NCBI GenBank assembly: GCA_003139095.1
Contig: PLHW01000035.1
Span: 1 to 64,000, forward strand
Source of the DNA: Acidobacteriaceae bacterium
Lineage (GTDB): Bacteria > Acidobacteriota > Terriglobia > Terriglobales > Acidobacteriaceae
Reading direction: 5' to 3'
Length of the DNA: 64,000 bases
The position numbers were made by a program, and so were the translations under genes. The notes beneath the pieces were generated by a model. The model did no database searches and was not told where the DNA came from. It saw only the letters and a list, made by a program, of their open reading frames with translations. This document shows, one piece after another, positions 1-64,000 of the stretch (its first letter is position 1; each line of letters begins with the position of its first letter).

Positions 1-68
1 GTGTCATCCTGAGCGGAGCGGGCGGATTCGCGAATGCGAATCCGGCGGCGGAGTCGAAGGACCCCTAC
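1..68 (+). repeat. Hairpin repeat, left arm flanking GIY-YIG gene
   Basis: The unit starts GTGTCATCCTGAGCG and ends GAGTCGAAGGACCCCTAC. Between these ends is a palindrome with stem GGATTCGC/GCGAATCC and loop GAAT at 24-43. It is an inverted partner of 414-481 and a relative of 35139-35205. The outer ends are nearly identical in all three copies while the central stem has a different sequence in each, so the hairpin rather than its bases seems conserved. It supplies the stop codon and the last residues of the GIY-YIG reading frame. Confidence 0.85.
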
Positions 69-405
69 CCCCAGACGAACCTTCGCCCGCCTCGGACTCC
101 GACATCCAAGGGAACCACCCACGCGCCAAGTCCACCCAATGGGGATTCAGCGACTCGATCAGCGCAATCTTCTTTGAGCGCCGCCAGCCCTTCAACTGCT
201 TTTCCCGATTGATCGCGCGCACAACCTCGTCGAACGATTCGTAGTACAACAAACGCTCGATCAGATATTTGTCGGTAAAGCCCTCGATGCGATGGAACCT
301 GTGTTCAAAGACTCGTTTGCGCAGGTTGCCGGTCATGCCGATGTACAAGGTTCCGGACAAGCTGCCTACGATGTATACGCAGTACGTCTTGCGATCATTC
401 GGCAT
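4..405 (-). CDS. GIY-YIG nuclease domain protein
   Basis: A small single-domain endonuclease of the GIY-YIG superfamily (UPF0213/YhbQ-like group). The N-terminal motif reads as YCVYIVGS followed by LYIGMTGNLRKRVFEHR, the expected Y-I/Y-IG pair plus the conserved arginine region; a later segment INREKQLKGWRRSKKIALIE matches the family's closing helix. The ATG at 405 (MPNDRKT) is preferred over the first in-frame ATG at 441, because the extra residues would be encoded by the flanking repeat. The last 30 or so residues (PSTPPPDSHSRIRPLRSG) are also read from repeat DNA and are unlike the family. No ribosome binding site is evident. The gene sits between two inverted hairpin repeats, which suggests a link between nuclease and repeat. 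The biological substrate is unknown. Confidence 0.85.
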   Translation of the reverse strand: MPNDRKTYCVYIVGSLSGTLYIGMTGNLRKRVFEHRFHRIEGFTDKYLIERLLYYESFDEVVRAINREKQLKGWRRSKKIALIESLNPHWVDLARGWFPWMSESEAGEGSSGGRGPSTPPPDSHSRIRPLRSG

Positions 406-413
406 AAGAGCAA

Positions 414-481
414 GTAGGGGCCCTTCGACTCCGGTCGCCATTCACGCCGTGAATGGCCACCTGCGCTCAGGGTGACAGTGT
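414..481 (-). repeat. Hairpin repeat, right arm flanking GIY-YIG gene
   Basis: Read on the minus strand this copy begins ACACTGTCACCCTGAGCG and ends GAGTCGAAGGGCCCCTAC, matching 1-68 in inverted orientation. The central palindrome is GCCATTCAC/GTGAATGGC with loop GCC at 437-457, different in sequence from the left arm. It ends nine bases before the start codon of the nuclease gene. Confidence 0.85.
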
Positions 482-596
482 CGAATAATTTAGAGATCAA
501 ATGCAGTGACTGAACGCACGCCGCAATTGTTCGTTTTCCTCGGGGAGGGATGAACTACCGAGGTTCGCTCGGCTGGACGGACGAGTGCGTCCATCC

Positions 597-2027
597 CTAC
601 GTGATTCGTTCCAATTTCGGCATTTTCTTGTGCCACTCCGTCGCTTGCTCGTAGGCGTGTGCGGCTTGCAACAGCAGTTGCTCTCTCCAGGGGGCAGCGG
701 CGAGTTGGAGGCCGATCGGCATTCCGTCGTTGGTAAAGCCGCACGGAATTGAAATCGCGGGAAGACCCCAGACGTTGAACGGGCGCGTGTTGCGCAGCAT
801 CATGAGTTCGGCGGGACGCAGGTTGTCCGGGTTGTGCTGCAACTCGGCGATTCGCGGCGGTGGGATAGGAACGGTGGGCGTGAGCAGCAGGTCTACTTGC
901 TCAAATATTTTGGCGATGAGTTGCCGGCTGGCATTGAGCTCTTGTCGCGCTCGACGCACATCGGCGGGCGATATTTTCTCGCCTGATTTAATTCGCGTGA
1001 GAGTCGCCGGCTGGTAAAGCTCAGGCGAGTGGGCGACGAACGGCTGATGATAGGCCCACGATTCGGCGCTGGAGAGCGTGCGATCGGTCGAGACTTCGAG
1101 CCAAATGTCGTCGTGCATTTCTGTCTTGAGTTCGCGAAAAATCTGAATCGCCCTCTCCAGCGACGCGGCAATCTCGGGATCGAGATCATCGAAGAAGAAT
1201 GCGCGCGGAACGCCAACGCGGAGACCCGGCAACGGATTGACGAGATCGCGAACGTAATCGGGGACGGGTGTATCCACACTTGCCGGATCGGCTGCATCGT
1301 ATCCCGCGATGGCCTGCAACATCAGAGTTGCATCGAAGACCGAATTTGCGATCGGGCCGACGTGATCGTAGGAGGGCGCCAGAGGAATGACACCGCGCGC
1401 ACTGACGCGGCCATAGGTGGGCTTGAGCCCGACGACGCCGCAATATGCGGCGGGCAGCCGGACTGAACCGGCCGTATCGGTGCCAATTGCGGCCAATCCC
1501 ATGCTGGCGGCGACGGAGGCGGCCGAACCGCCCGAAGATCCGCCGGCGACGCGCGAATCGTCCCATGGATTGCGCACTGCGCCATAAGAGCTGATGAGTG
1601 AACTGCCGCCGTAGGCGAATTCGTGCAGGTTTTGCTTGCCGAGAATGATTGCGCCCGCGGCGCGCAAACGGCGCACCACTTCGGCATCCTCGGAGGGAAT
1701 GCGGTTCTCGAAGAGCGCGCTGGCGGCGGTGGTGGGAGTGCCGGCGGTGTCGACAATATCTTTCAGGGCGAGGGGAATTCCATGCAGCGGGCCCCGGTAG
1801 CGGCCGCGAAGTATCTCGTCCTGGGCGCGGCGCGCCTCGTCGAGCGCGGACTCGGCCAGAACCGTGATGAAAGCGTTCAGGCTGGGATTGAGCTCTTCGA
1901 TGCGGATGAGGCAATCGCGGGTCAGTTCGACGGGCGAGATTCGGCGGGTGCGAATTTCAGCACTTAGAGTTTGAATGGTAGGGCGCACGGGTTTTTGGCG
2001 CCGGTCGCAGTGCGGCCGCTCGCGCAA
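597..2027 (-). CDS. Amidase signature family hydrolase
   Basis: A cytosolic amidase of the GatA/amidase-signature family that hydrolyses an amide bond through a Ser-cisSer-Lys triad. With a TTG start at 2027 the triad reads Lys89 (LALKDIVDTAG), Ser164 in GGSSGGSAASVAA and nucleophile Ser188 in GTDTAGSVRLPA; full length is 476 residues, normal for the family. No gatB or gatC lies beside it, so a tRNA-amidotransferase role is less likely than a stand-alone amidase; the substrate cannot be read from the sequence. The start is uncertain: TTG at 2027 is the longest choice, and a GTG at 1988 would remove 13 poorly conserved residues. It is followed on the same strand by a short non-coding tail containing a small inverted repeat (TGGACG...CGTCCA). 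Confidence 0.88.
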   Translation of the reverse strand: MRERPHCDRRQKPVRPTIQTLSAEIRTRRISPVELTRDCLIRIEELNPSLNAFITVLAESALDEARRAQDEILRGRYRGPLHGIPLALKDIVDTAGTPTTAASALFENRIPSEDAEVVRRLRAAGAIILGKQNLHEFAYGGSSLISSYGAVRNPWDDSRVAGGSSGGSAASVAASMGLAAIGTDTAGSVRLPAAYCGVVGLKPTYGRVSARGVIPLAPSYDHVGPIANSVFDATLMLQAIAGYDAADPASVDTPVPDYVRDLVNPLPGLRVGVPRAFFFDDLDPEIAASLERAIQIFRELKTEMHDDIWLEVSTDRTLSSAESWAYHQPFVAHSPELYQPATLTRIKSGEKISPADVRRARQELNASRQLIAKIFEQVDLLLTPTVPIPPPRIAELQHNPDNLRPAELMMLRNTRPFNVWGLPAISIPCGFTNDGMPIGLQLAAAPWREQLLLQAAHAYEQATEWHKKMPKLERIT

Positions 2028-2097
2028 GACATTTGATCACAAACGCGACCGAAACGGATTCAGCGGACAATCAGGGCAAGGGAAAATTCAGGCGGCT

Positions 2098-2553
2098 TCA
2101 CTTTCCGGAAGTCGAATTGGCGGATTGCGATTGGCAGTCGGCGACGATCGTGTCCAGCGCGTCGCGCGTAATGAATGTGACTGCGGTTTGAATCTCGGCT
2201 TCGGAAAGTTCACTGGATTTTCCAATGAGGGTCATGGTCATGCGAACGCGCGTCCCGCCTTTGAGATCGGGTCCGAAGGAGACGTGCTGCTCCGCGGTCA
2301 CTCCGAGGCCGTGGTTGAGAAGATCGACCGAGCGGGGAGGACTGATGGCAGTGACCACTGCGGAGATGGTGGCGCGCACCGGCCGCACAAGGACGTAGCG
2401 GACACGGCTGCCAGCCTGCCAAGGGAGGCCTTCGGTCCAGACGGCCTCTTCGTAAATTCCGCGATGCAGCAGACGCTGAAGATTTTGGAAGGCGCGGAAA
2501 GCGGCATCGACCGCAACCGGCACGGTAATCGAGTAGTTAACATTGGGCAACAT
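2098..2553 (-). CDS. SRPBCC (START-like) family protein
   Basis: A 151-residue protein with the START/SRPBCC ligand-binding layout: an N-terminal strand (YSITVPVAVDAAFRAFQNL), a central beta meander (WQAGSRVRYVLVRP, ATISAVVTAISPPRSV), and a C-terminal helix (LSEAEIQTAVTFITRDALDTIVADC). Members bind small hydrophobic molecules or act as cyclases; nothing in the sequence identifies the ligand. It starts at ATG 2553 and lies 24 bp downstream of the alkyltransferase gene on the same strand, so the two may be co-transcribed, possibly with the amidase. No signal peptide is seen, so it is probably cytosolic. Confidence 0.7.
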   Translation of the reverse strand: MLPNVNYSITVPVAVDAAFRAFQNLQRLLHRGIYEEAVWTEGLPWQAGSRVRYVLVRPVRATISAVVTAISPPRSVDLLNHGLGVTAEQHVSFGPDLKGGTRVRMTMTLIGKSSELSEAEIQTAVTFITRDALDTIVADCQSQSANSTSGK

Positions 2554-2577
2554 GAATCACTTCGCTGGATGGCGGGA

Positions 2578-3093
2578 TTATGCCCCTATCGGGAGCGGAA
2601 GACAAGGACGAACATGCGCCTGCTCAAGGTGGAGCAACCAGCGCTTCACGTCGAGACCTCCGCCGTAGCCGCAAAGCGATCCGCCGGTTGCGATCACGCG
2701 ATGGCATGGCACGACGATAGCGATGGGATTGCGATTGTTGGCCATGCCTACGGCGCGGAAGGCTTTGGGATGTCCGATGATGCGAGCGATCTCGGCGTAG
2801 CTGCGGGTCTCGCCGTATGGGATAGCGACGAGAGCGCGCCAGCAGGCGAGTTGGAAGGGGGTTCCACGAAGATCGATGGGCATGGAGAAGTCGCGGCGCT
2901 CGCCGGAGAAGTATTCATCGAGTTCGCGAATGTACGGCGCGATGGCTTTTGCCGATTCGTGCAGATCAAATTTCTTTGGGTCCAGCATCATTACGCGGCC
3001 TTGGAATTCGAGGCGCAAAAGGCCCTTTGACGAGGCGGCGAGGAAAAGCGGGCCGACGGGCGAGGAAGTGCGGCCAAAGAAGATGGATTCCAT
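2578..3093 (-). CDS. ogt: Methylated-DNA--protein-cysteine methyltransferase
   Basis: A suicide DNA-repair enzyme that moves the alkyl group from O6-alkylguanine to its own cysteine. The active-site motif PCHRV is present in the stretch IAIVVPCHRVIATGG, with the helix-turn-helix region YGETRSYAEIARIIGHPKAFRAVG and the Asn hinge (MANNRNP) before it. The ATG at 3093 (MESIFFGRT) is chosen because the N-terminal Ogt domain begins there; the open frame extends 33 codons upstream but that part is unlike the family. Length from this start is 171 residues, typical for Ogt. It shares strand and close spacing with the SRPBCC gene downstream. Confidence 0.93.
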   Translation of the reverse strand: MESIFFGRTSSPVGPLFLAASSKGLLRLEFQGRVMMLDPKKFDLHESAKAIAPYIRELDEYFSGERRDFSMPIDLRGTPFQLACWRALVAIPYGETRSYAEIARIIGHPKAFRAVGMANNRNPIAIVVPCHRVIATGGSLCGYGGGLDVKRWLLHLEQAHVRPCLPLPIGA

Positions 3094-3190
3094 GACACTG
3101 ATGTTATAGCGACGGACAATTTCTATGGCAAGTGATCCCGCAAATACGGCGCGTTGAAAGGCAAACCACGTGGCGGACTGGAGTCCTGTC

Positions 3191-3221
3191 AAATAAAAAG
3201 CCTCCCGCTTGGGCGGGAGGC
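3191..3221 (-). terminator. Rho-independent terminator
   Basis: On the minus strand a perfect nine-pair stem GCCTCCCGC/GCGGGAGGC with a four-base loop is followed by TTTTTATTT. It lies 22 bp after the stop codon of the OmpA-like gene and just upstream of the alkyltransferase gene, so it should insulate the two. Confidence 0.9.
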
Positions 3222-3242
3222 CGAGTGCGTTCCAGGGGAAAG

Positions 3243-4190
3243 TTATTTTTGTTGCTGTTGATTGGCGGTGGCATTGCTTGAGGCGAGTTGCTCTAAATTG
3301 TTTTTCAGCAGGCTGACTTCGACGCGCCCGCCGTTAATGCGCTTCGGCTTGGCATTCCCTTCTTCCGCGCTCGCCGGACTTGGGGAATTACCCATGCCAA
3401 CCAGGTAAATTCGGTACACGGGAACATCGTGATTGAGGACGAGGTAACGCACAACCGACTCAGCCATCTTCTGGGAGTTGGCAATGGCGGCTTGGCCGTT
3501 ACCCGACGAGAAGCCTTGCACCTCGACCACGTAGCCGCGCTGATTTTTCAGAGGAGTTGCCATTTCATCGAGCGCTTCCTTGGCGTTCTTGCTCAACACC
3601 GTCTGCCCGGGCTTGAAGCGAATTTCGGTCTGCGTAGCGGCCTGATACTGGTCGATATTGGTCACCACCTGCTCGACCGTGTTCAGGCGCGTGCTGGCCT
3701 GGTCGGCGGTCTGCTGTGCGGCCTGCGCTTTGTTGCCGGCCTCCATGGCGTGCCGGTCAGCTTCGCTGGCCTTCGCGGATGCCATCTGGATGCCCTGCTG
3801 CGCGCGAGCGTCGACATCTTTGATCTCTTTTGTGTTGGCCGCAGTCAGCTCATCGAGCTCGTTGATGCGGTCGCGAATCGGCTGGGTCTGGCGCGCGACG
3901 TATTTCTTGCGCGCGAACGGATTCATGCGTCCCCAGAAGCCTTCGCGCGCCTCGGGCTGTAACGGCTCCTTGCCGCTCGCCGAGTTGGCAGCGCTCGCGC
4001 CGGTTGCGGATTGATTGCCGGTGGATTGGTTAGCGGTAGATGCGGGCTGAGACATTGTCCCCTGCGAAGCCGAAGCTGGCGGCGTCGAGCTTTGCGATGT
4101 CGAATCATCCTGCGCGAACACCGGCATGGCCAACGTCGCGCTCAACAGCAAACCGCCCAACAGGAAACCAGGGAGAGTACGATTCTTCAT
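3243..4190 (-). CDS. OmpA-like domain envelope protein
   Basis: A 315-residue exported protein. The order is signal peptide (MKMKNRTLPGFLLGGLLLSATLAMPVFA), a Ser/Thr/Gln/Ala-rich linker, a short region FWGRMNPFARKKYVAR, a predicted coiled coil of about 90 residues (ELDELTAANTKEIKDVDARA onward, rich in Ala and Gln), and a C-terminal OmpA-like peptidoglycan-binding domain (IRFKPGQTVLSKNAKEAL, VVEVQGFSSG, RIYLVGMGN). In the last domain the usual NxxLSxxRA segment is replaced by NSQKMAESVVRYL, so the fit is good but not perfect. ATG 4190 is chosen because GGAGGAAG lies seven bases upstream. A terminator follows at 3191-3221. It probably links outer membrane or periplasm to peptidoglycan; there is no beta-barrel. 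Confidence 0.8.
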   Translation of the reverse strand: MKNRTLPGFLLGGLLLSATLAMPVFAQDDSTSQSSTPPASASQGTMSQPASTANQSTGNQSATGASAANSASGKEPLQPEAREGFWGRMNPFARKKYVARQTQPIRDRINELDELTAANTKEIKDVDARAQQGIQMASAKASEADRHAMEAGNKAQAAQQTADQASTRLNTVEQVVTNIDQYQAATQTEIRFKPGQTVLSKNAKEALDEMATPLKNQRGYVVEVQGFSSGNGQAAIANSQKMAESVVRYLVLNHDVPVYRIYLVGMGNSPSPASAEEGNAKPKRINGGRVEVSLLKNNLEQLASSNATANQQQQK

Positions 4191-4493
4191 TTTCAACTTC
4201 CTCCAGAAAGAGTGGCGATTCCACTCACAGCGCATCGAGCGAATCGATTACGAAATCCAAAACAAAATTTAGATGCCTGAAAACATCCGCCGATAAAGGG
4301 CCGATGTCCTAACATATGTCGTTTCGCGCCATCTTTCTATAAACAGTTTGGATGCCAAATCTCGCGGGGCGGGGGCTGGTCAGTAAATGCTTTTATTTTC
4401 AGATACATGCGGGCGACGGCTTGGGCATGGCTGGCGGCTGCCGGCGGTAATTTTGGCGAGAACTCATATAAAAACTGCGTGAATGGCGTTGAA

Positions 4494-5318
4494 CTACGGC
4501 CGCGATGCTGGCTGCGAATGTGACAGGCGCGAGATCGCGGCGACCATCATTCCTGACAGAAATTGCATGGTGGCGACGTCGTTGTTGTCGAAAGCTTGCG
4601 CCGTTGTGGAAAGGACTTCGACGACGCCCAGGGTTCGGCGGAAAAGCTGGAGCGGGGCGACCAGAATCGAGCGCACGCCGAGGCGCCGGCAAGTACCGAC
4701 GTCGACGCGCGGGTTGGATTCGGCGTCATTGCAGAGGAGGACTTCTCCGGTGCGCACGCAATCGGCGGAAAGGCCGCGATCGGTCTGCAGGCGGACTCCA
4801 AGGTCGGGCGCGGTGCGGCCGGCGCGCGCGCGACAAATAATCTCGTCACCTTTGCGCAGCGCGATAGCGGCACCGGTTGCTCCGGTTAGAGCCTGGGCCC
4901 TTTCGGCAATGATGCTGATGCCAGGTTCGAGGTCGAGTTCCCCGGGATTCAAGTGGACGAACGCGGGCCGCAGGCTAATGGGCCCTTGATGGCGCACACG
5001 CAGGTGATGGCGCGAGGCGAAAGCAAGCGACGCAAAATCGGGGACGCCGGAAAGTTCCGTTTCAAGTTCGTTTACTTGCGGGAGCGTATGCAGCAGTGAG
5101 CGCACCAAGCGGTCGAGTTCGGCGTTTTCGATGAGGCGGCCCCTTTGCTGCCCGCGCAGCGACCCGCCGAGGACGCGCGAAAGACTCAGCACCGCGTTGC
5201 TTCCGCAGGCCAGACAGCGCGTCGTGTTGTTTGCGCTAATCAATTCACACTGCACGCAAAAGACTGCCGTTGGCAGCGACAAAAAGTTTACGTCAGAAGC
5301 CCTGAGCGTACCCTGCAT
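4494..5318 (-). CDS. GAF domain protein with N-terminal zinc ribbon
   Basis: A 274-residue cytosolic protein. The N-terminus has a rubredoxin-like or zinc-ribbon pair CVQC...CLACG near residues 21-40, and the C-terminal 150 residues form a GAF domain (GISIIAERAQALTGATGAAI, then DEIICRARAG, LQTDRGLSADCVRTGEVLLC, and RSILVAPLQLFRRTLGVVEV). GAF domains sense small molecules or mediate dimerisation; the ligand is not evident. No output domain such as GGDEF, kinase or HTH is fused. The start at ATG 5318 keeps the first cysteine pair. It is a single-gene unit on the minus strand, 110 bp from the TPR gene. The smaller protein at 54157-54717 is also GAF-like but lacks the zinc ribbon. Confidence 0.75.
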   Translation of the reverse strand: MQGTLRASDVNFLSLPTAVFCVQCELISANNTTRCLACGSNAVLSLSRVLGGSLRGQQRGRLIENAELDRLVRSLLHTLPQVNELETELSGVPDFASLAFASRHHLRVRHQGPISLRPAFVHLNPGELDLEPGISIIAERAQALTGATGAAIALRKGDEIICRARAGRTAPDLGVRLQTDRGLSADCVRTGEVLLCNDAESNPRVDVGTCRRLGVRSILVAPLQLFRRTLGVVEVLSTTAQAFDNNDVATMQFLSGMMVAAISRLSHSQPASRP

Positions 5319-5428
5319 GTATGTGGTCCCTGGACTGATCGGGGAAACACGAGGGTAAACATTCGCCTTGCGAGGTCCAAGTAACGGCGATGGTTCGCGG
5401 TGTGGATAAAATGGGCGCGCACGACCCG

Positions 5429-7516
5429 CTACTGCTTGCCCGCGTCTTCGCGCGCCAGCTTGATCTTGGCCGAGTCGAGTTTTTTCTGCACCCGCGCTAC
5501 ATCGCTGGGATCAACTTCCGCGGTGATGGTGCGATTCCACTCGTTCAGGGCGCGGTCCCAGTTGGAGACCGCCATCTTCAGGCGTCCCGTCTTCTGATAC
5601 AAATCGCCCAGATGATCGTGCACGGTGGGATCGGTGTTGATTTTCTGCGAAGCCTTTAACAGGTTCTCTTCCGCCAGATCGAATTTTCCCAGCCGGTAAT
5701 AGGCCCAGCCGAGAGAGTCGAGATACGCGCCGTTGGCCGGATCGAGATCCACCGCGCGCTTGATGTATGCAAGCGCTTCGTCAAGTTGCATATTCTGGTC
5801 GGCGAGCATATAGCCGAGGTAGTTCAGCGCCGAGGCATGCTCCGGATCGCTCGCGATCACTTTCTTGAATTGAACTTCCGCATCCGTGTAGCGCTTTTCG
5901 CGCTCGTACGTGGAGCCTCGCAGAAACCAGACGTAGGCTTTGTCCTCTTCCTTCGTCGAAAGCTGTTCCGCCTTGTCCAGATTCAGTTCCGCCTCGCTGA
6001 ATCGCCGCAGCCGCGTGTTCATTTGCGCCAGCGTCAGAAAAACCTGCCGGTCGCCGGCATCGCCTTTCAGCATGGCGTGAACATCCTGGAGCGCCTTGTC
6101 GGCGTCTCCCATGTCCGCCTGCTGCGCGGCCAAAACCATCTTCAGGTCGCGACTGCTGGGCAGCTTTTGAACCGCTTCTTTTGCGACGTCGGTTGCCTTC
6201 TGCCATTCCTTCGCTTCGCGCCACGTGTCGATAATCTGCTGATATCCGCGCTCGATATTTTCATCGCCGCCGAGCGCGACCATCTGCCGAAAAGTCTCGT
6301 TGGCCGCCTGGTAATTCCCCTGATCGCGATAAATCGTACCCAGCCGCTCCAGAAACACGGCGCGGTTACTCTTCGCGCTTCCGGAATAATCTCCGTCCGG
6401 CTTCTCCGATTTCTTCAGCAGATCGCGCATGATCGGAACCGCTTCGTCGTAGCGGCCCTGCGCCTCGTAAATCGAGGCGATGTTGTACTGCACTTCAATC
6501 GAGTCTGGCACCATGGAAGCGGCCTTCTTCAGATTCTCCAGCGCCAGGTCGAACTTGCCCTGCTTGCGATAAATCTCCGCGATGCGTGTGTAGGTTTGCG
6601 CATCTTCCGGATTTGCGTCGGCGATGACTTTGTACTGTTCCAACGCGGCGTCGCTCTGCCCATCGTTCAGCAGGTTCTCGGCCAGGCCGCGGATGGCGTC
6701 AAGATTGTCGCGATCGAGTTCAATGGCATGGCGATAGGCATCGATCGCGTTCTTGTATTGCTTTTGCTGCTCGTAGGTGTAGCCGAGCGCGGAATAAAGC
6801 TTGGCCGAGCGCCCGTTCTTGGGCACCGAACTCAGCACGTCCGTCGCGCGCGCCGTGTCGCCGAGTTCGTTGTAAAGATACGCGAGCGTGGTGACCGCTT
6901 CTTCCGAGTCCGGCTGGAGTTTGACCGCGGTCTTGAATTCGCCCTCAGCTTTTTGCAGATCGTTGTTCAAGCGATAGAGCCGCCCTAGAAGCAGGTGATC
7001 GTCCATGCTGTCCGGTTCCAGCCGCACAATCTGCTCGTATTGCTCGATCGCCAGTTTCAGCACGCTGTCCGAACCGTTGCCGGCCTGCATGTCGCCGAGT
7101 GAACGCAAATAGATTCTGCCCAGCAGGCGGCGCGCTTCCAAATTGTTGGGATTGCGCTTGATGATGTCCTGCGCTTCGACCACCGCGTCGCGAATTCGCC
7201 CAGTCTTGGCGTAGAGTTCGGCGAGCCCGGAGGTCAGGTATGAGGAGGTCGGATCGGCGTCAATGGCGGCGCGGTATTCCTCGATCGCCTTGTTGGCGAG
7301 ATCGCTGCGCCCATACGTTGCAACCTGCTCCTCGTACATGTGCGCGAGGCAAAAGTGGTAGTAAGCCGCCGCCTTGTCAACCTTGCCCTTTGGGGCAGGC
7401 GAATCCGCACCGGTGGCAGGCGCACTTTGGGCGGGCGCATTTTGGGCGGGCGCATGTTGCGCGAACAACAACGACCCCGTAAGAAGCACAACACTAAGAG
7501 AAAACCAATTTTTCAT
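5429..7516 (-). CDS. Secreted tetratricopeptide repeat protein
   Basis: A 695-residue protein made almost wholly of TPR helices after a signal peptide (MKNWFSLSVVLLTGSLLFA). At least a dozen TPR units can be followed, with typical spacing such as LGRLYRLNNDLQKAEGEFK, LGYTYEQQKQYKNAIDAYR and LGYMLADQNMQLDEALAYIK. A linker of PAQNAPAQSAPA follows the signal and is encoded by three tandem copies of a 15-bp unit near 7425-7462. TPR proteins act as assembly scaffolds; here it is probably periplasmic, possibly lipid-anchored elsewhere, since no lipobox is clear. There is no enzymatic domain. It is alone on its strand between the GAF gene and a repeat-rich gap. Confidence 0.88.
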   Translation of the reverse strand: MKNWFSLSVVLLTGSLLFAQHAPAQNAPAQSAPATGADSPAPKGKVDKAAAYYHFCLAHMYEEQVATYGRSDLANKAIEEYRAAIDADPTSSYLTSGLAELYAKTGRIRDAVVEAQDIIKRNPNNLEARRLLGRIYLRSLGDMQAGNGSDSVLKLAIEQYEQIVRLEPDSMDDHLLLGRLYRLNNDLQKAEGEFKTAVKLQPDSEEAVTTLAYLYNELGDTARATDVLSSVPKNGRSAKLYSALGYTYEQQKQYKNAIDAYRHAIELDRDNLDAIRGLAENLLNDGQSDAALEQYKVIADANPEDAQTYTRIAEIYRKQGKFDLALENLKKAASMVPDSIEVQYNIASIYEAQGRYDEAVPIMRDLLKKSEKPDGDYSGSAKSNRAVFLERLGTIYRDQGNYQAANETFRQMVALGGDENIERGYQQIIDTWREAKEWQKATDVAKEAVQKLPSSRDLKMVLAAQQADMGDADKALQDVHAMLKGDAGDRQVFLTLAQMNTRLRRFSEAELNLDKAEQLSTKEEDKAYVWFLRGSTYEREKRYTDAEVQFKKVIASDPEHASALNYLGYMLADQNMQLDEALAYIKRAVDLDPANGAYLDSLGWAYYRLGKFDLAEENLLKASQKINTDPTVHDHLGDLYQKTGRLKMAVSNWDRALNEWNRTITAEVDPSDVARVQKKLDSAKIKLAREDAGKQ

Positions 7517-7678
7517 GAATAGACCTGCGGACCGAGCCGCCTCTTCCTTGGATGCTGGATCGCCACCCTCCGGATTACCCTATTCTACCTTGGCCCGACG
7601 CCAGCGGGAAGAATGCCTGAATACGCCAGAATCCACCAGTACAGGGGCTTTGGGCGTGTTCGCCGTTGACTTTGGGAG

Positions 7679-7700
7679 GCGCAGCGGTTAACCGCTGCGC
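7679..7700. repeat. 22-bp perfect palindrome
   Basis: GCGCAGCGGTT is followed directly by its exact reverse complement with no loop. It is part of the repeat cluster in the gap after the TPR gene. A palindrome this exact could form a cruciform or be a REP-like unit. Confidence 0.7.
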
Positions 7701-7773
7701 TAACTTGCGCCTTTTCAGCATCGGCTTTACGGGCTGCGGAAGAAGTCCGAAATCTTCGTGCAACCGTGGAAGA

Positions 7774-7791
7774 GCGGCCCTATAGGGCCGC
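7774..7791. repeat. 18-bp perfect palindrome
   Basis: GCGGCCCTATAGGGCCGC reads the same on both strands. It lies 73 bases after the 22-bp palindrome in the same non-coding tract. Confidence 0.7.
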
Positions 7792-8299
7792 GTAAATCGT
7801 TTTGATTCAGTTAGGGCCTTAGCCCCAGTGGCCGTTGGCGGCTCGTCAGCCGACTTTTCCCGCAGCCTCTTTAGCAGCGGAGTGAGACATGCGGGCGGAG
7901 GCACTCTTTCCGCAGCCTCTTTAGCCGGTGGCGTATGGCGGTCGCGCAAGAAAGAGTTTTTCCCCAGCCTCCTCCCCTCGTGCCCAGTAAAGCCCGCAAC
8001 GTGTGCCCGCGCTTCAGCGCCTGCGGGCCTCTCCCCGCCTCCGAGAGTTACCCTTAAAGAAACCGCCCGCCATACCGACCATCATCGGGTTCCGAGTGTA
8101 ATCGCCTGGTTTGAACGGTTGACCTAAGTTGCTTCCGGTGTGCCTGTCATGCTGGTGCAATCCCGCTATAGGACGTGGTGTAGAATGAGTCCGAAAGTTC
8201 GCCCAGAGCACGAGGCACAAGCTACAGACGGCTTTATCTCTCCCGCCGCACCGCCGCACTAACCGCCTCTCGCGCCCTGAACGGGAAAGGACGGGCGAC

Positions 8300-9367
8300 A
8301 TGCTCAATTCAGCATTAAACAAGGGAAGGCTCCTGACGGTTCTGTTCCATCTAATCGGTTGGGGTGGACTCCTCGCGTTTGCTGTACCCCCCGCATCGGC
8401 TCAGTTCAAAGCATGGGTTATGGCCAAACTCCCCGAGAGACCGTGGGGTCTGGGAGTCGATTCGAAGGGCAACATCTACACATCGCTTCCTCTAACCGGC
8501 GAGGTTGTGGTGCTAAAGGATGACGGTACCTACGATCACATCGCATGGGTGCCTTCGAAGGAAGAAAGCGGGAAGGATCTCATTGGCCTAGTAGGAGTCG
8601 ATAAGGCGGACAGTATTTACGTCTTTGACAAGGCTCACTCGAAATATGACGAGGAGGATTTGACGAATCCCTTCCATCCGGCGTGCCGGGACGCGACGGC
8701 GACTCGCACCGGGATCTATAAGATCGACCCCAAGACGCGACGGGTGACGGCCCTCGCGACAAAAGCGGACGGTTGGCCTTTCTGCTTTCTTCATGGTGTA
8801 GCAGTCGACTCGAACGGCAATGTGTACACGGCTGACGTCACCTACTCGGCTATTTGGAAGATCTCGCCGGATGGCAAGAAAGTTGATCTCTGGTCAGCCC
8901 ATCCGCTGCTTAACTGGCCAGCGAGTCCTTACTCCGGAGTCTTCTTCGATTCGGAAGTCTACCTTGGCGTCAGCGCTTTAGCGGTCGACAAACAACAGAA
9001 GAACATTTACGCGGTTACCATGGGCGTTCCGATGGTGCTCAAAATCCCGATAAAAGAGGACGGCTCTGCGGGTGAGCCTCAGGCCTTGCAGCCTAGCGGG
9101 TACTCGCTGCTTGACGGTGTCGTACTCGACGCAAAAGGAAACATCTACATTTCCGAGATGCTGCGAAACGAGATTTGGGTTCTTTCGCCTGACGGTTCGC
9201 AACGCATCCTGATAGCCAACAAGATGAACGCTCCGCTGGACAACAACACAGGGCTAGTTTTAAAGGGCGACGTTCTTTGCACCTCCAATTTTGGCTTCGC
9301 GCATTCGAAGTCCGAAGATGCGGACCGGACGGTGGTTTGCATGAACGGTTTCACTGTGCCGAAATAG
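8300..9367 (+). CDS. Secreted SMP-30/NHL-type beta-propeller protein
   Basis: A 355-residue exported protein with signal peptide MLNSALNKGRLLTVLFHLIG... ending PPASAQ. The rest has repeated propeller blades typical of SMP-30/gluconolactonase/NHL proteins: WGLGVDSKGNIYTSLPLTGEV, LVGVDKADSIYVFDK, GVAVDSNGNVYTADVTYSAIW, ALAVDKQQKNIYAVTMG and GVVLDAKGNIYISEMLRNEIW. Each has the D-x-x-G/x-N-I/V-Y signature. An enzyme activity (lactonase) is possible but catalytic metal ligands cannot be assigned confidently. A GGACGGGCGAC stretch just upstream could serve as the ribosome site. It is a single-gene unit between repeat-rich gaps. Confidence 0.78.
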   Translation: MLNSALNKGRLLTVLFHLIGWGGLLAFAVPPASAQFKAWVMAKLPERPWGLGVDSKGNIYTSLPLTGEVVVLKDDGTYDHIAWVPSKEESGKDLIGLVGVDKADSIYVFDKAHSKYDEEDLTNPFHPACRDATATRTGIYKIDPKTRRVTALATKADGWPFCFLHGVAVDSNGNVYTADVTYSAIWKISPDGKKVDLWSAHPLLNWPASPYSGVFFDSEVYLGVSALAVDKQQKNIYAVTMGVPMVLKIPIKEDGSAGEPQALQPSGYSLLDGVVLDAKGNIYISEMLRNEIWVLSPDGSQRILIANKMNAPLDNNTGLVLKGDVLCTSNFGFAHSKSEDADRTVVCMNGFTVPK

Positions 9368-9473
9368 CGGCAACCCGAAAGATCGTGCTGCCTCTCTTGT
9401 CGTTCATTCGTCGTTAAATCCCCATTACACTCAAAACCCTCCCCGGTCCGGCACGGCTGCAACCATTTGCAGG

Positions 9474-9502
9474 TTGACAGGGCAACGACCATAGAACATA
9501 AT
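9474..9502 (+). promoter_or_regulatory. Sigma-70-type promoter
   Basis: TTGACA at 9474-9479 is separated by 17 bp from CATAAT at 9497-9502, a near-consensus pair, 76 bp upstream of the ATG at 9579. It would transcribe the secreted protein gene at 9579. Confidence 0.55.
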
Positions 9503-9578
9503 CTGGCGACGTAGTGGGCGCACCTCCCCGCTATCCGATGCCCGGAGACGTTACGCTTCCACTTGGGGGTTCCTTCCG

Positions 9579-10220
9579 ATGTTATTCAGGATAATCCGCA
9601 CATCCGTCTTGGTTCTGGTTACCTTTCTTGTGCTGGGTCGCGTGACTTGGGCACAGTCGAGTGCGGATGCAGCCGTTAGCCAGACAACCGAAACGCTCAC
9701 CATCACCATCAATGGCACGCTTGGACCGGTCCTGTCGGGCAGCGATCCCATCGGCGCCGATGGGCAAAGCGGAACCGTCACCATCATGGCCAGCGAGTCG
9801 CTGTCGCCCACGAAACACACCAAGACTTCCGCCACCTACACTCTTCCCGCCGGCGCAATCACCGCTGTCGTGGGAGGCGAGACCTTCAGCAACAACTCTC
9901 CGGCCAAGATGACGATCAAGCTGGCGAAGAAGGCAGACACGCTGACTTTGACTTTTGCCTCTTCCATCGATGGTTTCAGTTTTACCATCACGGATACGAC
10001 CACTCTGGAGGCCGGCAGTTGGACGACTGCCGTGCTCGAACACCCCGAGGTCTTCGCTCCCTCTCCGCAGACGCTGACGGCGGCCAAGTCTGCCACCGGA
10101 AAGGGTAGTAAGTTCGAATACACGGTCGAAGGAGAGGCAACGGTTCTCGGCGTGGCTGGAACCGCTTCTAACAGTGCCCAGGTGGACCCGGTTCTTCCCG
10201 ACGACGATTTGGATCAATAA
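9579..10220 (+). CDS. Secreted protein of unknown function
   Basis: A 213-residue protein with a clear signal peptide (MLFRIIRTSVLVLVTFLVLGRVTWAQ). The mature part is rich in Thr and Ser and made of short beta-strand-like stretches (TLTITINGTLGPVLSG, TVTIMASESLS, MTIKLAKKADTLTLTFAS), ending in an acidic tail DPVLPDDDLDQ. This looks like an all-beta extracellular domain, but I do not recognise a family. Fewer than 10% of residues are aromatic and there is no cysteine in the mature chain. It has a good promoter at 9474-9502 and no neighbour close enough to form an operon. Confidence 0.65.
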   Translation: MLFRIIRTSVLVLVTFLVLGRVTWAQSSADAAVSQTTETLTITINGTLGPVLSGSDPIGADGQSGTVTIMASESLSPTKHTKTSATYTLPAGAITAVVGGETFSNNSPAKMTIKLAKKADTLTLTFASSIDGFSFTITDTTTLEAGSWTTAVLEHPEVFAPSPQTLTAAKSATGKGSKFEYTVEGEATVLGVAGTASNSAQVDPVLPDDDLDQ

Positions 10221-10731
10221 GGCGGTTGTCCTGTTGATTCTCAGCCGACCCAGTGAGAGCTGACGCTCATTAGCTTTGGACCTTGCTGATCTCTGGAAGC
10301 ACTTGCCGGAAGCTCGGCGAAGGTGGATTCCCTTCGGGAATACTCCCGGACGCCGCGCGGGGCCTTTGGCTGTGGGACGGTGTTCAAGCTAACGCCGATT
10401 TTTCGACCGCTGTGATCTAGTGTCCCTTTTTGCCGCTCTCTATTTCCCTCATTGGCTCTTTGCCCGCCCCTCCACAAATTCCTTGACTTAGCCCCCGCCC
10501 TCGCCATCAACTAAGAACAGCACACACCTTGCGTCGGCCCCTGGGCACCCCCGGTGCCTAAAGCCGAAGGCGCTCTTTGACTCGAAGATGTATAGGGCGG
10601 ACACTCCGGTCCGCCCCCGAAGCCTCCCAGGAGGCTTCCTGGCTAAGTACGATCTTTGCTTCGAAAAATGCCTCCCAGGAGGCGAGGGTTGGAGACAGGT
10701 CTTTGACATTTTCATGGGCGTGAGCCTTGCA
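10221..10731. other. Non-coding tract with short hairpins
   Basis: No gene is supported. Three stems are visible: GGGCGGAC/GTCCGCCC at 10595-10616, GAAGCCTCC/GGAGGCTTC at 10619-10638, and GCCTCCCAGGAGGC at 10670-10683, the last two sharing the core CCTCCCAGGAGG. They lead into the A+T-rich element at 10732. Confidence 0.55.
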
Positions 10732-10895
10732 CCATGCGGGTTTGACAACTCGTGAGTCGCCTCTCGATTTCTTGCAGTTGACGGTAAGTCTTTGGTTTAT
10801 AAAGACTTTAGCTATAAGTCCTTATTCCTCAAAGACCTGGCGCTCCGCACCCTCTAAGTCTTTGACTTCATTAGACCAGGGGAGGGGGGCTACCC
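10732..10895 (-). repeat. Degenerate copy of the AAAG[TA][AC]TT element
   Basis: Read on the minus strand it opens GGGTAGCCCCCCTCCCC, carries CAAAGACTT and AATAAGGACTTATAGCTAAAG, then CAACTGCAAGAAA, and ends TCAAACCCGCATGG. These land in the same order as GGGGGGTACCCCCC, AATAAAGACTTAGACGTAAAG, TTAACTGCGATAAA and CAAAACCCGCATT in the element at 11047-11382. It is shorter and much more diverged. It lies directly 3' of that element on the same strand. Confidence 0.55.
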
Positions 10896-10926
10896 AGTCA
10901 CCCGACCATTCGCAACGCGTTGGTTT

Positions 10927-10962
10927 CCCCTGTGATCCTCTGTGCCCCCCGTGGTTAAAGCC
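10927..10962 (-). repeat. Short purine-rich interspersed repeat
   Basis: On the minus strand this reads TTAACCACGGGGGGCAC followed by AGAGGATCACAGGGGAAACC. It resembles the CCACGG-GGCACAGAGG type of interspersed repeat I know from many environmental genomes; that resemblance is from memory and unverified. It sits between the two AAAG-type elements. Confidence 0.4.
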
Positions 10963-11046
10963 TTTGACTTCCTCGTCGGACGCCAAATCCGACGCCCGCA
11001 GCCGAGGCGAATTCATAAAGAGCACTGTTTTCAACGCACTACACTG

Positions 11047-11382
11047 AATGCGGGTTTTGGCAGAGCTTAAGTCTTTCATCTTGAATACTTTACTTGTAAG
11101 CATCTTCGAATGAATACTTTGCGAGGAACGGGCCGAAAAGACCCATTTTATCGCAGTTAACTCCCATGCGCTCAAGACTTTACGTCTAAGTCTTTATTCC
11201 GCAAGACTTTGGCAGGCAACAGTCAAAAAATTGCCTAAAATCGGACCTAACTTAAACTCAATAAAAGAGTTACAATAACTAAGTTCAAGTCTATATTTTT
11301 GAATACTTTGAAAGCCAACTTACTCTAACCGACTGATTTCATTAGATAGTGCTTGTGAGGGGAGGGAGGGGGGGTACCCCCC
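11047..11382 (-). repeat. AAAG[TA][AC]TT element, full copy 1
   Basis: A 336-base A+T-rich unit in G+C-rich surroundings. On the minus strand it begins with the perfect palindrome GGGGGGTACCCCCC (11369-11382) and ends CTGCCAAAACCCGCATT. It matches 45221-45558 almost from end to end, with exact shared runs of roughly 30-47 bases separated by variable patches. Repeated words AAAGTATTC, AAAGTCTTG and AAAGACTT occur at least seven times, one pair forming the hairpin AAGACTT/AAGTCTT. No open frame is conserved between the two copies. It begins 34 bp after the purH stop codon, on the same strand as purH. Confidence 0.85.
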
Positions 11383-11415
11383 ACAAGAAAGAGTCGTCTT
11401 TTGTGCCCAAGGCCC

Positions 11416-12966
11416 TTAGTGGCGGAAGTGGCGGACTCCGGTAAAGATCATTGCCAAGCCGAGCCGATCGGCGGCTTCGATCACTTCCTGGTCGCGCACC
11501 GAGCCACCCGGCTGAATAATCGCTGTCGCTCCGGCTTTGGCTATTTCTTCGACGCCATCGGGAAACGGGAAAAACGCATCCGACGCGGCGACGGTTCCCT
11601 TCAACGGGAGTTGCGCCTTCATGGCGCCGATCTTGCAGGAGTCGACGCGGCTCATCTGCCCCGCGCCCACGCCGACGGTTTGCCCGTCGCGCGCGTACAA
11701 AATCGCATTCGACTTGACGTGCTTGCAAATTTTCCAGGCAAAGAGCAACGCGCGATGTTCCTCTGCCGTCGGCGCACGCTTCGTCATCACCTTCAAATCC
11801 GATTCCTTCAACTGAAGCAGGTCCGCATCCTGAACGAGCAAGCCGCCGGAAATATTCTTCAGCACCCAGTCCTGCCGCCCCGGAGGAACCTCCACCAGGC
11901 GCAGATTCTTCTTCGAGGCGAAAACCTGTTTTGCAGCGGCGTCAAACGAAGGTGCAGCGATCACCTCCAGAAAAAGCTTGGCCATCTCGCTGGCGGCGGC
12001 CGCGTCAATGGGCCGGTTCACGCCAATCACCCCCCCGAATGCCGATACCGGATCGCACTCCAGCGCCCGCACATAGGCCTCGGCCAGCGTTTTTCCGGTC
12101 GCCGCGCCACAGGGATTTGTATGCTTGATGATGCCGCAAAACGGCCCTTCGAACTCGTGCGCCAGATCCCACGCGGCTTGCAAATCGACAATGTTGTTAT
12201 AAGAAAGCTCTTTTCCCTGCACTTGTTTTGCGTGCGCAACACCGGCAGCCGAATCGTCGGCATACATCGCCGCTTTCTGGTGCGGATTTTCGCCGTAGCG
12301 CAAATCCATCTGCTTGTGGAAACTCAGACGCAGCGTAGCTGGGAATCCGGCGGGCGGCGATAACTCGAACTTTTCGCCGACGCGCTCCAGCGTCGAGGCG
12401 ATCGCCGAATCGTAGGCCGCCGTCGTGGCAAACGCTTTTTGCGCCAGCCGCCACTTTGTTTCTTTAGAGAGTTCACCGCCCGCGCGCGCCATTTCATCGG
12501 CGATCGCCGCGTAATCGCCCGGAGACGTCACCACTGCGACATCCTGGAAATTCTTCGCCGCCGAGCGAATCATCGACGGGCCGCCAATGTCGATGTTCTC
12601 GATCAGTTCTTCGAAGTGCACACCCGGCTTGGCTGCGGTCTTTTCGAAGGCATAAAGGTTCACCACAACCATGTCGATGGCGGGTATGCCGTGCTCGGCC
12701 ACGGCCGCCCGATGGCCGGCGTCATCGCGCCGATGCAATATGCCGCCGTGCACCTTCGGATGCAGCGTTTTCACTCGTCCATCCAGCATCTCGGGAAAGC
12801 CGGTCAGATCAGAAACGTCTTGGACGGCAATACCGGAATCGCGCAAAAGCTTCGCCGTGCCGCCGGTGGAGACGAGCTCAACACCCAACCCGCTCAGCTG
12901 GCGGGCGAAATCCACCAGCCCCGATTTGTCAGTAACGCTAAGAATGGCGCGTTGAACCCTGGACAT
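11416..12966 (-). CDS. purH: Bifunctional AICAR transformylase/IMP cyclohydrolase
   Basis: Catalyses the last two steps of de novo IMP synthesis: formyl transfer to AICAR and ring closure. The 516-residue length is standard. The N-terminal MGS-like cyclohydrolase domain (about 1-145) shows [32 protein letters not shown] and [12 protein letters not shown]. The C-terminal transformylase domain carries [15 protein letters not shown], the folate/AICAR loop [28 protein letters not shown] and the C-terminal [17 protein letters not shown]. Start ATG 12966 gives [11 protein letters not shown] as in homologues. No purine-pathway neighbours are present. It is followed on the same strand by the A+T-rich element at 11047-11382. 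Confidence 0.97.
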
Positions 12967-13076
12967 GATGACAGCCTCAATGAGGAAAAATGGGAAAGTA
13001 GAACAGGAAATTCTAGCAGCAAAGCGAGGGCGTGCTACACGAGGAGATGAGAGATTGAAGTTTGGGAAAGTTGAGA

Positions 13077-13712
13077 TTACTTGGCTTTCGCCTTCAGCTT
13101 GACATGGCCATCCTGCGTCTCGACCGAATAGACCACCGTGTCGCAGTGCTGCTGATGGCGAATCTCGTTGGTCTTCTTGCTGACGAATGCGACGAATGAG
13201 TCGAAGTTGCCCGAGGCGCTTTCGCCGAGCTTCTCTTTGGCCGCATTGAATGCGTTATACAACGATTCGATCTTCTCGCGCTCGCCCGCCGGCTCCGAGC
13301 ACTGGACCGAAAAAACTTCGCCCTCTGCCTTGGCGTGCCGGGTGACGCCGTAGGCCTGGCGCGGTCCCTCGCGCTCGGTGCTGCGCACGCCCTGCACCGA
13401 CAGAAGCGCTTCCTGCGGGCGACGGTAGCCCTCTTCGCGAATCCGCATCTTTTTGCGCCACAGATCGCTTTGAATCGCATAGCGCTGCGCCATCTCGTTG
13501 TAACGATAACGCTGAGAAAAATTCAGGCGTACGCCATCGCTGAACTTGCGCAGCAGGTTTGTAACTTTCCATTCAATCTCGGTCGGGGGGCGTTTGGCCG
13601 GATTGTTGAAGAAAATTTCATACTCGATCTTCAACCGGCGTAGAAGCCGGTCGAGCAGATTAAGTTCTTCCTCAATGTTTGCGATGGTTGCCACGGGGAT
13701 CTCCCACTCCAT
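13077..13712 (-). CDS. Conserved hypothetical protein, coiled-coil
   Basis: A 211-residue, highly charged, probably cytosolic protein. The first 100 residues look helical, with ATIANIEEELNLLDRLLRRL followed by KIEYEIFFNNPAKRPPTEIEWKV and FSQRYRYNEMAQRYAIQSDLWRKK. The I-E-Y-E-x-F-F...RPPTE segment is reminiscent of the C-terminal domain named after Myxococcus MXAN_5187; I cannot verify that. The C-terminal part (IESLYNAFNAAKEKLGESAS, FDSFVAFVSKKTNEIR, VVYSVETQDGHVKLKAKAK) is unassigned. No catalytic motif is seen. It lies alone between purH and the XRE regulator on the same strand. Confidence 0.7.
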   Translation of the reverse strand: MEWEIPVATIANIEEELNLLDRLLRRLKIEYEIFFNNPAKRPPTEIEWKVTNLLRKFSDGVRLNFSQRYRYNEMAQRYAIQSDLWRKKMRIREEGYRRPQEALLSVQGVRSTEREGPRQAYGVTRHAKAEGEVFSVQCSEPAGEREKIESLYNAFNAAKEKLGESASGNFDSFVAFVSKKTNEIRHQQHCDTVVYSVETQDGHVKLKAKAK

Positions 13713-13842
13713 AGGGTAAGCCCCGCAACGCCCGGGAGCACAGGTTCCCCCGGGTCATGCCAAGTGTGTACGAAAGTCACTTAGGATTGATTGGTTTGAA
13801 AAAGCAAATTGCGGCGGCAAAGCTGGCAGCAACTGCCAGACC

Positions 13843-14187
13843 TTATTTCCCGCTCGCCGCCATCTTCTTCACCATTGCCAGCACCAGCTTGCGGTCGCTG
13901 TCGTTCAAACTGGCCGAGTAGCGGCGCATCTGGCTGAGAAAGCGCACCTCGTCATCGGAGAGCTGGGGCAATCCCTTATGCCCGTTCGGAACCCCGTCCG
14001 CGAAAAACTGCGAGAGCGGAATATCCATGGCGCTGGCGATCTTCGCCAGCGTATCCAGCGACGGAATCGTGTGGCCGTTTTCCACGCGCGACAGGTAGCA
14101 GCGCAACAGGCCGGTGCGCTTTTCAATGTCGCCCTGCGACATGCTTCTTTGGAGGCGGTGATTTCGGATGGTCTCGCCGATTTTCAT
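13843..14187 (-). CDS. XRE-family helix-turn-helix regulator
   Basis: A 114-residue DNA-binding protein. The HTH_3/Cro-CI domain occupies about residues 1-60: IGETIRNHRLQRSMSQGDIEKRTGLLRCYLSRVENGHTIPSLDTLAKIASAMDIPLSQFF. The remainder (LPQLSDDEVRFLSQMRRYSASL then DRKLVLAMVKKMAAS) is helical and likely mediates oligomers. ATG 14187 (MKIGETIRN) is preferred to the ATG three codons upstream. It lies just downstream of the 14196-14413 gap and may regulate its neighbours, but no operator was identified. Confidence 0.85.
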   Translation of the reverse strand: MKIGETIRNHRLQRSMSQGDIEKRTGLLRCYLSRVENGHTIPSLDTLAKIASAMDIPLSQFFADGVPNGHKGLPQLSDDEVRFLSQMRRYSASLNDSDRKLVLAMVKKMAASGK

Positions 14188-14413
14188 AACGCACAATCGA
14201 ACTCAAACAAAAAAGGATGCGTGCATAGTAACCAGTGTGGCATTGTCTGGCAAGTGGAATTTCTTGGACCAAAGAGTTGCCCGAAATCCGTGAAACGCGA
14301 AAACAAAAGTCTGGGGTTGCGTTGAGTTCTGAATTTGCTCGATGAATTTTCCACGGGCCGGTCATGCCGAGCGATGACTGGCAAGGTCGATCGGCAAAAC
14401 TCACAATCCCGCG

Positions 14414-15169
14414 CTACTTCTTCAGCGCCCCCGCCAGAAAAGCCAGCGTCCGTTGCCATGCATCGGCCGCGTCTTCGGCGCGATATCCCTGCTTGTTATT
14501 CGGATTTTCGAACGCATGTCCGGCATCGGGATAGATCTTCACCTCAATCTTCTTCCCCAGTTTCTCCATCGCCGCCTGGAACTTCTTCACATCCTCCGGA
14601 GGAATACCGCGATCCTGCCCGCCAAACAATCCGAGGATGGGCGCGTGAATTTTTTTCAGCTCGTCGGCCTCGGTCGCGAGGTGCCCATAGTTGATTACCG
14701 CCGCCGCGAGATCCGGCTCGGCCAGCGCGGTGTCGAGGGAATACCCTCCGCCCATGCACCAGCCGATGGAGCCGATTCGATTCTTCTTCACATTCGGCTG
14801 TGATGCCAGATACGAGTAGGCGGCCTTCAGGTCCCGCACGGCCCGATCCTCGGGCACGCCGCGCATCAACTCGTGCGCTAGGTCGGGAGTGTCCGCAACC
14901 TTTCCCCGGTACAGATCGATTGCCAGCGCGACATATCCCTGGTCCGCGAGCTTGGACGCCTGCTCCTTCACCCAAGCGTTCAATCCCCACCATTCGTGAA
15001 TCACAATCAGGGCCGGAAACGGCCCCGACCCCGCAGGCGTATAAATCAGCCCGCTAACAGTCTCGTCGCCGGATTTGTAAGAGACCGGCTTCCCGTCCGC
15101 CGCGAACCCCATTGTGGAAAACAAGGAAACACAGAAAAACACGGTGAACATCAACGCAGCAGATTTCAT
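14414..15169 (-). CDS. Exported dienelactone hydrolase family protein
   Basis: An alpha/beta hydrolase of 251 residues with a signal peptide (MKSAALMFTVFFCVSLFSTMGFA). The nucleophile elbow is GSIGWCMGGGYSLD with Cys as in dienelactone hydrolases, the acid is in the LFGGQDRGIPPEDV stretch and the histidine in YPDAGHAFENP. ALIVIHEWWGLNAWVKEQA carries the oxyanion region. The family opens lactones such as dienelactone, but many exported acidobacterial members have unknown substrates. The next gene on the same strand is 176 bp away, so co-transcription is uncertain. Confidence 0.88.
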   Translation of the reverse strand: MKSAALMFTVFFCVSLFSTMGFAADGKPVSYKSGDETVSGLIYTPAGSGPFPALIVIHEWWGLNAWVKEQASKLADQGYVALAIDLYRGKVADTPDLAHELMRGVPEDRAVRDLKAAYSYLASQPNVKKNRIGSIGWCMGGGYSLDTALAEPDLAAAVINYGHLATEADELKKIHAPILGLFGGQDRGIPPEDVKKFQAAMEKLGKKIEVKIYPDAGHAFENPNNKQGYRAEDAADAWQRTLAFLAGALKK

Positions 15170-15345
15170 AGATTACCCCCAACAGATCAACTTCTTCTCC
15201 GCGGATCAACGCGGATTCTCGCGGATCTTCCTTTTGTCTTTTCCATCTTTGTCTCCTTCAATCATCTGCGAAAATCCGTGTACCCCGTGAAAATGAAGTT
15301 GCGGTCAAATTGCCCAATTACAAAATTATCAAATTACCCAATGCC
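15170..15345. repeat. Intergenic tract with short interspersed repeats
   Basis: The gap holds CGCGGATCAACGCGGATT then CTCGCGGATC (repeated CGCGGAT words near 15200-15226), ATCTGCGAAAATCCGTG near 15266, and an A+T-rich run of AATTGCCC/AATTACAAAATTATC/AAATTACCC words at about 15307-15345. These resemble degenerate tandem repeats; no gene is supported. Confidence 0.45.
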
Positions 15346-16275
15346 TCAATTGTGCTTCACAAACCTCCCATTCTTCTGGCCGGTAAGGGAGTTGTAAACC
15401 GTCTCCAGAAAAAGATCCTCGGTAATGAAATCGCCCGAATATTTCTTCCACGGGTCCAATATCTTTTTCTCCTTCATGTCCGCGAGAGACATCTTCTTGT
15501 CGAGCGCCTGCTGCACGGCCGCCCGCGTTTCCTTGAGCATCTTCACGTAGGCATGCACATCATTCAGGTTTGAAACCGGCCCGTGCCCGGGAATCACCTT
15601 CACATCCGGGGGCAGCGATGCGATCGCGCCCTCCACGCCCGCAATCATGCCATCGATGCTGCCGCCGCCATCCACGTCAATAAAAGGAAACCCATAGGTC
15701 ACGAAGTCGTCGCCCATGTGTACCACGTTCGACTTGGGAAAATAAATCACCGAGTCGCCATCCGTATGGCCCGCGGGAAAATGGAGCGCCCGAATATCTT
15801 CGCCATTCAGATGCACGGTCACATCATGATCGAACGTGATAATCGGCAGCGCGGCCTTGGGCTGCGCCTTTGCCTCGAAATGCAGCGCCCCGCCGTTTCC
15901 CGCCCGCCCGCCCTCTTCCAGGCGCTTGCGCACATTGTCCTGCGCAATAATCGGCGCCTGCTTCTGGAAAAATTCGTTACCGCCCGTATGGTCCTGGTGA
16001 TAGTGCGTGTTAATGATGAACCTCACCGGCTTGTCGGTAATCCCTTTCAACGCCGCCTGAATCTTGTCGGCGAGCGGAGCATACTGGTCGTCGACTACGA
16101 CGATGCCATCCTCACCTACCGACGCTCCAATATTCCCGCCTGCCCCTTCCAACATGTAGACGGATCCACCCACTTTTGAAACCTTGATCTGCACTTTGCT
16201 GAAGTCCTGATCCTGCGCGAAGCATAGGCCTGCCGAGATGCAAGCCAAAATTGCAATTCGAGACGATGCCCGCAT
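15346..16275 (-). CDS. Exported metallo-beta-lactamase-fold hydrolase
   Basis: A 309-residue MBL-fold protein with a signal peptide (MRASSRIAILACISAGLCFA). Metal ligands are visible as HYHQDHTGGNEFF (the HxHxDH motif), HFPAGHTDGDSVIYFP, the D of VVHMGDDFV and the last His of VIPGHGPVSN. This arrangement fits the SoxH/class-B-like periplasmic hydrolases, not a proven beta-lactamase. Substrate unknown. It starts at ATG 16275, divergent from the P-II gene with 140 bp between start codons, so the two share an upstream region. Confidence 0.87.
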   Translation of the reverse strand: MRASSRIAILACISAGLCFAQDQDFSKVQIKVSKVGGSVYMLEGAGGNIGASVGEDGIVVVDDQYAPLADKIQAALKGITDKPVRFIINTHYHQDHTGGNEFFQKQAPIIAQDNVRKRLEEGGRAGNGGALHFEAKAQPKAALPIITFDHDVTVHLNGEDIRALHFPAGHTDGDSVIYFPKSNVVHMGDDFVTYGFPFIDVDGGGSIDGMIAGVEGAIASLPPDVKVIPGHGPVSNLNDVHAYVKMLKETRAAVQQALDKKMSLADMKEKKILDPWKKYSGDFITEDLFLETVYNSLTGQKNGRFVKHN

Positions 16276-16415
16276 AATACCCCCATCACGTTGATACGAA
16301 CCGCGAATAGAACAATATAAACATTTCCAATCGCCAGGATAAATAGTTTCGATTTCCGTACAGTAAGATCAGAGGCTACTGTTATCATGCCGCACGGAAT
16401 CAGGCGGACCCAACG

Positions 16416-16754
16416 ATGACTAAGGTTGAAGCGATTATTCAGGTTTCGAAGCTGGATGCGGTGAAGGACGCACTGCACGAAATCGGCGTGGAAGGAATGA
16501 CAGTTCTGGAGGCTCGCGGGCATGGCCGCCAGAAGGGCCACACCGAGTTCTATCGCGGGCGCGAATATTCGGTGGATCTCATTCCCAAGGTAAAGCTCGA
16601 AATCGTTCTCGCCGATGAGGCCGTCGAAAAAGCCGTGCAGGCCATTGCCAACGCCGCCCGCACCGGCAAAATCGGCGACGGCAAGATTTTTCTCTCCCGC
16701 ATCGACGAAGCGATTCGTATCCGCAATGACGAACGCGGCGACGGCGTTCTATAG
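16416..16754 (+). CDS. glnB: P-II nitrogen regulatory protein
   Basis: A 112-residue trimeric signal protein that reports nitrogen and energy status by binding ATP/ADP and 2-oxoglutarate. The T-loop reads GHTEFYRGREYSVDLIPK and Tyr is exactly at position 51, the uridylylation site. The B-loop TGKIGDGKIF and C-loop IRIRNDERG are intact. GlnD, its modifying enzyme, follows 111 bp downstream on the same strand, so the pair is probably one unit. Whether it is GlnB or GlnK cannot be fixed from sequence; the ammonium transporter is 10 kb away and not adjacent. Confidence 0.96.
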   Translation: MTKVEAIIQVSKLDAVKDALHEIGVEGMTVLEARGHGRQKGHTEFYRGREYSVDLIPKVKLEIVLADEAVEKAVQAIANAARTGKIGDGKIFLSRIDEAIRIRNDERGDGVL

Positions 16755-16865
16755 GGGACGGGCTGAACAGCACCGAAGCCGTTTTGTGATCAGCCGCGAG
16801 CGGTTGACTCGAATTCGGTTTGCGCGTTTAAACGCGCACGCTTTTTCTGAAATGAGAGCATCGGC

Positions 16866-19508
16866 ATGACCGCCGCAACCTTCGTCAACCCCGAGTTGCG
16901 CGACCTCTACGCCCGCGAGTCGGCTTCCATCCAGCAGGAATTTTCTGCCACCGCCGACGGCCCAACCGCCCTCGCCCGCCGCACTGCGCTCGTCGACTCC
17001 ATCGTGCAGGCGCTTTGGAGCCAAATCATCGTCGCCGCCGCCGGGCCGGAAGCCGCGAAACCCGATGCTTCCAACTCGCCGAAAAACTTCGCGCTCGTTG
17101 CCACGGGCGGCTATGGCCGCGGCTGGCTCTTTCCCCACTCCGACATCGACCTGCTGTTTCTCCACGCCCACACAAAGACTGAATCTCAATTCAAAGATCC
17201 GATCCGCCGTTTCTCGCAGGAACTCTGGGACCTGCGCCTAAAGTTGAGCCCCGCGACCCGCACCCTTGCCGAATGCGAGCGCCTCGATCCCAACAATCTT
17301 GAATTCGCCATCTCGCTGCTCGATTGCCGCTATCTCGCCGGCGATCCCGAGCTTTTCATCAGCCTGCGCGAGAAGTCTGTTCCCCGCCTGATTGCCCGCG
17401 AGCACCGCGCTCTCGTCCGAAACCTCGGCGAACTCACGCACGAGCGTCATCACAAATTTGGCAACACTCTTTTTCATCTCGAGCCGAACGTGAAAGACGG
17501 CCCCGGCGGATTGCGCGACTACAACGTCGCCTGCTGGCTGGGTTTGATCTCTACGCTGGAGAAGATGCCGGGCTGGCCCGATGCCGGCGCCCTCCTGCCC
17601 GCGCCCTCCCGCTCCGCGACTGAATCCGCGCTCGCTTTCCTGATGTCGGTGCGGTGTTTCCTGCACTTTCGGCACGGGCGCCATGACAACACGCTTAGTT
17701 GGGACGCGCAGGAAGAAGCCGCCGCGCGAAAAATCGGCGCTGGGCAAATGGAGATTGCCAACGCCGCTGATTGGATGCGCCTCTATTTCCGCCGTGTCAG
17801 CGCTGTACATCGCGTGTGCGCGCAAATGCTCCAAGAAATTCCAGCCGCTCGTTCCTCGCTTTACCGTCAGTTACGCGACAGCTCCAAAATCGCCAGCGAA
17901 TACTTTTCCGTTGTCGGCAGCCTGATTTTTCCCAAGCAGCCCAGCGCCCTGCAAGACCCCGGGACGGTTCTTGGCCTCTTCGATTTCATGGCCAAGCACG
18001 GTCTCACGCTCAGCGGCACCCTCGAACACGACATCGAGCGGGCGACGCCCGTATTCGCATCCACTCATCCGCGAGGCAGCGATTTGTGGCTTTACCTGGA
18101 GAGCATCCTCGCCCAGCCTTACGCCTCCGATGCGCTGCGCGCCATGAACGCGCTCGGTCTATTGCCGCTTCTTTTGCCGGAGATGAAGGGAATCGAGGCC
18201 CTCGTAGTTCGCGATTTCTATCATCGCTACACTGTCGACGAGCATTCCTTCCTCGCTATCGAACACCTGCAGCGCCTCAGGGAATCAAAATCCGAAGCGG
18301 AGCGGCGCTTCGCCGAACTGCTTTCAGAACTCGAAAAACCCGAACTGCTTTACCTCAGCTTGCTGCTGCATGATTCCGGCAAGGGCATGCCCGGCGACAA
18401 TCATGTGACGGCCAGCCTGCAACTTACCGACTCCTGCGCCGAGCGTCTCGACCTCGATGCCACCGATCGCGAACTCGTCCGCTTCCTCGTCGCCAGTCAT
18501 CTTGAAATGTCGGCGGCAGTGCGACGCGACATCTTCGACCCTGCCAATGTGAAAGCATTCTCGGAGAAAGTGGGTGAGCCCGAGCGCCTGAAAATGCTGT
18601 GCCTTATGACCTACGCTGACATCAAAGCCGTCAATCCCGAGGCGATGACGCCGTGGAAAGCTGACAACCTCTGGCAACTCTACATTGCGAGCGCAAACTA
18701 CTTGAACCGCAGTGCGGACGAGCGCGTCCACACCGGCAGCGCGTCCGACGCAAGCAGCGTGGGCCATGCCAATCTTGCGCATCTGCGCACCCTGGCGCCG
18801 GTCGCCGGGAAAAAGATTAATCACTTTTTGGAGGGATTGCCGCAGCGTTATCTCCGCCTTCATGGCGCCAGCGATGTGCTCGCCCACGTCGAAATGGCCA
18901 ATGGACTGGGTCAGAGCGGCGTGCAATGCAGCCTCAAACAGGTGCGCCACTGGTACGAATTAACGTTGCTCACCACGGACCGCGCGGCGCTTTTCGCTTC
19001 CGTTTCGGGCGCGCTCGCGGCCTGGGGAATGAACATTGTGAAAGCGAACGCATTCTCCAATGCGGCCGGCATTGTCGTTGATACGTTCTATTTCACTGAC
19101 CGCTTTCGCACGCTGGAGATGAACGTACAGGAATGGGATCGCCTGAAGAAAAGCATCGCGGCTGTGGTCAAGGGAGAAGCCGACGTATCGCGCATGCTTC
19201 GCGACCGATTGAAATCGGAGAAAGCGCACGCGGCCAAGGTGAAAGTCTCAACCAAGATCGATTTCGACGACGCATCCTCCGCCCATAGCACGATTTTGCA
19301 GATGGTGACGCAGGACCGGTCCGGGCTTCTCTATCGCATGTGCTCCGTAATTTCGAAGCACAGTTGCAACATCGAGATTGCTCTCATCGAAACCGAAGGC
19401 CAGATGGCGATCGACGTGTTTTATCTGACGAAAGCCGGCGCCAAGTTGACCGCCGACGATCAGGTCGCGCTGGGAAAATCGCTGCAAGTGGAACTGGCAA
19501 CGCAGTAG
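16866..19508 (+). CDS. glnD: Bifunctional [protein-PII] uridylyltransferase/uridylyl-removing enzyme
   Basis: An 880-residue enzyme that adds UMP to P-II under nitrogen limitation and removes it when glutamine is high. Domains in order: nucleotidyltransferase (GGYGRGWLFPHSDIDLLFLH near residue 80, with the G-S/G and DxD pattern), helical linker, HD phosphohydrolase (LLLHDSGKGMPGDNH near 500 and LVASHLEMS), then two ACT domains (TTDRAALFASVSGALAAWGM and TQDRSGLLYRMCSVISKHSC). All catalytic motifs look intact. It starts at ATG 16866 and follows the P-II gene. The protein is a usual length for the family. Confidence 0.96.
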   Translation: MTAATFVNPELRDLYARESASIQQEFSATADGPTALARRTALVDSIVQALWSQIIVAAAGPEAAKPDASNSPKNFALVATGGYGRGWLFPHSDIDLLFLHAHTKTESQFKDPIRRFSQELWDLRLKLSPATRTLAECERLDPNNLEFAISLLDCRYLAGDPELFISLREKSVPRLIAREHRALVRNLGELTHERHHKFGNTLFHLEPNVKDGPGGLRDYNVACWLGLISTLEKMPGWPDAGALLPAPSRSATESALAFLMSVRCFLHFRHGRHDNTLSWDAQEEAAARKIGAGQMEIANAADWMRLYFRRVSAVHRVCAQMLQEIPAARSSLYRQLRDSSKIASEYFSVVGSLIFPKQPSALQDPGTVLGLFDFMAKHGLTLSGTLEHDIERATPVFASTHPRGSDLWLYLESILAQPYASDALRAMNALGLLPLLLPEMKGIEALVVRDFYHRYTVDEHSFLAIEHLQRLRESKSEAERRFAELLSELEKPELLYLSLLLHDSGKGMPGDNHVTASLQLTDSCAERLDLDATDRELVRFLVASHLEMSAAVRRDIFDPANVKAFSEKVGEPERLKMLCLMTYADIKAVNPEAMTPWKADNLWQLYIASANYLNRSADERVHTGSASDASSVGHANLAHLRTLAPVAGKKINHFLEGLPQRYLRLHGASDVLAHVEMANGLGQSGVQCSLKQVRHWYELTLLTTDRAALFASVSGALAAWGMNIVKANAFSNAAGIVVDTFYFTDRFRTLEMNVQEWDRLKKSIAAVVKGEADVSRMLRDRLKSEKAHAAKVKVSTKIDFDDASSAHSTILQMVTQDRSGLLYRMCSVISKHSCNIEIALIETEGQMAIDVFYLTKAGAKLTADDQVALGKSLQVELATQ

Positions 19509-19589
19509 TCCGCGGCGTCGCTCTGCGTCGTCCGTACCTTTGCACTCAGCGGGGCAAAGCTAGTTGGCGCGATCTCCAAGATGGCGAGC

Positions 19590-20831
19590 CTAACTACCGC
19601 CCGCGTAATATCCCTCCCGCGTCTGCACAGTCAGGTCGTTCTTCTTCACCTGCAAGACCACGTGATGATACCCGGCGCCCGCTGCGTCCTTATCAGGCGT
19701 GAATCCCAGGCTGTATTGGGTGCGCAGTTCGTCGGCAATGCTCGCATAGATGTCACTGGTCAGTTGCTTCTTCGTGACCTCAAAGAAGCGCCCGCCGGTT
19801 TCCTTGGAAATGCGTTCCAGAATTTTCTTTCCGTCTACGCGCGGCTCTTCGGGCTGCCGCTGCCCGCCGCTGCGCCGTCCGCCCGGAGAGCCTCCTCCAC
19901 CACCGGGATAGCCGCCCCCACCTCCAGGCCAACCGCCTCCGCCACCGGGCCAGCCGCCTCCACTTCCGGGCCGGCCGCTCCCGCGATCCATCCCTTCATC
20001 GCGGCGCTTCTCATGCTCCTCCTGCCCTTTGAAGTAAATCGAGTAAACGACCGTCTCCGAGCGTTGCGCCGCCTCAATCGCGCTCTCCAGCGAGCTCTTG
20101 CTTCCCCGATCCACGCCGTCGGAAAGCACAATCACGGCCTTCCGCCCCGCCCGTTTGTTCATCAGCTCATTCGACGCCAAAAATATCGAGTCATACAGCA
20201 TCGCGCCGCGATGTGGATGCTCCGAGCCCGATCGTGAATCCGAGTCGTTCGACTGGCCGTGTTCCGGATCTGCCGTTTTCAGCAACTCCAGCGCCGATTG
20301 CAGCTTCTCCCGGCTATGCGTCAAGTCCTGCAAAAGCTCGACCTCACGATCGAAATGGATCAAGAACGCTTTGTCTTTCTCCTGTGCCAGCATCGTGTCT
20401 AGAAAGCTCCGGCTCGCATTGCGCTCCGGGTCCAGGGCTTCCCGCTGACTGAAACTGGTGTCGACCAGCAATCCCAGCGTGAGCGGCAAATTGGCTTCGA
20501 CCGAAAAATACTTAATCGTCTGCGCCCGCCCGTCCTCCTGCAACGTGAAATCGTCTTTGGACAAGTTCTTCACGATCTCCCCGTGCTTGTCGCGGACCGT
20601 TACCGGCAAAGTCACCACATTCACATCGACCGCAATGGTCGCAACCGAATCCTGCGCGTCTCGCGGGCTCGCACCTTTTTCGGAATCGTTCGCTTGAGGA
20701 GCGTCTTTCGATTGCTGCGCCCCGGTTGCCGGCGATTGCCCAAAGCCGGGCGCAACGCTCAGCGCAACGCTCAGCATGAGCGGCAGCAGTTGATTGAGCG
20801 GCTTTGGGAGCAACGAATTTCGCAAAATCAT
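19590..20831 (-). CDS. VWFA-related secreted protein
   Basis: A 413-residue protein of the acidobacterial VWFA-related type. After a signal peptide (MILRNSLLPKPLNQLLPLML...) and a low-complexity stretch it has an Ig-like strand region (VNVVTLPVTVRDKHGEIVKN) and a von Willebrand A domain whose metal-binding motif is DTSFS in LTLGLLVDTSFSQRE, with VIVLSDGVDRGS later in the domain. A glycine-rich insert follows, built of repeated PGGGGGW/Y units around 19900-19965. The C-terminus (YSLGFTPDKDAAGAGYHHVV) is typical of this family. Function unknown; such proteins are exported. It is divergent from the DUF5666 gene. Confidence 0.85.
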   Translation of the reverse strand: MILRNSLLPKPLNQLLPLMLSVALSVAPGFGQSPATGAQQSKDAPQANDSEKGASPRDAQDSVATIAVDVNVVTLPVTVRDKHGEIVKNLSKDDFTLQEDGRAQTIKYFSVEANLPLTLGLLVDTSFSQREALDPERNASRSFLDTMLAQEKDKAFLIHFDREVELLQDLTHSREKLQSALELLKTADPEHGQSNDSDSRSGSEHPHRGAMLYDSIFLASNELMNKRAGRKAVIVLSDGVDRGSKSSLESAIEAAQRSETVVYSIYFKGQEEHEKRRDEGMDRGSGRPGSGGGWPGGGGGWPGGGGGYPGGGGGSPGGRRSGGQRQPEEPRVDGKKILERISKETGGRFFEVTKKQLTSDIYASIADELRTQYSLGFTPDKDAAGAGYHHVVLQVKKNDLTVQTREGYYAGGS

Positions 20832-20996
20832 CTCCTCGGGCGGACCAGCTTTACGCGGATTTTGTTGGAGGATATGAGACTGGATGCAGATTATCAGATC
20901 AATAGTTGCCAGAGGTTTTCGTCAAACCGCGTCAAGTCCGGTAAAACTTCGTAAAGCCTGACTTCGCGCTAGTTCGGCGATGCTAAATTAAAAGCG

Positions 20997-22241
20997 ATGC
21001 CGCTCCATAACAAATGTGCGCCGGTCCTGGTCGCTATCTTGTTGGCTGCCGCTCTGGGGGCGGTTGCCTGTGCTCAAACCACGCCCGCCGACGCCGCGAT
21101 AATCAAAGCTGTCGGAGCCATCAAAAGCGTTCAGGCCGACTCCATCACAGTTGCCGCCGAATCCGGGTCTGAAATCACAGCCACGCTTTCGCCCGCCACC
21201 AAAATTCTCCGCGTGCCGCCGGGAGAGAAAGATCTGAAAAACGCAACGCCGCTCCAGCCTCAGGAGCTTCAGCCCGGCGACCGCGTTCTGGTCCGCGGGC
21301 AGGCGACATCGGACGCGCACACCATCGCCGCACTCGCGGTCATCGTGATGAAGCAGGCCGACGTTTCCGCCCAGCATCAGCGCGAGACCGAGGATTGGCA
21401 GAAACGCGGCGTGGGAGGCCTGGTGACAAACGTAGATGCGGCCACAGGCACCATCACCATCTCCGCGGGAGGGCTGGGCGCGAGCCGCAACGTGGTCGTC
21501 AATGCAGGTAAGAACACGATTCTCCGCCGCTACGCGCCCGCCTCTGTCAAGTTCGATGACGCCAAACCCGCGCCCCTCACCGAAATCAAAGTCGGCGATC
21601 AGTTGCGCGCGCGCGGCACGCGCTCCGCGGACGGCGCCGAACTTACCGCCGACGAAATCGTCTCCGGATCCTTCCGCAATATTGCGGGAACCATCACGAC
21701 GATCGATGCCGTCGCAAACACCATGATGGTTCACGATCTCATCGCTAAGAACACGGTGTTAGTGAAGGTTTCATCGGAGTCGCAGATGAAAAGCCTGCCG
21801 ACCGAAATGGCGCAACGCATCGCCGCGCGCCTTAAAGGGGCAGCCAGCGGGGACCACTCCGCAAATTCTCCCAACGGGAACGCGCAGGATGCGTCGCCGC
21901 AAAAAACCGCGGCTCAGAATTTCCCCGCGCGACCGCATCAGCCCGATTCGACGCATTCCGGCTCCGATGCCGCGTCGCGTGGCGGCACGGGCGGCAACGG
22001 CCCTCCCGACGTGCAGCGTATGCTGAGTCGCTTGCCCAATAGCTCGTTAGCCGACCTGCAAAAAGGTCAAGCGGTGATGATCGTGGCAACCTCTGGCGAG
22101 AACTCCGGAGCCGTCACCGCCATCACCCTGCTCGCCGGCGTAGAGCCGATTCTCACCGCCGCGCCCAACCGTTCCGCTTCTTCGCTGCTATCGCCGTGGT
22201 CCCTGAACGCATCCGGTGGGGAGGGCGATTCCGCTCCGTAG
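20997..22241 (+). CDS. Exported DUF5666-type OB-fold protein
   Basis: A 414-residue exported protein (signal peptide ending VACAQ). It has at least three DUF5666-like small beta-barrel units: GAIKSVQADSITVAAESG, GLVTNVDAATGTITISAG with GASRNVVVNAGKNTIL, and GTITTIDAVANTMMVHD, each with the LxPGDRVLVRGQ-like turn (ELQPGDRVLVRGQ, IKVGDQLRARG). The C-terminal third is low complexity (Asn, Gln, Gly, Ser). DUF5666 domains are of unknown function. The TonB-type receptor gene starts 13 bp after its stop codon, so the two are very likely one operon and may act together at the outer membrane. Confidence 0.78.
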   Translation: MPLHNKCAPVLVAILLAAALGAVACAQTTPADAAIIKAVGAIKSVQADSITVAAESGSEITATLSPATKILRVPPGEKDLKNATPLQPQELQPGDRVLVRGQATSDAHTIAALAVIVMKQADVSAQHQRETEDWQKRGVGGLVTNVDAATGTITISAGGLGASRNVVVNAGKNTILRRYAPASVKFDDAKPAPLTEIKVGDQLRARGTRSADGAELTADEIVSGSFRNIAGTITTIDAVANTMMVHDLIAKNTVLVKVSSESQMKSLPTEMAQRIAARLKGAASGDHSANSPNGNAQDASPQKTAAQNFPARPHQPDSTHSGSDAASRGGTGGNGPPDVQRMLSRLPNSSLADLQKGQAVMIVATSGENSGAVTAITLLAGVEPILTAAPNRSASSLLSPWSLNASGGEGDSAP

Positions 22242-22254
22242 CGAATCATTCTTC

Positions 22255-25089
22255 ATGAGCCATCATTTTCCAACCGGACGCGCGCATTCGAGGCATCGTT
22301 CTCTTCTTCTTTTGCTGACTCTCACCGCGCTCGCCGTTTGTGCGTCGGCGCAGTCCGCAGGCACTGGCACTCTACGCGGGCAGGTCGTCGATCCCTCTGG
22401 TGCGGTCGTGCCCAACGCCACCATCGCCGTCATCCAGTCGGGCGGCCAGCCCCATTCCGCCAAGACGAGTAACAACGGCAATTACGAACTCGGCAATCTC
22501 GCGCCTGGCAACTACACGGTAACCGCTAACGCGAAGGGATTCACCGTCTTCATTCAGAATGATGTGCAGGTCAGCGCCGGACAGGTCGCGCAGTTCAACA
22601 TTTCGTTGCAGATTCAGGTCGAGCAGCAGAAGGTCAATGTTCAGGAGGAGGGTCCGCAAGTCCAAGTCAGTCCCCAGAATAATGCCAGTGCCATCGTTCT
22701 CAGCGGCAAAGATCTCGAAGCCTTGCCCGACGACCCCGACGAACTACAGGCGGATCTCGAGGCCCTCGCCGGCCCCTCCGCCGGCCCCAACGGCGGACAG
22801 CTCTACATTGATGGATTCACCGGCGGCCAGCTTCCGCCCAAGTCTTCCATTCGCGAAATTCGCATCAACCAGAATCCCTTTTCCTCCGAGTACGACAAGC
22901 TCGGTTACGGCCGAATCGAAATTTTCACCAAGCCCGGCACCGACAAATTTCACGGCCAGTTTTCCGTCCAGGGCAACGACTCGTCATTCAACGCGCGCAA
23001 TCCGTTCCTCGGCTCGGCCGCCCAGCAGCCCTACGACTCTGTCATCTATATGGGCAACATTGGCGGCCCGATCAACAAGAAGGCGTCGTTCTTTTTCAAC
23101 GTTCAGCGCCGCAATATCGACGAAATCGCCGTCGTCGATGCGCCCGTGCTCGGCCTCAACGAGAGCGTCCCCAATCCGCGCACGCGCACCAACATTGGCC
23201 CGCGCATCGACTATCAGCTGACGCCCAACAACACTCTGACCGCTCGCTACCAGTATTACCGCGATACCTCGGACAACAACGGCGTTGGTGGATTAACGCT
23301 GCCCCAGGCCGGTTACAACAGCGAATCCACTGAGCACACGCTTCAGCTCAGCGATACGCAGATTTTTGGAACGAAAGTGGTGAATGAGACGCGCTTCCAA
23401 TACCTGCGCGACAACAGCGGCCAGACTCCCGTAAGCACCGCCGTAGGCATCAACGTACTCGGCGGCTTTACCGGCGGAGGGTCTTCCGCGGGATCGCAAA
23501 CCGACCATCAGGACCACTACGAATTTCAGAATTACACCTCGCTCTCCGAGGGCAAGAATTTCGTTAAATTCGGCGTCCGCCTGCGCGCGATTCACGACGT
23601 GAACACTTCCGGCAGCGGCTTTAACGGGAGCTACACTTTCAACACGTACCAGAATTATCTTTCCGGCCTGCCCAGCCAGCTTTCGATCAACGCGACCTCG
23701 AGCGGCGTTGTGCCCACCGTCCCCGTTACGCTTGTGGATACGGGATTGTACGTACAGGATGACTGGAAGCTGCGTCCCAATCTCACTCTGAGCGGCGGCC
23801 TGCGGTTTGAGACGCAGAACCACATCTCGGATCACGCCGATTGGGCGCCCCGACTGGGTTTTGCCTGGGGGGTCGGCGGCAAAGGCAAGCAGGCGCCAAA
23901 AACCGTTCTGCGCGGGGGGTTTGGCCTGTTCTACGATCGTTTCACGTCCGATCTCGTCCTCAACGCCGAGCGTCTCAACGGCGTAACGCAACAGCAATAC
24001 ATCGTCTCGAATCCGGCCTACATCATTCCTCCGCCGGTTCCAACCTCATCTTCGACTCCGCAGGCCGTCTACCAGATCAGCCCCAACCTGCACGCGCCCT
24101 ACATCCTTCAAAGCGCGTTCAGCTTCGAACGGCAGGTGACAAAGTTTGCCAGTGCCACGCTGACTTACCTGAACTCGCGCGGCGTGCACCAGCTTCTGTC
24201 AGTGGTCGCCAACGCGCCGCCCGTCCCGGCTTACCCATATGCGTCCGGGCCACTCCCCAATCCCGCGATCTTTCAATACACTTCCGGCGGAGTCTTCCGC
24301 CAGAACCAACTCATCGCCAACTTCAACATTCAAGCGGGAGCTCGACTCTCCCTTCACGGCTATTACTCTCTGAACTTCGCTAATAGCGATGCCTCCGGCG
24401 CGTCCGGCTTTCCCTCCGACCAGCACAACCTTGCGCTCGACTACGGCCGCGCCAGCTTTGCAATTCGGAATCGTGTGTTCTTCGGCGGCAGCGTCGGACT
24501 CCCTCGCGGCTTCCGCCTCAGCCCGTTCCTGGTTTTCAACTCTGGAGCGCCGTACAACGTCACGGTGGGCCAGGACCTGGCCGACGACCTGCTCTTCAAC
24601 GTCCGGCCTGCCTTCGCCACGAATCCCAGCGGCGTTTGCGTCTCTCCGCTCGCCGCATGCCACTACATCGTTCCTCCTGGCCCGTACACTCCCATTCCAA
24701 TCAACTATTTGACCGGTCCCTCTAACTTCACTCTCAACCTGCGCCTCGCAAAGACGTTCGGATTTGGCCCTGAAATCGCTGGCAACGCGGCGCAGTCTGG
24801 CGGTGGTCCGGGAGGTCATACTCCGGGCGCGCACCTGCCCGGCGGCGGGGGTGGCGGCGTCGGCTTTGGACGCGGCCCCGGCGGCTTCGGCGGTCCAGCA
24901 AGCACGCGCCGCTACAATTTGACCTTCAGCCTCAACGCTCGCAACGCTCTCAACAGAGTGAACCCCGGCGCCCCCATTGGAGTGCTGACCTCGCCTGACT
25001 TTGGCAAATCCGTTTCTCTTGCCGGCGGTCCTTTTTCAAGCGCCGCCGCCAATCGCAAGATCGAAGTTGAAGCCACCTTCAGCTTCTAG
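22255..25089 (+). CDS. TonB-dependent receptor-like protein with carboxypeptidase-regulatory domain
   Basis: A 944-residue outer-membrane protein. ATG 22255 (MSHHFPTGR) is preferred because the signal peptide (HRSLLLLLTLTALAVCASAQ) follows directly. An N-terminal carboxypeptidase-regulatory-like domain (GTLRGQVVDPSGAVVPNATI) precedes a plug-like segment (LEALPDDPDELQADLEALAG) and a long beta-barrel with many amphipathic strands (e.g. LTARYQYYRDTSDNN, FVKFGVRLRAIHD). This is the Oar-like type common in Acidobacteriota; substrates are mostly unknown. A Gly-rich insert (GGGPGGHTPGAHLPGGGGGG) lies near residue 850. The chain ends EVEATFSF, a good barrel end. Confidence 0.88.
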   Translation: MSHHFPTGRAHSRHRSLLLLLTLTALAVCASAQSAGTGTLRGQVVDPSGAVVPNATIAVIQSGGQPHSAKTSNNGNYELGNLAPGNYTVTANAKGFTVFIQNDVQVSAGQVAQFNISLQIQVEQQKVNVQEEGPQVQVSPQNNASAIVLSGKDLEALPDDPDELQADLEALAGPSAGPNGGQLYIDGFTGGQLPPKSSIREIRINQNPFSSEYDKLGYGRIEIFTKPGTDKFHGQFSVQGNDSSFNARNPFLGSAAQQPYDSVIYMGNIGGPINKKASFFFNVQRRNIDEIAVVDAPVLGLNESVPNPRTRTNIGPRIDYQLTPNNTLTARYQYYRDTSDNNGVGGLTLPQAGYNSESTEHTLQLSDTQIFGTKVVNETRFQYLRDNSGQTPVSTAVGINVLGGFTGGGSSAGSQTDHQDHYEFQNYTSLSEGKNFVKFGVRLRAIHDVNTSGSGFNGSYTFNTYQNYLSGLPSQLSINATSSGVVPTVPVTLVDTGLYVQDDWKLRPNLTLSGGLRFETQNHISDHADWAPRLGFAWGVGGKGKQAPKTVLRGGFGLFYDRFTSDLVLNAERLNGVTQQQYIVSNPAYIIPPPVPTSSSTPQAVYQISPNLHAPYILQSAFSFERQVTKFASATLTYLNSRGVHQLLSVVANAPPVPAYPYASGPLPNPAIFQYTSGGVFRQNQLIANFNIQAGARLSLHGYYSLNFANSDASGASGFPSDQHNLALDYGRASFAIRNRVFFGGSVGLPRGFRLSPFLVFNSGAPYNVTVGQDLADDLLFNVRPAFATNPSGVCVSPLAACHYIVPPGPYTPIPINYLTGPSNFTLNLRLAKTFGFGPEIAGNAAQSGGGPGGHTPGAHLPGGGGGGVGFGRGPGGFGGPASTRRYNLTFSLNARNALNRVNPGAPIGVLTSPDFGKSVSLAGGPFSSAAANRKIEVEATFSF

Positions 25090-25110
25090 GGCTCGCGCGT
25101 TTGGAAGTGC

Positions 25111-26322
25111 TCACTCCGCGCCCAGTGCCCGATCCAGCGCCTCCACCAACGCATCCACATGCTTTCTCTGGATGATGTAAGGCGGCAGCAACCGCAGCAC
25201 CGTCTCATGCGTGCGATTGATGATGATTCCCTCCGCGAGCAACCGCTTCACCACGGCCTTCGCCCGGTCGGCCGAGTCCAGTTCCACCGCCTGCATCAGG
25301 CCAGCACCCCGCACGTCCTGAATCGAGCTGTGTTTCTTGTCCAGCGAAAGCAGGGCCGCATGAAAATACTTTCCCACCGAGCCCACGTGCTGGAGCAATC
25401 GCTGTTCCTGCCGCAAGAATTCCAGCGCCACCGCACACGCCAACGGGCCTCCGCCAAATGTCGTCCCGTGCAGGCCCGGGCGCATGGACTCGGCGACTTT
25501 CTCCGTCGTCAGAATCGCGCCCAGCGGAAGCCCGGCGGCCAGAGGCTTTGCTACCGTCACCACATCCGGCAGCACGCCGTAATGCTGATACGCAAAATGC
25601 CGCCCCGTCCGGCCCAGCCCGCATTGAATCTCGTCGAGCAGGAGCAGCGCGCCACTGCGCGCCGTCAACTGGCGGGCTGCCTCCAAGAATTCACGCGTAA
25701 CGGGCTGCACCCCGCCCTCGCCTTGAATCGTCTCCAGGCAAACCGCGATCACGCTCTCATCGAACTTGCGCGCCAGATCCGCCACGTCGTTGAACTTGAC
25801 GAACTGCACGCCCGGCAGCAGCGGCGCAAAAGGAGCGCGATATTTCTTCTGCCCGGTCGTCGAAACAGACCCCAGGGTGCGCCCGTGAAATGAGCCTTCC
25901 AGAGCCAGAATGCGGGACTTCGGTTTTTTTCCATTCCCGCGATTTGCCTCAGCAAAAAGGCGGGTCAGCTTCAGCGCTCCCTCCCACGCCTCGGTTCCGC
26001 TGTTGGAGAAAAAAGCCCGATCCAGTCCCGCTATTTTCGTCAGGTGCCGCGCCAGTTCGCCCTGGTATTCGTTAAAAAATAAATTCGACAGATGGATCAG
26101 CCGGCCCGCCTGCCGCCGAATCACTTTCTGAATCGCCGGATGATTGTGCCCGAGCGCGTTCACCCCAAGTCCGCTGAAAAAGTCCAGGTACTTTTTCCCA
26201 GTCGAGTCCCACAGATAAACGCCCGCGCCGCGCACAAACAGAACCGGCTGCCGGTCGTAGGTAGGTACCAGAAACTTACTTTCCGTCTGTTTAACAGAAT
26301 CCAAAGTTATGGCTTTCGTCAT
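25111..26322 (-). CDS. argD: Acetylornithine/ornithine-type class III aminotransferase
   Basis: A PLP enzyme of 403 residues. Key motifs are FFSNSGTEAWEGALKLTR (phosphate-binding region), LEGSFHGRTLGSVSTTGQ, VCLETIQGEGGVQPV, LLLLDEIQCGLGRTG with the PLP Asp, and the Schiff-base Lys in VTVAKPLAAGLPLGA. This matches ArgD, which transaminates N-acetylornithine in arginine synthesis; close relatives such as ornithine or GABA aminotransferases cannot be excluded. ATG 26322 (MTKAITLDS) is preferred over the upstream ATG at 26487, which adds a tail unlike the family. No other arg genes are near. It converges with the TonB-type gene, only 21 bp apart. Confidence 0.88.
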   Translation of the reverse strand: MTKAITLDSVKQTESKFLVPTYDRQPVLFVRGAGVYLWDSTGKKYLDFFSGLGVNALGHNHPAIQKVIRRQAGRLIHLSNLFFNEYQGELARHLTKIAGLDRAFFSNSGTEAWEGALKLTRLFAEANRGNGKKPKSRILALEGSFHGRTLGSVSTTGQKKYRAPFAPLLPGVQFVKFNDVADLARKFDESVIAVCLETIQGEGGVQPVTREFLEAARQLTARSGALLLLDEIQCGLGRTGRHFAYQHYGVLPDVVTVAKPLAAGLPLGAILTTEKVAESMRPGLHGTTFGGGPLACAVALEFLRQEQRLLQHVGSVGKYFHAALLSLDKKHSSIQDVRGAGLMQAVELDSADRAKAVVKRLLAEGIIINRTHETVLRLLPPYIIQRKHVDALVEALDRALGAE

Positions 26323-26658
26323 CGCAGTTTCCCCCAAAATGGATTGCTCGAATGTTCCAATCGAATGTCTTACTCGTCCCGCCGCCGGCAACCCATCATA
26401 ACCGCCAGTATCCGCCGGATTCATTTCCAAGACTTTTCCTGATGACGGCAAAAAGAAATTTCTATTGGACTCGCATCGCTCTCCCATTTACGCTGAGAGC
26501 CAATTTGCCGCTGCGAATTCGGAGACTTGCGACCACATTTCATGCCAGCCTCGGAAAAGCCTCTCCCTCGAAAGGCGTCGATTTCGCCCAAGCGACTCAC
26601 TCGTACCGAAGCTACAGTAATGCATTCTGGTGTACCGCAATAATTGAGGAGCAATGGC
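26323..26658. other. Divergent intergenic region between argD and amtB
   Basis: These 336 bases separate two divergent start codons and must hold both promoters. GAGGAGC lies just before the amtB ATG. I looked for a sigma-54 GG-N10-GC pair near 26630-26650 and did not find one. No gene is supported. Confidence 0.5.
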
Positions 26659-28401
26659 ATGAAGAACCATTCAATATGGCATAGTACGCACGGCCAACTT
26701 CTTGTATTCGTTCTTACGCTCGCAACCGTCTCGGCGCTCGCCCCGCTAAGCCGCGCCCAGGAAGCACCTGCAAAAGACGCGCCTGCGAAAGAAGCTGCGG
26801 CCCAGAGCGCGCCCGCCCCGCAAGCGCCCCAGCCCGACCCCTCCGGCCTCGCCACGGGCGACCGCACCGCTACTACCGACGCGGCCGGAAACTCCTTTGT
26901 CGTTGCCGAGCCCACCGACAAATCCGCGCCCGATTATGCGCAAAGCAAGAAAGCCTTCGACGACTATCAGGCCCAATCCGCCCGCGAGCCGCTCGCCGTT
27001 AAGCTCGCCGACAACGTCGGCCACCTCCGCCTCGCCACCAATTTTGCCTGGACCCTGAACACCGGCTACCTCGTGCTCTTCATGCAAGCCGGATTCGCTC
27101 TGCTGACATGTGGCCTGGTGCGCAAGAAAAACGCCGCGCACCTGATGATGCTCAACTTCGCCGCTTATGTCTTCGCCTTCCTCGCCTACTACGCGGTCGG
27201 CTATGCCTTCCAGTTCGGAGCTGTCGCCATTAACGCCTCGCCCGCCAATCTCGGCGGAGTGCCCACGCTGAACCACTTTCTTCTGGGCGGCGGGCAGTGG
27301 GGATTTCTCGGCGGGAGAGGCTTCTTTCTGATCGGCCCCGCCTATGACGCCTCCAGCAACGTCTTCGCACTCTTTGAAGTCGTCTTCATGGAAACCGCCG
27401 GCTACATCATCGTCGGCGCGGTCTGCGAGCGCATCACCTTCGGCGCGTTCCTGCTCTGCGAACTTTTCATCGGCGCGATCCTCTACCCCATCTACGGCTG
27501 CTGGGTTTGGGGAGGAGGCTGGCTCTCCCAGGTCGGCTCCACGCTGCATGCCGGCCACGGCTACGTCGACTTCGCCGGATCCACGGTCGTGCACGCTGTC
27601 GGCGGTTTTTGCGCCATGGCTCTGGCCATCATTCTCGGCCCGCGCCTCGGCAAGTATGGCCCCGGAGGCCGCATTCGTGTTTTTCCAGCCCACAACATCG
27701 TCTTCGTCGTCACCGGCACGCTCATCCTGCTTTTCGGATGGATGGGCTTTAACCCCGGGTCAACGCTTGGCGCAACCGACCTCCGCATCTCCTCGATTGC
27801 TATCAATACCAACCTCGCCGGCGTCGCCGGAGCAGCCGCCTCCATGGTTCTTTGGTACTTCCTCTTCGGCAAGCCCGACATCACGATGGCCTGCAACGGC
27901 ATGTTGGCCGGACTGGTTGCCATTACCGCCAGTTGCGCGTTTGTCACGCCCACTTCTTCCGTTGTGATAGGAATGCTCGCCGGCCTGCTGGTGTGCGGCG
28001 GAGTTCTGTTCAACGATCGTGTTCTGAAGATCGACGATCCCTGCGGCGCGATCTCGGTCCACGGCTATTGCGGATGGTTCGGCGGCGTCTGCGTCGGCAT
28101 TTTCGCCGACGGCACCTACGGCGTAGGCTGGAATGGGGTCGGCGCCACAAGCTATCTCGGTCGTGCGGGCCAAGGCGTCACCGGTCTGCTCCACGGGGAC
28201 GCAAGCCAGTTCTTGTGCCAATTGTTGGGAGCAACTATCTGCGTGGCGTGGGCTTTCGGCGCGACCTACGCGGTGTTCTGGACGGTCAACAAAGTCCGCT
28301 GCATGCGCGTCGAGCCCGAAGTCGAAGTCGAAGGCCTGGACATGCCCGAATTCGGTATGCCTGCGTATCCGGAAGACGCGGTCAGTCCCGCCTCGTACTG
28401 A
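26659..28401 (+). CDS. amt: Ammonium transporter with long N-terminal extension
   Basis: A 580-residue Amt-family channel for ammonium. Pore residues are recognisable: the first pore His lies in DFAGSTVVHAVGGFCAMAL and the second in CGAISVHGYCGWFGGVCVG, with the conserved CWVWGGGW segment before the first. About 11 membrane helices follow residue 115. Before them is an unusual N-terminus: a signal peptide (LLVFVLTLATVSALAPLSRAQ), then some 85 residues rich in Ala, Pro, Lys and Asp (PAKDAPAKEAAAQSAPAPQ). ATG 26659 has GAGGAGC eight bases upstream. The usual neighbour glnK is absent; a P-II gene is at 16416. A strong terminator follows at 28428-28456. Confidence 0.95.
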   Translation: MKNHSIWHSTHGQLLVFVLTLATVSALAPLSRAQEAPAKDAPAKEAAAQSAPAPQAPQPDPSGLATGDRTATTDAAGNSFVVAEPTDKSAPDYAQSKKAFDDYQAQSAREPLAVKLADNVGHLRLATNFAWTLNTGYLVLFMQAGFALLTCGLVRKKNAAHLMMLNFAAYVFAFLAYYAVGYAFQFGAVAINASPANLGGVPTLNHFLLGGGQWGFLGGRGFFLIGPAYDASSNVFALFEVVFMETAGYIIVGAVCERITFGAFLLCELFIGAILYPIYGCWVWGGGWLSQVGSTLHAGHGYVDFAGSTVVHAVGGFCAMALAIILGPRLGKYGPGGRIRVFPAHNIVFVVTGTLILLFGWMGFNPGSTLGATDLRISSIAINTNLAGVAGAAASMVLWYFLFGKPDITMACNGMLAGLVAITASCAFVTPTSSVVIGMLAGLLVCGGVLFNDRVLKIDDPCGAISVHGYCGWFGGVCVGIFADGTYGVGWNGVGATSYLGRAGQGVTGLLHGDASQFLCQLLGATICVAWAFGATYAVFWTVNKVRCMRVEPEVEVEGLDMPEFGMPAYPEDAVSPASY

Positions 28402-28427
28402 GACGTCGAGCAGGAAACCGAACGCAA

Positions 28428-28456
28428 AAAGGGCATCCCAAGTTTGGGATGCCCTT
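28428..28456. terminator. Bidirectional rho-independent terminator
   Basis: A perfect 13-14 bp stem (AAAGGGCATCCCAA and its complement) around a GT loop, with A and T runs on the outer sides. It lies 27 bp after the ammonium transporter stop codon and 48 bp from the stop of the convergent gene at 28504, so it can serve both. Confidence 0.9.
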
Positions 28457-28503
28457 TGAGTTGAGCTATAGGCGCGACAAAAGCCACGCCTAGGGTTGGT
28501 TAG

Positions 28504-30492
28504 TTACTTGCCCGTGCCAGTCAGAGAGACACTCTGCGGGCTCGCGGGGGCGTTATCGGTAAACTGCAGCGAACCAGTCCGAGTTCCAGTCTGGGTCGGC
28601 GTGAAGGTTACCTTTACCTCGCACGTGGCTCCAGCCGCTACCGTGCCTCCGTTGACGCACGGAGTCACCTTCTTGGTCTTTGTGACTGTTGCCAGCGCAA
28701 AGTCCCCGGTGGTCGCTATGGTAGTAATGTTCAGCGTCCCCGTACCCGTGTTGGTGAGAACGACCTTTTTGGCTGCGCCCTTGGTACCCACCCCAATCTT
28801 GCCCCACTTCAGCGAGGTTGGTTCGAGTGAAACCTGTGCGCCACCACTGCCACTGCAGCCAGCGAAGGTAAACGATCCGACCTGGGTGCTCCAGTCGAAG
28901 GTCGACGTGACCTTGTAATACTCCTGCGTATACCAGAAGGTGCAGCCATCCTGGTCAATGCGCATGGAGCTGTAGTCGCCCCAACGGTTGGAAGTGTCGG
29001 GCTGTGAACCAGCACCCGCCACGACCTGCAACTCGGGCTCAAGGGTGCCTAAGGCGTCGCTCGCCAGGCGGCCCGCGACGTAGACGGAGGGGTACATCGC
29101 CGTTCCACCCGGACAAGTGCTGCCGCAGGACTCGCTGTAGCCGAGGAGGATGTTACCCTGCTTGTCGCGAGCGAGTGAACCCATCCAGCGCCAGTTTCCG
29201 TCGGGAGCCCAGGTGCCTTGCTGATAAACGCTAAGGCCGCTTGGGGCGACGAGGGTGGGAGGCGCGGTGATTTCCATCCAGCGCACGCCGCCCTGACTAC
29301 CGGATGCGGTCACGTCAAAATTCACGAGCCAATGCTGCGATCCCCCGCTACCGTCGTTCGAGTAGGCGAAGCGGTACATCAGTCGATCGCCGAGGGAATC
29401 GGCTTTGTCGGTGATGCCTTTTTGCGGAACGCAATCGCCACCGTAGCCGCCGTTGCACGCCGGGGTAAAGCTGGCAATGGCAATCAACTGCGAGTTGCCG
29501 TCGCCGGTCCAGGTTGCGCCCTTCGACCAGTCGGCGGGGTTATTGATGTGCGCCGAATACAGAGAGAGGTGCGAGGTATCCACATCGCCCACGCTGCCGA
29601 TGAAGAACTGGTCCTGACCCGAAGGAGGATTAGTAGCAGTATCCTGGTCGGCGGGCAGCAAGCTGTCTTCACTGGCGGTGTACTGGTGGCAAATCTGTTC
29701 GGCCGAGGGGTCACCGGTCAACATTTTCGTGCGGTTGTAGACGCAGGCCAGCGGACCAATGAAGCTGCCCGTGCCGAAGTTGTTCTGCGACTGGCCGTAG
29801 TTGGTCGGCCAGATTCCCCACTTGGGATAGTCCGGGAACCCGTTCCCGGGAATACCAAACTGATAAAGGTAGTAAGTCCCATTGGCGTCAGGGGTAGTGG
29901 AAATGGCGACGCAAACGGCATAGGGAGAAGCAAATACGTTCTGCGTCAGGAGCCAGCGATGGGCGACCACGTCCCACTGCGCGATGATGTCACCATCGTT
30001 TTGCTCCTTGCACAACGGAGTTCCCGAAAGGCCTGACCAAAGAACATTGCCCTCGACCGCAGGGCCGCAGGTATAGGGAGAGGTCTTCGAACAGACCGTG
30101 TAGGAGGTATTAACCCACTGCACAACCTGCGTATCGCCGACCGCCATGGTCGTGTCGGGAGGAGCGTCAGGCACGGTGTAGTTGGGGAATCCATTACCGA
30201 CGCCGAGGAAATCCGCGCCGATGCTGTAATTGGCTTGCGGGCCATTGGGGTAGTTCTGCTCGACCGGGTCGACCAAACCTCCGATAGCATGCTTGGGAAC
30301 GCGGCGGACCGGGTTCGCTTCGTGAAAACCGTAATTCAGTGGCTGCGGCAGTTTGGCCAACTCCCCAAGAGGGGCCGAAATGCCGAATGCCTGGGGATGG
30401 TTGACTGTGTCCTGTGAGAATAGCGGAACGCTGCAGAACAACAGAACTGTAAGGGCTGAGCACAACATTACGACAGTGCGACTTCTTTTCAT
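28504..30492 (-). CDS. Large secreted protein with C-terminal Ig-like (choice-of-anchor) domain
   Basis: A 662-residue exported protein. ATG 30492 gives a clear signal peptide (MKRSRTVVMLCSALTVLLFCSVPLFSQ); the open frame reaches 30609 but the extra codons show no homology. The body has beta-propeller-like stretches (DVVAHRWLLTQNVFASPYAVC, NPPSGQDQFFIGSVGDVD, WMGSLARDKQGNILLGYS), suggesting a large extracellular ligand-binding domain of unknown role. The last 110 residues form an ASPM/SPD-2/Hydin-like Ig domain: VSLEPTSLKWGKIGVGTK, VVLTNTGTGTLNITTI and VKVTFTPTQTGTRTGSLQFT. It is divergent from the gene at 30788. Confidence 0.75.
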   Translation of the reverse strand: MKRSRTVVMLCSALTVLLFCSVPLFSQDTVNHPQAFGISAPLGELAKLPQPLNYGFHEANPVRRVPKHAIGGLVDPVEQNYPNGPQANYSIGADFLGVGNGFPNYTVPDAPPDTTMAVGDTQVVQWVNTSYTVCSKTSPYTCGPAVEGNVLWSGLSGTPLCKEQNDGDIIAQWDVVAHRWLLTQNVFASPYAVCVAISTTPDANGTYYLYQFGIPGNGFPDYPKWGIWPTNYGQSQNNFGTGSFIGPLACVYNRTKMLTGDPSAEQICHQYTASEDSLLPADQDTATNPPSGQDQFFIGSVGDVDTSHLSLYSAHINNPADWSKGATWTGDGNSQLIAIASFTPACNGGYGGDCVPQKGITDKADSLGDRLMYRFAYSNDGSGGSQHWLVNFDVTASGSQGGVRWMEITAPPTLVAPSGLSVYQQGTWAPDGNWRWMGSLARDKQGNILLGYSESCGSTCPGGTAMYPSVYVAGRLASDALGTLEPELQVVAGAGSQPDTSNRWGDYSSMRIDQDGCTFWYTQEYYKVTSTFDWSTQVGSFTFAGCSGSGGAQVSLEPTSLKWGKIGVGTKGAAKKVVLTNTGTGTLNITTIATTGDFALATVTKTKKVTPCVNGGTVAAGATCEVKVTFTPTQTGTRTGSLQFTDNAPASPQSVSLTGTGK

Positions 30493-30787
30493 ATTTTGGG
30501 TCCTTTTTTTCGCGCCTGTTGGGCGCGGAGACAAGCAATCTGGTGAGTTAATCACAGTTTCCTTGGGAATACAACTATTGCCTGCGTAGTTAACTGCAAC
30601 GTTTTTCACCTATTCGGCAGTGGGCTTCAGAGAGGGAAGACTTGGAACCTCTCGCCTCAATGTTGACCAGCAGGTTAGCTTCCAAAAATCCGCCATGATC
30701 GGGCGGTGATCGCCAGCCAACGAATCAGCGACAAATCATGGCGTGATACACTCCGATTTTCTTTGACCGGGGAGGCCGCCCACAGTC
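30493..30787. other. Divergent intergenic region
   Basis: These 295 bases hold the promoters of the divergent secreted-protein genes at 30492 (minus) and 30788 (plus). No gene, strong hairpin or recognised operator was found. Confidence 0.4.
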
Positions 30788-32575
30788 ATGTCTCAAAGCA
30801 AGTTCTTCAACCTCCGCTCAAAACGCGACAGCTCGCCACGAAATCGGCGGGCTTTGGTCAGTAGTCTCTTGCACGCGTTTGCCGCGTTGGCGCTCCTGGC
30901 GTTGGGAGCGGCCATGGGAGCGGCCCAGCACACTGTTGTCGAGAAAAACGGAGTCGGCGGAAAAATTGAAACCGACTACAACGCCGCCGACAAAGCGTCC
31001 GAGATGCGCACCATCGGCGCCGATGGGAAACTCCAGCAAAAAGTGGATTACGAATACCTGCCTGGGTATCACGTTCCCCAGCAGACCGACACGACGTATT
31101 GGCCGAGTGGGCGAGTGCGCAAAGTGGCCCGCAATAGTTACGACGCGAGCGCGAACTTTACCGAGGAATTCATACAGGTCTTCGACGAGTCCGGCAAACA
31201 GATTGGGGGCCACAGACTGACGCACGACCCGTGGACCGGTACGTATCGCTGCGCCGAATGGAATGCGGCTGCGGAGGATTATCGGGCCGTCGCCTGCCCG
31301 TCGGGCGAGGAAGGCGGCGGCGGCGAAGCGGAGGAGCCGAAAAAATTCACCTACGACGAGGTCATAAAGCATCTCGACGCAGCGCGGAAAAATGCGCAAC
31401 GGGAACAGCAGAACACGGGGCGCGCGCGGGCCGAGGAGTCGCCTGCCGCGAAAGAGCGAATGGTAGGAATGGTTTTGCCGGCGCAGGTCCATCCGGGTGA
31501 GCGGGTGTCGGGAACGGTGGTCGAGAATCCAGATCGATATAGCGAAATGCCGGAGGTTGCGGTGACGCGCATCGCCGTGCCCTTTGAAGCGACCGGAGAA
31601 GCCTCAGGGTTATCGGGTTGGCGCTTCGAGACGGAAGGGGAAGAAGCGCGGCCGGCCGATGGCCCGATTACGTTTGTCGTTCCACGACGCGGCTCCAAAC
31701 TGAAGATCACGTTCCGGCAGGCCGGCAATCAAGATCGATCGGTGACGCAGACGCTGGATCTCTCTGCGAACTTTGGACGCCCGACGCAGGAGGCGCGAGG
31801 CGCGAACTCATTTCACGTGGCAGCGCTTTGCCTGAAGGGCGAACTCTGCGCGGTGAGCGGATCGTTCGGTGGCGACAGCAGGAAGACCTTCGCCGCTTTC
31901 GAAGATCGTCCGGCAACGATCGTGGCGGAGAATTCCGAGACCGCCTATCTCAGCATTCCGGAACTCACCGAGCCCGGGGCTCGGCCATTGTTTCTCTCGG
32001 AAACATCGGCCGATGGGGCAAAGGTAGTTGCATTTCCTGTTGTGGTCGGCATGTTCTTCATCCGAAATATCGGTCGCGAAGTACAAGCCGGCGAGAGTCT
32101 GATCACGTTCCCGACCCTCGATGGTCCGGGGGATCTGCCGGACTCGGCGTGGCTGGCGGGCAACTTCCCCGCCACCAATCTGGAGCGTGCTCAGCAACTT
32201 ATTCCAGGATTCCAACTGCCCAAGGCAAGTCGCGAGGCTCACGAAGAGCGCGAAGCTCACGAAGAGGGCGACTCCAAAGAAAAGCGCAAGATCGAAGAGA
32301 ACCCGGCCAAAGAAAACTCAAAAGAAGAGAAAAAGGAAGAAGGAGAAATCCTCCTCGTCGTCAAGAACGTTATGCCGGACCAGATTTCGCTACGCAGTTC
32401 AAAAAATGAAATGCTCGTCTTTCATTTGAGTGACGAGTCCTTCCGCCGCGGCGAGTTCAAATATGATCTGCTGATTGAGGCCAAGAAAGCGGGCAAAGTC
32501 CAAGTGAAGGGATACGTAATCCCATTTCTGGCGCCGATTGCGGGGCAAGAGTTCAACGCCAAGGTGGCGCATTAG
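30788..32575 (+). CDS. Exported hypothetical protein with charged low-complexity tract
   Basis: A 595-residue exported protein I do not recognise. An N-terminal membrane-spanning signal (ALVSSLLHAFAALALLALGAAMGAAQ) precedes a region resembling repeat-type beta strands (DGKLQQKVDYEYLPGYHVP, RVRKVARNSYD), and a carboxypeptidase-regulatory-like or Ig-like middle (MVLPAQVHPGERVSGTVV). Near residues 475-520 is a Glu/Lys-rich tract beginning ASREAHEEREAHEEGDSKEK. The C-terminus (PDQISLRSSKNEMLVFHLSD, GKVQVKGYVIPFLAP) looks like a beta domain. It is a stand-alone gene; its stop lies 40 bp from the convergent gene at 32615. Confidence 0.6.
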   Translation: MSQSKFFNLRSKRDSSPRNRRALVSSLLHAFAALALLALGAAMGAAQHTVVEKNGVGGKIETDYNAADKASEMRTIGADGKLQQKVDYEYLPGYHVPQQTDTTYWPSGRVRKVARNSYDASANFTEEFIQVFDESGKQIGGHRLTHDPWTGTYRCAEWNAAAEDYRAVACPSGEEGGGGEAEEPKKFTYDEVIKHLDAARKNAQREQQNTGRARAEESPAAKERMVGMVLPAQVHPGERVSGTVVENPDRYSEMPEVAVTRIAVPFEATGEASGLSGWRFETEGEEARPADGPITFVVPRRGSKLKITFRQAGNQDRSVTQTLDLSANFGRPTQEARGANSFHVAALCLKGELCAVSGSFGGDSRKTFAAFEDRPATIVAENSETAYLSIPELTEPGARPLFLSETSADGAKVVAFPVVVGMFFIRNIGREVQAGESLITFPTLDGPGDLPDSAWLAGNFPATNLERAQQLIPGFQLPKASREAHEEREAHEEGDSKEKRKIEENPAKENSKEEKKEEGEILLVVKNVMPDQISLRSSKNEMLVFHLSDESFRRGEFKYDLLIEAKKAGKVQVKGYVIPFLAPIAGQEFNAKVAH

Positions 32576-32614
32576 CGGCTCTCGTTAACCGCAAGATGGG
32601 GCGCGGGGTTGCCG

Positions 32615-34036
32615 CTACGTCTGCCGTTTCAGCGCTCGGTCGAGGGTCTGGTCGAGAGCGGCTTTGGCTTTGTCATATTCCTCGGCAGTGAGTTTGCCCT
32701 GCTTGCGCTCGACTTCCAGTTGGAACAACTCCTCTTTTAGAGCTTCAAGAAGGGTGGCGGAGCGGGAACCGGACGTGGCTGTGGAAGGCGCACCGGCCTG
32801 CGAAGCCGCCGAGCCCGAGATCGCGCTGGCTCCTGGGCCGGTGATGGGAGCGGCCAACGGTCCGGATGCGAAAGTCGCGCGGGATGCGTTCGCTCCTGAA
32901 GCGCCCGAGCCGAGTGCGCCAGGGCCAGAGAAGTGCGGCCCCGATGCGGCAGAGACTGCGCCCTGCCGTTTGGTGACGATCCAGCCTCCGATGCCGAGCA
33001 GGACGATGAAGGCGCCAATAATCGGCCAGCGATACTTTTCCAGCGGATCGGGAGCGTCAATGGGCGCGCCGAGTCCACCGCCGGGACGATTGCTCTCGGC
33101 CGTAGGCGACTGCTCGCCCATTGGGCCCGTCGGACCGCCTTGGGCTTCGGGGCCAGCTTCGGCTCCGCCACCTTGCGCCTGCTGATCGGAGATTGTTCCC
33201 GTTCCGCTGATTGTGAAGGATAGAGATTGTCCGGCGCGAGTTTGCTGCGCGAGTTCGACGATCCCATCGGACTGATTCGGGTCCTGCATTGATTTAAACG
33301 TCGACGCGTCGGCGGCCGCGAAGCGCATCGACTTCGGCAGCATGACGACGAAGTGCTCGGCGGGATAGAGCGGCTTCGGGTCGATCTTCATTGTGCCCGT
33401 GTAGGGCATGGTGAACTCGAGCTGAAATTGCGTTTCTCCGGGGCGCAGCGGAAAGGCGATGGCATAGCGGCCTTTCTCGGACTGCGGCACGACCTCGGCT
33501 GGGATGGGCTGCCCATTGGGCGCTTTGGCCTGGAGCTGTTCGACCTTCGCGCCTGCGGGCAGATAGAACTCAAAATTGTGATCGTTCATCTGGGTGACGC
33601 TGGCCGGGTTGTTGACGGCGAAAAGTCGAATGCCTTGCAGGCTGCTCGCGTCGGCCTGAAAGCGAAGAACGTCGGCGGTGAGGCCGATGCCGTCGACCTT
33701 TTTCGCCACGTCATAGACCTTCACGTCGACGTTGCTGGTGCCGGGCGGCGCGATCTGATGGTAGTTGACACCCTGGTGAACGGCGCGAATCAGGTGCGGC
33801 GCTCCGCCGCCAGAGCTATCGCTGAGTTTGAAGCTGAACTTGCCCGCCGAGTCGGCCTTGGTGCTGCCGGCAACGTCCATGCCATTGGCGATGTTGATGA
33901 GGATGACCTCGTCTCCGGCAGCGGGCTTGTTGGTGGTACCGTTGGTGACGGTGCCGGAGAGGGTCTGGGCTGCGGCGGAGGCCAGGGAGAGCGCGAGGAG
34001 CGCGGTTATGAGAACGGACTTTTTGAGATCGGTCAA
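32615..34036 (-). CDS. Exported membrane-anchored protein linked to cytochrome c biogenesis genes
   Basis: A 473-residue protein with signal peptide (KKSVLITALLALSLASAAAQ), a carboxypeptidase-regulatory-like domain (TLSGTVTNGTTNKPAAGDEVILI), a second beta region (FYLPAGAKVEQLQAKAPNGQ and YAIAFPLRPGETQFQLEFT), a Gly/Ala/Ser-rich linker, one membrane helix (YRWPIIGAFIVLLGIGGWIV) and a cytosolic tail whose end EERKQG-type helix reads LEALKEELFQLEVERKQGKL then TAEEYDKAKAALDQ. The tail resembles short helical oligomerisation motifs. It lies downstream of ccmF, ccmH and the CcmI-like gene on the same strand, which suggests but does not prove a role in cytochrome c maturation. Confidence 0.6.
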   Translation of the reverse strand: MTDLKKSVLITALLALSLASAAAQTLSGTVTNGTTNKPAAGDEVILINIANGMDVAGSTKADSAGKFSFKLSDSSGGGAPHLIRAVHQGVNYHQIAPPGTSNVDVKVYDVAKKVDGIGLTADVLRFQADASSLQGIRLFAVNNPASVTQMNDHNFEFYLPAGAKVEQLQAKAPNGQPIPAEVVPQSEKGRYAIAFPLRPGETQFQLEFTMPYTGTMKIDPKPLYPAEHFVVMLPKSMRFAAADASTFKSMQDPNQSDGIVELAQQTRAGQSLSFTISGTGTISDQQAQGGGAEAGPEAQGGPTGPMGEQSPTAESNRPGGGLGAPIDAPDPLEKYRWPIIGAFIVLLGIGGWIVTKRQGAVSAASGPHFSGPGALGSGASGANASRATFASGPLAAPITGPGASAISGSAASQAGAPSTATSGSRSATLLEALKEELFQLEVERKQGKLTAEEYDKAKAALDQTLDRALKRQT

Positions 34037-34060
34037 AAGAACTCCTTAAGGATTAGATCT

Positions 34061-34318
34061 TCAGCGCACAATGTCTCTGAGCCTCAGGTCAAACTCCTTC
34101 TCTAAGAACTCGATCGTATTCGGCTGCCCATCCAACGAGGCGCGGATGAGTTGCGTGGTATAGAGCACTGATTTTGCCTTCCACTTCGCTGCGGAGCGCT
34201 CAACCGCTCTAATCCATTCCACCGTCACAACAAACTCGGAAAGTTCGTCTGACTCCGCATTTTCTCTTAGGCCAGAACACGCGAGACTATGTTGCAGTAA
34301 GGGCCTGCCGCTATGAGC
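34061..34318 (-). pseudogene. In-frame remnant downstream of the CcmI-like gene
   Basis: Immediately after the CcmI-like stop codon (34321-34319) the same reading frame stays open for 85 codons to a TGA at 34063-34061. The early part has no ATG, GTG or TTG start, but the segment from about 34223 reads as convincing protein: SDELSEFVVTVEWIRAVE, then AAKWKAKSVLYTTQLIRASL and IEFLEKEFDLRLRDIV. A GTG near the VVTVEW stretch could start a peptide of about 55 residues. It most likely is the 3' remnant of a lost gene; a short real gene is the alternative. I do not know the family. Confidence 0.4.
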
Positions 34319-34606
34319 CTACACCACCTGCTCCGAAGCCTGCTCCAGCCGGGCGATTTCGGCCATGATGGCGGCGGCTTCTTCTTCGAGCGAGTTGCGC
34401 ATGGACTGGTAGTCGGCGTCGGGCACCTTGCCGGCTTTGTATTCGAAATTCAGGTCGCGCAGGTTTTCATAGACGGATTCCTTGCGTTCGCGGAGATAGC
34501 CGAGGCGCGTTTTTTCTTCTCCCGCGTACACTTCGCCCGGGAAAAAGAAGACGTAGTAAAGCGAGGCCAGCGTGAAGATGGCGCAGACGAAGAGGGTCAT
34601 CGACAT
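34319..34606 (-). CDS. CcmI-like small membrane protein
   Basis: A 95-residue protein with one N-terminal membrane helix (MSMTLFVCAIFTLASLYYVFFF) and a charged helical tail, KTRLGYLRERKESVYENL, then LNFEYKAGKVPDADYQSM and LEEEAAAIMAEIARLEQ. This matches the N-terminal part of CcmI-type apocytochrome chaperones (the ERKxxVYxNLRDLxFEYxxGK pattern). It follows ccmH by 40 bp on the same strand. A tandem AGTTCTC repeat fills that gap, so the ribosome site is atypical (GAGAAC on the coding strand). Confidence 0.72.
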   Translation of the reverse strand: MSMTLFVCAIFTLASLYYVFFFPGEVYAGEEKTRLGYLRERKESVYENLRDLNFEYKAGKVPDADYQSMRNSLEEEAAAIMAEIARLEQASEQVV

Positions 34607-34608
34607 AG

Positions 34609-34639
34609 AGTTCTCAGTTCTCGGTTCTCAGTTCTCAGT
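34609..34639. repeat. Tandem 7-bp repeat before CcmI-like gene
   Basis: Four units of AGTTCTC (one with GGTTCTC) plus a partial fifth. It occupies the gap between the ccmH stop and the CcmI-like start codon. On the coding strand it supplies repeated GAGAAC, which may stand in for the ribosome binding site. Confidence 0.7.
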
Positions 34640-34646
34640 GGGAACC

Positions 34647-35240
34647 TCATTGCTCAGTCTCCTTGCGCGCCTGCGCTCGCAGCTCGTCCAGTTCGGGACC
34701 TCTTGGGATGGTGATGCCATCGGCTAGCGCGGGCGTGGGGCGGTTCTTCCAGGAGCGCACGATATGCACTGCGAAGGCGATGCCGAGCGCTAATACGACG
34801 AACGGCATGATCCAGGCTACCCGATTGAAGCCGGTGGCCGTAGGCGCGGCAATAACAGTAGGCCCGTATTCCTGCACAAAGCCCTGGAGGATGAGGTCGT
34901 CGTTGTCGCCCTTATCGATCGCGGCCATCAATTGGTCGCGCATCTTGTCCGAAGACTTGCAGCCAATGTGGTTGCATTCGAGAAGTACCTGGCCGCATCC
35001 GCACGTACACATCATGCGATGGCCAAGGTCTTTGAAGCGAGCGTCCGTGTTTCCGCCCGCGCCCATGAAGAGGAAGACGGCGGCGGTGAGGGCTGCGGCT
35101 TGCAGGTAGCGGCGCAGGGAGCGCGTAGAAGGTCGGGAGTAGGGGTCCCTCGACTCCCCCAAACCGTTCGCTTCGCGTACGGTTTGGCTCCGCTCGGGAT
35201 GACAGCGCGCGTAAGTCCGGAAAGGGTTGGGTACTTTCAT
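34647..35240 (-). CDS. ccmH: Cytochrome c-type biogenesis protein CcmH, N-terminus altered by a repeat
   Basis: CcmH reduces or holds apocytochrome CxxCH cysteines for haem attachment. The conserved region reads HRMMCTCGCGQVLLECNH, followed by DQLMAAIDKGDNDDLILQGF and a membrane helix VAWIMPFVVLALGIAFAVH. A signal or anchor helix LQAAALTAAVFLFMGAGG precedes it. ATG 35240 directly follows the ccmF stop (TGATATG) with GGGGGA upstream, so translation is coupled. Between this start and the first helix lie about 30 residues including CHPERSQTVREANGLGESRDP, which are read from an inserted copy of the 67-bp hairpin repeat (35139-35205). The reading frame survives the insertion. Confidence 0.85.
   Translation of the reverse strand: MKVPNPFRTYARCHPERSQTVREANGLGESRDPYSRPSTRSLRRYLQAAALTAAVFLFMGAGGNTDARFKDLGHRMMCTCGCGQVLLECNHIGCKSSDKMRDQLMAAIDKGDNDDLILQGFVQEYGPTVIAAPTATGFNRVAWIMPFVVLALGIAFAVHIVRSWKNRPTPALADGITIPRGPELDELRAQARKETEQ
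35139..35205 (-). repeat. Hairpin repeat inserted in ccmH coding sequence
   Basis: On the minus strand it reads CTGTCATCCCGAGCGGAGC at one end and GAGTCGAGGGACCCCTAC at the other, matching the arms at 1-68 and 414-481. The internal palindrome is CCAAACCGT/ACGGTTTGG (35159-35187), again different in sequence. It sits in frame inside ccmH, between its start codon and its signal helix. Confidence 0.85.
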
Positions 35241-35241
35241 A

Positions 35242-37281
35242 TCAGTCCCCCGCCCCTGCATGCGCAGTTTCGCGGACGGGCGCGGACACCGTCACCACTA
35301 CCGGAACGTAATTGGGCACGAGCGCCACCACGGTTCCGAATACCATGATGATCAGCCCAATCCAAATCCAGGGCACCAGCGGATTCAAATGCGCCTTAAT
35401 AATCGGACGACCGGTGGTGTCATTCTTGCCTTCGTAGACGAGATAGACGTCACTCACCAAAAATAAATCCTGGCGAAAGCTTGGATAGATGCGCGGAATG
35501 GTCTGCGGCTGGCCGCTGGCTTTATAAAACCGGCGCTCGGGATACATCGTGGTAATCAACTTGCCGCCGCGATACACGTTGATGATGGCCCACTCGTTGG
35601 CATAATTCGGATTGTCGTCCTGCGTATAGGACTGGCAGACGAGCGTGTAGGGGCCGATGTTGATTTTGTCGCCGAAAGCCATCTCTTTTTCGACTTCCTT
35701 GTTAAACGGCTGGCCGAGGAGGCCGATGATGACGAGCGCGACGCCGAAGTGGACGATGTATCCGCCGTAGCGGCGCGTGTTGCGACGGCACAATAGAAGC
35801 ATGGCGGCGAAAATATTTTGGCCGCTCTTGCCGGCAATGACGCGGCCTCCACGAACGAACTCGGAGATGACAGTGAAGATGACGAGCGCGGAGAGAACGG
35901 CGGCCATCACCGCGTAGAAGTAAGAAGGGTCTTCCCAGGGCCTCACGCCGAAAAGAATCATCATCAGGCCGACCGCGACGGAGCCGATGGCAGGATAGAG
36001 GAAATTGCGTTTCAGGCTTTCGAGGGAAGTTTTGCGCCAAGCGAGCAGCGGGCCAACCGCCGTGAGCAGCATCAGCAGAAGAGCAACCGGCACGGCCACG
36101 CGATTGAAGAACGGCGGACCGACCGTGACTTTGTGGCCCTGCACCCATTCGGAAAGAATCGGAAAAAACGTGCCCCAGAGAACGGTGAAGCACACGACGA
36201 GCAGCAAAAGATTGTTGAACAGGAAACTGGATTCGCGGGAGACCAGTGATTCGAGTTTGTGCTCGCTCTTGAGGTACGAGAGATTTTTGACCAGGAAAAA
36301 CACGCAGACGGCGGTGGTCAGCGCGATGAAGACGATGAACCAGGTTCCAATAGACGATTGCGCGAAGGCGTGCACGGAACTGATGACGCCGGAGCGGGTC
36401 AGGAATGTGCCGAGCATGGAAAGCAGGAAAGTCGCGAAGATGAGGACCATGTTCCAGACCTTCAGCATGCCGCGCTTTTCCTGCATGATCACCGAGTGCA
36501 GAAATGCTGTGCCGGTAAGCCACGGCATGAGCGACGCGTTCTCGACCGGATCCCAGCCCCAGTAGCCTCCCCACCCGAGGACGGCATAGGCCCAGTGCGC
36601 GCCGAGAAAAATTCCGACGGTCAGGAAGCACCAGGTCACCATCGTCCAGCGGCGCGTGATGTGAATCCACTTTTCGCCCGGGTAATGCATGATGAGCGCG
36701 CCCAGCGCGAAGGCGAACGGGATGGTGAATCCCACGTATCCGAGATAGAGCATGGGCGGATGAATGACCATCTCGGGATATTGCAGAAGGGGATTGAGGC
36801 CAGTGCCATCGGGCGGTAGCACACCCCGCTCAATGGCGAATGGGTGCGCGGCAAAATTGAGAATCAGGAGAAAGAAGACCTGAACGGCGGCGATGATGAC
36901 CGAGGCATAGGCGAACAAGCGCTGATCGGTTTTGTAGCGCAGGCGGAGAACGAATCCGTAGCCGGCGAGCAGCAGCGACCAAAACAGGAGCGAGCCTTCC
37001 TGTCCGGACCAGAGCACCGCGAATTTGTAGGCGGCGGGCAACTCGCGGTTGCTGTGGTGGTAAATATAGGCGATGGAAAAATCGTCGGCGAAGGCGGCGG
37101 AGACGAGAATGAACGAGGCGAGCGCGACGACGATGAAGGTGGCAATGCCGGCCCGGCGGGCGGTCTCGCCCAAGCGGGCGGAAGCGGCGTCGCGTCCGAA
37201 CAGAGAGAGCAGGCCAGCCCCGAACGAGTACGCGCTCAGGCCAAGCGCCAACAGAAGCGCGAAGCTTCCTATTTGAGCCAT
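35242..37281 (-). CDS. ccmF: Cytochrome c haem lyase subunit CcmF
   Basis: A 679-residue polytopic membrane protein that ligates haem to apocytochrome c. The tryptophan-rich haem-binding WWD motif is seen as GWGGYWGWDPVENASLMPWL, and the external histidines are in segments such as ERGVLPPDGTGLNPLLQ and HSVIMQEKRGML. About 14 membrane helices can be traced, starting SFALLLALGLSAYSFGAGLL. The C-terminal periplasmic domain (YTLVCQSYTQDDNPNYANEW, YPERRFYKASGQPQT) is normal for CcmF. The stop overlaps the start context of ccmH. The upstream ccmABCDE genes are not in the window. Confidence 0.95.
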   Translation of the reverse strand: MAQIGSFALLLALGLSAYSFGAGLLSLFGRDAASARLGETARRAGIATFIVVALASFILVSAAFADDFSIAYIYHHSNRELPAAYKFAVLWSGQEGSLLFWSLLLAGYGFVLRLRYKTDQRLFAYASVIIAAVQVFFLLILNFAAHPFAIERGVLPPDGTGLNPLLQYPEMVIHPPMLYLGYVGFTIPFAFALGALIMHYPGEKWIHITRRWTMVTWCFLTVGIFLGAHWAYAVLGWGGYWGWDPVENASLMPWLTGTAFLHSVIMQEKRGMLKVWNMVLIFATFLLSMLGTFLTRSGVISSVHAFAQSSIGTWFIVFIALTTAVCVFFLVKNLSYLKSEHKLESLVSRESSFLFNNLLLLVVCFTVLWGTFFPILSEWVQGHKVTVGPPFFNRVAVPVALLLMLLTAVGPLLAWRKTSLESLKRNFLYPAIGSVAVGLMMILFGVRPWEDPSYFYAVMAAVLSALVIFTVISEFVRGGRVIAGKSGQNIFAAMLLLCRRNTRRYGGYIVHFGVALVIIGLLGQPFNKEVEKEMAFGDKINIGPYTLVCQSYTQDDNPNYANEWAIINVYRGGKLITTMYPERRFYKASGQPQTIPRIYPSFRQDLFLVSDVYLVYEGKNDTTGRPIIKAHLNPLVPWIWIGLIIMVFGTVVALVPNYVPVVVTVSAPVRETAHAGAGD

Positions 37282-37483
37282 AAAGATGAATCCCCGATGG
37301 CATCCATTTTTTCAGAGATGAGGCGGGGATGCAATGCGAGGGGCGGTCTGGTTGTCGGTAAGACATCATTTGGCGAATGACAAATCGGACGCGGATGCAT
37401 CCATGACGATCAGTTGCCAATTTTTCAAATTGCGTGGTAGTGTCGGGCTCTAAAGCAACAGAAGTTATAAAGAAGGAGGAGTT

Positions 37484-38200
37484 ATGAAGGAAAAAGCTGT
37501 GAAAAGCAGGCTGTTGGTCCTGGCATTGGTATTGGCCTGTGCGTTGCCGCTGGTTGCGGAAGACAAGCAGGAGAAGAGCGACGACCGGATTCGGGAATCG
37601 GCTACCGTGATGAAGGAAATTCTGGGAATGCCCGAGGGGATTCCGAAGGATCTGCTTAACAAGGCGGATTGCATTGTCATCTATCCATCGGTAAAGAAGG
37701 CGGCGTTTATCGTAGGCGGAAGCTATGGGCGCGGGCTGATCACGTGCCGCAGAGGAGCGGATTTTTCTGGACGGTGGAGCGCGCCCGCGATGTTTGCGCT
37801 GGAGGGCGGGAGCTTTGGTTTTCAGATCGGAGCGCAGGCTACGGACTTTGTGCTGCTGGTAATGAACGAGTCGGGAGCCAAGTCAGTGCTTTCGAGCAAA
37901 GTGAAATTGGGAGCGGACGCGTCGGCGGCCGCGGGACCCAAGGGCCGGGATACGTCGGCGGAGACTGACGTGGTGATGAAGGCGGAAATTTTATCGTATT
38001 CGCGGGCGCAAGGACTATTTGCGGGCGTGTCGCTGGAAGGCTCGACGATGCGGTCCGACGATGGCGCGAACAAGGCGCTGTATGGGAAAGAACTGAGCGC
38101 GAAGGAAATTGTGCGCGAGGGGAAGGTGAAGGCACCGGCGGCGGCGGCGCGATTGCTGGCCACGCTGAACAGGGCATCGCCGAAGCACGTGGTGAAGTAG
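37484..38200 (+). CDS. Exported SYLF (Ysc84) domain protein
   Basis: A 238-residue protein with a signal peptide (LLVLALVLACALPLVAE). The SYLF lipid-binding domain covers about residues 45-235: IRESATVMKEILGMPEGIP, KADCIVIYPSVKKAAFIVGG, YGRGLITCR, SAPAMFALEGGSFGFQIGAQ, ATDFVLLVMNESG and ILSYSRAQGLFAGVSLEGS. In eukaryotes the domain binds phosphoinositides; bacterial roles are unknown. A strong ribosome site (GGAGGAG) precedes ATG 37484. It is a single-gene unit between ccmF and the TetR regulator, divergent from ccmF. Confidence 0.9.
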   Translation: MKEKAVKSRLLVLALVLACALPLVAEDKQEKSDDRIRESATVMKEILGMPEGIPKDLLNKADCIVIYPSVKKAAFIVGGSYGRGLITCRRGADFSGRWSAPAMFALEGGSFGFQIGAQATDFVLLVMNESGAKSVLSSKVKLGADASAAAGPKGRDTSAETDVVMKAEILSYSRAQGLFAGVSLEGSTMRSDDGANKALYGKELSAKEIVREGKVKAPAAAARLLATLNRASPKHVVK

Positions 38201-38253
38201 GAATTGGCGAGCTTGCTGGACAGCCGGAAACGGGAGTACTTACGTTATTGTAT

Positions 38254-38883
38254 CTACGCTGGGCCGCAATTCTTCAGAACTACGCCGCAGATTTTGTCGG
38301 CGAACTTCTCGGTCAGTTCGTCGTGGCGAATAAGAAAGCGGAAGTAGATCGGGCCGTAGAGCGAGTCGAGCAGAAGGTCGAGATCGGTGTCGGCAGGAAG
38401 TTCGCCGCGATCGATTCCGCGCTGCAAAGTCTGGTAGGCTTGGCGGCGCCTCGGCCAGAGGAAGCGCTCGCGAAAGGCTTCAAGCAATTCGGGATCGGAT
38501 TGCCCGCCGCCGAGGAGAGCCGCGACAACTTTGCCACGAGAGGAGCGAAAGACGCGAATCAGGCGGCGCATTTGCCGGCTCATGTCGCTGCGGACCGAGC
38601 CCGTGTGAGGGAACTGCAACTCCTGTTCTGCGCTTTCAAGAAACGCGTCGGCGACCAGAGCCCCCCTGTTTGGCCACCAGCGGTAGACAGTCGCCTTACT
38701 GACGTTGGCGTCGGCGGCGACGGCTTCGATACTCAAATCCGGGAACCCCTGCTGGCGCAAGAGCTTTAGCGTGCTGCGCAGAATTGCCTGGCGGGAGTGC
38801 TCGCTGCGCGGCCGGCCGGGGGGGCGTTTGCCGTTGCTTTTATTCGACGCCCGGCCCGTTACGGTGGAGTTTTGCGTCATCAA
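38254..38883 (-). CDS. TetR/AcrR-family repressor
   Basis: A 209-residue repressor with an N-terminal helix-turn-helix (ILRSTLKLLRQQGFPDLSIE then AVAADANVSKATVYRWWPNR), basic residues before it (SNGKRPPGRPRSEHSR), and a C-terminal ligand domain of the TetR_C_33 type (LVADAFLESAEQELQFP, FRERFLWPRRRQAYQTLQRG, LLLDSLYGPIYFRFLIRHDE). It is divergent from the RND efflux operon with 169 bp between start codons, the usual layout for a repressor of that operon. The inducer cannot be predicted. Confidence 0.9.
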   Translation of the reverse strand: MMTQNSTVTGRASNKSNGKRPPGRPRSEHSRQAILRSTLKLLRQQGFPDLSIEAVAADANVSKATVYRWWPNRGALVADAFLESAEQELQFPHTGSVRSDMSRQMRRLIRVFRSSRGKVVAALLGGGQSDPELLEAFRERFLWPRRRQAYQTLQRGIDRGELPADTDLDLLLDSLYGPIYFRFLIRHDELTEKFADKICGVVLKNCGPA

Positions 38884-39052
38884 GAAAATTCATTATAATT
38901 TAAATCCGAGACGTATTGTTTTGAATCTTAGTAGAAAGTTGGGGCTGGAGGTCAGGGTCAGATCGCAGACGTAAAAGCTCATTCACCCTTTTGACAATTG
39001 ACTTGCTGCTCCAATATTTAGTTTCTAACCTTCGTTTGCAGTTGCACGTCTT
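38884..39052. promoter_or_regulatory. Divergent TetR/efflux promoter region
   Basis: An A+T-rich segment follows the TetR start, with TATAAT readable on both strands (38894-38899 and complement of 38892-38897). No convincing TetR-type palindrome was found, but the region must hold both promoters and the operator. Confidence 0.4.
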
Positions 39053-42000
39053 ATGTGGATAGTTGCACTCGCGCTGCGGCGCCCTTATACGTTCGTTGTG
39101 ATGGCGCTGCTGATCGTAATTCTCACGCCGATCACGATTCTGCGCACCCCAGTCGACATTTTCCCCGACATCAATATTCCCGTTATCAGCGTGGTGTGGA
39201 ATTTCACCGGCATGTCGCCGAGCGAGATGGCGAACCGCATCGTGACCAACTCCGAGCGCGGATTCACCGTCACGGTGAACGACATCGAGCATCAGGAATC
39301 GCAGTCGCTCAACGGGATTGCGGTCATCAAGATTTTCTTCCGGCCGGGCGTCAACATTCCGATGGCGATGACGCAGGTCACGGGGATGTGCCAGACCGTG
39401 CTGCGCGGATTGCCGCCGGGGACGACACCACCGCTGGTGATGCAGTACACGGCATCGACGACTCCGGTGGTGCAGCTTGGCCTGAGCAGCAAGACTCTGC
39501 CGGAGCAGCAACTGTTCGATCTGGGACAGAATTTTTTGCGCACGCAGTTGACCACGGTGCAGGGTGCAGGCACGCCGTATCCCTATGGTGGAAAGCCGCG
39601 GCAAGTGCAGGTGGATCTGGATTCGGCGAAACTCCAGGCCTACGGCCTGACTCCGGCCGACATTGTGAATGCGGTGGCCGCGCAGAATCTGATTTTGCCC
39701 GCTGGAACGGCGAAAATCGGGCCGACCGAATACAACGTTGAAATGAATGGCACGCCTTCAACCGTCGCGGAACTGAATGACATACCGATTAAGACGTTAA
39801 ACGGGTCGACGCTCTACATGAAGGACGTGGCCCATGTGCGCGACGGATTCGCAGCGCAAACCAACATCGTGCGCCAGGATGGGGTGCGCGGCGTGCTGAT
39901 GTCGATGTACAAGCTTGGCGGTTCAACGCTGACGGTGGTAAACGCCATCAAGGCGATTGTGCCGAAGGCGGCGCAACAATTGCCTCCCGACCTGACTATC
40001 AAGGCGCTCTTCGATCAATCGCTGTTCGTGCGCGCCTCGATTCAGGGCGTGATACGCGAGGGCTTGACGGCAGCTTGTTTGACGGCGGCCATGATCCTAT
40101 TGTTTCTCGGCGATTGGCGTCCAACCGTCATCATTGCAGTTTCCATTCCTCTGTCGATTTTCGTTTCGGTCATTCTGCTGAGCGCGCTGGGCGAGACGAT
40201 CAACATCATGACGCTGGGAGGCCTGGCGCTCGCCGTCGGAATATTGGTGGACGATGCGACCGTCGAAATCGAAAACATCGAACGCAACCTGGCCATGGGC
40301 AAGGAGATGAAACAGGCGATTCTTGACGGCGCCTCGCAGATTGCCGTGCCGGCGTTCGTTTCGACGCTCTGCATCTGCATCGTGTTTGTGCCGATGTTCT
40401 TTTTAACGGGGGTTGCGCGATTCCTGTTTGTGCCCATGGCGGAGGCTGTTTGCTTCGCCATGCTGGCGTCTTACCTGCTCTCGCGTACGCTGATTCCAAC
40501 CATGGTCATGTACATCATGCGCGGACACGAACATCGAGCGGCCGCGCCAAAGAGTTCTCTGGGGCGGTTCCAGCGCGGCTTCGAGCGCGGCTTTGACCGG
40601 TTTCGCGCGGGCTATCAGCAATTGCTGGAGACCACGCTCGACAACCGCGGATTGTTTTCCGTCTGCTTCGTGGCCTTCTGTGTGCTATCCATGGGACTGG
40701 TCTTCTTTCTAGGGCAGGACTTCTTTCCGTCGGTCGATGCCGGCTTGATAAGGCTGCATTTCCGGGCGCGTCCCGGTCTGCGCGTGGAAGAGACAGCGCG
40801 CCTGTGCGATCAGGTTGAGGTTGTGCTGCGCGAGACGATTCCGAAAGATGAAATGCAGACGATGCTCGACAACATCGGCGTGCCATACTCGGGCATCAAT
40901 CTTTCCTATAGCAATTCGGGCGTGATCGGCACGGGCGATGCGGAGGTTCTGATCGCGCTGAATCCGGAGCATCATCACGCGACGGCGGGATACATTCGCA
41001 CGTTGCGGCGCGAACTTCCGCGGCGGTTCCCCGGCGTGGAATTTTTCTTCCAGCCCGCGGACATTGTTTCTCAGATTCTGAATTTCGGTTTGCCGGCGCC
41101 GATCGACATTCAAATCGTCGGCGCAAACATGCGCTCGAGTTACGACATTGGGCAGCAAGTGGCAAACCGGCTGCGCGCAATTCCGGGCGCGGCCGACGTG
41201 CATGTTCAGCAAATGATGAACCTGCCCACGCTGTATCTGAATATGGAGCGCACGCGCATCAACCAGGTTGGATTGACCGCGCAAAATGTGGCGCAGAGTG
41301 TGCTCATCAGCCTGAGCGGCAGCTTCCAGACGGCGCCGAATTTCTGGCTCAATCCAAAGAACGGGGTCAGCTATCCGATCGCGATTCAGACGCCGCAATA
41401 CCACATGACTTCGCTGCAGGACCTGATGAATACGCCCGTCAATAGCGCCAATTCGCAGGGCGAGCAAGTTCTGGGGAATCTGGCGATGGTAAGCCCGACG
41501 GTGCGGCCGGCGGTGGTGAACCATTACAATGTGCAGCCCGTGATCGACGTATACGCCAGCACGCAAGGGCGCGATCTGGGCGGCGTGGCCTCCGACATTA
41601 TGAAGGCGCTGAAGCCGTTCCAAGACCATCTGCCGCGCGGGACCACCATGACCGTGCGCGGACAGATCGAGACCATGCACTCTTCGTTTTTTGGCCTGGG
41701 TATCGGCTTACTTGGCGCCATCGTGCTCGTCTATCTTCTTATTGTCGTGAACTTCCAATCATGGCTCGATCCGTTCATTATTATTACGGCGTTGCCGGGA
41801 GCGCTGGCCGGAATTTGCTGGTTCCTGCTGGTGACGCGCACGACGCTCAGCGTGCCATCGTTGACGGGCGCGGTGATGTGCATGGGGGTGGCGACGGCGA
41901 ACTCGATTCTAATGGTGTCATTTGCGCGCGACCGCATGGATATGGGTGTGCCCGCGCTCCAGGCCGCGATTGAAGCGGGTTACACGCGCATTCGGCCCGT

Positions 42001-42205
42001 GCTGATGACGGCGCTGGCCATGATCATTGGCATGTTTCCGATGGCGCTCGGGATTGGCGAAGGCGGCGAGCAGAATGCGCCGCTGGGACGGGCGGTGATT
42101 GGCGGCTTGCTGTTTGCGACCGTCGCAACTTTATTTTTCGTGCCCAGTGTGTTCGTTATTATTCATGGCCGGCGGCAGGCGCGCATGGCGGCCAAGAATC
42201 AATAG
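39053..42205 (+). CDS. RND efflux transporter permease
   Basis: A 1050-residue inner-membrane proton-driven pump of the AcrB/HAE group. It has the 12-helix pattern with two large periplasmic loops. Recognisable stretches are ILRTPVDIFPDINIPVISV (N-terminal helix), the porter region GLPPGTTPPLVMQYTAS, and the helix-4 motif GLALAVGILVDDATVEIENI with the proton-relay Asp pair, plus RPVLMTALAMIIGMFPMAL near the end. Substrate class (drug, metal or lipid) cannot be decided. It starts at ATG 39053 and is followed 24 bp later by the adaptor gene. Here the pump gene comes first in the operon, where the adaptor usually does. Confidence 0.95.
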   Translation: MWIVALALRRPYTFVVMALLIVILTPITILRTPVDIFPDINIPVISVVWNFTGMSPSEMANRIVTNSERGFTVTVNDIEHQESQSLNGIAVIKIFFRPGVNIPMAMTQVTGMCQTVLRGLPPGTTPPLVMQYTASTTPVVQLGLSSKTLPEQQLFDLGQNFLRTQLTTVQGAGTPYPYGGKPRQVQVDLDSAKLQAYGLTPADIVNAVAAQNLILPAGTAKIGPTEYNVEMNGTPSTVAELNDIPIKTLNGSTLYMKDVAHVRDGFAAQTNIVRQDGVRGVLMSMYKLGGSTLTVVNAIKAIVPKAAQQLPPDLTIKALFDQSLFVRASIQGVIREGLTAACLTAAMILLFLGDWRPTVIIAVSIPLSIFVSVILLSALGETINIMTLGGLALAVGILVDDATVEIENIERNLAMGKEMKQAILDGASQIAVPAFVSTLCICIVFVPMFFLTGVARFLFVPMAEAVCFAMLASYLLSRTLIPTMVMYIMRGHEHRAAAPKSSLGRFQRGFERGFDRFRAGYQQLLETTLDNRGLFSVCFVAFCVLSMGLVFFLGQDFFPSVDAGLIRLHFRARPGLRVEETARLCDQVEVVLRETIPKDEMQTMLDNIGVPYSGINLSYSNSGVIGTGDAEVLIALNPEHHHATAGYIRTLRRELPRRFPGVEFFFQPADIVSQILNFGLPAPIDIQIVGANMRSSYDIGQQVANRLRAIPGAADVHVQQMMNLPTLYLNMERTRINQVGLTAQNVAQSVLISLSGSFQTAPNFWLNPKNGVSYPIAIQTPQYHMTSLQDLMNTPVNSANSQGEQVLGNLAMVSPTVRPAVVNHYNVQPVIDVYASTQGRDLGGVASDIMKALKPFQDHLPRGTTMTVRGQIETMHSSFFGLGIGLLGAIVLVYLLIVVNFQSWLDPFIIITALPGALAGICWFLLVTRTTLSVPSLTGAVMCMGVATANSILMVSFARDRMDMGVPALQAAIEAGYTRIRPVLMTALAMIIGMFPMALGIGEGGEQNAPLGRAVIGGLLFATVATLFFVPSVFVIIHGRRQARMAAKNQ

Positions 42206-42229
42206 GACTTCTTGTCGGAGACGGTATTT

Positions 42230-43549
42230 ATGGCAGTGGAACAACCGCCCGTTGTCGGGCATCAAATAAACATGATGAACGAGGGGCATCCCACGCACCC
42301 GGACATCGATCTCCCTCCGGAGCTTCCTCCGGCGCCGACACGCAAGGCCAAGATTCTGGTTGGCATCGCGCTGTTGGTGCTGCTGACGGCGGGAGCGATC
42401 ACCTACTTGACCCGCAAAGGCGAAACAGCCGCGCTCGCCAAAGAGACGGACGCAGCCGCCATCCCGACGGTCGCGGTGGTGCAGCCGAAGTCGGAGACGG
42501 GGGACGACCAACTGGTGCTACCCGGGAATTTGCAGGCGTATGAAGAGTCGCCGATTTTCGCGCGCACCAACGGTTACCTGCTGCGCTGGTACAAGGATAT
42601 GGGGAGCAGGGTGCAGAAGGGGGAATTGCTGGCCTCGATCGACACGCCGGAGGTGGATCAGGAGCTTTCGCAGGCACGGGCGAGCCGCGAGCAGATCAAA
42701 GCGGCGCTCGGACTGGCTAAAATTTCGGCCGACCGGTGGGCAAATCTGCGGAAGACGGATTCGGTTTCCGAGCAGGAAGCGGACCAGCAGGCGAGTGGCT
42801 ATGAACAGGCGAAAGCGAACCTGGCCGCGGCCGACGCGAACGTCCGGCGACTCGAACAGATGGAATCTTTCAAGAATGTGGAAGCGCCTTTTTCCGGCGT
42901 TCTGACGCGGCGCAATGTCGATCCGGGAGCGCTGATCAATTCCGGCGCGCAAACCACGGGCAAAGAGTTGTTCGACCTCGCGCGGGTCGATCCGCTGCGC
43001 GTGTATGTGAGCGTGCCGCAGGCGTATGCGCCGTCGATGAAAGTTGGTGTGAAGGCCGCAGTCACCTTGCAGGAATTTCCCGGCCAGAAATTTACCGGGA
43101 TAGTGGTGCGGACGGCGGACGCCATTGATCCCGCGACGCGCACTCTGAATACGGAAGTGGATGTGCCGAACAAAGACGGCAAGCTGCTGCCCGGTTCGTT
43201 TGGGCAGGTACACTTCGCAGTGGGAAGCCCGGTACAGCGCATCACGATCCCGGTAAATGCGATGTTGTTTCGCGCCGAGGGGCCGCAGGTCGGCGTGGTT
43301 GGCAACGATAATAAGGTGCAACTGCGCTCGATCACGATCGGGCAAGACTACGGGGCAACGCTGGAAATTCTGGGCGGCCTCGACGTGAACGACCGGATCA
43401 TAATTAATCCCTCGGACTCGCTCGAGTCGGGGCAGCAGGTGCGGGTCGCGCAATCGAATCAGGCCCCGCCGAATCAACCGGGCTCCGGGCAAACGAATCA
43501 AGCGCAGCCCGGTCAGAATCAGCCTGGTCAGGGGAGCGGCCATTCGTGA
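42230..43549 (+). CDS. RND efflux periplasmic adaptor (membrane fusion protein)
   Basis: A 439-residue HlyD/AcrA-type adaptor. It has an N-terminal cytosolic tail, one membrane helix (AKILVGIALLVLLTAGAITYL), a lipoyl half (RTNGYLLRWYKDMGSRVQKG and the partner VEAPFSGVLTRRNVDPGALI), a coiled-coil hairpin (ELSQARASREQIKAALGLAK) and beta-barrel/membrane-proximal domains. There is no lipobox, so it is anchored by its helix. A Gln/Pro/Asn/Gly-rich tail follows (PPNQPGSGQTNQAQPGQNQ). ATG 42230 has GGAGACGG upstream and is preferred to TTG 42212. Its last codons overlap the start of the outer-membrane gene. Confidence 0.93.
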   Translation: MAVEQPPVVGHQINMMNEGHPTHPDIDLPPELPPAPTRKAKILVGIALLVLLTAGAITYLTRKGETAALAKETDAAAIPTVAVVQPKSETGDDQLVLPGNLQAYEESPIFARTNGYLLRWYKDMGSRVQKGELLASIDTPEVDQELSQARASREQIKAALGLAKISADRWANLRKTDSVSEQEADQQASGYEQAKANLAAADANVRRLEQMESFKNVEAPFSGVLTRRNVDPGALINSGAQTTGKELFDLARVDPLRVYVSVPQAYAPSMKVGVKAAVTLQEFPGQKFTGIVVRTADAIDPATRTLNTEVDVPNKDGKLLPGSFGQVHFAVGSPVQRITIPVNAMLFRAEGPQVGVVGNDNKVQLRSITIGQDYGATLEILGGLDVNDRIIINPSDSLESGQQVRVAQSNQAPPNQPGSGQTNQAQPGQNQPGQGSGHS

Positions 43550-45111
43550 GGAGGCTCGCGATCGCGAAGTTTGCGGCTTGGAAATTCTCATCCGCGCGTT
43601 TGGGGCGATGGAAGGTCCTGGGCGAACAGGAGTCTCCGCGCCACGCTGGCATTCTCGTCCCAGCCTTGATCGCGGTTGCGTTGCTCAGCGCCTGCGCGGT
43701 CGGGCCGAACTACAAGCGCCCCGCGGCGGACGTTCCCGGAACATGGAAAGGCGAAGGCCCGTGGCAGGTCGCGGCTCCAAAGGATTCAATTCCCAAAGGA
43801 AACTGGTGGGAACTGTACCGCGATGCGGAATTAAACGAACTGGAGCAGCAACTGTTACAGGCCAACCAGTCGCTGAAAGCGGCGCAGGACAGGCTGTTGC
43901 AGGCGCGGTCCCTGGCGCGAGTAGCCTCGGCGGGATTCTTCCCGACTCTGAGCGCCGATCCGAACGGCGAGCGCGAACGTTTCTCCGGCAATCGTCCGCT
44001 TCAAGGAGCGAATCCCGCGCAGGTTCATCCCGATACCGAAAACAACTTTGTCGTTCCATTTTCCATCAGCTATGAGGCGGACTTATTCGGCAGCGTGCGC
44101 CGAAACCTGGAGGCGGCCAATGCATCGCTGCAATCGAGCGCGGCCGATCTTAGCAATGTGCGCCTGGTGCTAAGCGCGGAGTTGGCGGCGGATTATTTCA
44201 ATCTGCGCGAACTGGATCGCGAGGCCGGAGTGGTGCGGCAGTCAGTGGAGATTCAGCAGAGAGGTCTCGACCTGGTAAATCATCGGCACGAGGGCGGAGT
44301 CGCTTCCGGCCTGGAAGTGGCGCAACAGGCGGCATTGCTGGATTCAACTGCCACGCAATTACAACTGGTGCTGCAGCAGCGCGCACAGTATGAACATGCC
44401 ATCGCCGTGCTGGTGGGCAAGCCGGCGCCGGCGTTCAGTCTGGCGGAAGCCCCATTCAACGTCAGCCCGCCGCCCGTTCCGCTGGGCGTTCCTTCGGAGA
44501 TTCTGGAGCGCCGGCCCGACATTGCAACCAGCGAAAGGCTGATGGCATACGAGAATGCGCAAGTGGGATTGGCGAAGGCGGCATTCTATCCGCGCATCAC
44601 TTTGAGCGGGAACGGTGGCTTCCTGAGCCGCGACATTGCCTCGTTGCTCACCGCCCCGAGCGCGGTTTGGGCGCTGGGTGGAGACGTGCTGCAACCGATT
44701 TTCAATGGCGGACGCAATCGCGCGAACCTGGCGGCGGCGCGCGCCGCTTATGACCAGTCCGTCGCGAATTACCGCGAATCGGTGCTCGAGGCTTTTCAGC
44801 AGGTGGAGGACGGCCTTTCTGGCCTCACCATGTTGGATAAAGCGGCGAAGACTCAGCAGGCCGCGGTCGAAGACTCGCGGCGCGCGCTCGACATCGCCAA
44901 CAACCGCTACGTGGGCGGCGTGACAACTTATCTCGATGTCATCACCGCCCAATCCACGCTGCTGACCAACGAGAGACTGGCGACGCAGTTGCTCGGGCAG
45001 CAAATGGTGACATCGGTATATCTGGTGAAGGCCCTCGGCGGCGGGTGGGACGTAGCACAGATTCAAAACGAGCAGGTCCGACCACATGCCATTCAGGCGA
45101 TCCAACAATAA
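43546..45111 (+). CDS. Outer-membrane efflux lipoprotein (TolC/NodT family)
   Basis: A 521-residue TolC-like channel with a lipobox LLSAC after the signal (ILVPALIAVALLSAC), then AVGPNYKRP typical of NodT proteins. Two OEP repeats follow: LEQQLLQANQSLKAAQDRLL with SYEADLFGSVRRNLEAANAS, and GLAKAAFYPRITLSGNGGFL with ESVLEAFQQVEDGLSGL and ALDIANNRYVGGVTTYLDV. GTG 43546 overlaps the adaptor's stop by four bases, so translation is coupled. It completes the tripartite pump. The A+T-rich element at 45221-45558 begins 110 bp after its stop on the same strand. Confidence 0.94.
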   Translation: MRRLAIAKFAAWKFSSARLGRWKVLGEQESPRHAGILVPALIAVALLSACAVGPNYKRPAADVPGTWKGEGPWQVAAPKDSIPKGNWWELYRDAELNELEQQLLQANQSLKAAQDRLLQARSLARVASAGFFPTLSADPNGERERFSGNRPLQGANPAQVHPDTENNFVVPFSISYEADLFGSVRRNLEAANASLQSSAADLSNVRLVLSAELAADYFNLRELDREAGVVRQSVEIQQRGLDLVNHRHEGGVASGLEVAQQAALLDSTATQLQLVLQQRAQYEHAIAVLVGKPAPAFSLAEAPFNVSPPPVPLGVPSEILERRPDIATSERLMAYENAQVGLAKAAFYPRITLSGNGGFLSRDIASLLTAPSAVWALGGDVLQPIFNGGRNRANLAAARAAYDQSVANYRESVLEAFQQVEDGLSGLTMLDKAAKTQQAAVEDSRRALDIANNRYVGGVTTYLDVITAQSTLLTNERLATQLLGQQMVTSVYLVKALGGGWDVAQIQNEQVRPHAIQAIQQ

Positions 45112-45220
45112 CGCCGAGGGGCAGGTGGGGATGTTCTGCTTGCGGAGATTCCTGCCCAATCCTCCTTTTCTCCCTTTCGCGTCTTCGTTGTCATGGTCGT
45201 CTTTGGAGCGCATTTTTGGT

Positions 45221-45558
45221 GGGGGGTACCCCCCCTACCCACCCCATCCTGCGCTGTCTATTGAAATCAGCGACTTAGAATAAGTTGGCTGGCAAAGTAT
45301 TCAAAAATATAGACTTGAACTTAGTTCTTGCAACTCTTTTTACGAGTTAGAGTTAGGTTCGATTTTCTGATATTTTGCGATTTCTTGCCTGCCAAAGTCT
45401 TGATAAATAGAGACTTAGAGGTAAAGTCTTGAGCGCATGGGAGTTAACTGCGAAAAAATAGGGTTTTTCGGCTCGTTCCTCGCAAAGTATTCATTCGAAA
45501 CTGCTTACAGGTAAAGTATTCAAGATGAAAGACTTAAGCTCTGCCAAAACCCGCATTT
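45221..45558 (+). repeat. AAAG[TA][AC]TT element, full copy 2
   Basis: A 338-base A+T-rich unit in inverted orientation to 11047-11382. It begins with GGGGGGTACCCCCC and ends CTGCCAAAACCCGCATT. Exact shared runs with copy 1 include parts starting CAAAGTATTCAAAAATATAG, GTAAAGTCTTGAGCGCATGG and GTAAAGTATTCAAGATGAAA. The hairpin AGACTT/AAGTCT is kept although its loop bases changed. No reading frame is conserved between copies, which argues for RNA or DNA function. It begins 110 bp after the efflux channel stop codon, same strand. Confidence 0.85.
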
Positions 45559-45982
45559 AGAAGGAGACAGGCACGGGCGACCAGCTTTCTTGTTGTCAAA
45601 GAAGAACGGCCTTCTGCAACGAAAGGCGACGGCCCTGGGGCGCGTCTGAATGGAGCCTTCTACTTACATTATAAGTTGGCGTGTCAAGGAAGTACGTTAC
45701 GGAGCGAATTGGGCTAGGCAATCATTCCAAGGGTGGGTTCGTGGTTACAACGTCTCGCGGAGTTTCTTGGTTCATACTCGCACTCGTGAGCGTAATCGCC
45801 TCCCTAGAAAAGAGCCGTAACTCACTGCAACCAGGTGGTTGGCGGGGAACCTCTTTTCATCCTTCGTTGTGACCGGATTCCGGTCATGCTGACCTGATAA
45901 CATCAGTTGACGAGATTTGGCAGCCAAGACGGGGTTGCGGCAGGTGGATATCGTGAGGCCGTCCCTGCCAGGAACACCTTAT
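45559..45982. other. Gap with no recognised feature
   Basis: Between the repeat element and the kelch-type gene I see no gene, hairpin with T-run or operator. A 63-codon open frame at 45681-45872 lacks any supporting feature. CGGATTCCGG (45865-45880) is a small palindrome. Confidence 0.4.
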
Positions 45983-46945
45983 CTACGGCTGATAGATCTG
46001 CACGTTGTTGAGGACGGTGCCCTGGGCCCAGCCACCAAAGCAGTACAGCTTTCCCTTGTATTCGGCCGTACCCTGAATGAATGCGGCCTGTGGCATTGCA
46101 GCTAGGTTGGTCCATTTGTTCGTGGACGGATTGAACGATTCCGTTATGCTCACACCCGCAGACTGAATGTTATCGCCACCTGCGACATATAATTTCTTGC
46201 CGACCGCCGCGCCGCACGTATCATACCGCGGCATTGGATCTGCCTTGAGGGAAGTCCACTGTTTGGCGAGCGCGTCGTAACTTTCCGTATCACTCGCATC
46301 GAGGGCATATTCAGTTCCGTCGGCGATTACAATTGCCGTCCCGATTCGCCCAGCTGAAACGGCGGACTCCCCAACCAAGAGCGGTGCCTCTTCGGTCCAG
46401 GTGTCACTTGCGGGATTGTAGCTTTCGACGCTGCTGAGGAAACCATTAGCGGTGTTGTAGCCGCCGATAGCATAGATGATACCGTTCTCCACAGCGATGC
46501 CGGGGCTTTCCCGCTCCTCGTTCATGGAAGTCTTCTGGATCCAGGAATTCGTCTTTGGACTAAAGGCGAACACTTCGTTCGTCTGAGTTATCGATCCCGT
46601 GTAGCTGCCGCCGATCACGTACAGGATACCCTTCACAACTGCAGCGCCGGCCTGATTCACTGTCGTGGGGAACATCACGCCGCTGCTCCAGGTGTTCGTA
46701 GTTGGGTTGTAAACTTGAGTGATGTTCTCGGGACCCAAATCCGAGTACCCGCCGACCAGGTAGATCTGAACGGCGGCGGTGGCGGGACCGATGAGAACGG
46801 CGGTGGTAGGACCGAAAACCGCGGTGGGGATGGGCGCGCCGCTGCTCCAGGTATTGTGAGTGACAGCGGGAATCTGTGCAACGGCCACCGAAGCCAGGCC
46901 CGCCGACAAGAGAAATACTACCGCCAGCGGAAATGTCGTTTTCAT
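45983..46945 (-). CDS. Secreted kelch-repeat beta-propeller protein
   Basis: A 320-residue exported protein (signal MKTTFPLAVVFLLSAGLASVAVAQ) made of kelch units: IYLVGGYSDLGPENITQVYN, LYVIGGSYTGSITQTNEVFA, IYAIGGYNTANGFLSSVESY, LYVAGGDNIQSAGVSITES and LYCFGGWAQGTVLNNVQIY. The GG plus Y...W pattern is regular over about five to six blades. ATG 46945 is chosen because AAGAGGAGG lies just upstream and the signal peptide begins there; the open frame continues to 47017. The role (carbohydrate binding or scaffolding) is unknown. It is divergent from the hydrogenase operon. Confidence 0.82.
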   Translation of the reverse strand: MKTTFPLAVVFLLSAGLASVAVAQIPAVTHNTWSSGAPIPTAVFGPTTAVLIGPATAAVQIYLVGGYSDLGPENITQVYNPTTNTWSSGVMFPTTVNQAGAAVVKGILYVIGGSYTGSITQTNEVFAFSPKTNSWIQKTSMNEERESPGIAVENGIIYAIGGYNTANGFLSSVESYNPASDTWTEEAPLLVGESAVSAGRIGTAIVIADGTEYALDASDTESYDALAKQWTSLKADPMPRYDTCGAAVGKKLYVAGGDNIQSAGVSITESFNPSTNKWTNLAAMPQAAFIQGTAEYKGKLYCFGGWAQGTVLNNVQIYQP

Positions 46946-47640
46946 CGTTCCTCCTCTTGGGAAGACGGCTTTGTTCCGATCTAGCGTCCGAGTCGCTTTC
47001 TGGGTACGGTCGGACACATCGCTCCTCTACCAGGATGGGGCGCTCTCGCCTCAAAGGGGGGGTGCGTCTCAACTCGCGCTAACGGCTCTTAGGAGAGACG
47101 AGAGAACAACTGGGCGATTGTACTGCTGTTCAACTGCGACGGCGAAGAAAAATTCGGAGACGGGTGGGCAATTCCCAAGTTATCAGAAACACGGCGGATC
47201 GGATGTCGTCACCCGTTCTAAATAGGTTGTAATTGACGTAACATCCCGATGACGTTCACGATCCTGGTCTAGCTATAATCGCTGACGCGCTCCGGCGTTG
47301 CCCCAGCGGCTGGAAGCCGCCGTCGTTGAGGTGCTTCTATCGGCACGAGTGGAACTCGTGCCCTTCCCGGTTTTGATCGACAAAAAGTCTTTCCGCTGCC
47401 TGCTTGTCGGCTGCGCGGCGCGGACAAGAGTGCGCGCCACATGGCCGTGGCTTGTGTGATCTCGCTCACGCCGATGTTGTTTGAAGCGCACGCGATGGGG
47501 TGATTTCGCTCATATTGCAAAATCCCAAGTGATCGCATGATGTCAGGGCGCTGCTAGAAGTCCCTCTTCGCGTGGCGTCATGAGCTGAAGCCGCGCAGCG
47601 CGCCAGTTTTCAGCCCAAACAGATCAGCTTAGGAGTCGCT
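46946..47640. other. Long leader region before the hydrogenase operon
   Basis: 695 bases without a supported gene separate the kelch gene from the hydrogenase small subunit. TATAAT lies at 47274-47279. A stem GGCACGAGT/ACTCGTGCC with loop GGA spans 47342-47362. AGGAG lies five bases before ATG 47641. The region must carry the hydrogenase promoter; no regulator site is evident. Confidence 0.45.
47342..47362. repeat. Hairpin upstream of hydrogenase operon
   Basis: GGCACGAGT and ACTCGTGCC form a perfect nine-pair stem with a three-base loop. No T-run follows, so it is not a classical terminator. It may be an interspersed palindrome or a leader structure. Confidence 0.55.
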
Positions 47641-48843
47641 ATGGCGGACCCTGTGAGACCGGAAATTACTGTCCAGGAACATTTGGAGGCGGTGGGTGTG
47701 TCACGCCGCAGCTTCTTGCGTTTGTGCTCGGTGCTGATCGCGACCGCTCCGGCGGGAATGGCGCTGACCAAGGCGGGATCGGTGGCCGAAGTCGCCGCAA
47801 AGATCGGCAAGGCGCGCCGCCCGTCGGTGATCTGGCTGCATTTCCAGGATTGCACGGGATGCACGGAGACGCTGCTCAGAACCTCGGCCCCGGATGCGGC
47901 GAGCCTGATTCTCGACATCATCTCGCTCGATTACCACGAGACGCTGATGGCGGCGTCGGGCACGCAGGCGGAAGCGGCGCTGCAACAGGCGATGACCGAC
48001 AACGCCGGCAAGTATGTGCTGGTGGTGGAAGGATCGATTCCAACGCGCGATGACGGCGTTTACATGCAGCTCGGCGGACGCCCGGCGGTGCAGGTCGTCA
48101 AAGACGCGGCGGCAAAAGCGGCGGCTGTGATTGCCATCGGCTCGTGCGCCTCCTGGGGCGGAGTCGGTTCGGCGGATCCGAATCCGACGGGCGCAGTGGG
48201 AGTGGACACCGTTATCTCCGGCAAGCCGATTGTGAATTTGCCGGGCTGCCCTCCCAATCCCTACACCCTGCTTGCGGTAGTGCTCGAGTACGTCACCATG
48301 AACCGGCTGCCGGAGCTGGATGAACTGCGGCGACCGATTTTCGCCTACGAGCGCGTGATTCACGAGAACTGCCCGCGGCGTGCGCACTTCGACGCCGGGC
48401 GGTTCGCGAATGCGTTCGGAGATGAAGGCCACCGGCAGGGCTGGTGCCTGTACAAGCTGGGCTGCAAAGGGCCGGTCACGCATGCCTCGTGTTCGACGCG
48501 GCATTTCAATGAGATTCCGGGCGTGTGGCCGATCGGGATCGGCGCACCTTGCCTGGGATGCACCGAGAAAAACGTTGTCTGGCGAATTCCAACGGTCGAG
48601 ACGGTGCCGATCCACCTGGCGACGCCGCCCGACACGTATCCACCGATCTACAGCGGGGCGGGAAAATTTCAGACGGGCGCGGCGTTACTGGTCGGCGCGA
48701 TTGCCGGCGCGGTGGGGAGCGCATCGTGGGTCGTGTCGCAGCGCTTCCACAGCAGCGAAGAAGCGGGCGTCGAGCGCATTGCCGCAGATCGCGCTCTCGC
48801 CGACAAAGAAGCGGCGGCGGCTCGCGCCAAGAAAGAGGGATAA
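47641..48843 (+). CDS. hybO: Uptake [NiFe]-hydrogenase small subunit (HybO-like)
   Basis: A 400-residue, Tat-exported, membrane-anchored subunit carrying three Fe-S clusters. The twin-arginine signal is SRRSFLRLC (Arg22-Arg23). The proximal cluster motif is DCTGCTE (Cys71, Cys74) with GSCASWGG and LPGCPPNP; the distal cluster is in HENCPRRAHFD...GWCLYKLGC; the medial cluster in ASCSTRHFN and GAPCLGCTE. A C-terminal helix (ALLVGAIAGAVGSASWVV) anchors it. The Gly in CTGC, where oxygen-tolerant enzymes have extra cysteine, points to a standard [4Fe-4S] proximal cluster. It is the first gene of the operon; AGGAG lies five bases before ATG. Confidence 0.96.
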   Translation: MADPVRPEITVQEHLEAVGVSRRSFLRLCSVLIATAPAGMALTKAGSVAEVAAKIGKARRPSVIWLHFQDCTGCTETLLRTSAPDAASLILDIISLDYHETLMAASGTQAEAALQQAMTDNAGKYVLVVEGSIPTRDDGVYMQLGGRPAVQVVKDAAAKAAAVIAIGSCASWGGVGSADPNPTGAVGVDTVISGKPIVNLPGCPPNPYTLLAVVLEYVTMNRLPELDELRRPIFAYERVIHENCPRRAHFDAGRFANAFGDEGHRQGWCLYKLGCKGPVTHASCSTRHFNEIPGVWPIGIGAPCLGCTEKNVVWRIPTVETVPIHLATPPDTYPPIYSGAGKFQTGAALLVGAIAGAVGSASWVVSQRFHSSEEAGVERIAADRALADKEAAAARAKKEG

Positions 48844-48844
48844 C

Positions 48845-49777
48845 GTGGCCATCACTCGGCGAGAACTGATTACGACGATCGCCAAGACGGGCGCGACGGG
48901 CGCCGTGGCGGTCGCGGTAGGAGCGCAACCTCTGCACGCGGAAGTCGAATCCGTTCGCGTGCCCAGCGCGGCGGTCGGCCTTCTTTACGACGCAACCATT
49001 TGCATTGGCTGCAAGGCCTGCGTGGCCGGCTGCGCGGAGGCCAACGGCGAAGTGCCGGACACACGCGGCGACGGTTTGCATCAGGCGCCCACCGACCTCA
49101 ACGACCTCACCCGCAACATCATCAAGCTGTACAAGCCCACGGACGGCTCTCCATCCTCGTTCGTCAAACGGCAGTGCATGCATTGCCTCGATCCGGCATG
49201 CGCCGCGGGCTGTCCATTCCAGGCTCTGCATAAGGATCCGGAGAGCGGGATCGTTTATTGGACGGCGGACAAGTGCATCGGCTGCCGCTACTGCACGATC
49301 ACCTGTCCCTTCCACGTGCCGCGATTCCAGTGGGTTGGCTACAACCCGCGCGTGACCAAATGCGAGCTTTGCAGCCAGCGGCTGGAAAAGGGATTGAAGC
49401 CAGGGTGCACCAGCGTCTGCCCGACCGGCGCTGTGATCTTTGGCCCGCGCACGGTGCTCCTAATGGAGGCGAAGCGTCGCATTAAGGACAACCCCGGACG
49501 GTACTACAAGAACAAGGTCTACGGCGAGACGGATAACGGCGGAACGCAGTCGCTCTATCTGGCGCGTGTGCCGTTTGACGATCTCGGCTTGCCGGAACTG
49601 GGCCCGGAATCGGTGCCGGAAAAAACTCTGCGCTGGCAGCGGCGTTTTTATCAATATTTCGCGCTGCCTGCCGTTTTGTACGCCGGTCTGGTGCAGGTTA
49701 TCCGCACAAGCCTGAAGGGCCACGAAGCTGAATTACACGAGCACGAGAAGCAAAGCGGATTGAGGGCGCAAGTATGA
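48845..49777 (+). CDS. hybA: HybA-like periplasmic ferredoxin subunit
   Basis: A 310-residue electron-transfer protein with its own twin-arginine signal (TRRELITTIAKTG). Four [4Fe-4S] motifs are visible: CIGCKACVAGC, CMHCLDPACAAGC, CIGCRYCTITC and CELC...GCTSVC. A C-terminal helix (FYQYFALPAVLYAGLVQVI) would anchor it. GTG 48845 starts one base after the small-subunit stop; the longer open frame that begins at 48380 overlaps the small subunit and is rejected. Gene order small subunit-HybA-HybB-large subunit is the same as in the Escherichia hyb operon. Its role is to carry electrons from the small subunit to HybB. Confidence 0.94.
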   Translation: MAITRRELITTIAKTGATGAVAVAVGAQPLHAEVESVRVPSAAVGLLYDATICIGCKACVAGCAEANGEVPDTRGDGLHQAPTDLNDLTRNIIKLYKPTDGSPSSFVKRQCMHCLDPACAAGCPFQALHKDPESGIVYWTADKCIGCRYCTITCPFHVPRFQWVGYNPRVTKCELCSQRLEKGLKPGCTSVCPTGAVIFGPRTVLLMEAKRRIKDNPGRYYKNKVYGETDNGGTQSLYLARVPFDDLGLPELGPESVPEKTLRWQRRFYQYFALPAVLYAGLVQVIRTSLKGHEAELHEHEKQSGLRAQV

Positions 49778-51099
49778 GCGCAATTCCAAATACGCAAGTC
49801 AGAACCACTCAAGTCGGAACGGAAGACCGGTGGGAGCGGGCCGTACCCGTTTTTGCGTTTCCCGTCGTCACGCCCACGTTTCTGGTCTTACTCGTCCTGA
49901 CGCTGATCGCTCTGTTGTTGACCGGCTATCGCGAACTAGCGGGGTTGGGCCCAGTCAGCGGAATGAACGATGCCTTCGGGTGGGGAATCTGGAAGACGTT
50001 CAACGTCATGGTGCTCACGGCACTCGGTTCAGGAGCGTTCGCGGTCGGTATCGCGGCGTGGGTGTTCCGGCGCAAAAAGCTGCACGCGCTCATGCGCATG
50101 GCGCTCCTCACCAGCTTTCTGGCATACGCGTGCGGCCTGCTATTGCTGGGCATCGATGCCGGGCGTCCCTGGAACTTCTATTGGATTGTGTTCCCCTGGA
50201 AGTGGAACATGCACTCTCCACTCGCGGAAGTCGCCATCTGCATGTCGATCTACGCGATGATCCCCCTGGCAGTCGAGAACCTTCCCCCGGTCCTCGAGCG
50301 CCTCTGGTATTTCGATTCGCGGCTGCGGCCGGGAGTGGAGAAAATCGAGAAGCGGCTGCACTCAGTTTTTCCGTATGTGATTGCGCTCGCATATCTGCTG
50401 CCCGGAATGCACCAATCCTCGCTGGGCGCTCTTATGTTGCTGGCGGGCGAACGAGTCCATCCTTTGTGGCAAACGCCATTCCTCCCGCTGCTTTATGTGT
50501 GGGCTGCGTGCTTCATGTCGTTCGGATGCGTGGCTGGAACCACCATGCTGTGTTGCCTGGTCTGGAAGCGCGCGATGGATATGGATGTGCTCGACGAGGC
50601 GGCCCGCATCACGTTCTGGCTGATTTACGGATGGGCGGCGCTGCGCATTCTGGACATTGCCTTTCGCGAGCAGATCGGCACCGCCTTCCACTTCGATCGT
50701 TTCGCAGCCGTGTTCTGGGTGGAGATGCTGATGATCGTTGGCGGAGGCGTGCTGTTGCAGCGCTCGGTGCTCACCCACGACAAGGGAAAGATGTATCTGG
50801 GATACATACTCAGTTCGATCGGGGGTATGGTGTACCGGTTCAGCCCGACCACCCTCGCATTCGCACCCAATCCGCAGGCGCTCTATTTTCCGGCCACGAT
50901 CGAGATTTTGGTCTCGCTCGGGTTCATCGCACTCGGCGTCGCGGGATTTCTGGTGGCAGTGAAACGTTTCGCCATTCTGCCCGGGCCGCTTTATTTATGG
51001 CATGACATGGCGAGTTACTTCCGCTTCCGACGGCCTTACATCCGCTGGACGGGATATTTCAAGTACGGCTTCTTTGGTGAAGACGAAGAGCACCAATAA
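49774..51099 (+). CDS. hybB: HybB-like NrfD-family membrane subunit
   Basis: A 441-residue polytopic membrane protein of the NrfD/PsrC/HybB family, expected to pass electrons and protons to the quinone pool. About ten helices are seen, e.g. VTPTFLVLLVLTLIALLLTG, FNVMVLTALGSGAFAVGIAA, ALLTSFLAYACGLLLLGIDA and VFPYVIALAYLLPGMHQSSL. The IDAGRPWNFYWI segment is typical. Its start overlaps the HybA stop by four bases (ATGA), so translation is coupled. The large subunit follows 24 bp later. Confidence 0.94.
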   Translation: MSAIPNTQVRTTQVGTEDRWERAVPVFAFPVVTPTFLVLLVLTLIALLLTGYRELAGLGPVSGMNDAFGWGIWKTFNVMVLTALGSGAFAVGIAAWVFRRKKLHALMRMALLTSFLAYACGLLLLGIDAGRPWNFYWIVFPWKWNMHSPLAEVAICMSIYAMIPLAVENLPPVLERLWYFDSRLRPGVEKIEKRLHSVFPYVIALAYLLPGMHQSSLGALMLLAGERVHPLWQTPFLPLLYVWAACFMSFGCVAGTTMLCCLVWKRAMDMDVLDEAARITFWLIYGWAALRILDIAFREQIGTAFHFDRFAAVFWVEMLMIVGGGVLLQRSVLTHDKGKMYLGYILSSIGGMVYRFSPTTLAFAPNPQALYFPATIEILVSLGFIALGVAGFLVAVKRFAILPGPLYLWHDMASYFRFRRPYIRWTGYFKYGFFGEDEEHQ

Positions 51100-51123
51100 A
51101 TATTCGCACTGATAGCAGGGACT

Positions 51124-52824
51124 ATGTCCACACGAATCACGATCGATCCGATTACTCGAATTGAAGGCCACCTCCGCATTGACGTGGAGGTCGAAAATTA
51201 CGCGGTCAGCAACGCCTGGGCGTCCTGCACCATGTGGCGCGGGATTGAAACCATCCTGCGCGGACGCGACCCGCGCGACGCGTGGATGTTCACGCAGCGT
51301 TTCTGCGGCGTGTGCACCACCGTTCATGCCATGGCAAGCGTGCGCGCGGTGGAAGACGCGCTGAAGCTGCCGGTGCCTGCCAATGCGCAGTACATCCGCA
51401 ATCTGATCGTGATTGCGCACGCCCTGCACGATCACATCGTGCACTTCTATCAGTTGTCCGCGCTGGACTGGGTCGACATTCTCCAGATCCCGAAGGCGGA
51501 CCCGGCGGCCGCGTCGAAGCTGGCGGAAACAATCTCGCCGTGGACGCGCAATTCGCGCAACGAACTCAAAGCGGCGCAGGACAAAGTCAAAGCGGTCGCG
51601 GCCAGCGGGCAGCTGGGCATTTTCCAGAACGGTTATTGGGGACATCCGGCGATGCGGCTGTCGCCGGAGGTGAACCTGCTTGCGTTCACGCACTACGTGC
51701 AGGCGCTGGAATATCAACGCAAAGCGCTCCAGGTTGTCGGCATGCTCGGATCGAAGACGCCGCACATTCAGAATCTACAGGTCGGCGGCGTAGCCAACGC
51801 AATCGATCTCGACAGCCAGAGCGCGCTCAGCATGGATAAGCTCGAGCAGATCCGCATTCTGCTCTCGGAAGTGGCGCAGTTCATCCGCGAGGTCTACCTC
51901 ATCGACGTTTGCGCCGTCGCCGCGATGTATCCCGAGTGGTTCAAGATCGGCAGCGGCGTAACGAATTACATGGCGGTGCCCGACCTGCCGCTCGACAGCA
52001 ATGCCGTCGCCTACGACCTGCCCGGCGGGGTCATCATGCAGGGAAACCTGGGCGGAGTGCAGCCCTTCAAGACCGCGTCCGATCCGGCGTTCCGCGAGGC
52101 TGTCACGGAAGATGTAACCCACGCCTATTATCAGGGCGAAAAACCGCTGCATCCGTGGCAGGGAGAGACCGAGCCGCAATTCACCGATTGGGACGGCGAC
52201 AAGAAATATTCCTGGGTCAAAGGGCCGCGCTACAACGGAAAGCCGATGCAGGTCGGCCCGCTGGCGCAGGTGCTGATCGGCTACGCGCAGGGGCATCCGC
52301 TCACGAAGAAGTACGCGGACCTGGCGCTGGGCCAGGTCTCGGCGATTGCGAAAGTGAATGCTTCGCCCGCCCTCATGCACTCAACGCTGGGTCGGCACGC
52401 GGCGCGCGCCATTCGCGCGGCCATGCTCGCAGAGTTGGCGGACAAGCACTGGCAACTGCTGGTCGACAACATCGCGAAGGGCGATCTGACGGTTCACAAC
52501 CAGCCGGTATTTCCCTCTGGTGAGATCGAAGGCGTGGGCACGCACGAAGCTCCTCGCGGAACGCTCTCACACTGGATTGTGATCAAGGGGGGCAAGATCA
52601 AGAATTACCAGGCGGTCGTGCCTTCGACCTGGAATGCGAGCCCGCGCGACGAGTCGGGCGCGCATGGACCCTACGAGGCGTCGCTCTTGCACACGCCCCT
52701 GGCTCGGCCCGAAGAGCCGCTTGAGGTCCTGCGCACTGTGCATTCGTTCGATCCCTGCATGGCATGTGCGTGCCATACCTTCGATCCGTCGGGGCGACAG
52801 ATTGCGCGCGTGAAGGTGCTGTGA
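51124..52824 (+). CDS. hybC: Uptake [NiFe]-hydrogenase large subunit (HybC-like)
   Basis: The 566-residue catalytic subunit holding the Ni-Fe(CN)2CO site. The L1 signature is RFCGVCTTVHAMAS near residue 60 and the L2 signature DPCMACACH is at 543-551, giving the four ligand cysteines. After His551 the tail TFDPSGRQIARVKVL is the 15-residue extension removed by the maturation protease. No signal peptide is present, so it should be exported with the small subunit. The start, MSTRITIDPITRIEGHLRID, is the family N-terminus. The protease gene overlaps its stop codon. Confidence 0.97.
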   Translation: MSTRITIDPITRIEGHLRIDVEVENYAVSNAWASCTMWRGIETILRGRDPRDAWMFTQRFCGVCTTVHAMASVRAVEDALKLPVPANAQYIRNLIVIAHALHDHIVHFYQLSALDWVDILQIPKADPAAASKLAETISPWTRNSRNELKAAQDKVKAVAASGQLGIFQNGYWGHPAMRLSPEVNLLAFTHYVQALEYQRKALQVVGMLGSKTPHIQNLQVGGVANAIDLDSQSALSMDKLEQIRILLSEVAQFIREVYLIDVCAVAAMYPEWFKIGSGVTNYMAVPDLPLDSNAVAYDLPGGVIMQGNLGGVQPFKTASDPAFREAVTEDVTHAYYQGEKPLHPWQGETEPQFTDWDGDKKYSWVKGPRYNGKPMQVGPLAQVLIGYAQGHPLTKKYADLALGQVSAIAKVNASPALMHSTLGRHAARAIRAAMLAELADKHWQLLVDNIAKGDLTVHNQPVFPSGEIEGVGTHEAPRGTLSHWIVIKGGKIKNYQAVVPSTWNASPRDESGAHGPYEASLLHTPLARPEEPLEVLRTVHSFDPCMACACHTFDPSGRQIARVKVL

Positions 52825-53378
52825 GCAAAAAAATAACCATCGGCGGAATCGGCAGCGTGCTGCTCGGCGACGACGGCGTCGGCCCGTACGTGGTTGGCAT
52901 GCTGGAGGCTGGCTATCGCTTCGAGGAGAACGTGACCGTGGCCGACCTCGGCACGCCGGGGCTTGACCTGGTGGCGCACCTCTCCGGCATCGACGCGCTC
53001 ATTCTGATCGATTCGGTGAAAAACGGCGCCGCCCCCGGCACGGTCACGCTCTATCGCAAGGAGGAAATTCTGCGGCATGGGCCCGCACCCGTGCGCATGG
53101 ACCCGCACGCACCTGTTCTCTCGGAGTCTCTGCTGATCGCCGACCTCGCAGGCGAAAGCCCGAAAGATATTCTCCTGATCGGCATCACGGGCGAGCAATA
53201 CGAAGTTGGCACGGAATTGAGCGACGCCGCCCGTAACGCCGCAGCCGATGCCGTGATCCAAATTCTGGTGGAACTCGGCCGGCTGGGCATTTCCTATTCT
53301 CAATTGCGCGAGCAACCATTTTCAGCCTGGTGGAAACCTCTGGCCGACGGCCCGCTCGCGCAAAATTGCCTGCGTTAA
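52821..53378 (+). CDS. hybD: Hydrogenase maturation protease (HybD/HyaD family)
   Basis: A 185-residue endopeptidase that trims the large-subunit tail once nickel is inserted. The family motif GIGSVLLGDDGVGPYVV is at the N-terminus, the second acidic ligand is in LILIDSVKNGAAPG and the His in MDPHAPVLSES. GTG 52821 overlaps the large-subunit TGA (GTGA), which couples translation to its substrate; the open frame upstream to 52764 is only a shadow of the large subunit. It ends the hydrogenase operon, with a DUF2934 gene converging 20 bp on. Confidence 0.95.
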   Translation: MSKKITIGGIGSVLLGDDGVGPYVVGMLEAGYRFEENVTVADLGTPGLDLVAHLSGIDALILIDSVKNGAAPGTVTLYRKEEILRHGPAPVRMDPHAPVLSESLLIADLAGESPKDILLIGITGEQYEVGTELSDAARNAAADAVIQILVELGRLGISYSQLREQPFSAWWKPLADGPLAQNCLR

Positions 53379-53397
53379 TTGCTGCCGAATCGACTCT

Positions 53398-53853
53398 TTA
53401 ATTCCTTCCCTGACTGGCCGCGAGGGCCGATTGAGGATTCGTTCCAGCATGGCGCGCGCGCACCTCGCGCTCGGCGATGAGCCAATCATGGGCGGGATCG
53501 CCCGCCACTCCCCCACGCTCCAGGAAGAGTTCATACGCCCGGCGGCGGATCTCTTCATCCAGATTTCCGTTCAAGTGTTTTCCGCTCGACTGTTTTGCGG
53601 CTGAATCTTTGCCGCTGGACTCCGCGGCCGTCTTTTTCACGGCGCCGCTGATCGGCGTCACGTTACCGCGCGCTTCGCCGCGAATTTCGGGTATCACATT
53701 GCGAACTTCCGTCGCGGCTTTGCCGGCTTCCGGCACGCCGCTCTGAGTTTCAGTCACCTGCTGTTCCGGAACAGATTGAACGGCAGCAGATTCAGCGGGC
53801 GTGGTTGTTTTTTTGCGGCGACTAGTGGTGTTTCCACCGGTTTTACGAGGCAT
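53398..53853 (-). CDS. DUF2934 domain protein
   Basis: A 151-residue protein with a long Ser/Thr/Lys/Ala-rich disordered region and, near the C-terminus, the DUF2934 motif: EEIRRRAYELFLERGGVAGD followed by PAHDWLIAEREV. The family is common in soil bacteria and has no known function. The N-terminus MPRKTGGNTTSRRKK is basic. It converges on the hydrogenase operon and is divergent from the GAF gene at 54157. Confidence 0.85.
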   Translation of the reverse strand: MPRKTGGNTTSRRKKTTTPAESAAVQSVPEQQVTETQSGVPEAGKAATEVRNVIPEIRGEARGNVTPISGAVKKTAAESSGKDSAAKQSSGKHLNGNLDEEIRRRAYELFLERGGVAGDPAHDWLIAEREVRARHAGTNPQSALAASQGRN

Positions 53854-54156
53854 TCAAATACTCCTTACAAACTCAGCTCCCAAAAAGGGGCCAAGTTCGG
53901 TTGTGCGTGTGAACAGGCCATGAGAATTCGACCGTCACTACGATGTTTGTGGACAATGTATACATTTATCATACCGTGCTGAGCTGTGGAATTGTGCGGA
54001 ATCGACATCGAAAAAATTTCTGATGCCTATAAAAATCCGTTCTGTTTCGGGAGTGTTAAACGCGCCAAATCCGCCTGACCTACGGTAAGTACCGTAGTAA
54101 CTTGTCTCGCAGTGACCTGTGCCCTCAGGATAAAGAAGGAGCGGTAGGGCACTCTT
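53854..54156. other. Divergent intergenic region with two palindromes
   Basis: The gap contains AATGTATACATT (53955-53966) and CTACGGTAAGTACCGTAG (54080-54097). No gene is seen. Confidence 0.5.
54080..54097. promoter_or_regulatory. Candidate operator palindrome
   Basis: CTACGGTAAGTACCGTAG is a perfect 8-2-8 palindrome 60 bp upstream of the GAF gene start. Its size and position fit a dimeric regulator site. The cognate regulator is not known. Confidence 0.45.
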
Positions 54157-54717
54157 ATGACAGCAACTGGCAGTTCCGGGGCGGCCGCGAAACCGGCCAA
54201 GAACGAAATGACCGAATTGGAGAGTATGCTGGCCGACTCTCCGAGTTCCGAGCGCGTGTGTTCGAAGCTGGCGCGAATTTTGTCTGTGCACCGAAGCGAG
54301 ATCGCGCTCCTGAGGTTGGAAAAAGGCAGTTTGCGATTCCTGCATCCCGTCGAACTGCGTTCCGCCGGCGTGTTGCCGGTGACAGGCACGGCGGTGGCGG
54401 CCCGCACAGCGGCGACGCGCACTCCATTGCTATCCAATTCGTTTATGCGCGTCCGGCACGCCAGCCTCTTTGAGGCCGTGCGGCTGTCGACCGGCGAAGA
54501 AGATCGCAGCATGGAGCAGATGCCGATTCAGAAGATCATGTCAGTCCCCATATCGGCCGAGGATGGAACGGTCATGGGAGTGGTGCAAGTCTCGCGCAAA
54601 GGCCTGGATGCCAAGCTCGCGGGCGCCGACTTCACTGGAGAAGATCTCAGAAAACTTGAGCAGGCAACGGAGATTCTGGCGCGCATGCCCTTCATGAAAG
54701 AAGGCGGCGAGTTTTAG
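54157..54717 (+). CDS. GAF domain protein
   Basis: A 186-residue cytosolic protein with a single GAF-like domain (ERVCSKLARILSVHRSEIAL, FLHPVELRSAGVLPVTGTAV, ATRTPLLSNSFMRVRHASLF, KIMSVPISAEDGTVMGVVQV, KLEQATEILARM). No output domain is present, so it may sense a ligand and act through a partner. The palindrome at 54080-54097 lies in its upstream region. It is the only gene between the DUF2934 protein and the flavoprotein on the plus strand. Confidence 0.72.
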   Translation: MTATGSSGAAAKPAKNEMTELESMLADSPSSERVCSKLARILSVHRSEIALLRLEKGSLRFLHPVELRSAGVLPVTGTAVAARTAATRTPLLSNSFMRVRHASLFEAVRLSTGEEDRSMEQMPIQKIMSVPISAEDGTVMGVVQVSRKGLDAKLAGADFTGEDLRKLEQATEILARMPFMKEGGEF

Positions 54718-54764
54718 GCGCGCGTTTCAACCCGCTACCCCGGTATCACTCCTCTCTCGCTCCG

Positions 54765-55931
54765 TCACGTCGCCTGACCAGCGGAAAAGCCTGACGCCCA
54801 CGCCCACTGGAAGTTGAAGCCTCCGAGTTGACCGGTCACGTCCACCACTTCGCCGATAAAAAACAATCCCGGCACATTTTTGCATTCCATGGTGCGAGCT
54901 GAAAGTTCGCCCGTGTCTACGCCGCCGGCAGTTACTTCCGCTTTGCCGTAGCCCTCGGTCCCCGCCGGTCGCACTTCCCATGCATGCAGTTGTTTTTCGG
55001 CGTCGGCGAACGCGCGCTCTGCGTTGCCAGCGGGAGGATGCATCTCAAGCCAGCGATCGGCGAGGCGGCGCGGCAGAATTTGCCGAAGAACGTTCTTCCA
55101 ACTTGCCAGGTCCCGGCGTTCGCTCCTGCGCATAAGGGCGTTCACATCGATGCCCGGAGCCAGGTCAATCACAATTGGCTCCGCCCCGTCCCAGTACGAA
55201 GAAATCTGGAGGATGGCGGGCCCGCTGAGTCCACGGTGCGTGAACAGCATCTTCTCCCGGAAGGCGCGCTTGCCATGCGTAGTGGCGATCACTTCGGTCG
55301 AAACGCCGGCCAGATCACACCAGCGCTTGCAATCCGGTTCGCTGAACACAATGGGGACAAGCGCCGCCCGCGACGGCTGAAGCTTTACGCTAAACTTCCG
55401 CGCCAGATCGTAGCCAAACGAAGTCGCGCCGATCTTCGGAATCGATAAGCCACCGGTAGCGACCACCAGGCGGGGCGCGCGGACGACTCCGCCGCCAACC
55501 TGCACACTGAAATGATCGAGCTTTTCTACGCGATCGATCCTCGCGTTCAGCCGAACCTCGACTCCGGCGTCCCGGCATTCGCACTCGAGCATCTTAACGA
55601 CGTCCGCCGCCGAGCCATCGCAGAATAATTGTCCCAGCTTTTTCTCGTGATAACGAATCCCGCGCTTTTCGACGAGCCGGACGAAATCCTCCGGTCGATA
55701 GCGGGCCAGCGCGGACTTGGCAAAATGCGGATTAGCGGAGATGAAATTGGCCGCCGTCGTATGCACGTTCGTGAAATTGCAACGGCCGCCGCCTGAGATG
55801 AGAATTTTTTTGCCGATGCGATCCCCATGTTCGAGCACAAGGACGCGGCGTCCGCGTTTGCCTGATTCAATGGCGCACATCAGGCCTGCCGCGCCCGCTC
55901 CCAGAATGATCACGTCGTATCCGGATTTCAC
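54765..55931 (-). CDS. BaiN/HI0933-type NAD(P)/FAD-dependent oxidoreductase
   Basis: A 388-residue flavoprotein. The FAD-binding motif is ILGAGAAGLMCAIESGKRG with the following VLVLEHGDRIGKKILISGGG and RCNFTNVHTTAANFISANP, which is diagnostic for the YhiN/HI0933 (BaiN-type) family. The C-terminal FAD contact is PGLFFIGEVVDVTGQLGGFN followed by FQWAWASGFSAGQ. The family's reaction is uncertain; some members reduce bile-acid intermediates, which is unlikely here. It starts at ATG 55931, divergent from hypF. Confidence 0.9.
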   Translation of the reverse strand: MKSGYDVIILGAGAAGLMCAIESGKRGRRVLVLEHGDRIGKKILISGGGRCNFTNVHTTAANFISANPHFAKSALARYRPEDFVRLVEKRGIRYHEKKLGQLFCDGSAADVVKMLECECRDAGVEVRLNARIDRVEKLDHFSVQVGGGVVRAPRLVVATGGLSIPKIGATSFGYDLARKFSVKLQPSRAALVPIVFSEPDCKRWCDLAGVSTEVIATTHGKRAFREKMLFTHRGLSGPAILQISSYWDGAEPIVIDLAPGIDVNALMRRSERRDLASWKNVLRQILPRRLADRWLEMHPPAGNAERAFADAEKQLHAWEVRPAGTEGYGKAEVTAGGVDTGELSARTMECKNVPGLFFIGEVVDVTGQLGGFNFQWAWASGFSAGQAT

Positions 55932-56040
55932 GCCGAATCACTCGCCAAGAACAATGACCTAACCCGCACCAAAATTGTGCCTGAAAATCGCGATTCAAGT
56001 ATCTTGGACGTTGTCGAAAAAGCAGAATCGGTTGGAATGG

Positions 56041-58365
56041 ATGGCCAGCGCCCTTGTGATCAAAGTCCGCGGAGTGGTGCAGGGCGTGGGATTTCGTCCG
56101 TTCGTCTACCGCATTGCGCACGAACTGAATTTGCGCGGATGGGTGCTGAATGGCGAGGAGGGCGTGGCCATCCACGTGGAGGGCGACGAGCCGGTTCTCC
56201 AAACATTTCTTGCGCGCTTGAAAGCCGAAGCGCCGCCAGCTTCCGAGATCGTCGAAATCGAAGTGGGCCGCGCTCCCGCCGAAGGCTTCGACGACTTTGC
56301 GATTAAGGAAAGTGAGCGCAAGGATCGCCCCACTGTGCGCATCTCGCCCGACCTTCCCGTCTGCGACGATTGCGCGCGCGAACTTGCCGATCCCGCCAAT
56401 CGGCGCTATCGCTATCCTTATATCAACTGCACCAATTGCGGGCCCCGTTACACGGTGATTCTGGCGCTTCCGTATGACCGGCCAAATACCACCATGAAGG
56501 ATTGGCCGTTCGACGAGTTCTGCGATCGCGAATACCACGATCCCGCCAACCGCCGGTTTCATGCCCAGCCGGTCGCATGTCCGGAGTGCGGGCCTCATTA
56601 CTATTTACGCATCGGACCCGAGATTGTGCGCGGAGATGAGGAAGCGATTCGCCGAACGGTCGAATTGCTCAACGCGGGCAGCATTGTCGCGATCAAGGGG
56701 CTGGGAGGTTACCACCTGGCGTGCGACGCGAAAAATGCCGAAGCCGTCGCCGCCATGCGGGCGCGCAAGTTTCGCAAGGAGAAACCATTCGCCGTGATGG
56801 TCGAGCACGTAGAGCATGCCCAGGAACTTGCGGAATTTTCTCCCGAGGCGCTGGCTCTACTGAAGTCGATCGCCCGCCCCATCGTGCTTGCGCCCGCCAA
56901 AGGTGAGGGCAGAGTCGGGCTTGCGGAAGTGGCTCCTGACAATCGTGAACTCGGCATCATGCTGCCCTACACGCCTTTGCAACACTTGCTGTTTGCTGCG
57001 GGCGCGCCACGCGTGCTGGTCATGACCAGCGCGAACCGTTCAAGCGAGCCCATCGCCTATGAAGATGAGGACGCTTTCGACCGGCTGGCGGAAATTGTGG
57101 ACGCATTTCTGGTTGGTGAGCGGCCCATCGCCCGCAGAGTGGACGACTCGGTCGCTCGTGTGGGCGCATTTGGCCCCGCGATTCTTCGGCGATCGCGAGG
57201 CTATGCGCCGGGAGCCGTTGCCAGCTTTCCCAAACAAGCTTCGGCTGAACGTCCCATCCTCGCGCTCGGCGCTGACCTCAAGAACACCGTAACGCTCGTC
57301 GTCAACGGGCAGGCTTTCGTCAGCCAGCATATTGGCGATCTGGATCATTACGAGGCGTTCCGCGCCTTTGAAGAGACCATTCGCGATTTGATAGCGATGT
57401 ATGAGATCCGCTGGGATGACGTGCTCGTCGTACACGATGCTCATCCCGAGTACCGCTCGACACTGCACGCACTGCGGCTGGCGTCAACGCAGAAGCGCGC
57501 CGTCCAGCATCATCGGGCGCATATTGCCTCTGTGCTGGCGGAGCGCGGCGAATGGGATAAACGTGTGCTTGGAGTGAGCCTCGACGGCACCGGCTACGGC
57601 GACGACGGCAGCATCTGGGGCGGAGAATTTTTTGTCGGAAGCCTGGCGAATGGGTTCGAAAGGGCTGCGCATCTGCGCCCGGCGTCCCTTCCCGGAGGCG
57701 ATGCGGCGGCGCAATATCCGGTGCAGGCGGCCGCCGGCTTTCTTGCCCAGGTTGAAGCGTTGCCCGATCTGAGCGCCCCTCCATTTTCGTTTCCGCCAAG
57801 ATATCGAACCGCGCAGCAATTGATTGACAAAAACGTACGTACGTTTGCTACAACTTCCGTCGGCCGCCTCTTTGACGCGGCCGCCGCCTTGCTCGGCTTT
57901 ACTCGTGAAATTACATTCGAGGGACAGGCCGCCATGTGGGTCGAGAATTTGGCCCGTGCCGCGGATGAAAGAATCGGGCGCCCACCACGCGACAGGGTGG
58001 GCTCTCGGTCCGAGGTCGTTTGTTATCCATTTCCATTTCTCGACGGCGAATTGGACTTCCGCCCACTGCTTCATTCCGTCGCCACTGATCGAATTAAGCG
58101 CCGTAATCCGGAAGAGATCGCGCGGGCTTTTCAGCGCGGCATTGCACGCGGCGTCGCGAAGGCAGTCAAAGCTCTGGCGTCCGAACACGCGGTGAATACG
58201 GTGGTCCTTTCCGGAGGCGTGTTTCAAAACGAGCTGCTGCTTGAGGATTTGACAGAGGAGCTACGCGATTCCGATCTACAGCTCTGGACCAACCAGGCCG
58301 TTCCTCCCAACGATGGCGGAATCAGTCTGGGGCAAGCCGCGCTGGCAGCACTGAAAGCCGACTGA
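56041..58365 (+). CDS. hypF: Carbamoyltransferase HypF
   Basis: HypF makes the thiocarbamate precursor of the cyanide ligands of [NiFe]-hydrogenase. ATG 56041 gives 774 residues, as is usual. Domains in order: acylphosphatase (VRGVVQGVGFRPFVYRIA, 5-90), two zinc-finger motifs (CDDCARELADP...CTNCGPRYT and CDREYHDP...CPECGPHY), YrdC-like (IVAIKGLGGYHLACDAKN and KFRKEKPFAVMVEHVE), and Kae1-like (HHRAHIASVLAE with metal ligands, GVSLDGTGYGDDGSIWGGEF, LSGGVFQNELLLEDL). Codons upstream of 56041 are open but unlike the family. The hydrogenase operon is 2.7 kb away; hypA-E are not in the window. Confidence 0.96.
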   Translation: MASALVIKVRGVVQGVGFRPFVYRIAHELNLRGWVLNGEEGVAIHVEGDEPVLQTFLARLKAEAPPASEIVEIEVGRAPAEGFDDFAIKESERKDRPTVRISPDLPVCDDCARELADPANRRYRYPYINCTNCGPRYTVILALPYDRPNTTMKDWPFDEFCDREYHDPANRRFHAQPVACPECGPHYYLRIGPEIVRGDEEAIRRTVELLNAGSIVAIKGLGGYHLACDAKNAEAVAAMRARKFRKEKPFAVMVEHVEHAQELAEFSPEALALLKSIARPIVLAPAKGEGRVGLAEVAPDNRELGIMLPYTPLQHLLFAAGAPRVLVMTSANRSSEPIAYEDEDAFDRLAEIVDAFLVGERPIARRVDDSVARVGAFGPAILRRSRGYAPGAVASFPKQASAERPILALGADLKNTVTLVVNGQAFVSQHIGDLDHYEAFRAFEETIRDLIAMYEIRWDDVLVVHDAHPEYRSTLHALRLASTQKRAVQHHRAHIASVLAERGEWDKRVLGVSLDGTGYGDDGSIWGGEFFVGSLANGFERAAHLRPASLPGGDAAAQYPVQAAAGFLAQVEALPDLSAPPFSFPPRYRTAQQLIDKNVRTFATTSVGRLFDAAAALLGFTREITFEGQAAMWVENLARAADERIGRPPRDRVGSRSEVVCYPFPFLDGELDFRPLLHSVATDRIKRRNPEEIARAFQRGIARGVAKAVKALASEHAVNTVVLSGGVFQNELLLEDLTEELRDSDLQLWTNQAVPPNDGGISLGQAALAALKAD

Positions 58366-58381
58366 CAAACCGAAAGCGCCG

Positions 58382-58867
58382 CTAATCGTGCCGCTCCATC
58401 GCTGGTTTTGTGGAATGCGCCCTCAGCGATTGAAGAAATGTGACGAGCTGCCATCGCTGCGGTTCGGGGAGCTTGGACCAAACCGGCATGCCGCGGCGCA
58501 CAACTCCATTGCTCAAAATCCAGAAAAGAGTGCCGGGCGATGCCTGCTGAACTTCTTCTTGCAGCAAGCTGGGGCCATATCTTGTGCCGGCGGCTTTTTG
58601 CCCGTGGCACTCGGTGCAGTGCTCTTCAAAAAGTTTTTCTCCCGCAGTCGCTTCCCGTTCATTGCCTTCAAAAGGATTCTTCCGAAGACGCGCCGATTGC
58701 GGAACGCGCGCCTGCACGGCCGCTGCGGACCATCCATGCGGCTGAGGCGCAGCCGCATCCATTTGCGCCGCCGCTGTCCAGCAAGAAAATAACGCGCCAG
58801 CCGCGATCGCCGTTCGCAAAACGGCCGTCAAAGCGCGCGAACAGAGATACGCCGATTTCCCTTTCAC
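58382..58867 (-). CDS. Small monohaem cytochrome c
   Basis: A 161-residue exported c-type cytochrome. The signal helix is ALTAVLRTAIAAGALFSCWT; the haem motif is CTECH in LFEEHCTECHGQKAAG, and the axial Met lies in VVRRGMPVWSKLPEPQRWQL. This fits a cytochrome c class I fold. GTG 58867 overlaps the TGA of the upstream gene (ATGTGA), so translation is coupled. Co-transcription with the outer-membrane protein and regulation by the divergent Fur-type gene are likely. Confidence 0.88.
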   Translation of the reverse strand: MKGKSAYLCSRALTAVLRTAIAAGALFSCWTAAAQMDAAAPQPHGWSAAAVQARVPQSARLRKNPFEGNEREATAGEKLFEEHCTECHGQKAAGTRYGPSLLQEEVQQASPGTLFWILSNGVVRRGMPVWSKLPEPQRWQLVTFLQSLRAHSTKPAMERHD

Positions 58868-59814
58868 ATCCGTCCTCCGAACAACTGCCTTACCATATCC
58901 CCAAATCCTGAAAACTCCCGCGAGATTCCCCAGCGCAGCAGCAGGCGATGGCTGTGGTCATTCAATCCGAATCCGCTCGACAAGCGCAATGTCCAGTCCG
59001 ATGGGAGATTCCACGCGGCCACTGGCGCAAGGTAGTGAGAGGTATTGGGCAGCCCCGGATTCCTCGCATCGCCCAAGCCGCCATACAGTTCGGCCCCGAC
59101 GATGAAGTTTTCGGGACAAAAGTTGCACCGCTCGGGCGATGCCTTAAGCCCGAGCGGCCGGCTTGCGCCCGCCGCATACGCGAATTCCCAGGGCTCGCTG
59201 GGCGAAAGATTTTTCGTGAAGATGGGATTCAAGGCGACGTTCCAGCCCTTGAAGGTGCTGGATAGCAAAAGCTTCAGTTCTAACTCGTGGTCGTGCTCCT
59301 TGCGCAATTGGCCGTTGGATTCCGAGAAGTCGGACTCTACGTCATGCCCCTCCACTTCTTTCAGGATTTTATCGGCGCCGCTGGTTTGCTCGTACTCGAT
59401 GTAGAGCACGGGATTGACGATGTGCTCGCGGTCCAGCAGTCGAAGCCTGTTCTCCAATCGAAAACCAGTGAACAGAGTGCTGTCAGAAAATGTGGTTTGT
59501 CCGTCGACATAAACCTCCGTCGTCCACCAGGCGGTCGTGCCAAACTCGAACTCCATCCAGAAGGCATGAAAATCGTTGCCGCCTCGCTGCGTGCCAAACG
59601 TCGAAAAGTACTCCACCTCGAGATTGCCCGGTTCTTCCATGTAATGGTCATACGTGACGATGTAGGGGCTCTCCTGGGCAGCCGCCGCTGCGCAAAGTGA
59701 CAGTGCGAAAACTGCAAGGGAGAGACTGTAACAACTCCACCGGACAAGTCGCGAAGCTAGAGGTGAAGTGTGGTTGGAAGCGGGTTCGGCCGTCATCGAA
59801 CTCCTACTCGTCAT
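58864..59814 (-). CDS. Probable outer-membrane barrel protein, family unknown
   Basis: A 316-residue exported protein (signal VRWSCYSLSLAVFALSLCAAAAAQ). The mature part has alternating amphipathic strands ending in aromatic residues (NLEVEYFSTFGTQRGG, AFWMEFEFGTTAWWTTEVYV, GFRLENRLRLLDREHIVNPV, HELELKLLLSSTFKGWNVAL) and ends with WTLRLSSGFGLNDHSHRLLL, as in an outer-membrane beta-barrel. It has two cysteines in a CNFC pair. ATG 59814 (MTSRSS) or ATG 59796 are both possible. It is paired with a cytochrome c gene and divergent from a Fur-type regulator, suggesting a metal-linked role. Family not recognised. Confidence 0.65.
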   Translation of the reverse strand: MTSRSSMTAEPASNHTSPLASRLVRWSCYSLSLAVFALSLCAAAAAQESPYIVTYDHYMEEPGNLEVEYFSTFGTQRGGNDFHAFWMEFEFGTTAWWTTEVYVDGQTTFSDSTLFTGFRLENRLRLLDREHIVNPVLYIEYEQTSGADKILKEVEGHDVESDFSESNGQLRKEHDHELELKLLLSSTFKGWNVALNPIFTKNLSPSEPWEFAYAAGASRPLGLKASPERCNFCPENFIVGAELYGGLGDARNPGLPNTSHYLAPVAAWNLPSDWTLRLSSGFGLNDHSHRLLLRWGISREFSGFGDMVRQLFGGRM

Positions 59815-59833
59815 CGTTGATGGCGCAAATCTT

Positions 59834-59852
59834 ATTGCGACTGAGTCGCAAT
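59834..59852. promoter_or_regulatory. Candidate Fur-family operator
   Basis: ATTGCGACTGAGTCGCAAT is a perfect 9-1-9 inverted repeat, the geometry of Fur-type boxes. It lies in the divergent region, 20 bp from the outer-membrane gene start and about 105 bp before the regulator start. It overlaps a candidate -35 (TTGCGA) for the regulator. Confidence 0.6.
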
Positions 59853-59864
59853 AGCGATTACAAT
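59835..59864 (+). promoter_or_regulatory. Candidate promoter for the Fur-family gene
   Basis: TTGCGA at 59835-59840 and TACAAT at 59859-59864 are 18 bp apart. The 9-1-9 palindrome lies over the -35, a position typical of autorepression. Confidence 0.4.
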
Positions 59865-59889
59865 TTGACCGTAGAAGAAGATAGCTAAC

Positions 59890-59904
59890 GCTGTCAATGA
59901 CAGC
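59890..59904. promoter_or_regulatory. Second palindrome in Fur-family leader
   Basis: GCTGTCAATGACAGC is a perfect 7-1-7 palindrome between the promoter candidate and the start codon. It differs in sequence from the TTGCGA-type site. Confidence 0.45.
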
Positions 59905-59916
59905 TCGCACATTTCG

Positions 59917-59945
59917 TCGCAAGCCTCTTGCGATCAGTTGCGACT
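59917..59945. promoter_or_regulatory. Third palindrome plus half-site in Fur-family leader
   Basis: TCGCAAG-CCT-CTTGCGA (59917-59933) is a perfect 7-3-7 inverted repeat with outward TTGCGA half-sites, followed by TTGCGACT at 59938-59945. These share the half-site with the 9-1-9 site at 59834. Confidence 0.5.
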
Positions 59946-59956
59946 GGAGATCCTGC

Positions 59957-60403
59957 ATGCCGTTTCCGCAAACCGAAATCCCCGGGCGTCTTCAGAAGCA
60001 ATTGGCCGGCCGCGGAATTCGCATGACCGCTCAGCGCCGAGCCATTCTAAGCGTCATCGAGATGGCCACCAAGCACCTCGATGCGAGCCAGATCCTGCGC
60101 AAGGCGCGCCGCGTCGACGCGACCGTCGATCGCAGCACCGTCTATCGCACGCTCGATTTACTTAAGCGCCAAGGTCTGATCGACGAACTCGACCTCATGC
60201 ACATCAAAGGCGAAGGCCACTATTACGAACGCAGGCTCGACCGCGACCACATTCACATGGCCTGCCTGCGCTGTGGAAAGATCACCGAATTCGCGAGCAA
60301 AACTTTCGACTCGCTGAAAAAGCAGCTCGAACGCGACTGCCATTTTCATATCGTCGTCTCACGGCTCGAGGTCGGCGGATACTGCTCTGGCTGCCGGCGC
60401 TAG
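59957..60403 (+). CDS. Fur-family metal-responsive regulator
   Basis: A 148-residue regulator. The winged-helix domain covers LAGRGIRMTAQRRAILSVIE, HLDASQILRKARRVDATVDR and STVYRTLDLLKRQGLI. Metal sites are represented by EGHYYERRLDRDHIHMACLR with the CLRCGKI pair and the C-terminal CSGC pair (structural zinc). Whether it is Fur, Zur or PerR cannot be decided. ATG 59957 has GGAGATCC upstream and is preferred over 59897, whose codons fall within a palindrome. It is divergent from the outer-membrane/cytochrome pair, which it probably controls along with itself. Confidence 0.92.
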   Translation: MPFPQTEIPGRLQKQLAGRGIRMTAQRRAILSVIEMATKHLDASQILRKARRVDATVDRSTVYRTLDLLKRQGLIDELDLMHIKGEGHYYERRLDRDHIHMACLRCGKITEFASKTFDSLKKQLERDCHFHIVVSRLEVGGYCSGCRR

Positions 60404-60531
60404 CTGCCGCGACGCTTCATGATTCGCCGATTCTGTCGTAAGTCCGCAAACCCGAGAAACGCCCCTGCCTATCACTTTGTTGAGCACCCGCTCGGCTTTT
60501 GCGTATAGTAGATACAAATGTGGGGAGTGGT

Positions 60532-62526
60532 ATGCGCTCGTCATCCTCAAGTGCGGAAAACAGCTTACCCCGATTTGCCAAAAGCCTGATCATGACACTT
60601 CTGTCCTCTAGCTTTTTTGACGCCGTGCCCGACGCCATGCTGGCTGTCAACTCGCACGGCGTCATCGTTCAGGCCAATTCGCAAACCGTGCGCATGTTCG
60701 GCTACACGCAGGACGAATTGGTTGGCCAGAATGTCGACATACTGGTCCCAGCCGCGCAACGGCAGGCACACCACGGGCATCGCGAACGCTTTCGAGCGCA
60801 GCCCCAGACGCGCCGGATGGGCGCGGCGCTGGACCTCCGCGGCCGTCGCAAAGATGGTTCCGAATTCCCAGTAGAAATCAGCCTTTCGCCCGTTCACACC
60901 GACGACGGAATGCTCGTCTTGAGTGCGATTCGCGACATCAGCGATCGCAAGCGCATTGAAGAGGAGTTGCGCGATGCGAACGCGCAACTCGCCGCCAGTA
61001 AAGACCGCGAGCTTTGGGAGCAACGCAGCCGCCTGGCGCTGATCGTAGATTCGTCGCACGACGCGATCATGGCCAAAGATCTCGATGGCACCATTACTAA
61101 TTGGAATAAAGGTGCGGAACGGATTTACGGCTACAGCTCCGAGGAGATGATTGGCAAATCGATCAGCCTGCTCGCGCCCCCCGATCGCCGCGGCGAAATT
61201 CCCGACATCATGAACCGCATTCGCCGCGGAGAACGGGTCGAAAATTTCGAGTCCATTCGCGTGCGCAAAGATGGCCAGCACCTCCACGTCTCCATTTCTG
61301 TGTCGCCGATAACCGACTCGACCGGCGAAATTGTCGGCGCATCAATCATCGCGCGCGACGTCACTGGCCAAAAAAGAGCGGAGGACATGCTTCGGCAGGC
61401 GCAAAAAATGGAGGCGGTCGGAAGGCTGGCCGGTGGCGTAGCCCATGACTTCAACAACATTCTCGGAATCGTGACCGCCTGCTGCGAATTGCTCCGCAGC
61501 CACCTCGGGCCCAATGGCTCTTCGCCCTACATCGACAATATTCAGGAAGCCGCCAACCGCGGCAGTTCCCTCACCCGGCAGCTCCTCACCTTCAGCCGCC
61601 GGCAAGCCATCTCCCAGCCCCGCTTGCTGGATGTGAACGAATCGCTCCGCGAGGTCGCCAAGTTGCTGCGCCCGCTGATGGGCGATGATGTGCAGATCAC
61701 CGTTCGCCACGGAGTGGAATCGGCGATTGTCGAATTCGATCCGTCGCAGCTTGATCAGATCGTGATGAACATTGCCGTCAATGCCCGCGACGCAATGCCC
61801 AAGGGAGGCAAGCTGATCCTGGAAACTTCGATCCAGGAATTCGACGCGGCTCTGGCCGAGCGGCACCCACCCCTTAAGCCCGCGCGCTACGTTCTGCTCG
61901 CCATCAGCGACAACGGCGGTGGCATGGACGCGGTGACCATGTCGAAGATTTTCGATCCCTTCTTCACCACCAAGGAGATCGGGAGAGGCACCGGGCTCGG
62001 GCTGGCGACCGTGTATGGAATTGTGAAGCAAAACGGCGGCCTGGTCCTGGTCTACAGCGAGCCCAATCGAGGCACAACTTTCAAGATCTATCTTCCCACC
62101 GCCGACCACAAACTTGGCGCGAGCCCAAAGTCCGAACCTGAGGCGTTGCCCCCAAAAGCGCGCGGAGAAACGGTTTTGCTGGTCGAGGACGACCCTTTAA
62201 TGCGCACCCTGACTCGGCAGATGCTGGAACAGCACGGCTATCGCGTCGTCGAGGCCGAGGATGGCGCCGCGGCGCTTATGCACTTGCGCTCAAACGCGCA
62301 GCCCATCGATGTGACTTTAACCGATGTTGTGATGCGCGGCATGAGCGGCCCCGAGTTGGCCCTCCAGATCATGGACCTCTATCCCGCGACGAAAGTGGTC
62401 TATATGTCGGGGTACACGGGAGAATTAATCGGGCAGGAAGGCGGAATCAAGCCCGGTATGCCGCTCCTCGAAAAGCCATTTAGTCGCGCCTCATTACTCA
62501 AAGCCATTCAATCCGCAGTGGCTTAA
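60532..62526 (+). CDS. PAS-containing hybrid sensor histidine kinase
   Basis: A 664-residue soluble hybrid kinase. Domains: PAS 1 (FFDAVPDAMLAVNSHGVIVQ), PAS 2 (ALIVDSSHDAIMAKDLDGTI with the ERIYGYSSEEMIGK loop), HisKA with the phosphorylated His near residue 304 in RLAGGVAHDFNNILGIV, HATPase (IAVNARDAMPKGGKLILET, SDNGGGMD, GRGTGLGLATVYGIV) and a receiver with Asp near 597 in VTLTDVVMRGMSGPEL and the Lys in LLEKPFSR. No membrane helix is present, so it senses a cytosolic cue such as redox or light; no cofactor ligands are obvious. ATG 60532 has GGGGAG upstream; the TTG at 60499 is less likely. Confidence 0.93.
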   Translation: MRSSSSSAENSLPRFAKSLIMTLLSSSFFDAVPDAMLAVNSHGVIVQANSQTVRMFGYTQDELVGQNVDILVPAAQRQAHHGHRERFRAQPQTRRMGAALDLRGRRKDGSEFPVEISLSPVHTDDGMLVLSAIRDISDRKRIEEELRDANAQLAASKDRELWEQRSRLALIVDSSHDAIMAKDLDGTITNWNKGAERIYGYSSEEMIGKSISLLAPPDRRGEIPDIMNRIRRGERVENFESIRVRKDGQHLHVSISVSPITDSTGEIVGASIIARDVTGQKRAEDMLRQAQKMEAVGRLAGGVAHDFNNILGIVTACCELLRSHLGPNGSSPYIDNIQEAANRGSSLTRQLLTFSRRQAISQPRLLDVNESLREVAKLLRPLMGDDVQITVRHGVESAIVEFDPSQLDQIVMNIAVNARDAMPKGGKLILETSIQEFDAALAERHPPLKPARYVLLAISDNGGGMDAVTMSKIFDPFFTTKEIGRGTGLGLATVYGIVKQNGGLVLVYSEPNRGTTFKIYLPTADHKLGASPKSEPEALPPKARGETVLLVEDDPLMRTLTRQMLEQHGYRVVEAEDGAAALMHLRSNAQPIDVTLTDVVMRGMSGPELALQIMDLYPATKVVYMSGYTGELIGQEGGIKPGMPLLEKPFSRASLLKAIQSAVA

Positions 62527-62923
62527 GCTGGCTTCCTCGTCCCGAACGCATGCTCAAACCACAACAACAGGAGCCTTTCGTGTATCGTCGGAAGAAGGCA
62601 AAACGAGGGGCGCTTCAACCTCGATTTTACGAATTCCGGAAATTTGGAGGAGAGCAAAGGCGCAAAGTGGCAAGGAAGCGAAAGCCGAACGTGCGATGTC
62701 TGGCAAAAATGTCGCTCAACTGCTAGGTTTTTCCGTTACAAAAGCCGAACATTCATGTTGAAAAGTGCTGCAGAAACTTGGTATAAGCATGCACAGGGCC
62801 TCTACTGAGTTCTGCGGTGATCCAATCAGCACAGATCCTTTTGTCAGGTCCTCAGCTTTCTCCGCGGCTGATCGCAAGCATCTTCAGTGAGCCGGAATCT
62901 GCACCCCATAGGTGGGAGTGGAA
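62527..62923. other. Long intergenic region before the XRE/S24-like gene
   Basis: 397 bases without a gene. It contains a direct repeat AAAGCCGAAC near 62682 and 62741, GCAAAGGCGCAAAGTGGCAA near 62654 (degenerate tandem words), and a promoter candidate at 62758-62787. Confidence 0.5.
62758..62787 (+). promoter_or_regulatory. Sigma-70-type promoter
   Basis: TTGAAA at 62758-62763 and TATAAG at 62782-62787 are 18 bp apart, about 137 bp upstream of the XRE/S24-like start codon. Confidence 0.45.
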
Positions 62924-63808
62924 ATGCTATCGGCAGGCATCGACTTACGTAAAATTCGCGACCGGCTCGGCCTCACCATGAGGGACGTCGAATACGCCAG
63001 TCAGACCATTGCGCAAAAGCATGGCAGCGAAGAGTACCTCATTCCGCCCAGCCGACTTTCCGACATTGAGACCAAGGGCATTGTGCCCAGCGTCTACCGC
63101 TTTTATTCTCTGGCCGTAATCTACCGGAAGTCCGTTCCCGCGCTCCTCCGGCTCTACGCCATCGATCTGGATCGCATCACCTCCGACTGGTCCGCCTCGC
63201 AACCCGCCAAGTCTCATATCCTCGAACTGGACCAGACTACATCCAGCGTTCCGGTCAAGCTCGATCCCGGCTTCGATTTAAATGCCACTTCGGACCTGGG
63301 CCGAATGGTGCAGCAGTGGGGAACATTCCCGCTTGCCATGTTGAGCCATCTCGCTTCCCAGGATTACACCTACGCCTTCATTGGCAATGAAGACTACACC
63401 ATGTATCCCATCCTCCAGCCCGGCTCGTTTGTCCAGGTGGATGAGGCCAGAACCCGCGTCATCGAGCGGCAATGGCGTTCCGAGTACGAGCGCCCCATTT
63501 ACTTCGTGGAAACCCGCGATGGATTCACCTGCTGCTGGTGCTCGTTCCGGCTCAACTCGCTCGTCCTTCAGCCCCATCCCTTGTCTCCGGTCTCGGTTCG
63601 TGTCCTGAAGCATCCCCAGGAGGCGGAAGTGATTGGTCAGGTGATTGGAATTGCAATGCGGATTGGGGATTTGGCGCCTGCGAATCTTGAAGAATCGAAA
63701 GAACTCTCAACACCGAAGCCAGGTGTAGTTCCGTCGCCTTCGAACATCCTGAAGGCAATAAACGGTACAGATCTCCCGTCAACTTCCGCACGTAAGAAGC
63801 TGAGCTAA
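62924..63808 (+). CDS. XRE-family regulator with degenerate S24-like domain
   Basis: A 294-residue protein. The N-terminal helix-turn-helix is GIDLRKIRDRLGLTMRDVEY with RLSDIETKGIVPSVYRFYSL. The C-terminal half has the LexA/CI peptidase-like fold (DYTMYPILQPGSFVQVDEAR, PIYFVETRDGFTCCWCSF, EVIGQVIGIAMRIGDL). At the place of the catalytic Ser (usually S-M-x-P) it has Thr (YTMYP), and no clear catalytic Lys is seen, so self-cleavage seems unlikely. ATG 62924 has AGGTGGGAG upstream and is preferred to GTG 62912. Its targets are unknown. Confidence 0.8.
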   Translation: MLSAGIDLRKIRDRLGLTMRDVEYASQTIAQKHGSEEYLIPPSRLSDIETKGIVPSVYRFYSLAVIYRKSVPALLRLYAIDLDRITSDWSASQPAKSHILELDQTTSSVPVKLDPGFDLNATSDLGRMVQQWGTFPLAMLSHLASQDYTYAFIGNEDYTMYPILQPGSFVQVDEARTRVIERQWRSEYERPIYFVETRDGFTCCWCSFRLNSLVLQPHPLSPVSVRVLKHPQEAEVIGQVIGIAMRIGDLAPANLEESKELSTPKPGVVPSPSNILKAINGTDLPSTSARKKLS

Positions 63809-63995
63809 CTCCCTCGACTCGCCGGGAATGCTCGACGTCGTCCACAAGTAAGCGCAGGCGCGTCCGCAGAATGGTCCCAACCAGCGACTGATGCGCGCGC
63901 GCGAACGCGTTGCGGGCAGTTACTGTCCCGTGTTTGCGTTCAAATCCCCAGTGCTCATAACCGGCTTCGGTGGAGCGGCGGTCCGCGACATACAC
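63552..63995 (-). CDS. Possible partial gene at window edge
   Basis: From the right edge the minus strand is open for 147 codons. The first 60 (ADRRSTEAGYEHWGFERKHG, TVTARNAFARAHQSLVGTIL, RTRLRLLVDDVEHSRR) read like real protein. The remainder runs antisense to the end of the XRE/S24-like gene and may not be translated. The true start may lie outside the window. Family not recognised. Confidence 0.3.
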   Translation of the reverse strand: MYVADRRSTEAGYEHWGFERKHGTVTARNAFARAHQSLVGTILRTRLRLLVDDVEHSRRVEGVSSASYVRKLTGDLYRLLPSGCSKATELHLASVLRVLSILQDSQAPNPQSALQFQSPDQSLPPPGDASGHEPRPETRDGAEGRAS

Positions 63996-64000
63996 TAACT

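Follow-up and report, generated by a model that had tools for sequence, protein, structure and literature searches.

A dispersed family of intergenic non-coding elements in Acidobacteriaceae, built from strictly spaced 29-bp units and accompanied in two genera by an rrn-type boxA

Introduction

REP/BIME, ERIC, RUP and MITE-type repeats are short, dispersed, intergenic sequences without coding capacity, as is the element described here. Unlike these repeats, it has no palindromic core or terminal inverted repeats and consists of tandem, strictly spaced units with a fixed polarity and a C-rich end. Judged by description, it also resembles the pneumococcal BOX element (boxA-boxB-boxC; PMC3049150), which is dispersed, intergenic, modular and non-coding, varies in the number of its internal modules and tends to lie between convergent genes; BOX, however, shows target duplications, is bounded by terminal inverted repeats and is predicted to form stable RNA folds; we found none of these in our element. 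The repeat here is instead a 29-bp unit, and the boxA that accompanies it is of the rrn type, to which the "boxA" of BOX is unrelated.

To our knowledge, rrn-type boxA has few known uses outside rRNA, namely phage nut sites and CRISPR arrays. Where boxA stands upstream of a long untranslated RNA, RNA polymerase resists Rho through NusB/NusE (PMC4807359), and, as PMC7862264 relates in citing Stringer et al., a boxA precedes some CRISPR arrays. The element can be compared with both settings. Its GNTCTTTGACAA is identical to the boxA (NusB/NusE site; PMC4807359) in rRNA operon leaders of the same family, whereas no rRNA follows it and it occurs at many loci per genome. Like a boxA-led CRISPR array (GTTCTTTAAAA in Legionella Lens, in the account of Stringer et al. 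given by PMC7862264), it has an antitermination signal ahead of a long repeat array that is not translated. Unlike CRISPR, it has neither spacers nor a CRISPR repeat: in place of identical repeats with unique spacers of similar length, we found arrays of only 2-6 units at 29 bp from unit to unit, with short inter-unit sequence that is conserved at some positions.

We analyzed a window of 64,000 nt from an Acidobacteriaceae bacterium, in which two similar non-coding stretches had been noticed. Both are members of a previously undescribed family of dispersed intergenic non-coding elements. The family is a variant of modular intergenic repeats, abundant and undescribed in the searchable literature; a search of open-access publications turned up no account of repeats of this kind in Acidobacteria. 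Our preferred reading, to which we assign a probability of roughly 0.5, is a modular, non-autonomous, non-coding insertion element of one Acidobacteriaceae-type family whose opposite strand would form a boxA-protected non-coding transcription unit.

Results

The two stretches, copy A and copy B (338 and 336 bp, in opposite orientation; Table 1), align over their full length at 86% identity (E 1.5e-108), far from a chance similarity. Both open with GGGGGGTACCCCCC and close with CTGCCAAAACCCGCATT, and their pairwise similarity ends at the very positions that the original prediction had given. These limits are correct for the pair. The right end, however, is not the true end of the element: CTGCCAAAACCCGCATT is the mark of a subfamily of 5 copies, since homology to a copy on contig C75 runs on to ~45697. 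In most other copies of the genome, the array side is divergent. The predicted lack of a conserved reading frame was borne out, with no ORF of at least 100 aa in copy A and no ORF touching copy B that is common to both.

A nucleotide query of the window genome (5.5 Mb, 75 contigs) revealed a multicopy element, well beyond two copies. There were 18 matches in both orientations, 15 of them alignable and 13 strong (E below 1e-37, 75-100% identity), and for the strong copies, with the query left aside, E values of 1e-38 to 1e-117 exclude chance. All 15 aligned copies lie between predicted genes. A different intergenic repeat of ~90-110 bp was seen on contig C75 (184832-184944; L079:5833-5945), with scattered matches in many genus-mates (query 2833-2946).

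When one genome each of ~85,000 species was searched, the strict two-unit pattern occurred in 23 stretches. The records of 22 are titled Acidobacteria, Acidobacteriaceae, Granulicella, Terracidiphilus or Edaphobacter lichenicola (now Tunturiibacter, Acidobacteriaceae), and the other is a MAG titled "bacterium". R1, a sequence-only model, found matches in 33 of 299 genomes of the class, from 8 genera, and in 13 of 297 genomes of the phylum; several genomes contained at least 14-18 each. Every match fell within the Acidobacteriaceae-type family of the window genome and none in the other families sampled from the class and the phylum. No viral contig carried the strict pattern, on which ground a viral origin was rejected.

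In the orientation of copy A, the element comprises a C-rich tract with GGTACC, CTGTCTAATGGAATCAnnnACTTAGAGTAAGTTGG, GCAAAGTATTCAAAAATATAGACTTGAACTTA and two tandem pairs of the 29-bp unit. The C-rich GGTACCCCCC tract adjoins the gene edge, with the array behind it; a C-run left of the array was present in 42 of 80 relatives, where the opposite strand gave 12 and shuffled sequence 14.8. The unit, GYAAARTMTTSA-N8-GRSTTA, is tandem and strictly spaced, and 80 loci fetched with the model gave the consensus GYAAARTMTTSAWWNYAAANGRSTTAnnnG. The distance from the first block to TTA (D-N11-TTA) was exactly 11 nt in 119/157 cases, and unit-to-unit distances cluster at 29 bp in the window genome. Units occur in two flavors, AAAGTATTCA and AAAGTCTTGA, with coupled positions, and contain imperfect inverted half-sites (AAGTM...GACTT), a form that brought integron attC and Xer/dif-like sites into view as possible parallels. 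Their core is genome-specific, reading AAAAT in 27 of 28 units of genome G267 and AAAGT in all 33 of G270. In the composite intergenic region that holds copy B, a 14-bp palindrome, GCCTCCCAGGAGGC, occurs twice, 48 bp apart (10622-10635 and 10670-10683).

Table 1. Positions in the window of the two element copies and of their component features
Feature	Position	Strand	Basis
Core of copy A, from C-rich end to right end of the subfamily	45221..45558	+	86% identity to 11047-11382, 75-88% to further copies in the genome
C-rich tract with palindrome GGGGGGTACCCCCC, G-rich on - strand	45221..45246	+	In nearly all strong copies of the window genome
GCAAAGTATTCAAAAATATAGACTTGAACTTA, most conserved stretch	45292..45323	+	0-3 mismatches across 15 copies
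Tandem pair of 29-bp units, AAAGTCTTGA flavor	45393..45446	+	Pattern match and model R1, 60.6 bits
Tandem pair of 29-bp units, AAAGTATTCA flavor	45483..45536	+	Model R1, 53.9 bits
boxA-like site CTTCTTTGACAA, 1 mismatch to GNTCTTTGACAA	45593..45604	-	Matches rrn leader boxA
TATAAT, putative -10-like word	45668..45673	-	Conserved in subfamily
CTTGACA, right-side signal; resembles a -35 word at the wrong distance from TATAAT	45682..45688	-	Sequence match
Copy B core	11047..11382	-	C-rich end 34 bp beyond purH stop codon
Copy B, tandem unit pair	11068..11121	-	Model R1, 52.3 bits
Copy B, second tandem unit pair	11158..11211	-	Model R1, 49.4 bits
Shorter variant array in head-to-tail arrangement with copy B, C-rich tract of its own (GTAGCCCCCC...GGTCTAATGAAGTCAAAGACTTA)	10782..10895	-	Model R1, 22.7 bits; module also in L076 and L077
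boxA-like site GGTCTTTGACAT, 1 mismatch	10698..10709	+	Sequence match
CCTTGACTTA, right-side signal of the composite	10481..10490	+	Word CTTGACTTA exact in 10/18 other scored elements

The exact and variable blocks of the two copies had been interpreted as the footprint of selection on a structure. We find that the blocks are the tandem 29-bp units with their strict internal spacing, and essentially no covariation accompanies them. RNAalifold returned 0 pairs for 145 aligned units; for 13 full copies, each strand gave only ~-6 kcal/mol and 1-2 covarying pairs. Within the unit, putative hairpin partners did not covary (variable base against partner, p = 0.98). Single-sequence folding gave z = -2.6 against shuffles for the plus strand of copy A and -1.55 for the minus strand. 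Rfam yielded no match in either gathering or E-value mode, in agreement with the original reading, which recognized no named RNA.

For boxA, we scored 16 elements of the window genome chosen without reference to it. On the strand opposite to the element and on the array side away from the C-tract, GNTCTTTGACAA was found with at most 1 mismatch in 13 of the 16, sites that are not 13 independent observations because the copies are related. The other strand and the other side of the same 16 elements gave none, and other intergenic DNA of the same loci gave 1 match in 25.6 kb. Genus-mates showed the same arrangement in 11/18 elements (0 on the other strand), as did G267, from another genus, in 8/14 (again 0). 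At this threshold, boxA was absent from the ~60 elements found outside g1 and the genus of G267, with none in genus g13, and it is therefore not a universal part of the element. In the window genome, it matches the organism's own rrn leader boxA (GNTCTTTGACAA): the 16S leaders of the window genome (L107) and of a genus-mate both read GGTCTTTGACAA, that of Edaphobacter reads GATCTTTGACAA, and all three carry G[AG]TCTTTGACAA.

Promoter-like words lie on the far side of the array. From CTTGACTTA to boxA, the distance is exactly 64 nt in 4 copies and 61-67 in three more, and TATAAT or TAAAAT occurs on the boxA strand in other subfamilies. We rejected a canonical sigma-70 promoter, as the -35-like CTTGACTTA and the -10-like words are present at non-canonical spacing. 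The polarity of the element is fixed and runs from the gene edge through the C-rich tract, the 29-bp unit array and the hairpin/boxA zone to the -10/-35-like signals.

Genus g13 carries the signal CTTGACAGG on the plus strand, which may be unrelated. In this genus (L150-L168), several elements have TTGCAA exactly 20 nt upstream of TAAAAT on the minus strand, right of the array, and CTTGACA occurs on the other strand at 76, 98 or 109 bp, approximately whole helical turns apart. A compact element of the window genome (L108, contig C75, 131033) combines boxA, a short array and a G-run within ~330 nt and reads toward the start of a gene that, by eye, resembles an SDR/FabG frame.

In most copies, the C-rich end lies ~11-200 bp from a gene edge, which may be the 3′ or the 5′ edge, and the array side faces the longer gap. 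The C-tract follows directly on stop codons in many copies; elements with the C-tract beside a gene start are about equally common, and there is no preference for gene direction. Copy A and L060 both follow an outer-membrane efflux gene, and we considered positional conservation for this pair; it was rejected, as the two genes share only 41% identity and are followed on the right by different neighbors.

Comparison of genus-mates revealed empty sites at mpl and purH, from which we conclude that the elements have been inserted. In genus g13, mpl is separated from the next gene by 4-82 bp in 14 genomes and by 309-1344 bp in six with the element (G270, G368, G278 and G353, and, with extra DNA, G354 and G199). 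In most of the six, a C-rich tract or a unit opens the element no more than ~30 bp from the mpl stop. Sequence divergence between the copies of G270 and G368, one with AAAGTCTTGA and the other with AAAATATTGA, has left their units and spacing unchanged; this is an old insertion common to diverged species. The empty mpl sites are too diverged for exact joints or a target duplication to be read.

At purH, genus-mates with resolvable synteny lack the element, and in most of them a TPR gene adjoins purH. The corresponding interval of the window genome contains ~3.7 kb of inserted DNA with two genes and two element units. In window coordinates, the stretch absent from genus-mates is 7700-11400, between the TPR gene (5429-7516) and purH (11416-12966), and its genes lie at 8300-9367 and 9609-10220 alongside the elements. 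Elements occupy the edge of the insertion at purH, and the contig C75 copy lies at the edge of genus-conserved sequence.

The original reading, which saw no transposase and recognized no named mobile element, holds in part: there is no associated transposase, and the empty sites show insertion all the same. We found no consistent transposase beside the copies and no inverted repeats of at least 14 nt in 45150-45720 that could serve as terminal inverted repeats. The sole candidate transposase seen beside a copy is at L016 (contig C75, 116669), where a short array lies directly upstream of a frame resembling, by eye, an IS1595-type (zinc-ribbon) transposase.

Discussion

Family identity, polarity, strict unit spacing, intergenic insertion and a strand- and side-specific boxA are the observations on which we build. 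The boxA association and the strict, genome-specific unit make the element more than an unremarkable repeat. The transcription, promoter, end point and function that we propose for it are read from these sequence features.

Because boxA is fixed in strand and in position before the array, the simplest reading is that the array would be transcribed from its far side toward the gene. In the window genus and one other, RNA polymerase would start on the far side of the array and read boxA. With NusB/NusE recruited in this way, it would resist Rho in the manner known from rRNA leaders and boxA-led CRISPR arrays. It would then cross the array as untranslated RNA and stop at or after the G-rich tract beside the gene. 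The G6AG7-type tract on the strand proposed as transcribed resembles G-run transcription stops such as mitochondrial CSBII and ColE1 RNA II; unlike those, the element shows no sign of replication priming or R-loops. The strict spacing, the lack of folding and a core that varies from genome to genome suggest that the 29-bp units may be sites for a sequence-specific trans-acting factor, on DNA or on unfolded RNA. A genome-specific core is the expectation for a co-evolving trans-acting factor, and recent copying from one master element could also give it. The outcome would be insulation or antisense control of the adjoining gene.

The main rival is a purely parasitic repeat of the BOX/MITE type, in which the units are transposase or recombinase binding sites boxA was carried along by chance in the ancestral copy and there is no host function. 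We regard this as possible, if doubtful, and it could be compatible with a boxA transcription unit. Insertion polymorphism and empty sites fit it, as does a mild excess of elements between convergent genes (31/107 compared to 59/297 gene pairs, p = 0.058) without preference for gene direction, reminiscent of pneumococcal BOX (PMC3049150). It accords poorly with the missing terminal inverted repeats and consistent transposase, with spacing and polarity that are kept across genera and in the old G270/G368 insertion, and with the constancy of boxA strand and side in two genera.

The arrays might instead act at the DNA level only, bound near gene edges by a nucleoid-associated or regulatory protein and giving no transcript. 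The strict D-E spacing with imperfect inverted half-sites, the lack of RNA covariation and the genome-specific core would all suit such sites. We nevertheless consider this improbable, as it leaves unexplained both the strand- and side-specific boxA and the -10-like TAAAAT/TATAAT on the same strand.

We think it very improbable that the element is a bidirectional termination module, with a plus-strand C-rich, G-poor, rut-like sequence for Rho and a downstream hairpin. The C-rich tract does stand right after stop codons in many copies, and some g13 copies have intrinsic-terminator-like hairpins right of the array (6 on the plus strand compared to 0.6 in shuffles). However, such hairpins occur in only 6-7/80 relatives, on which ground we rejected intrinsic termination as a general function; moreover, the C-tract lies about equally often beside gene starts, and termination needs neither 29-bp arrays nor boxA. 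A structured RNA family, as originally suggested, is barely credible: in its favor, predicted folding of the copy A plus strand is somewhat more stable than that of shuffled sequence, but the minus-strand score, the near absence of covariation across 13 whole copies and 145 units and the lack of an Rfam match largely rule it out for the array.

Returning to the boxA-protected transcription unit, we tentatively suggest that the family may consist of dispersed non-coding transcription units of a new class. Each member would comprise its own promoter-like region, an rrn-type boxA, a factor-binding array of 29-nt units and a G-rich stop beside a gene, so that many boxA-protected repeat RNAs, acting as sponge, antisense or insulator, might arise from otherwise silent intergenic DNA. 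A boxA at constant strand and position, together with a genome-specific spaced repeat, suggests that this abundant, poorly studied soil phylum possesses a hitherto unknown RNA- or DNA-binding system.
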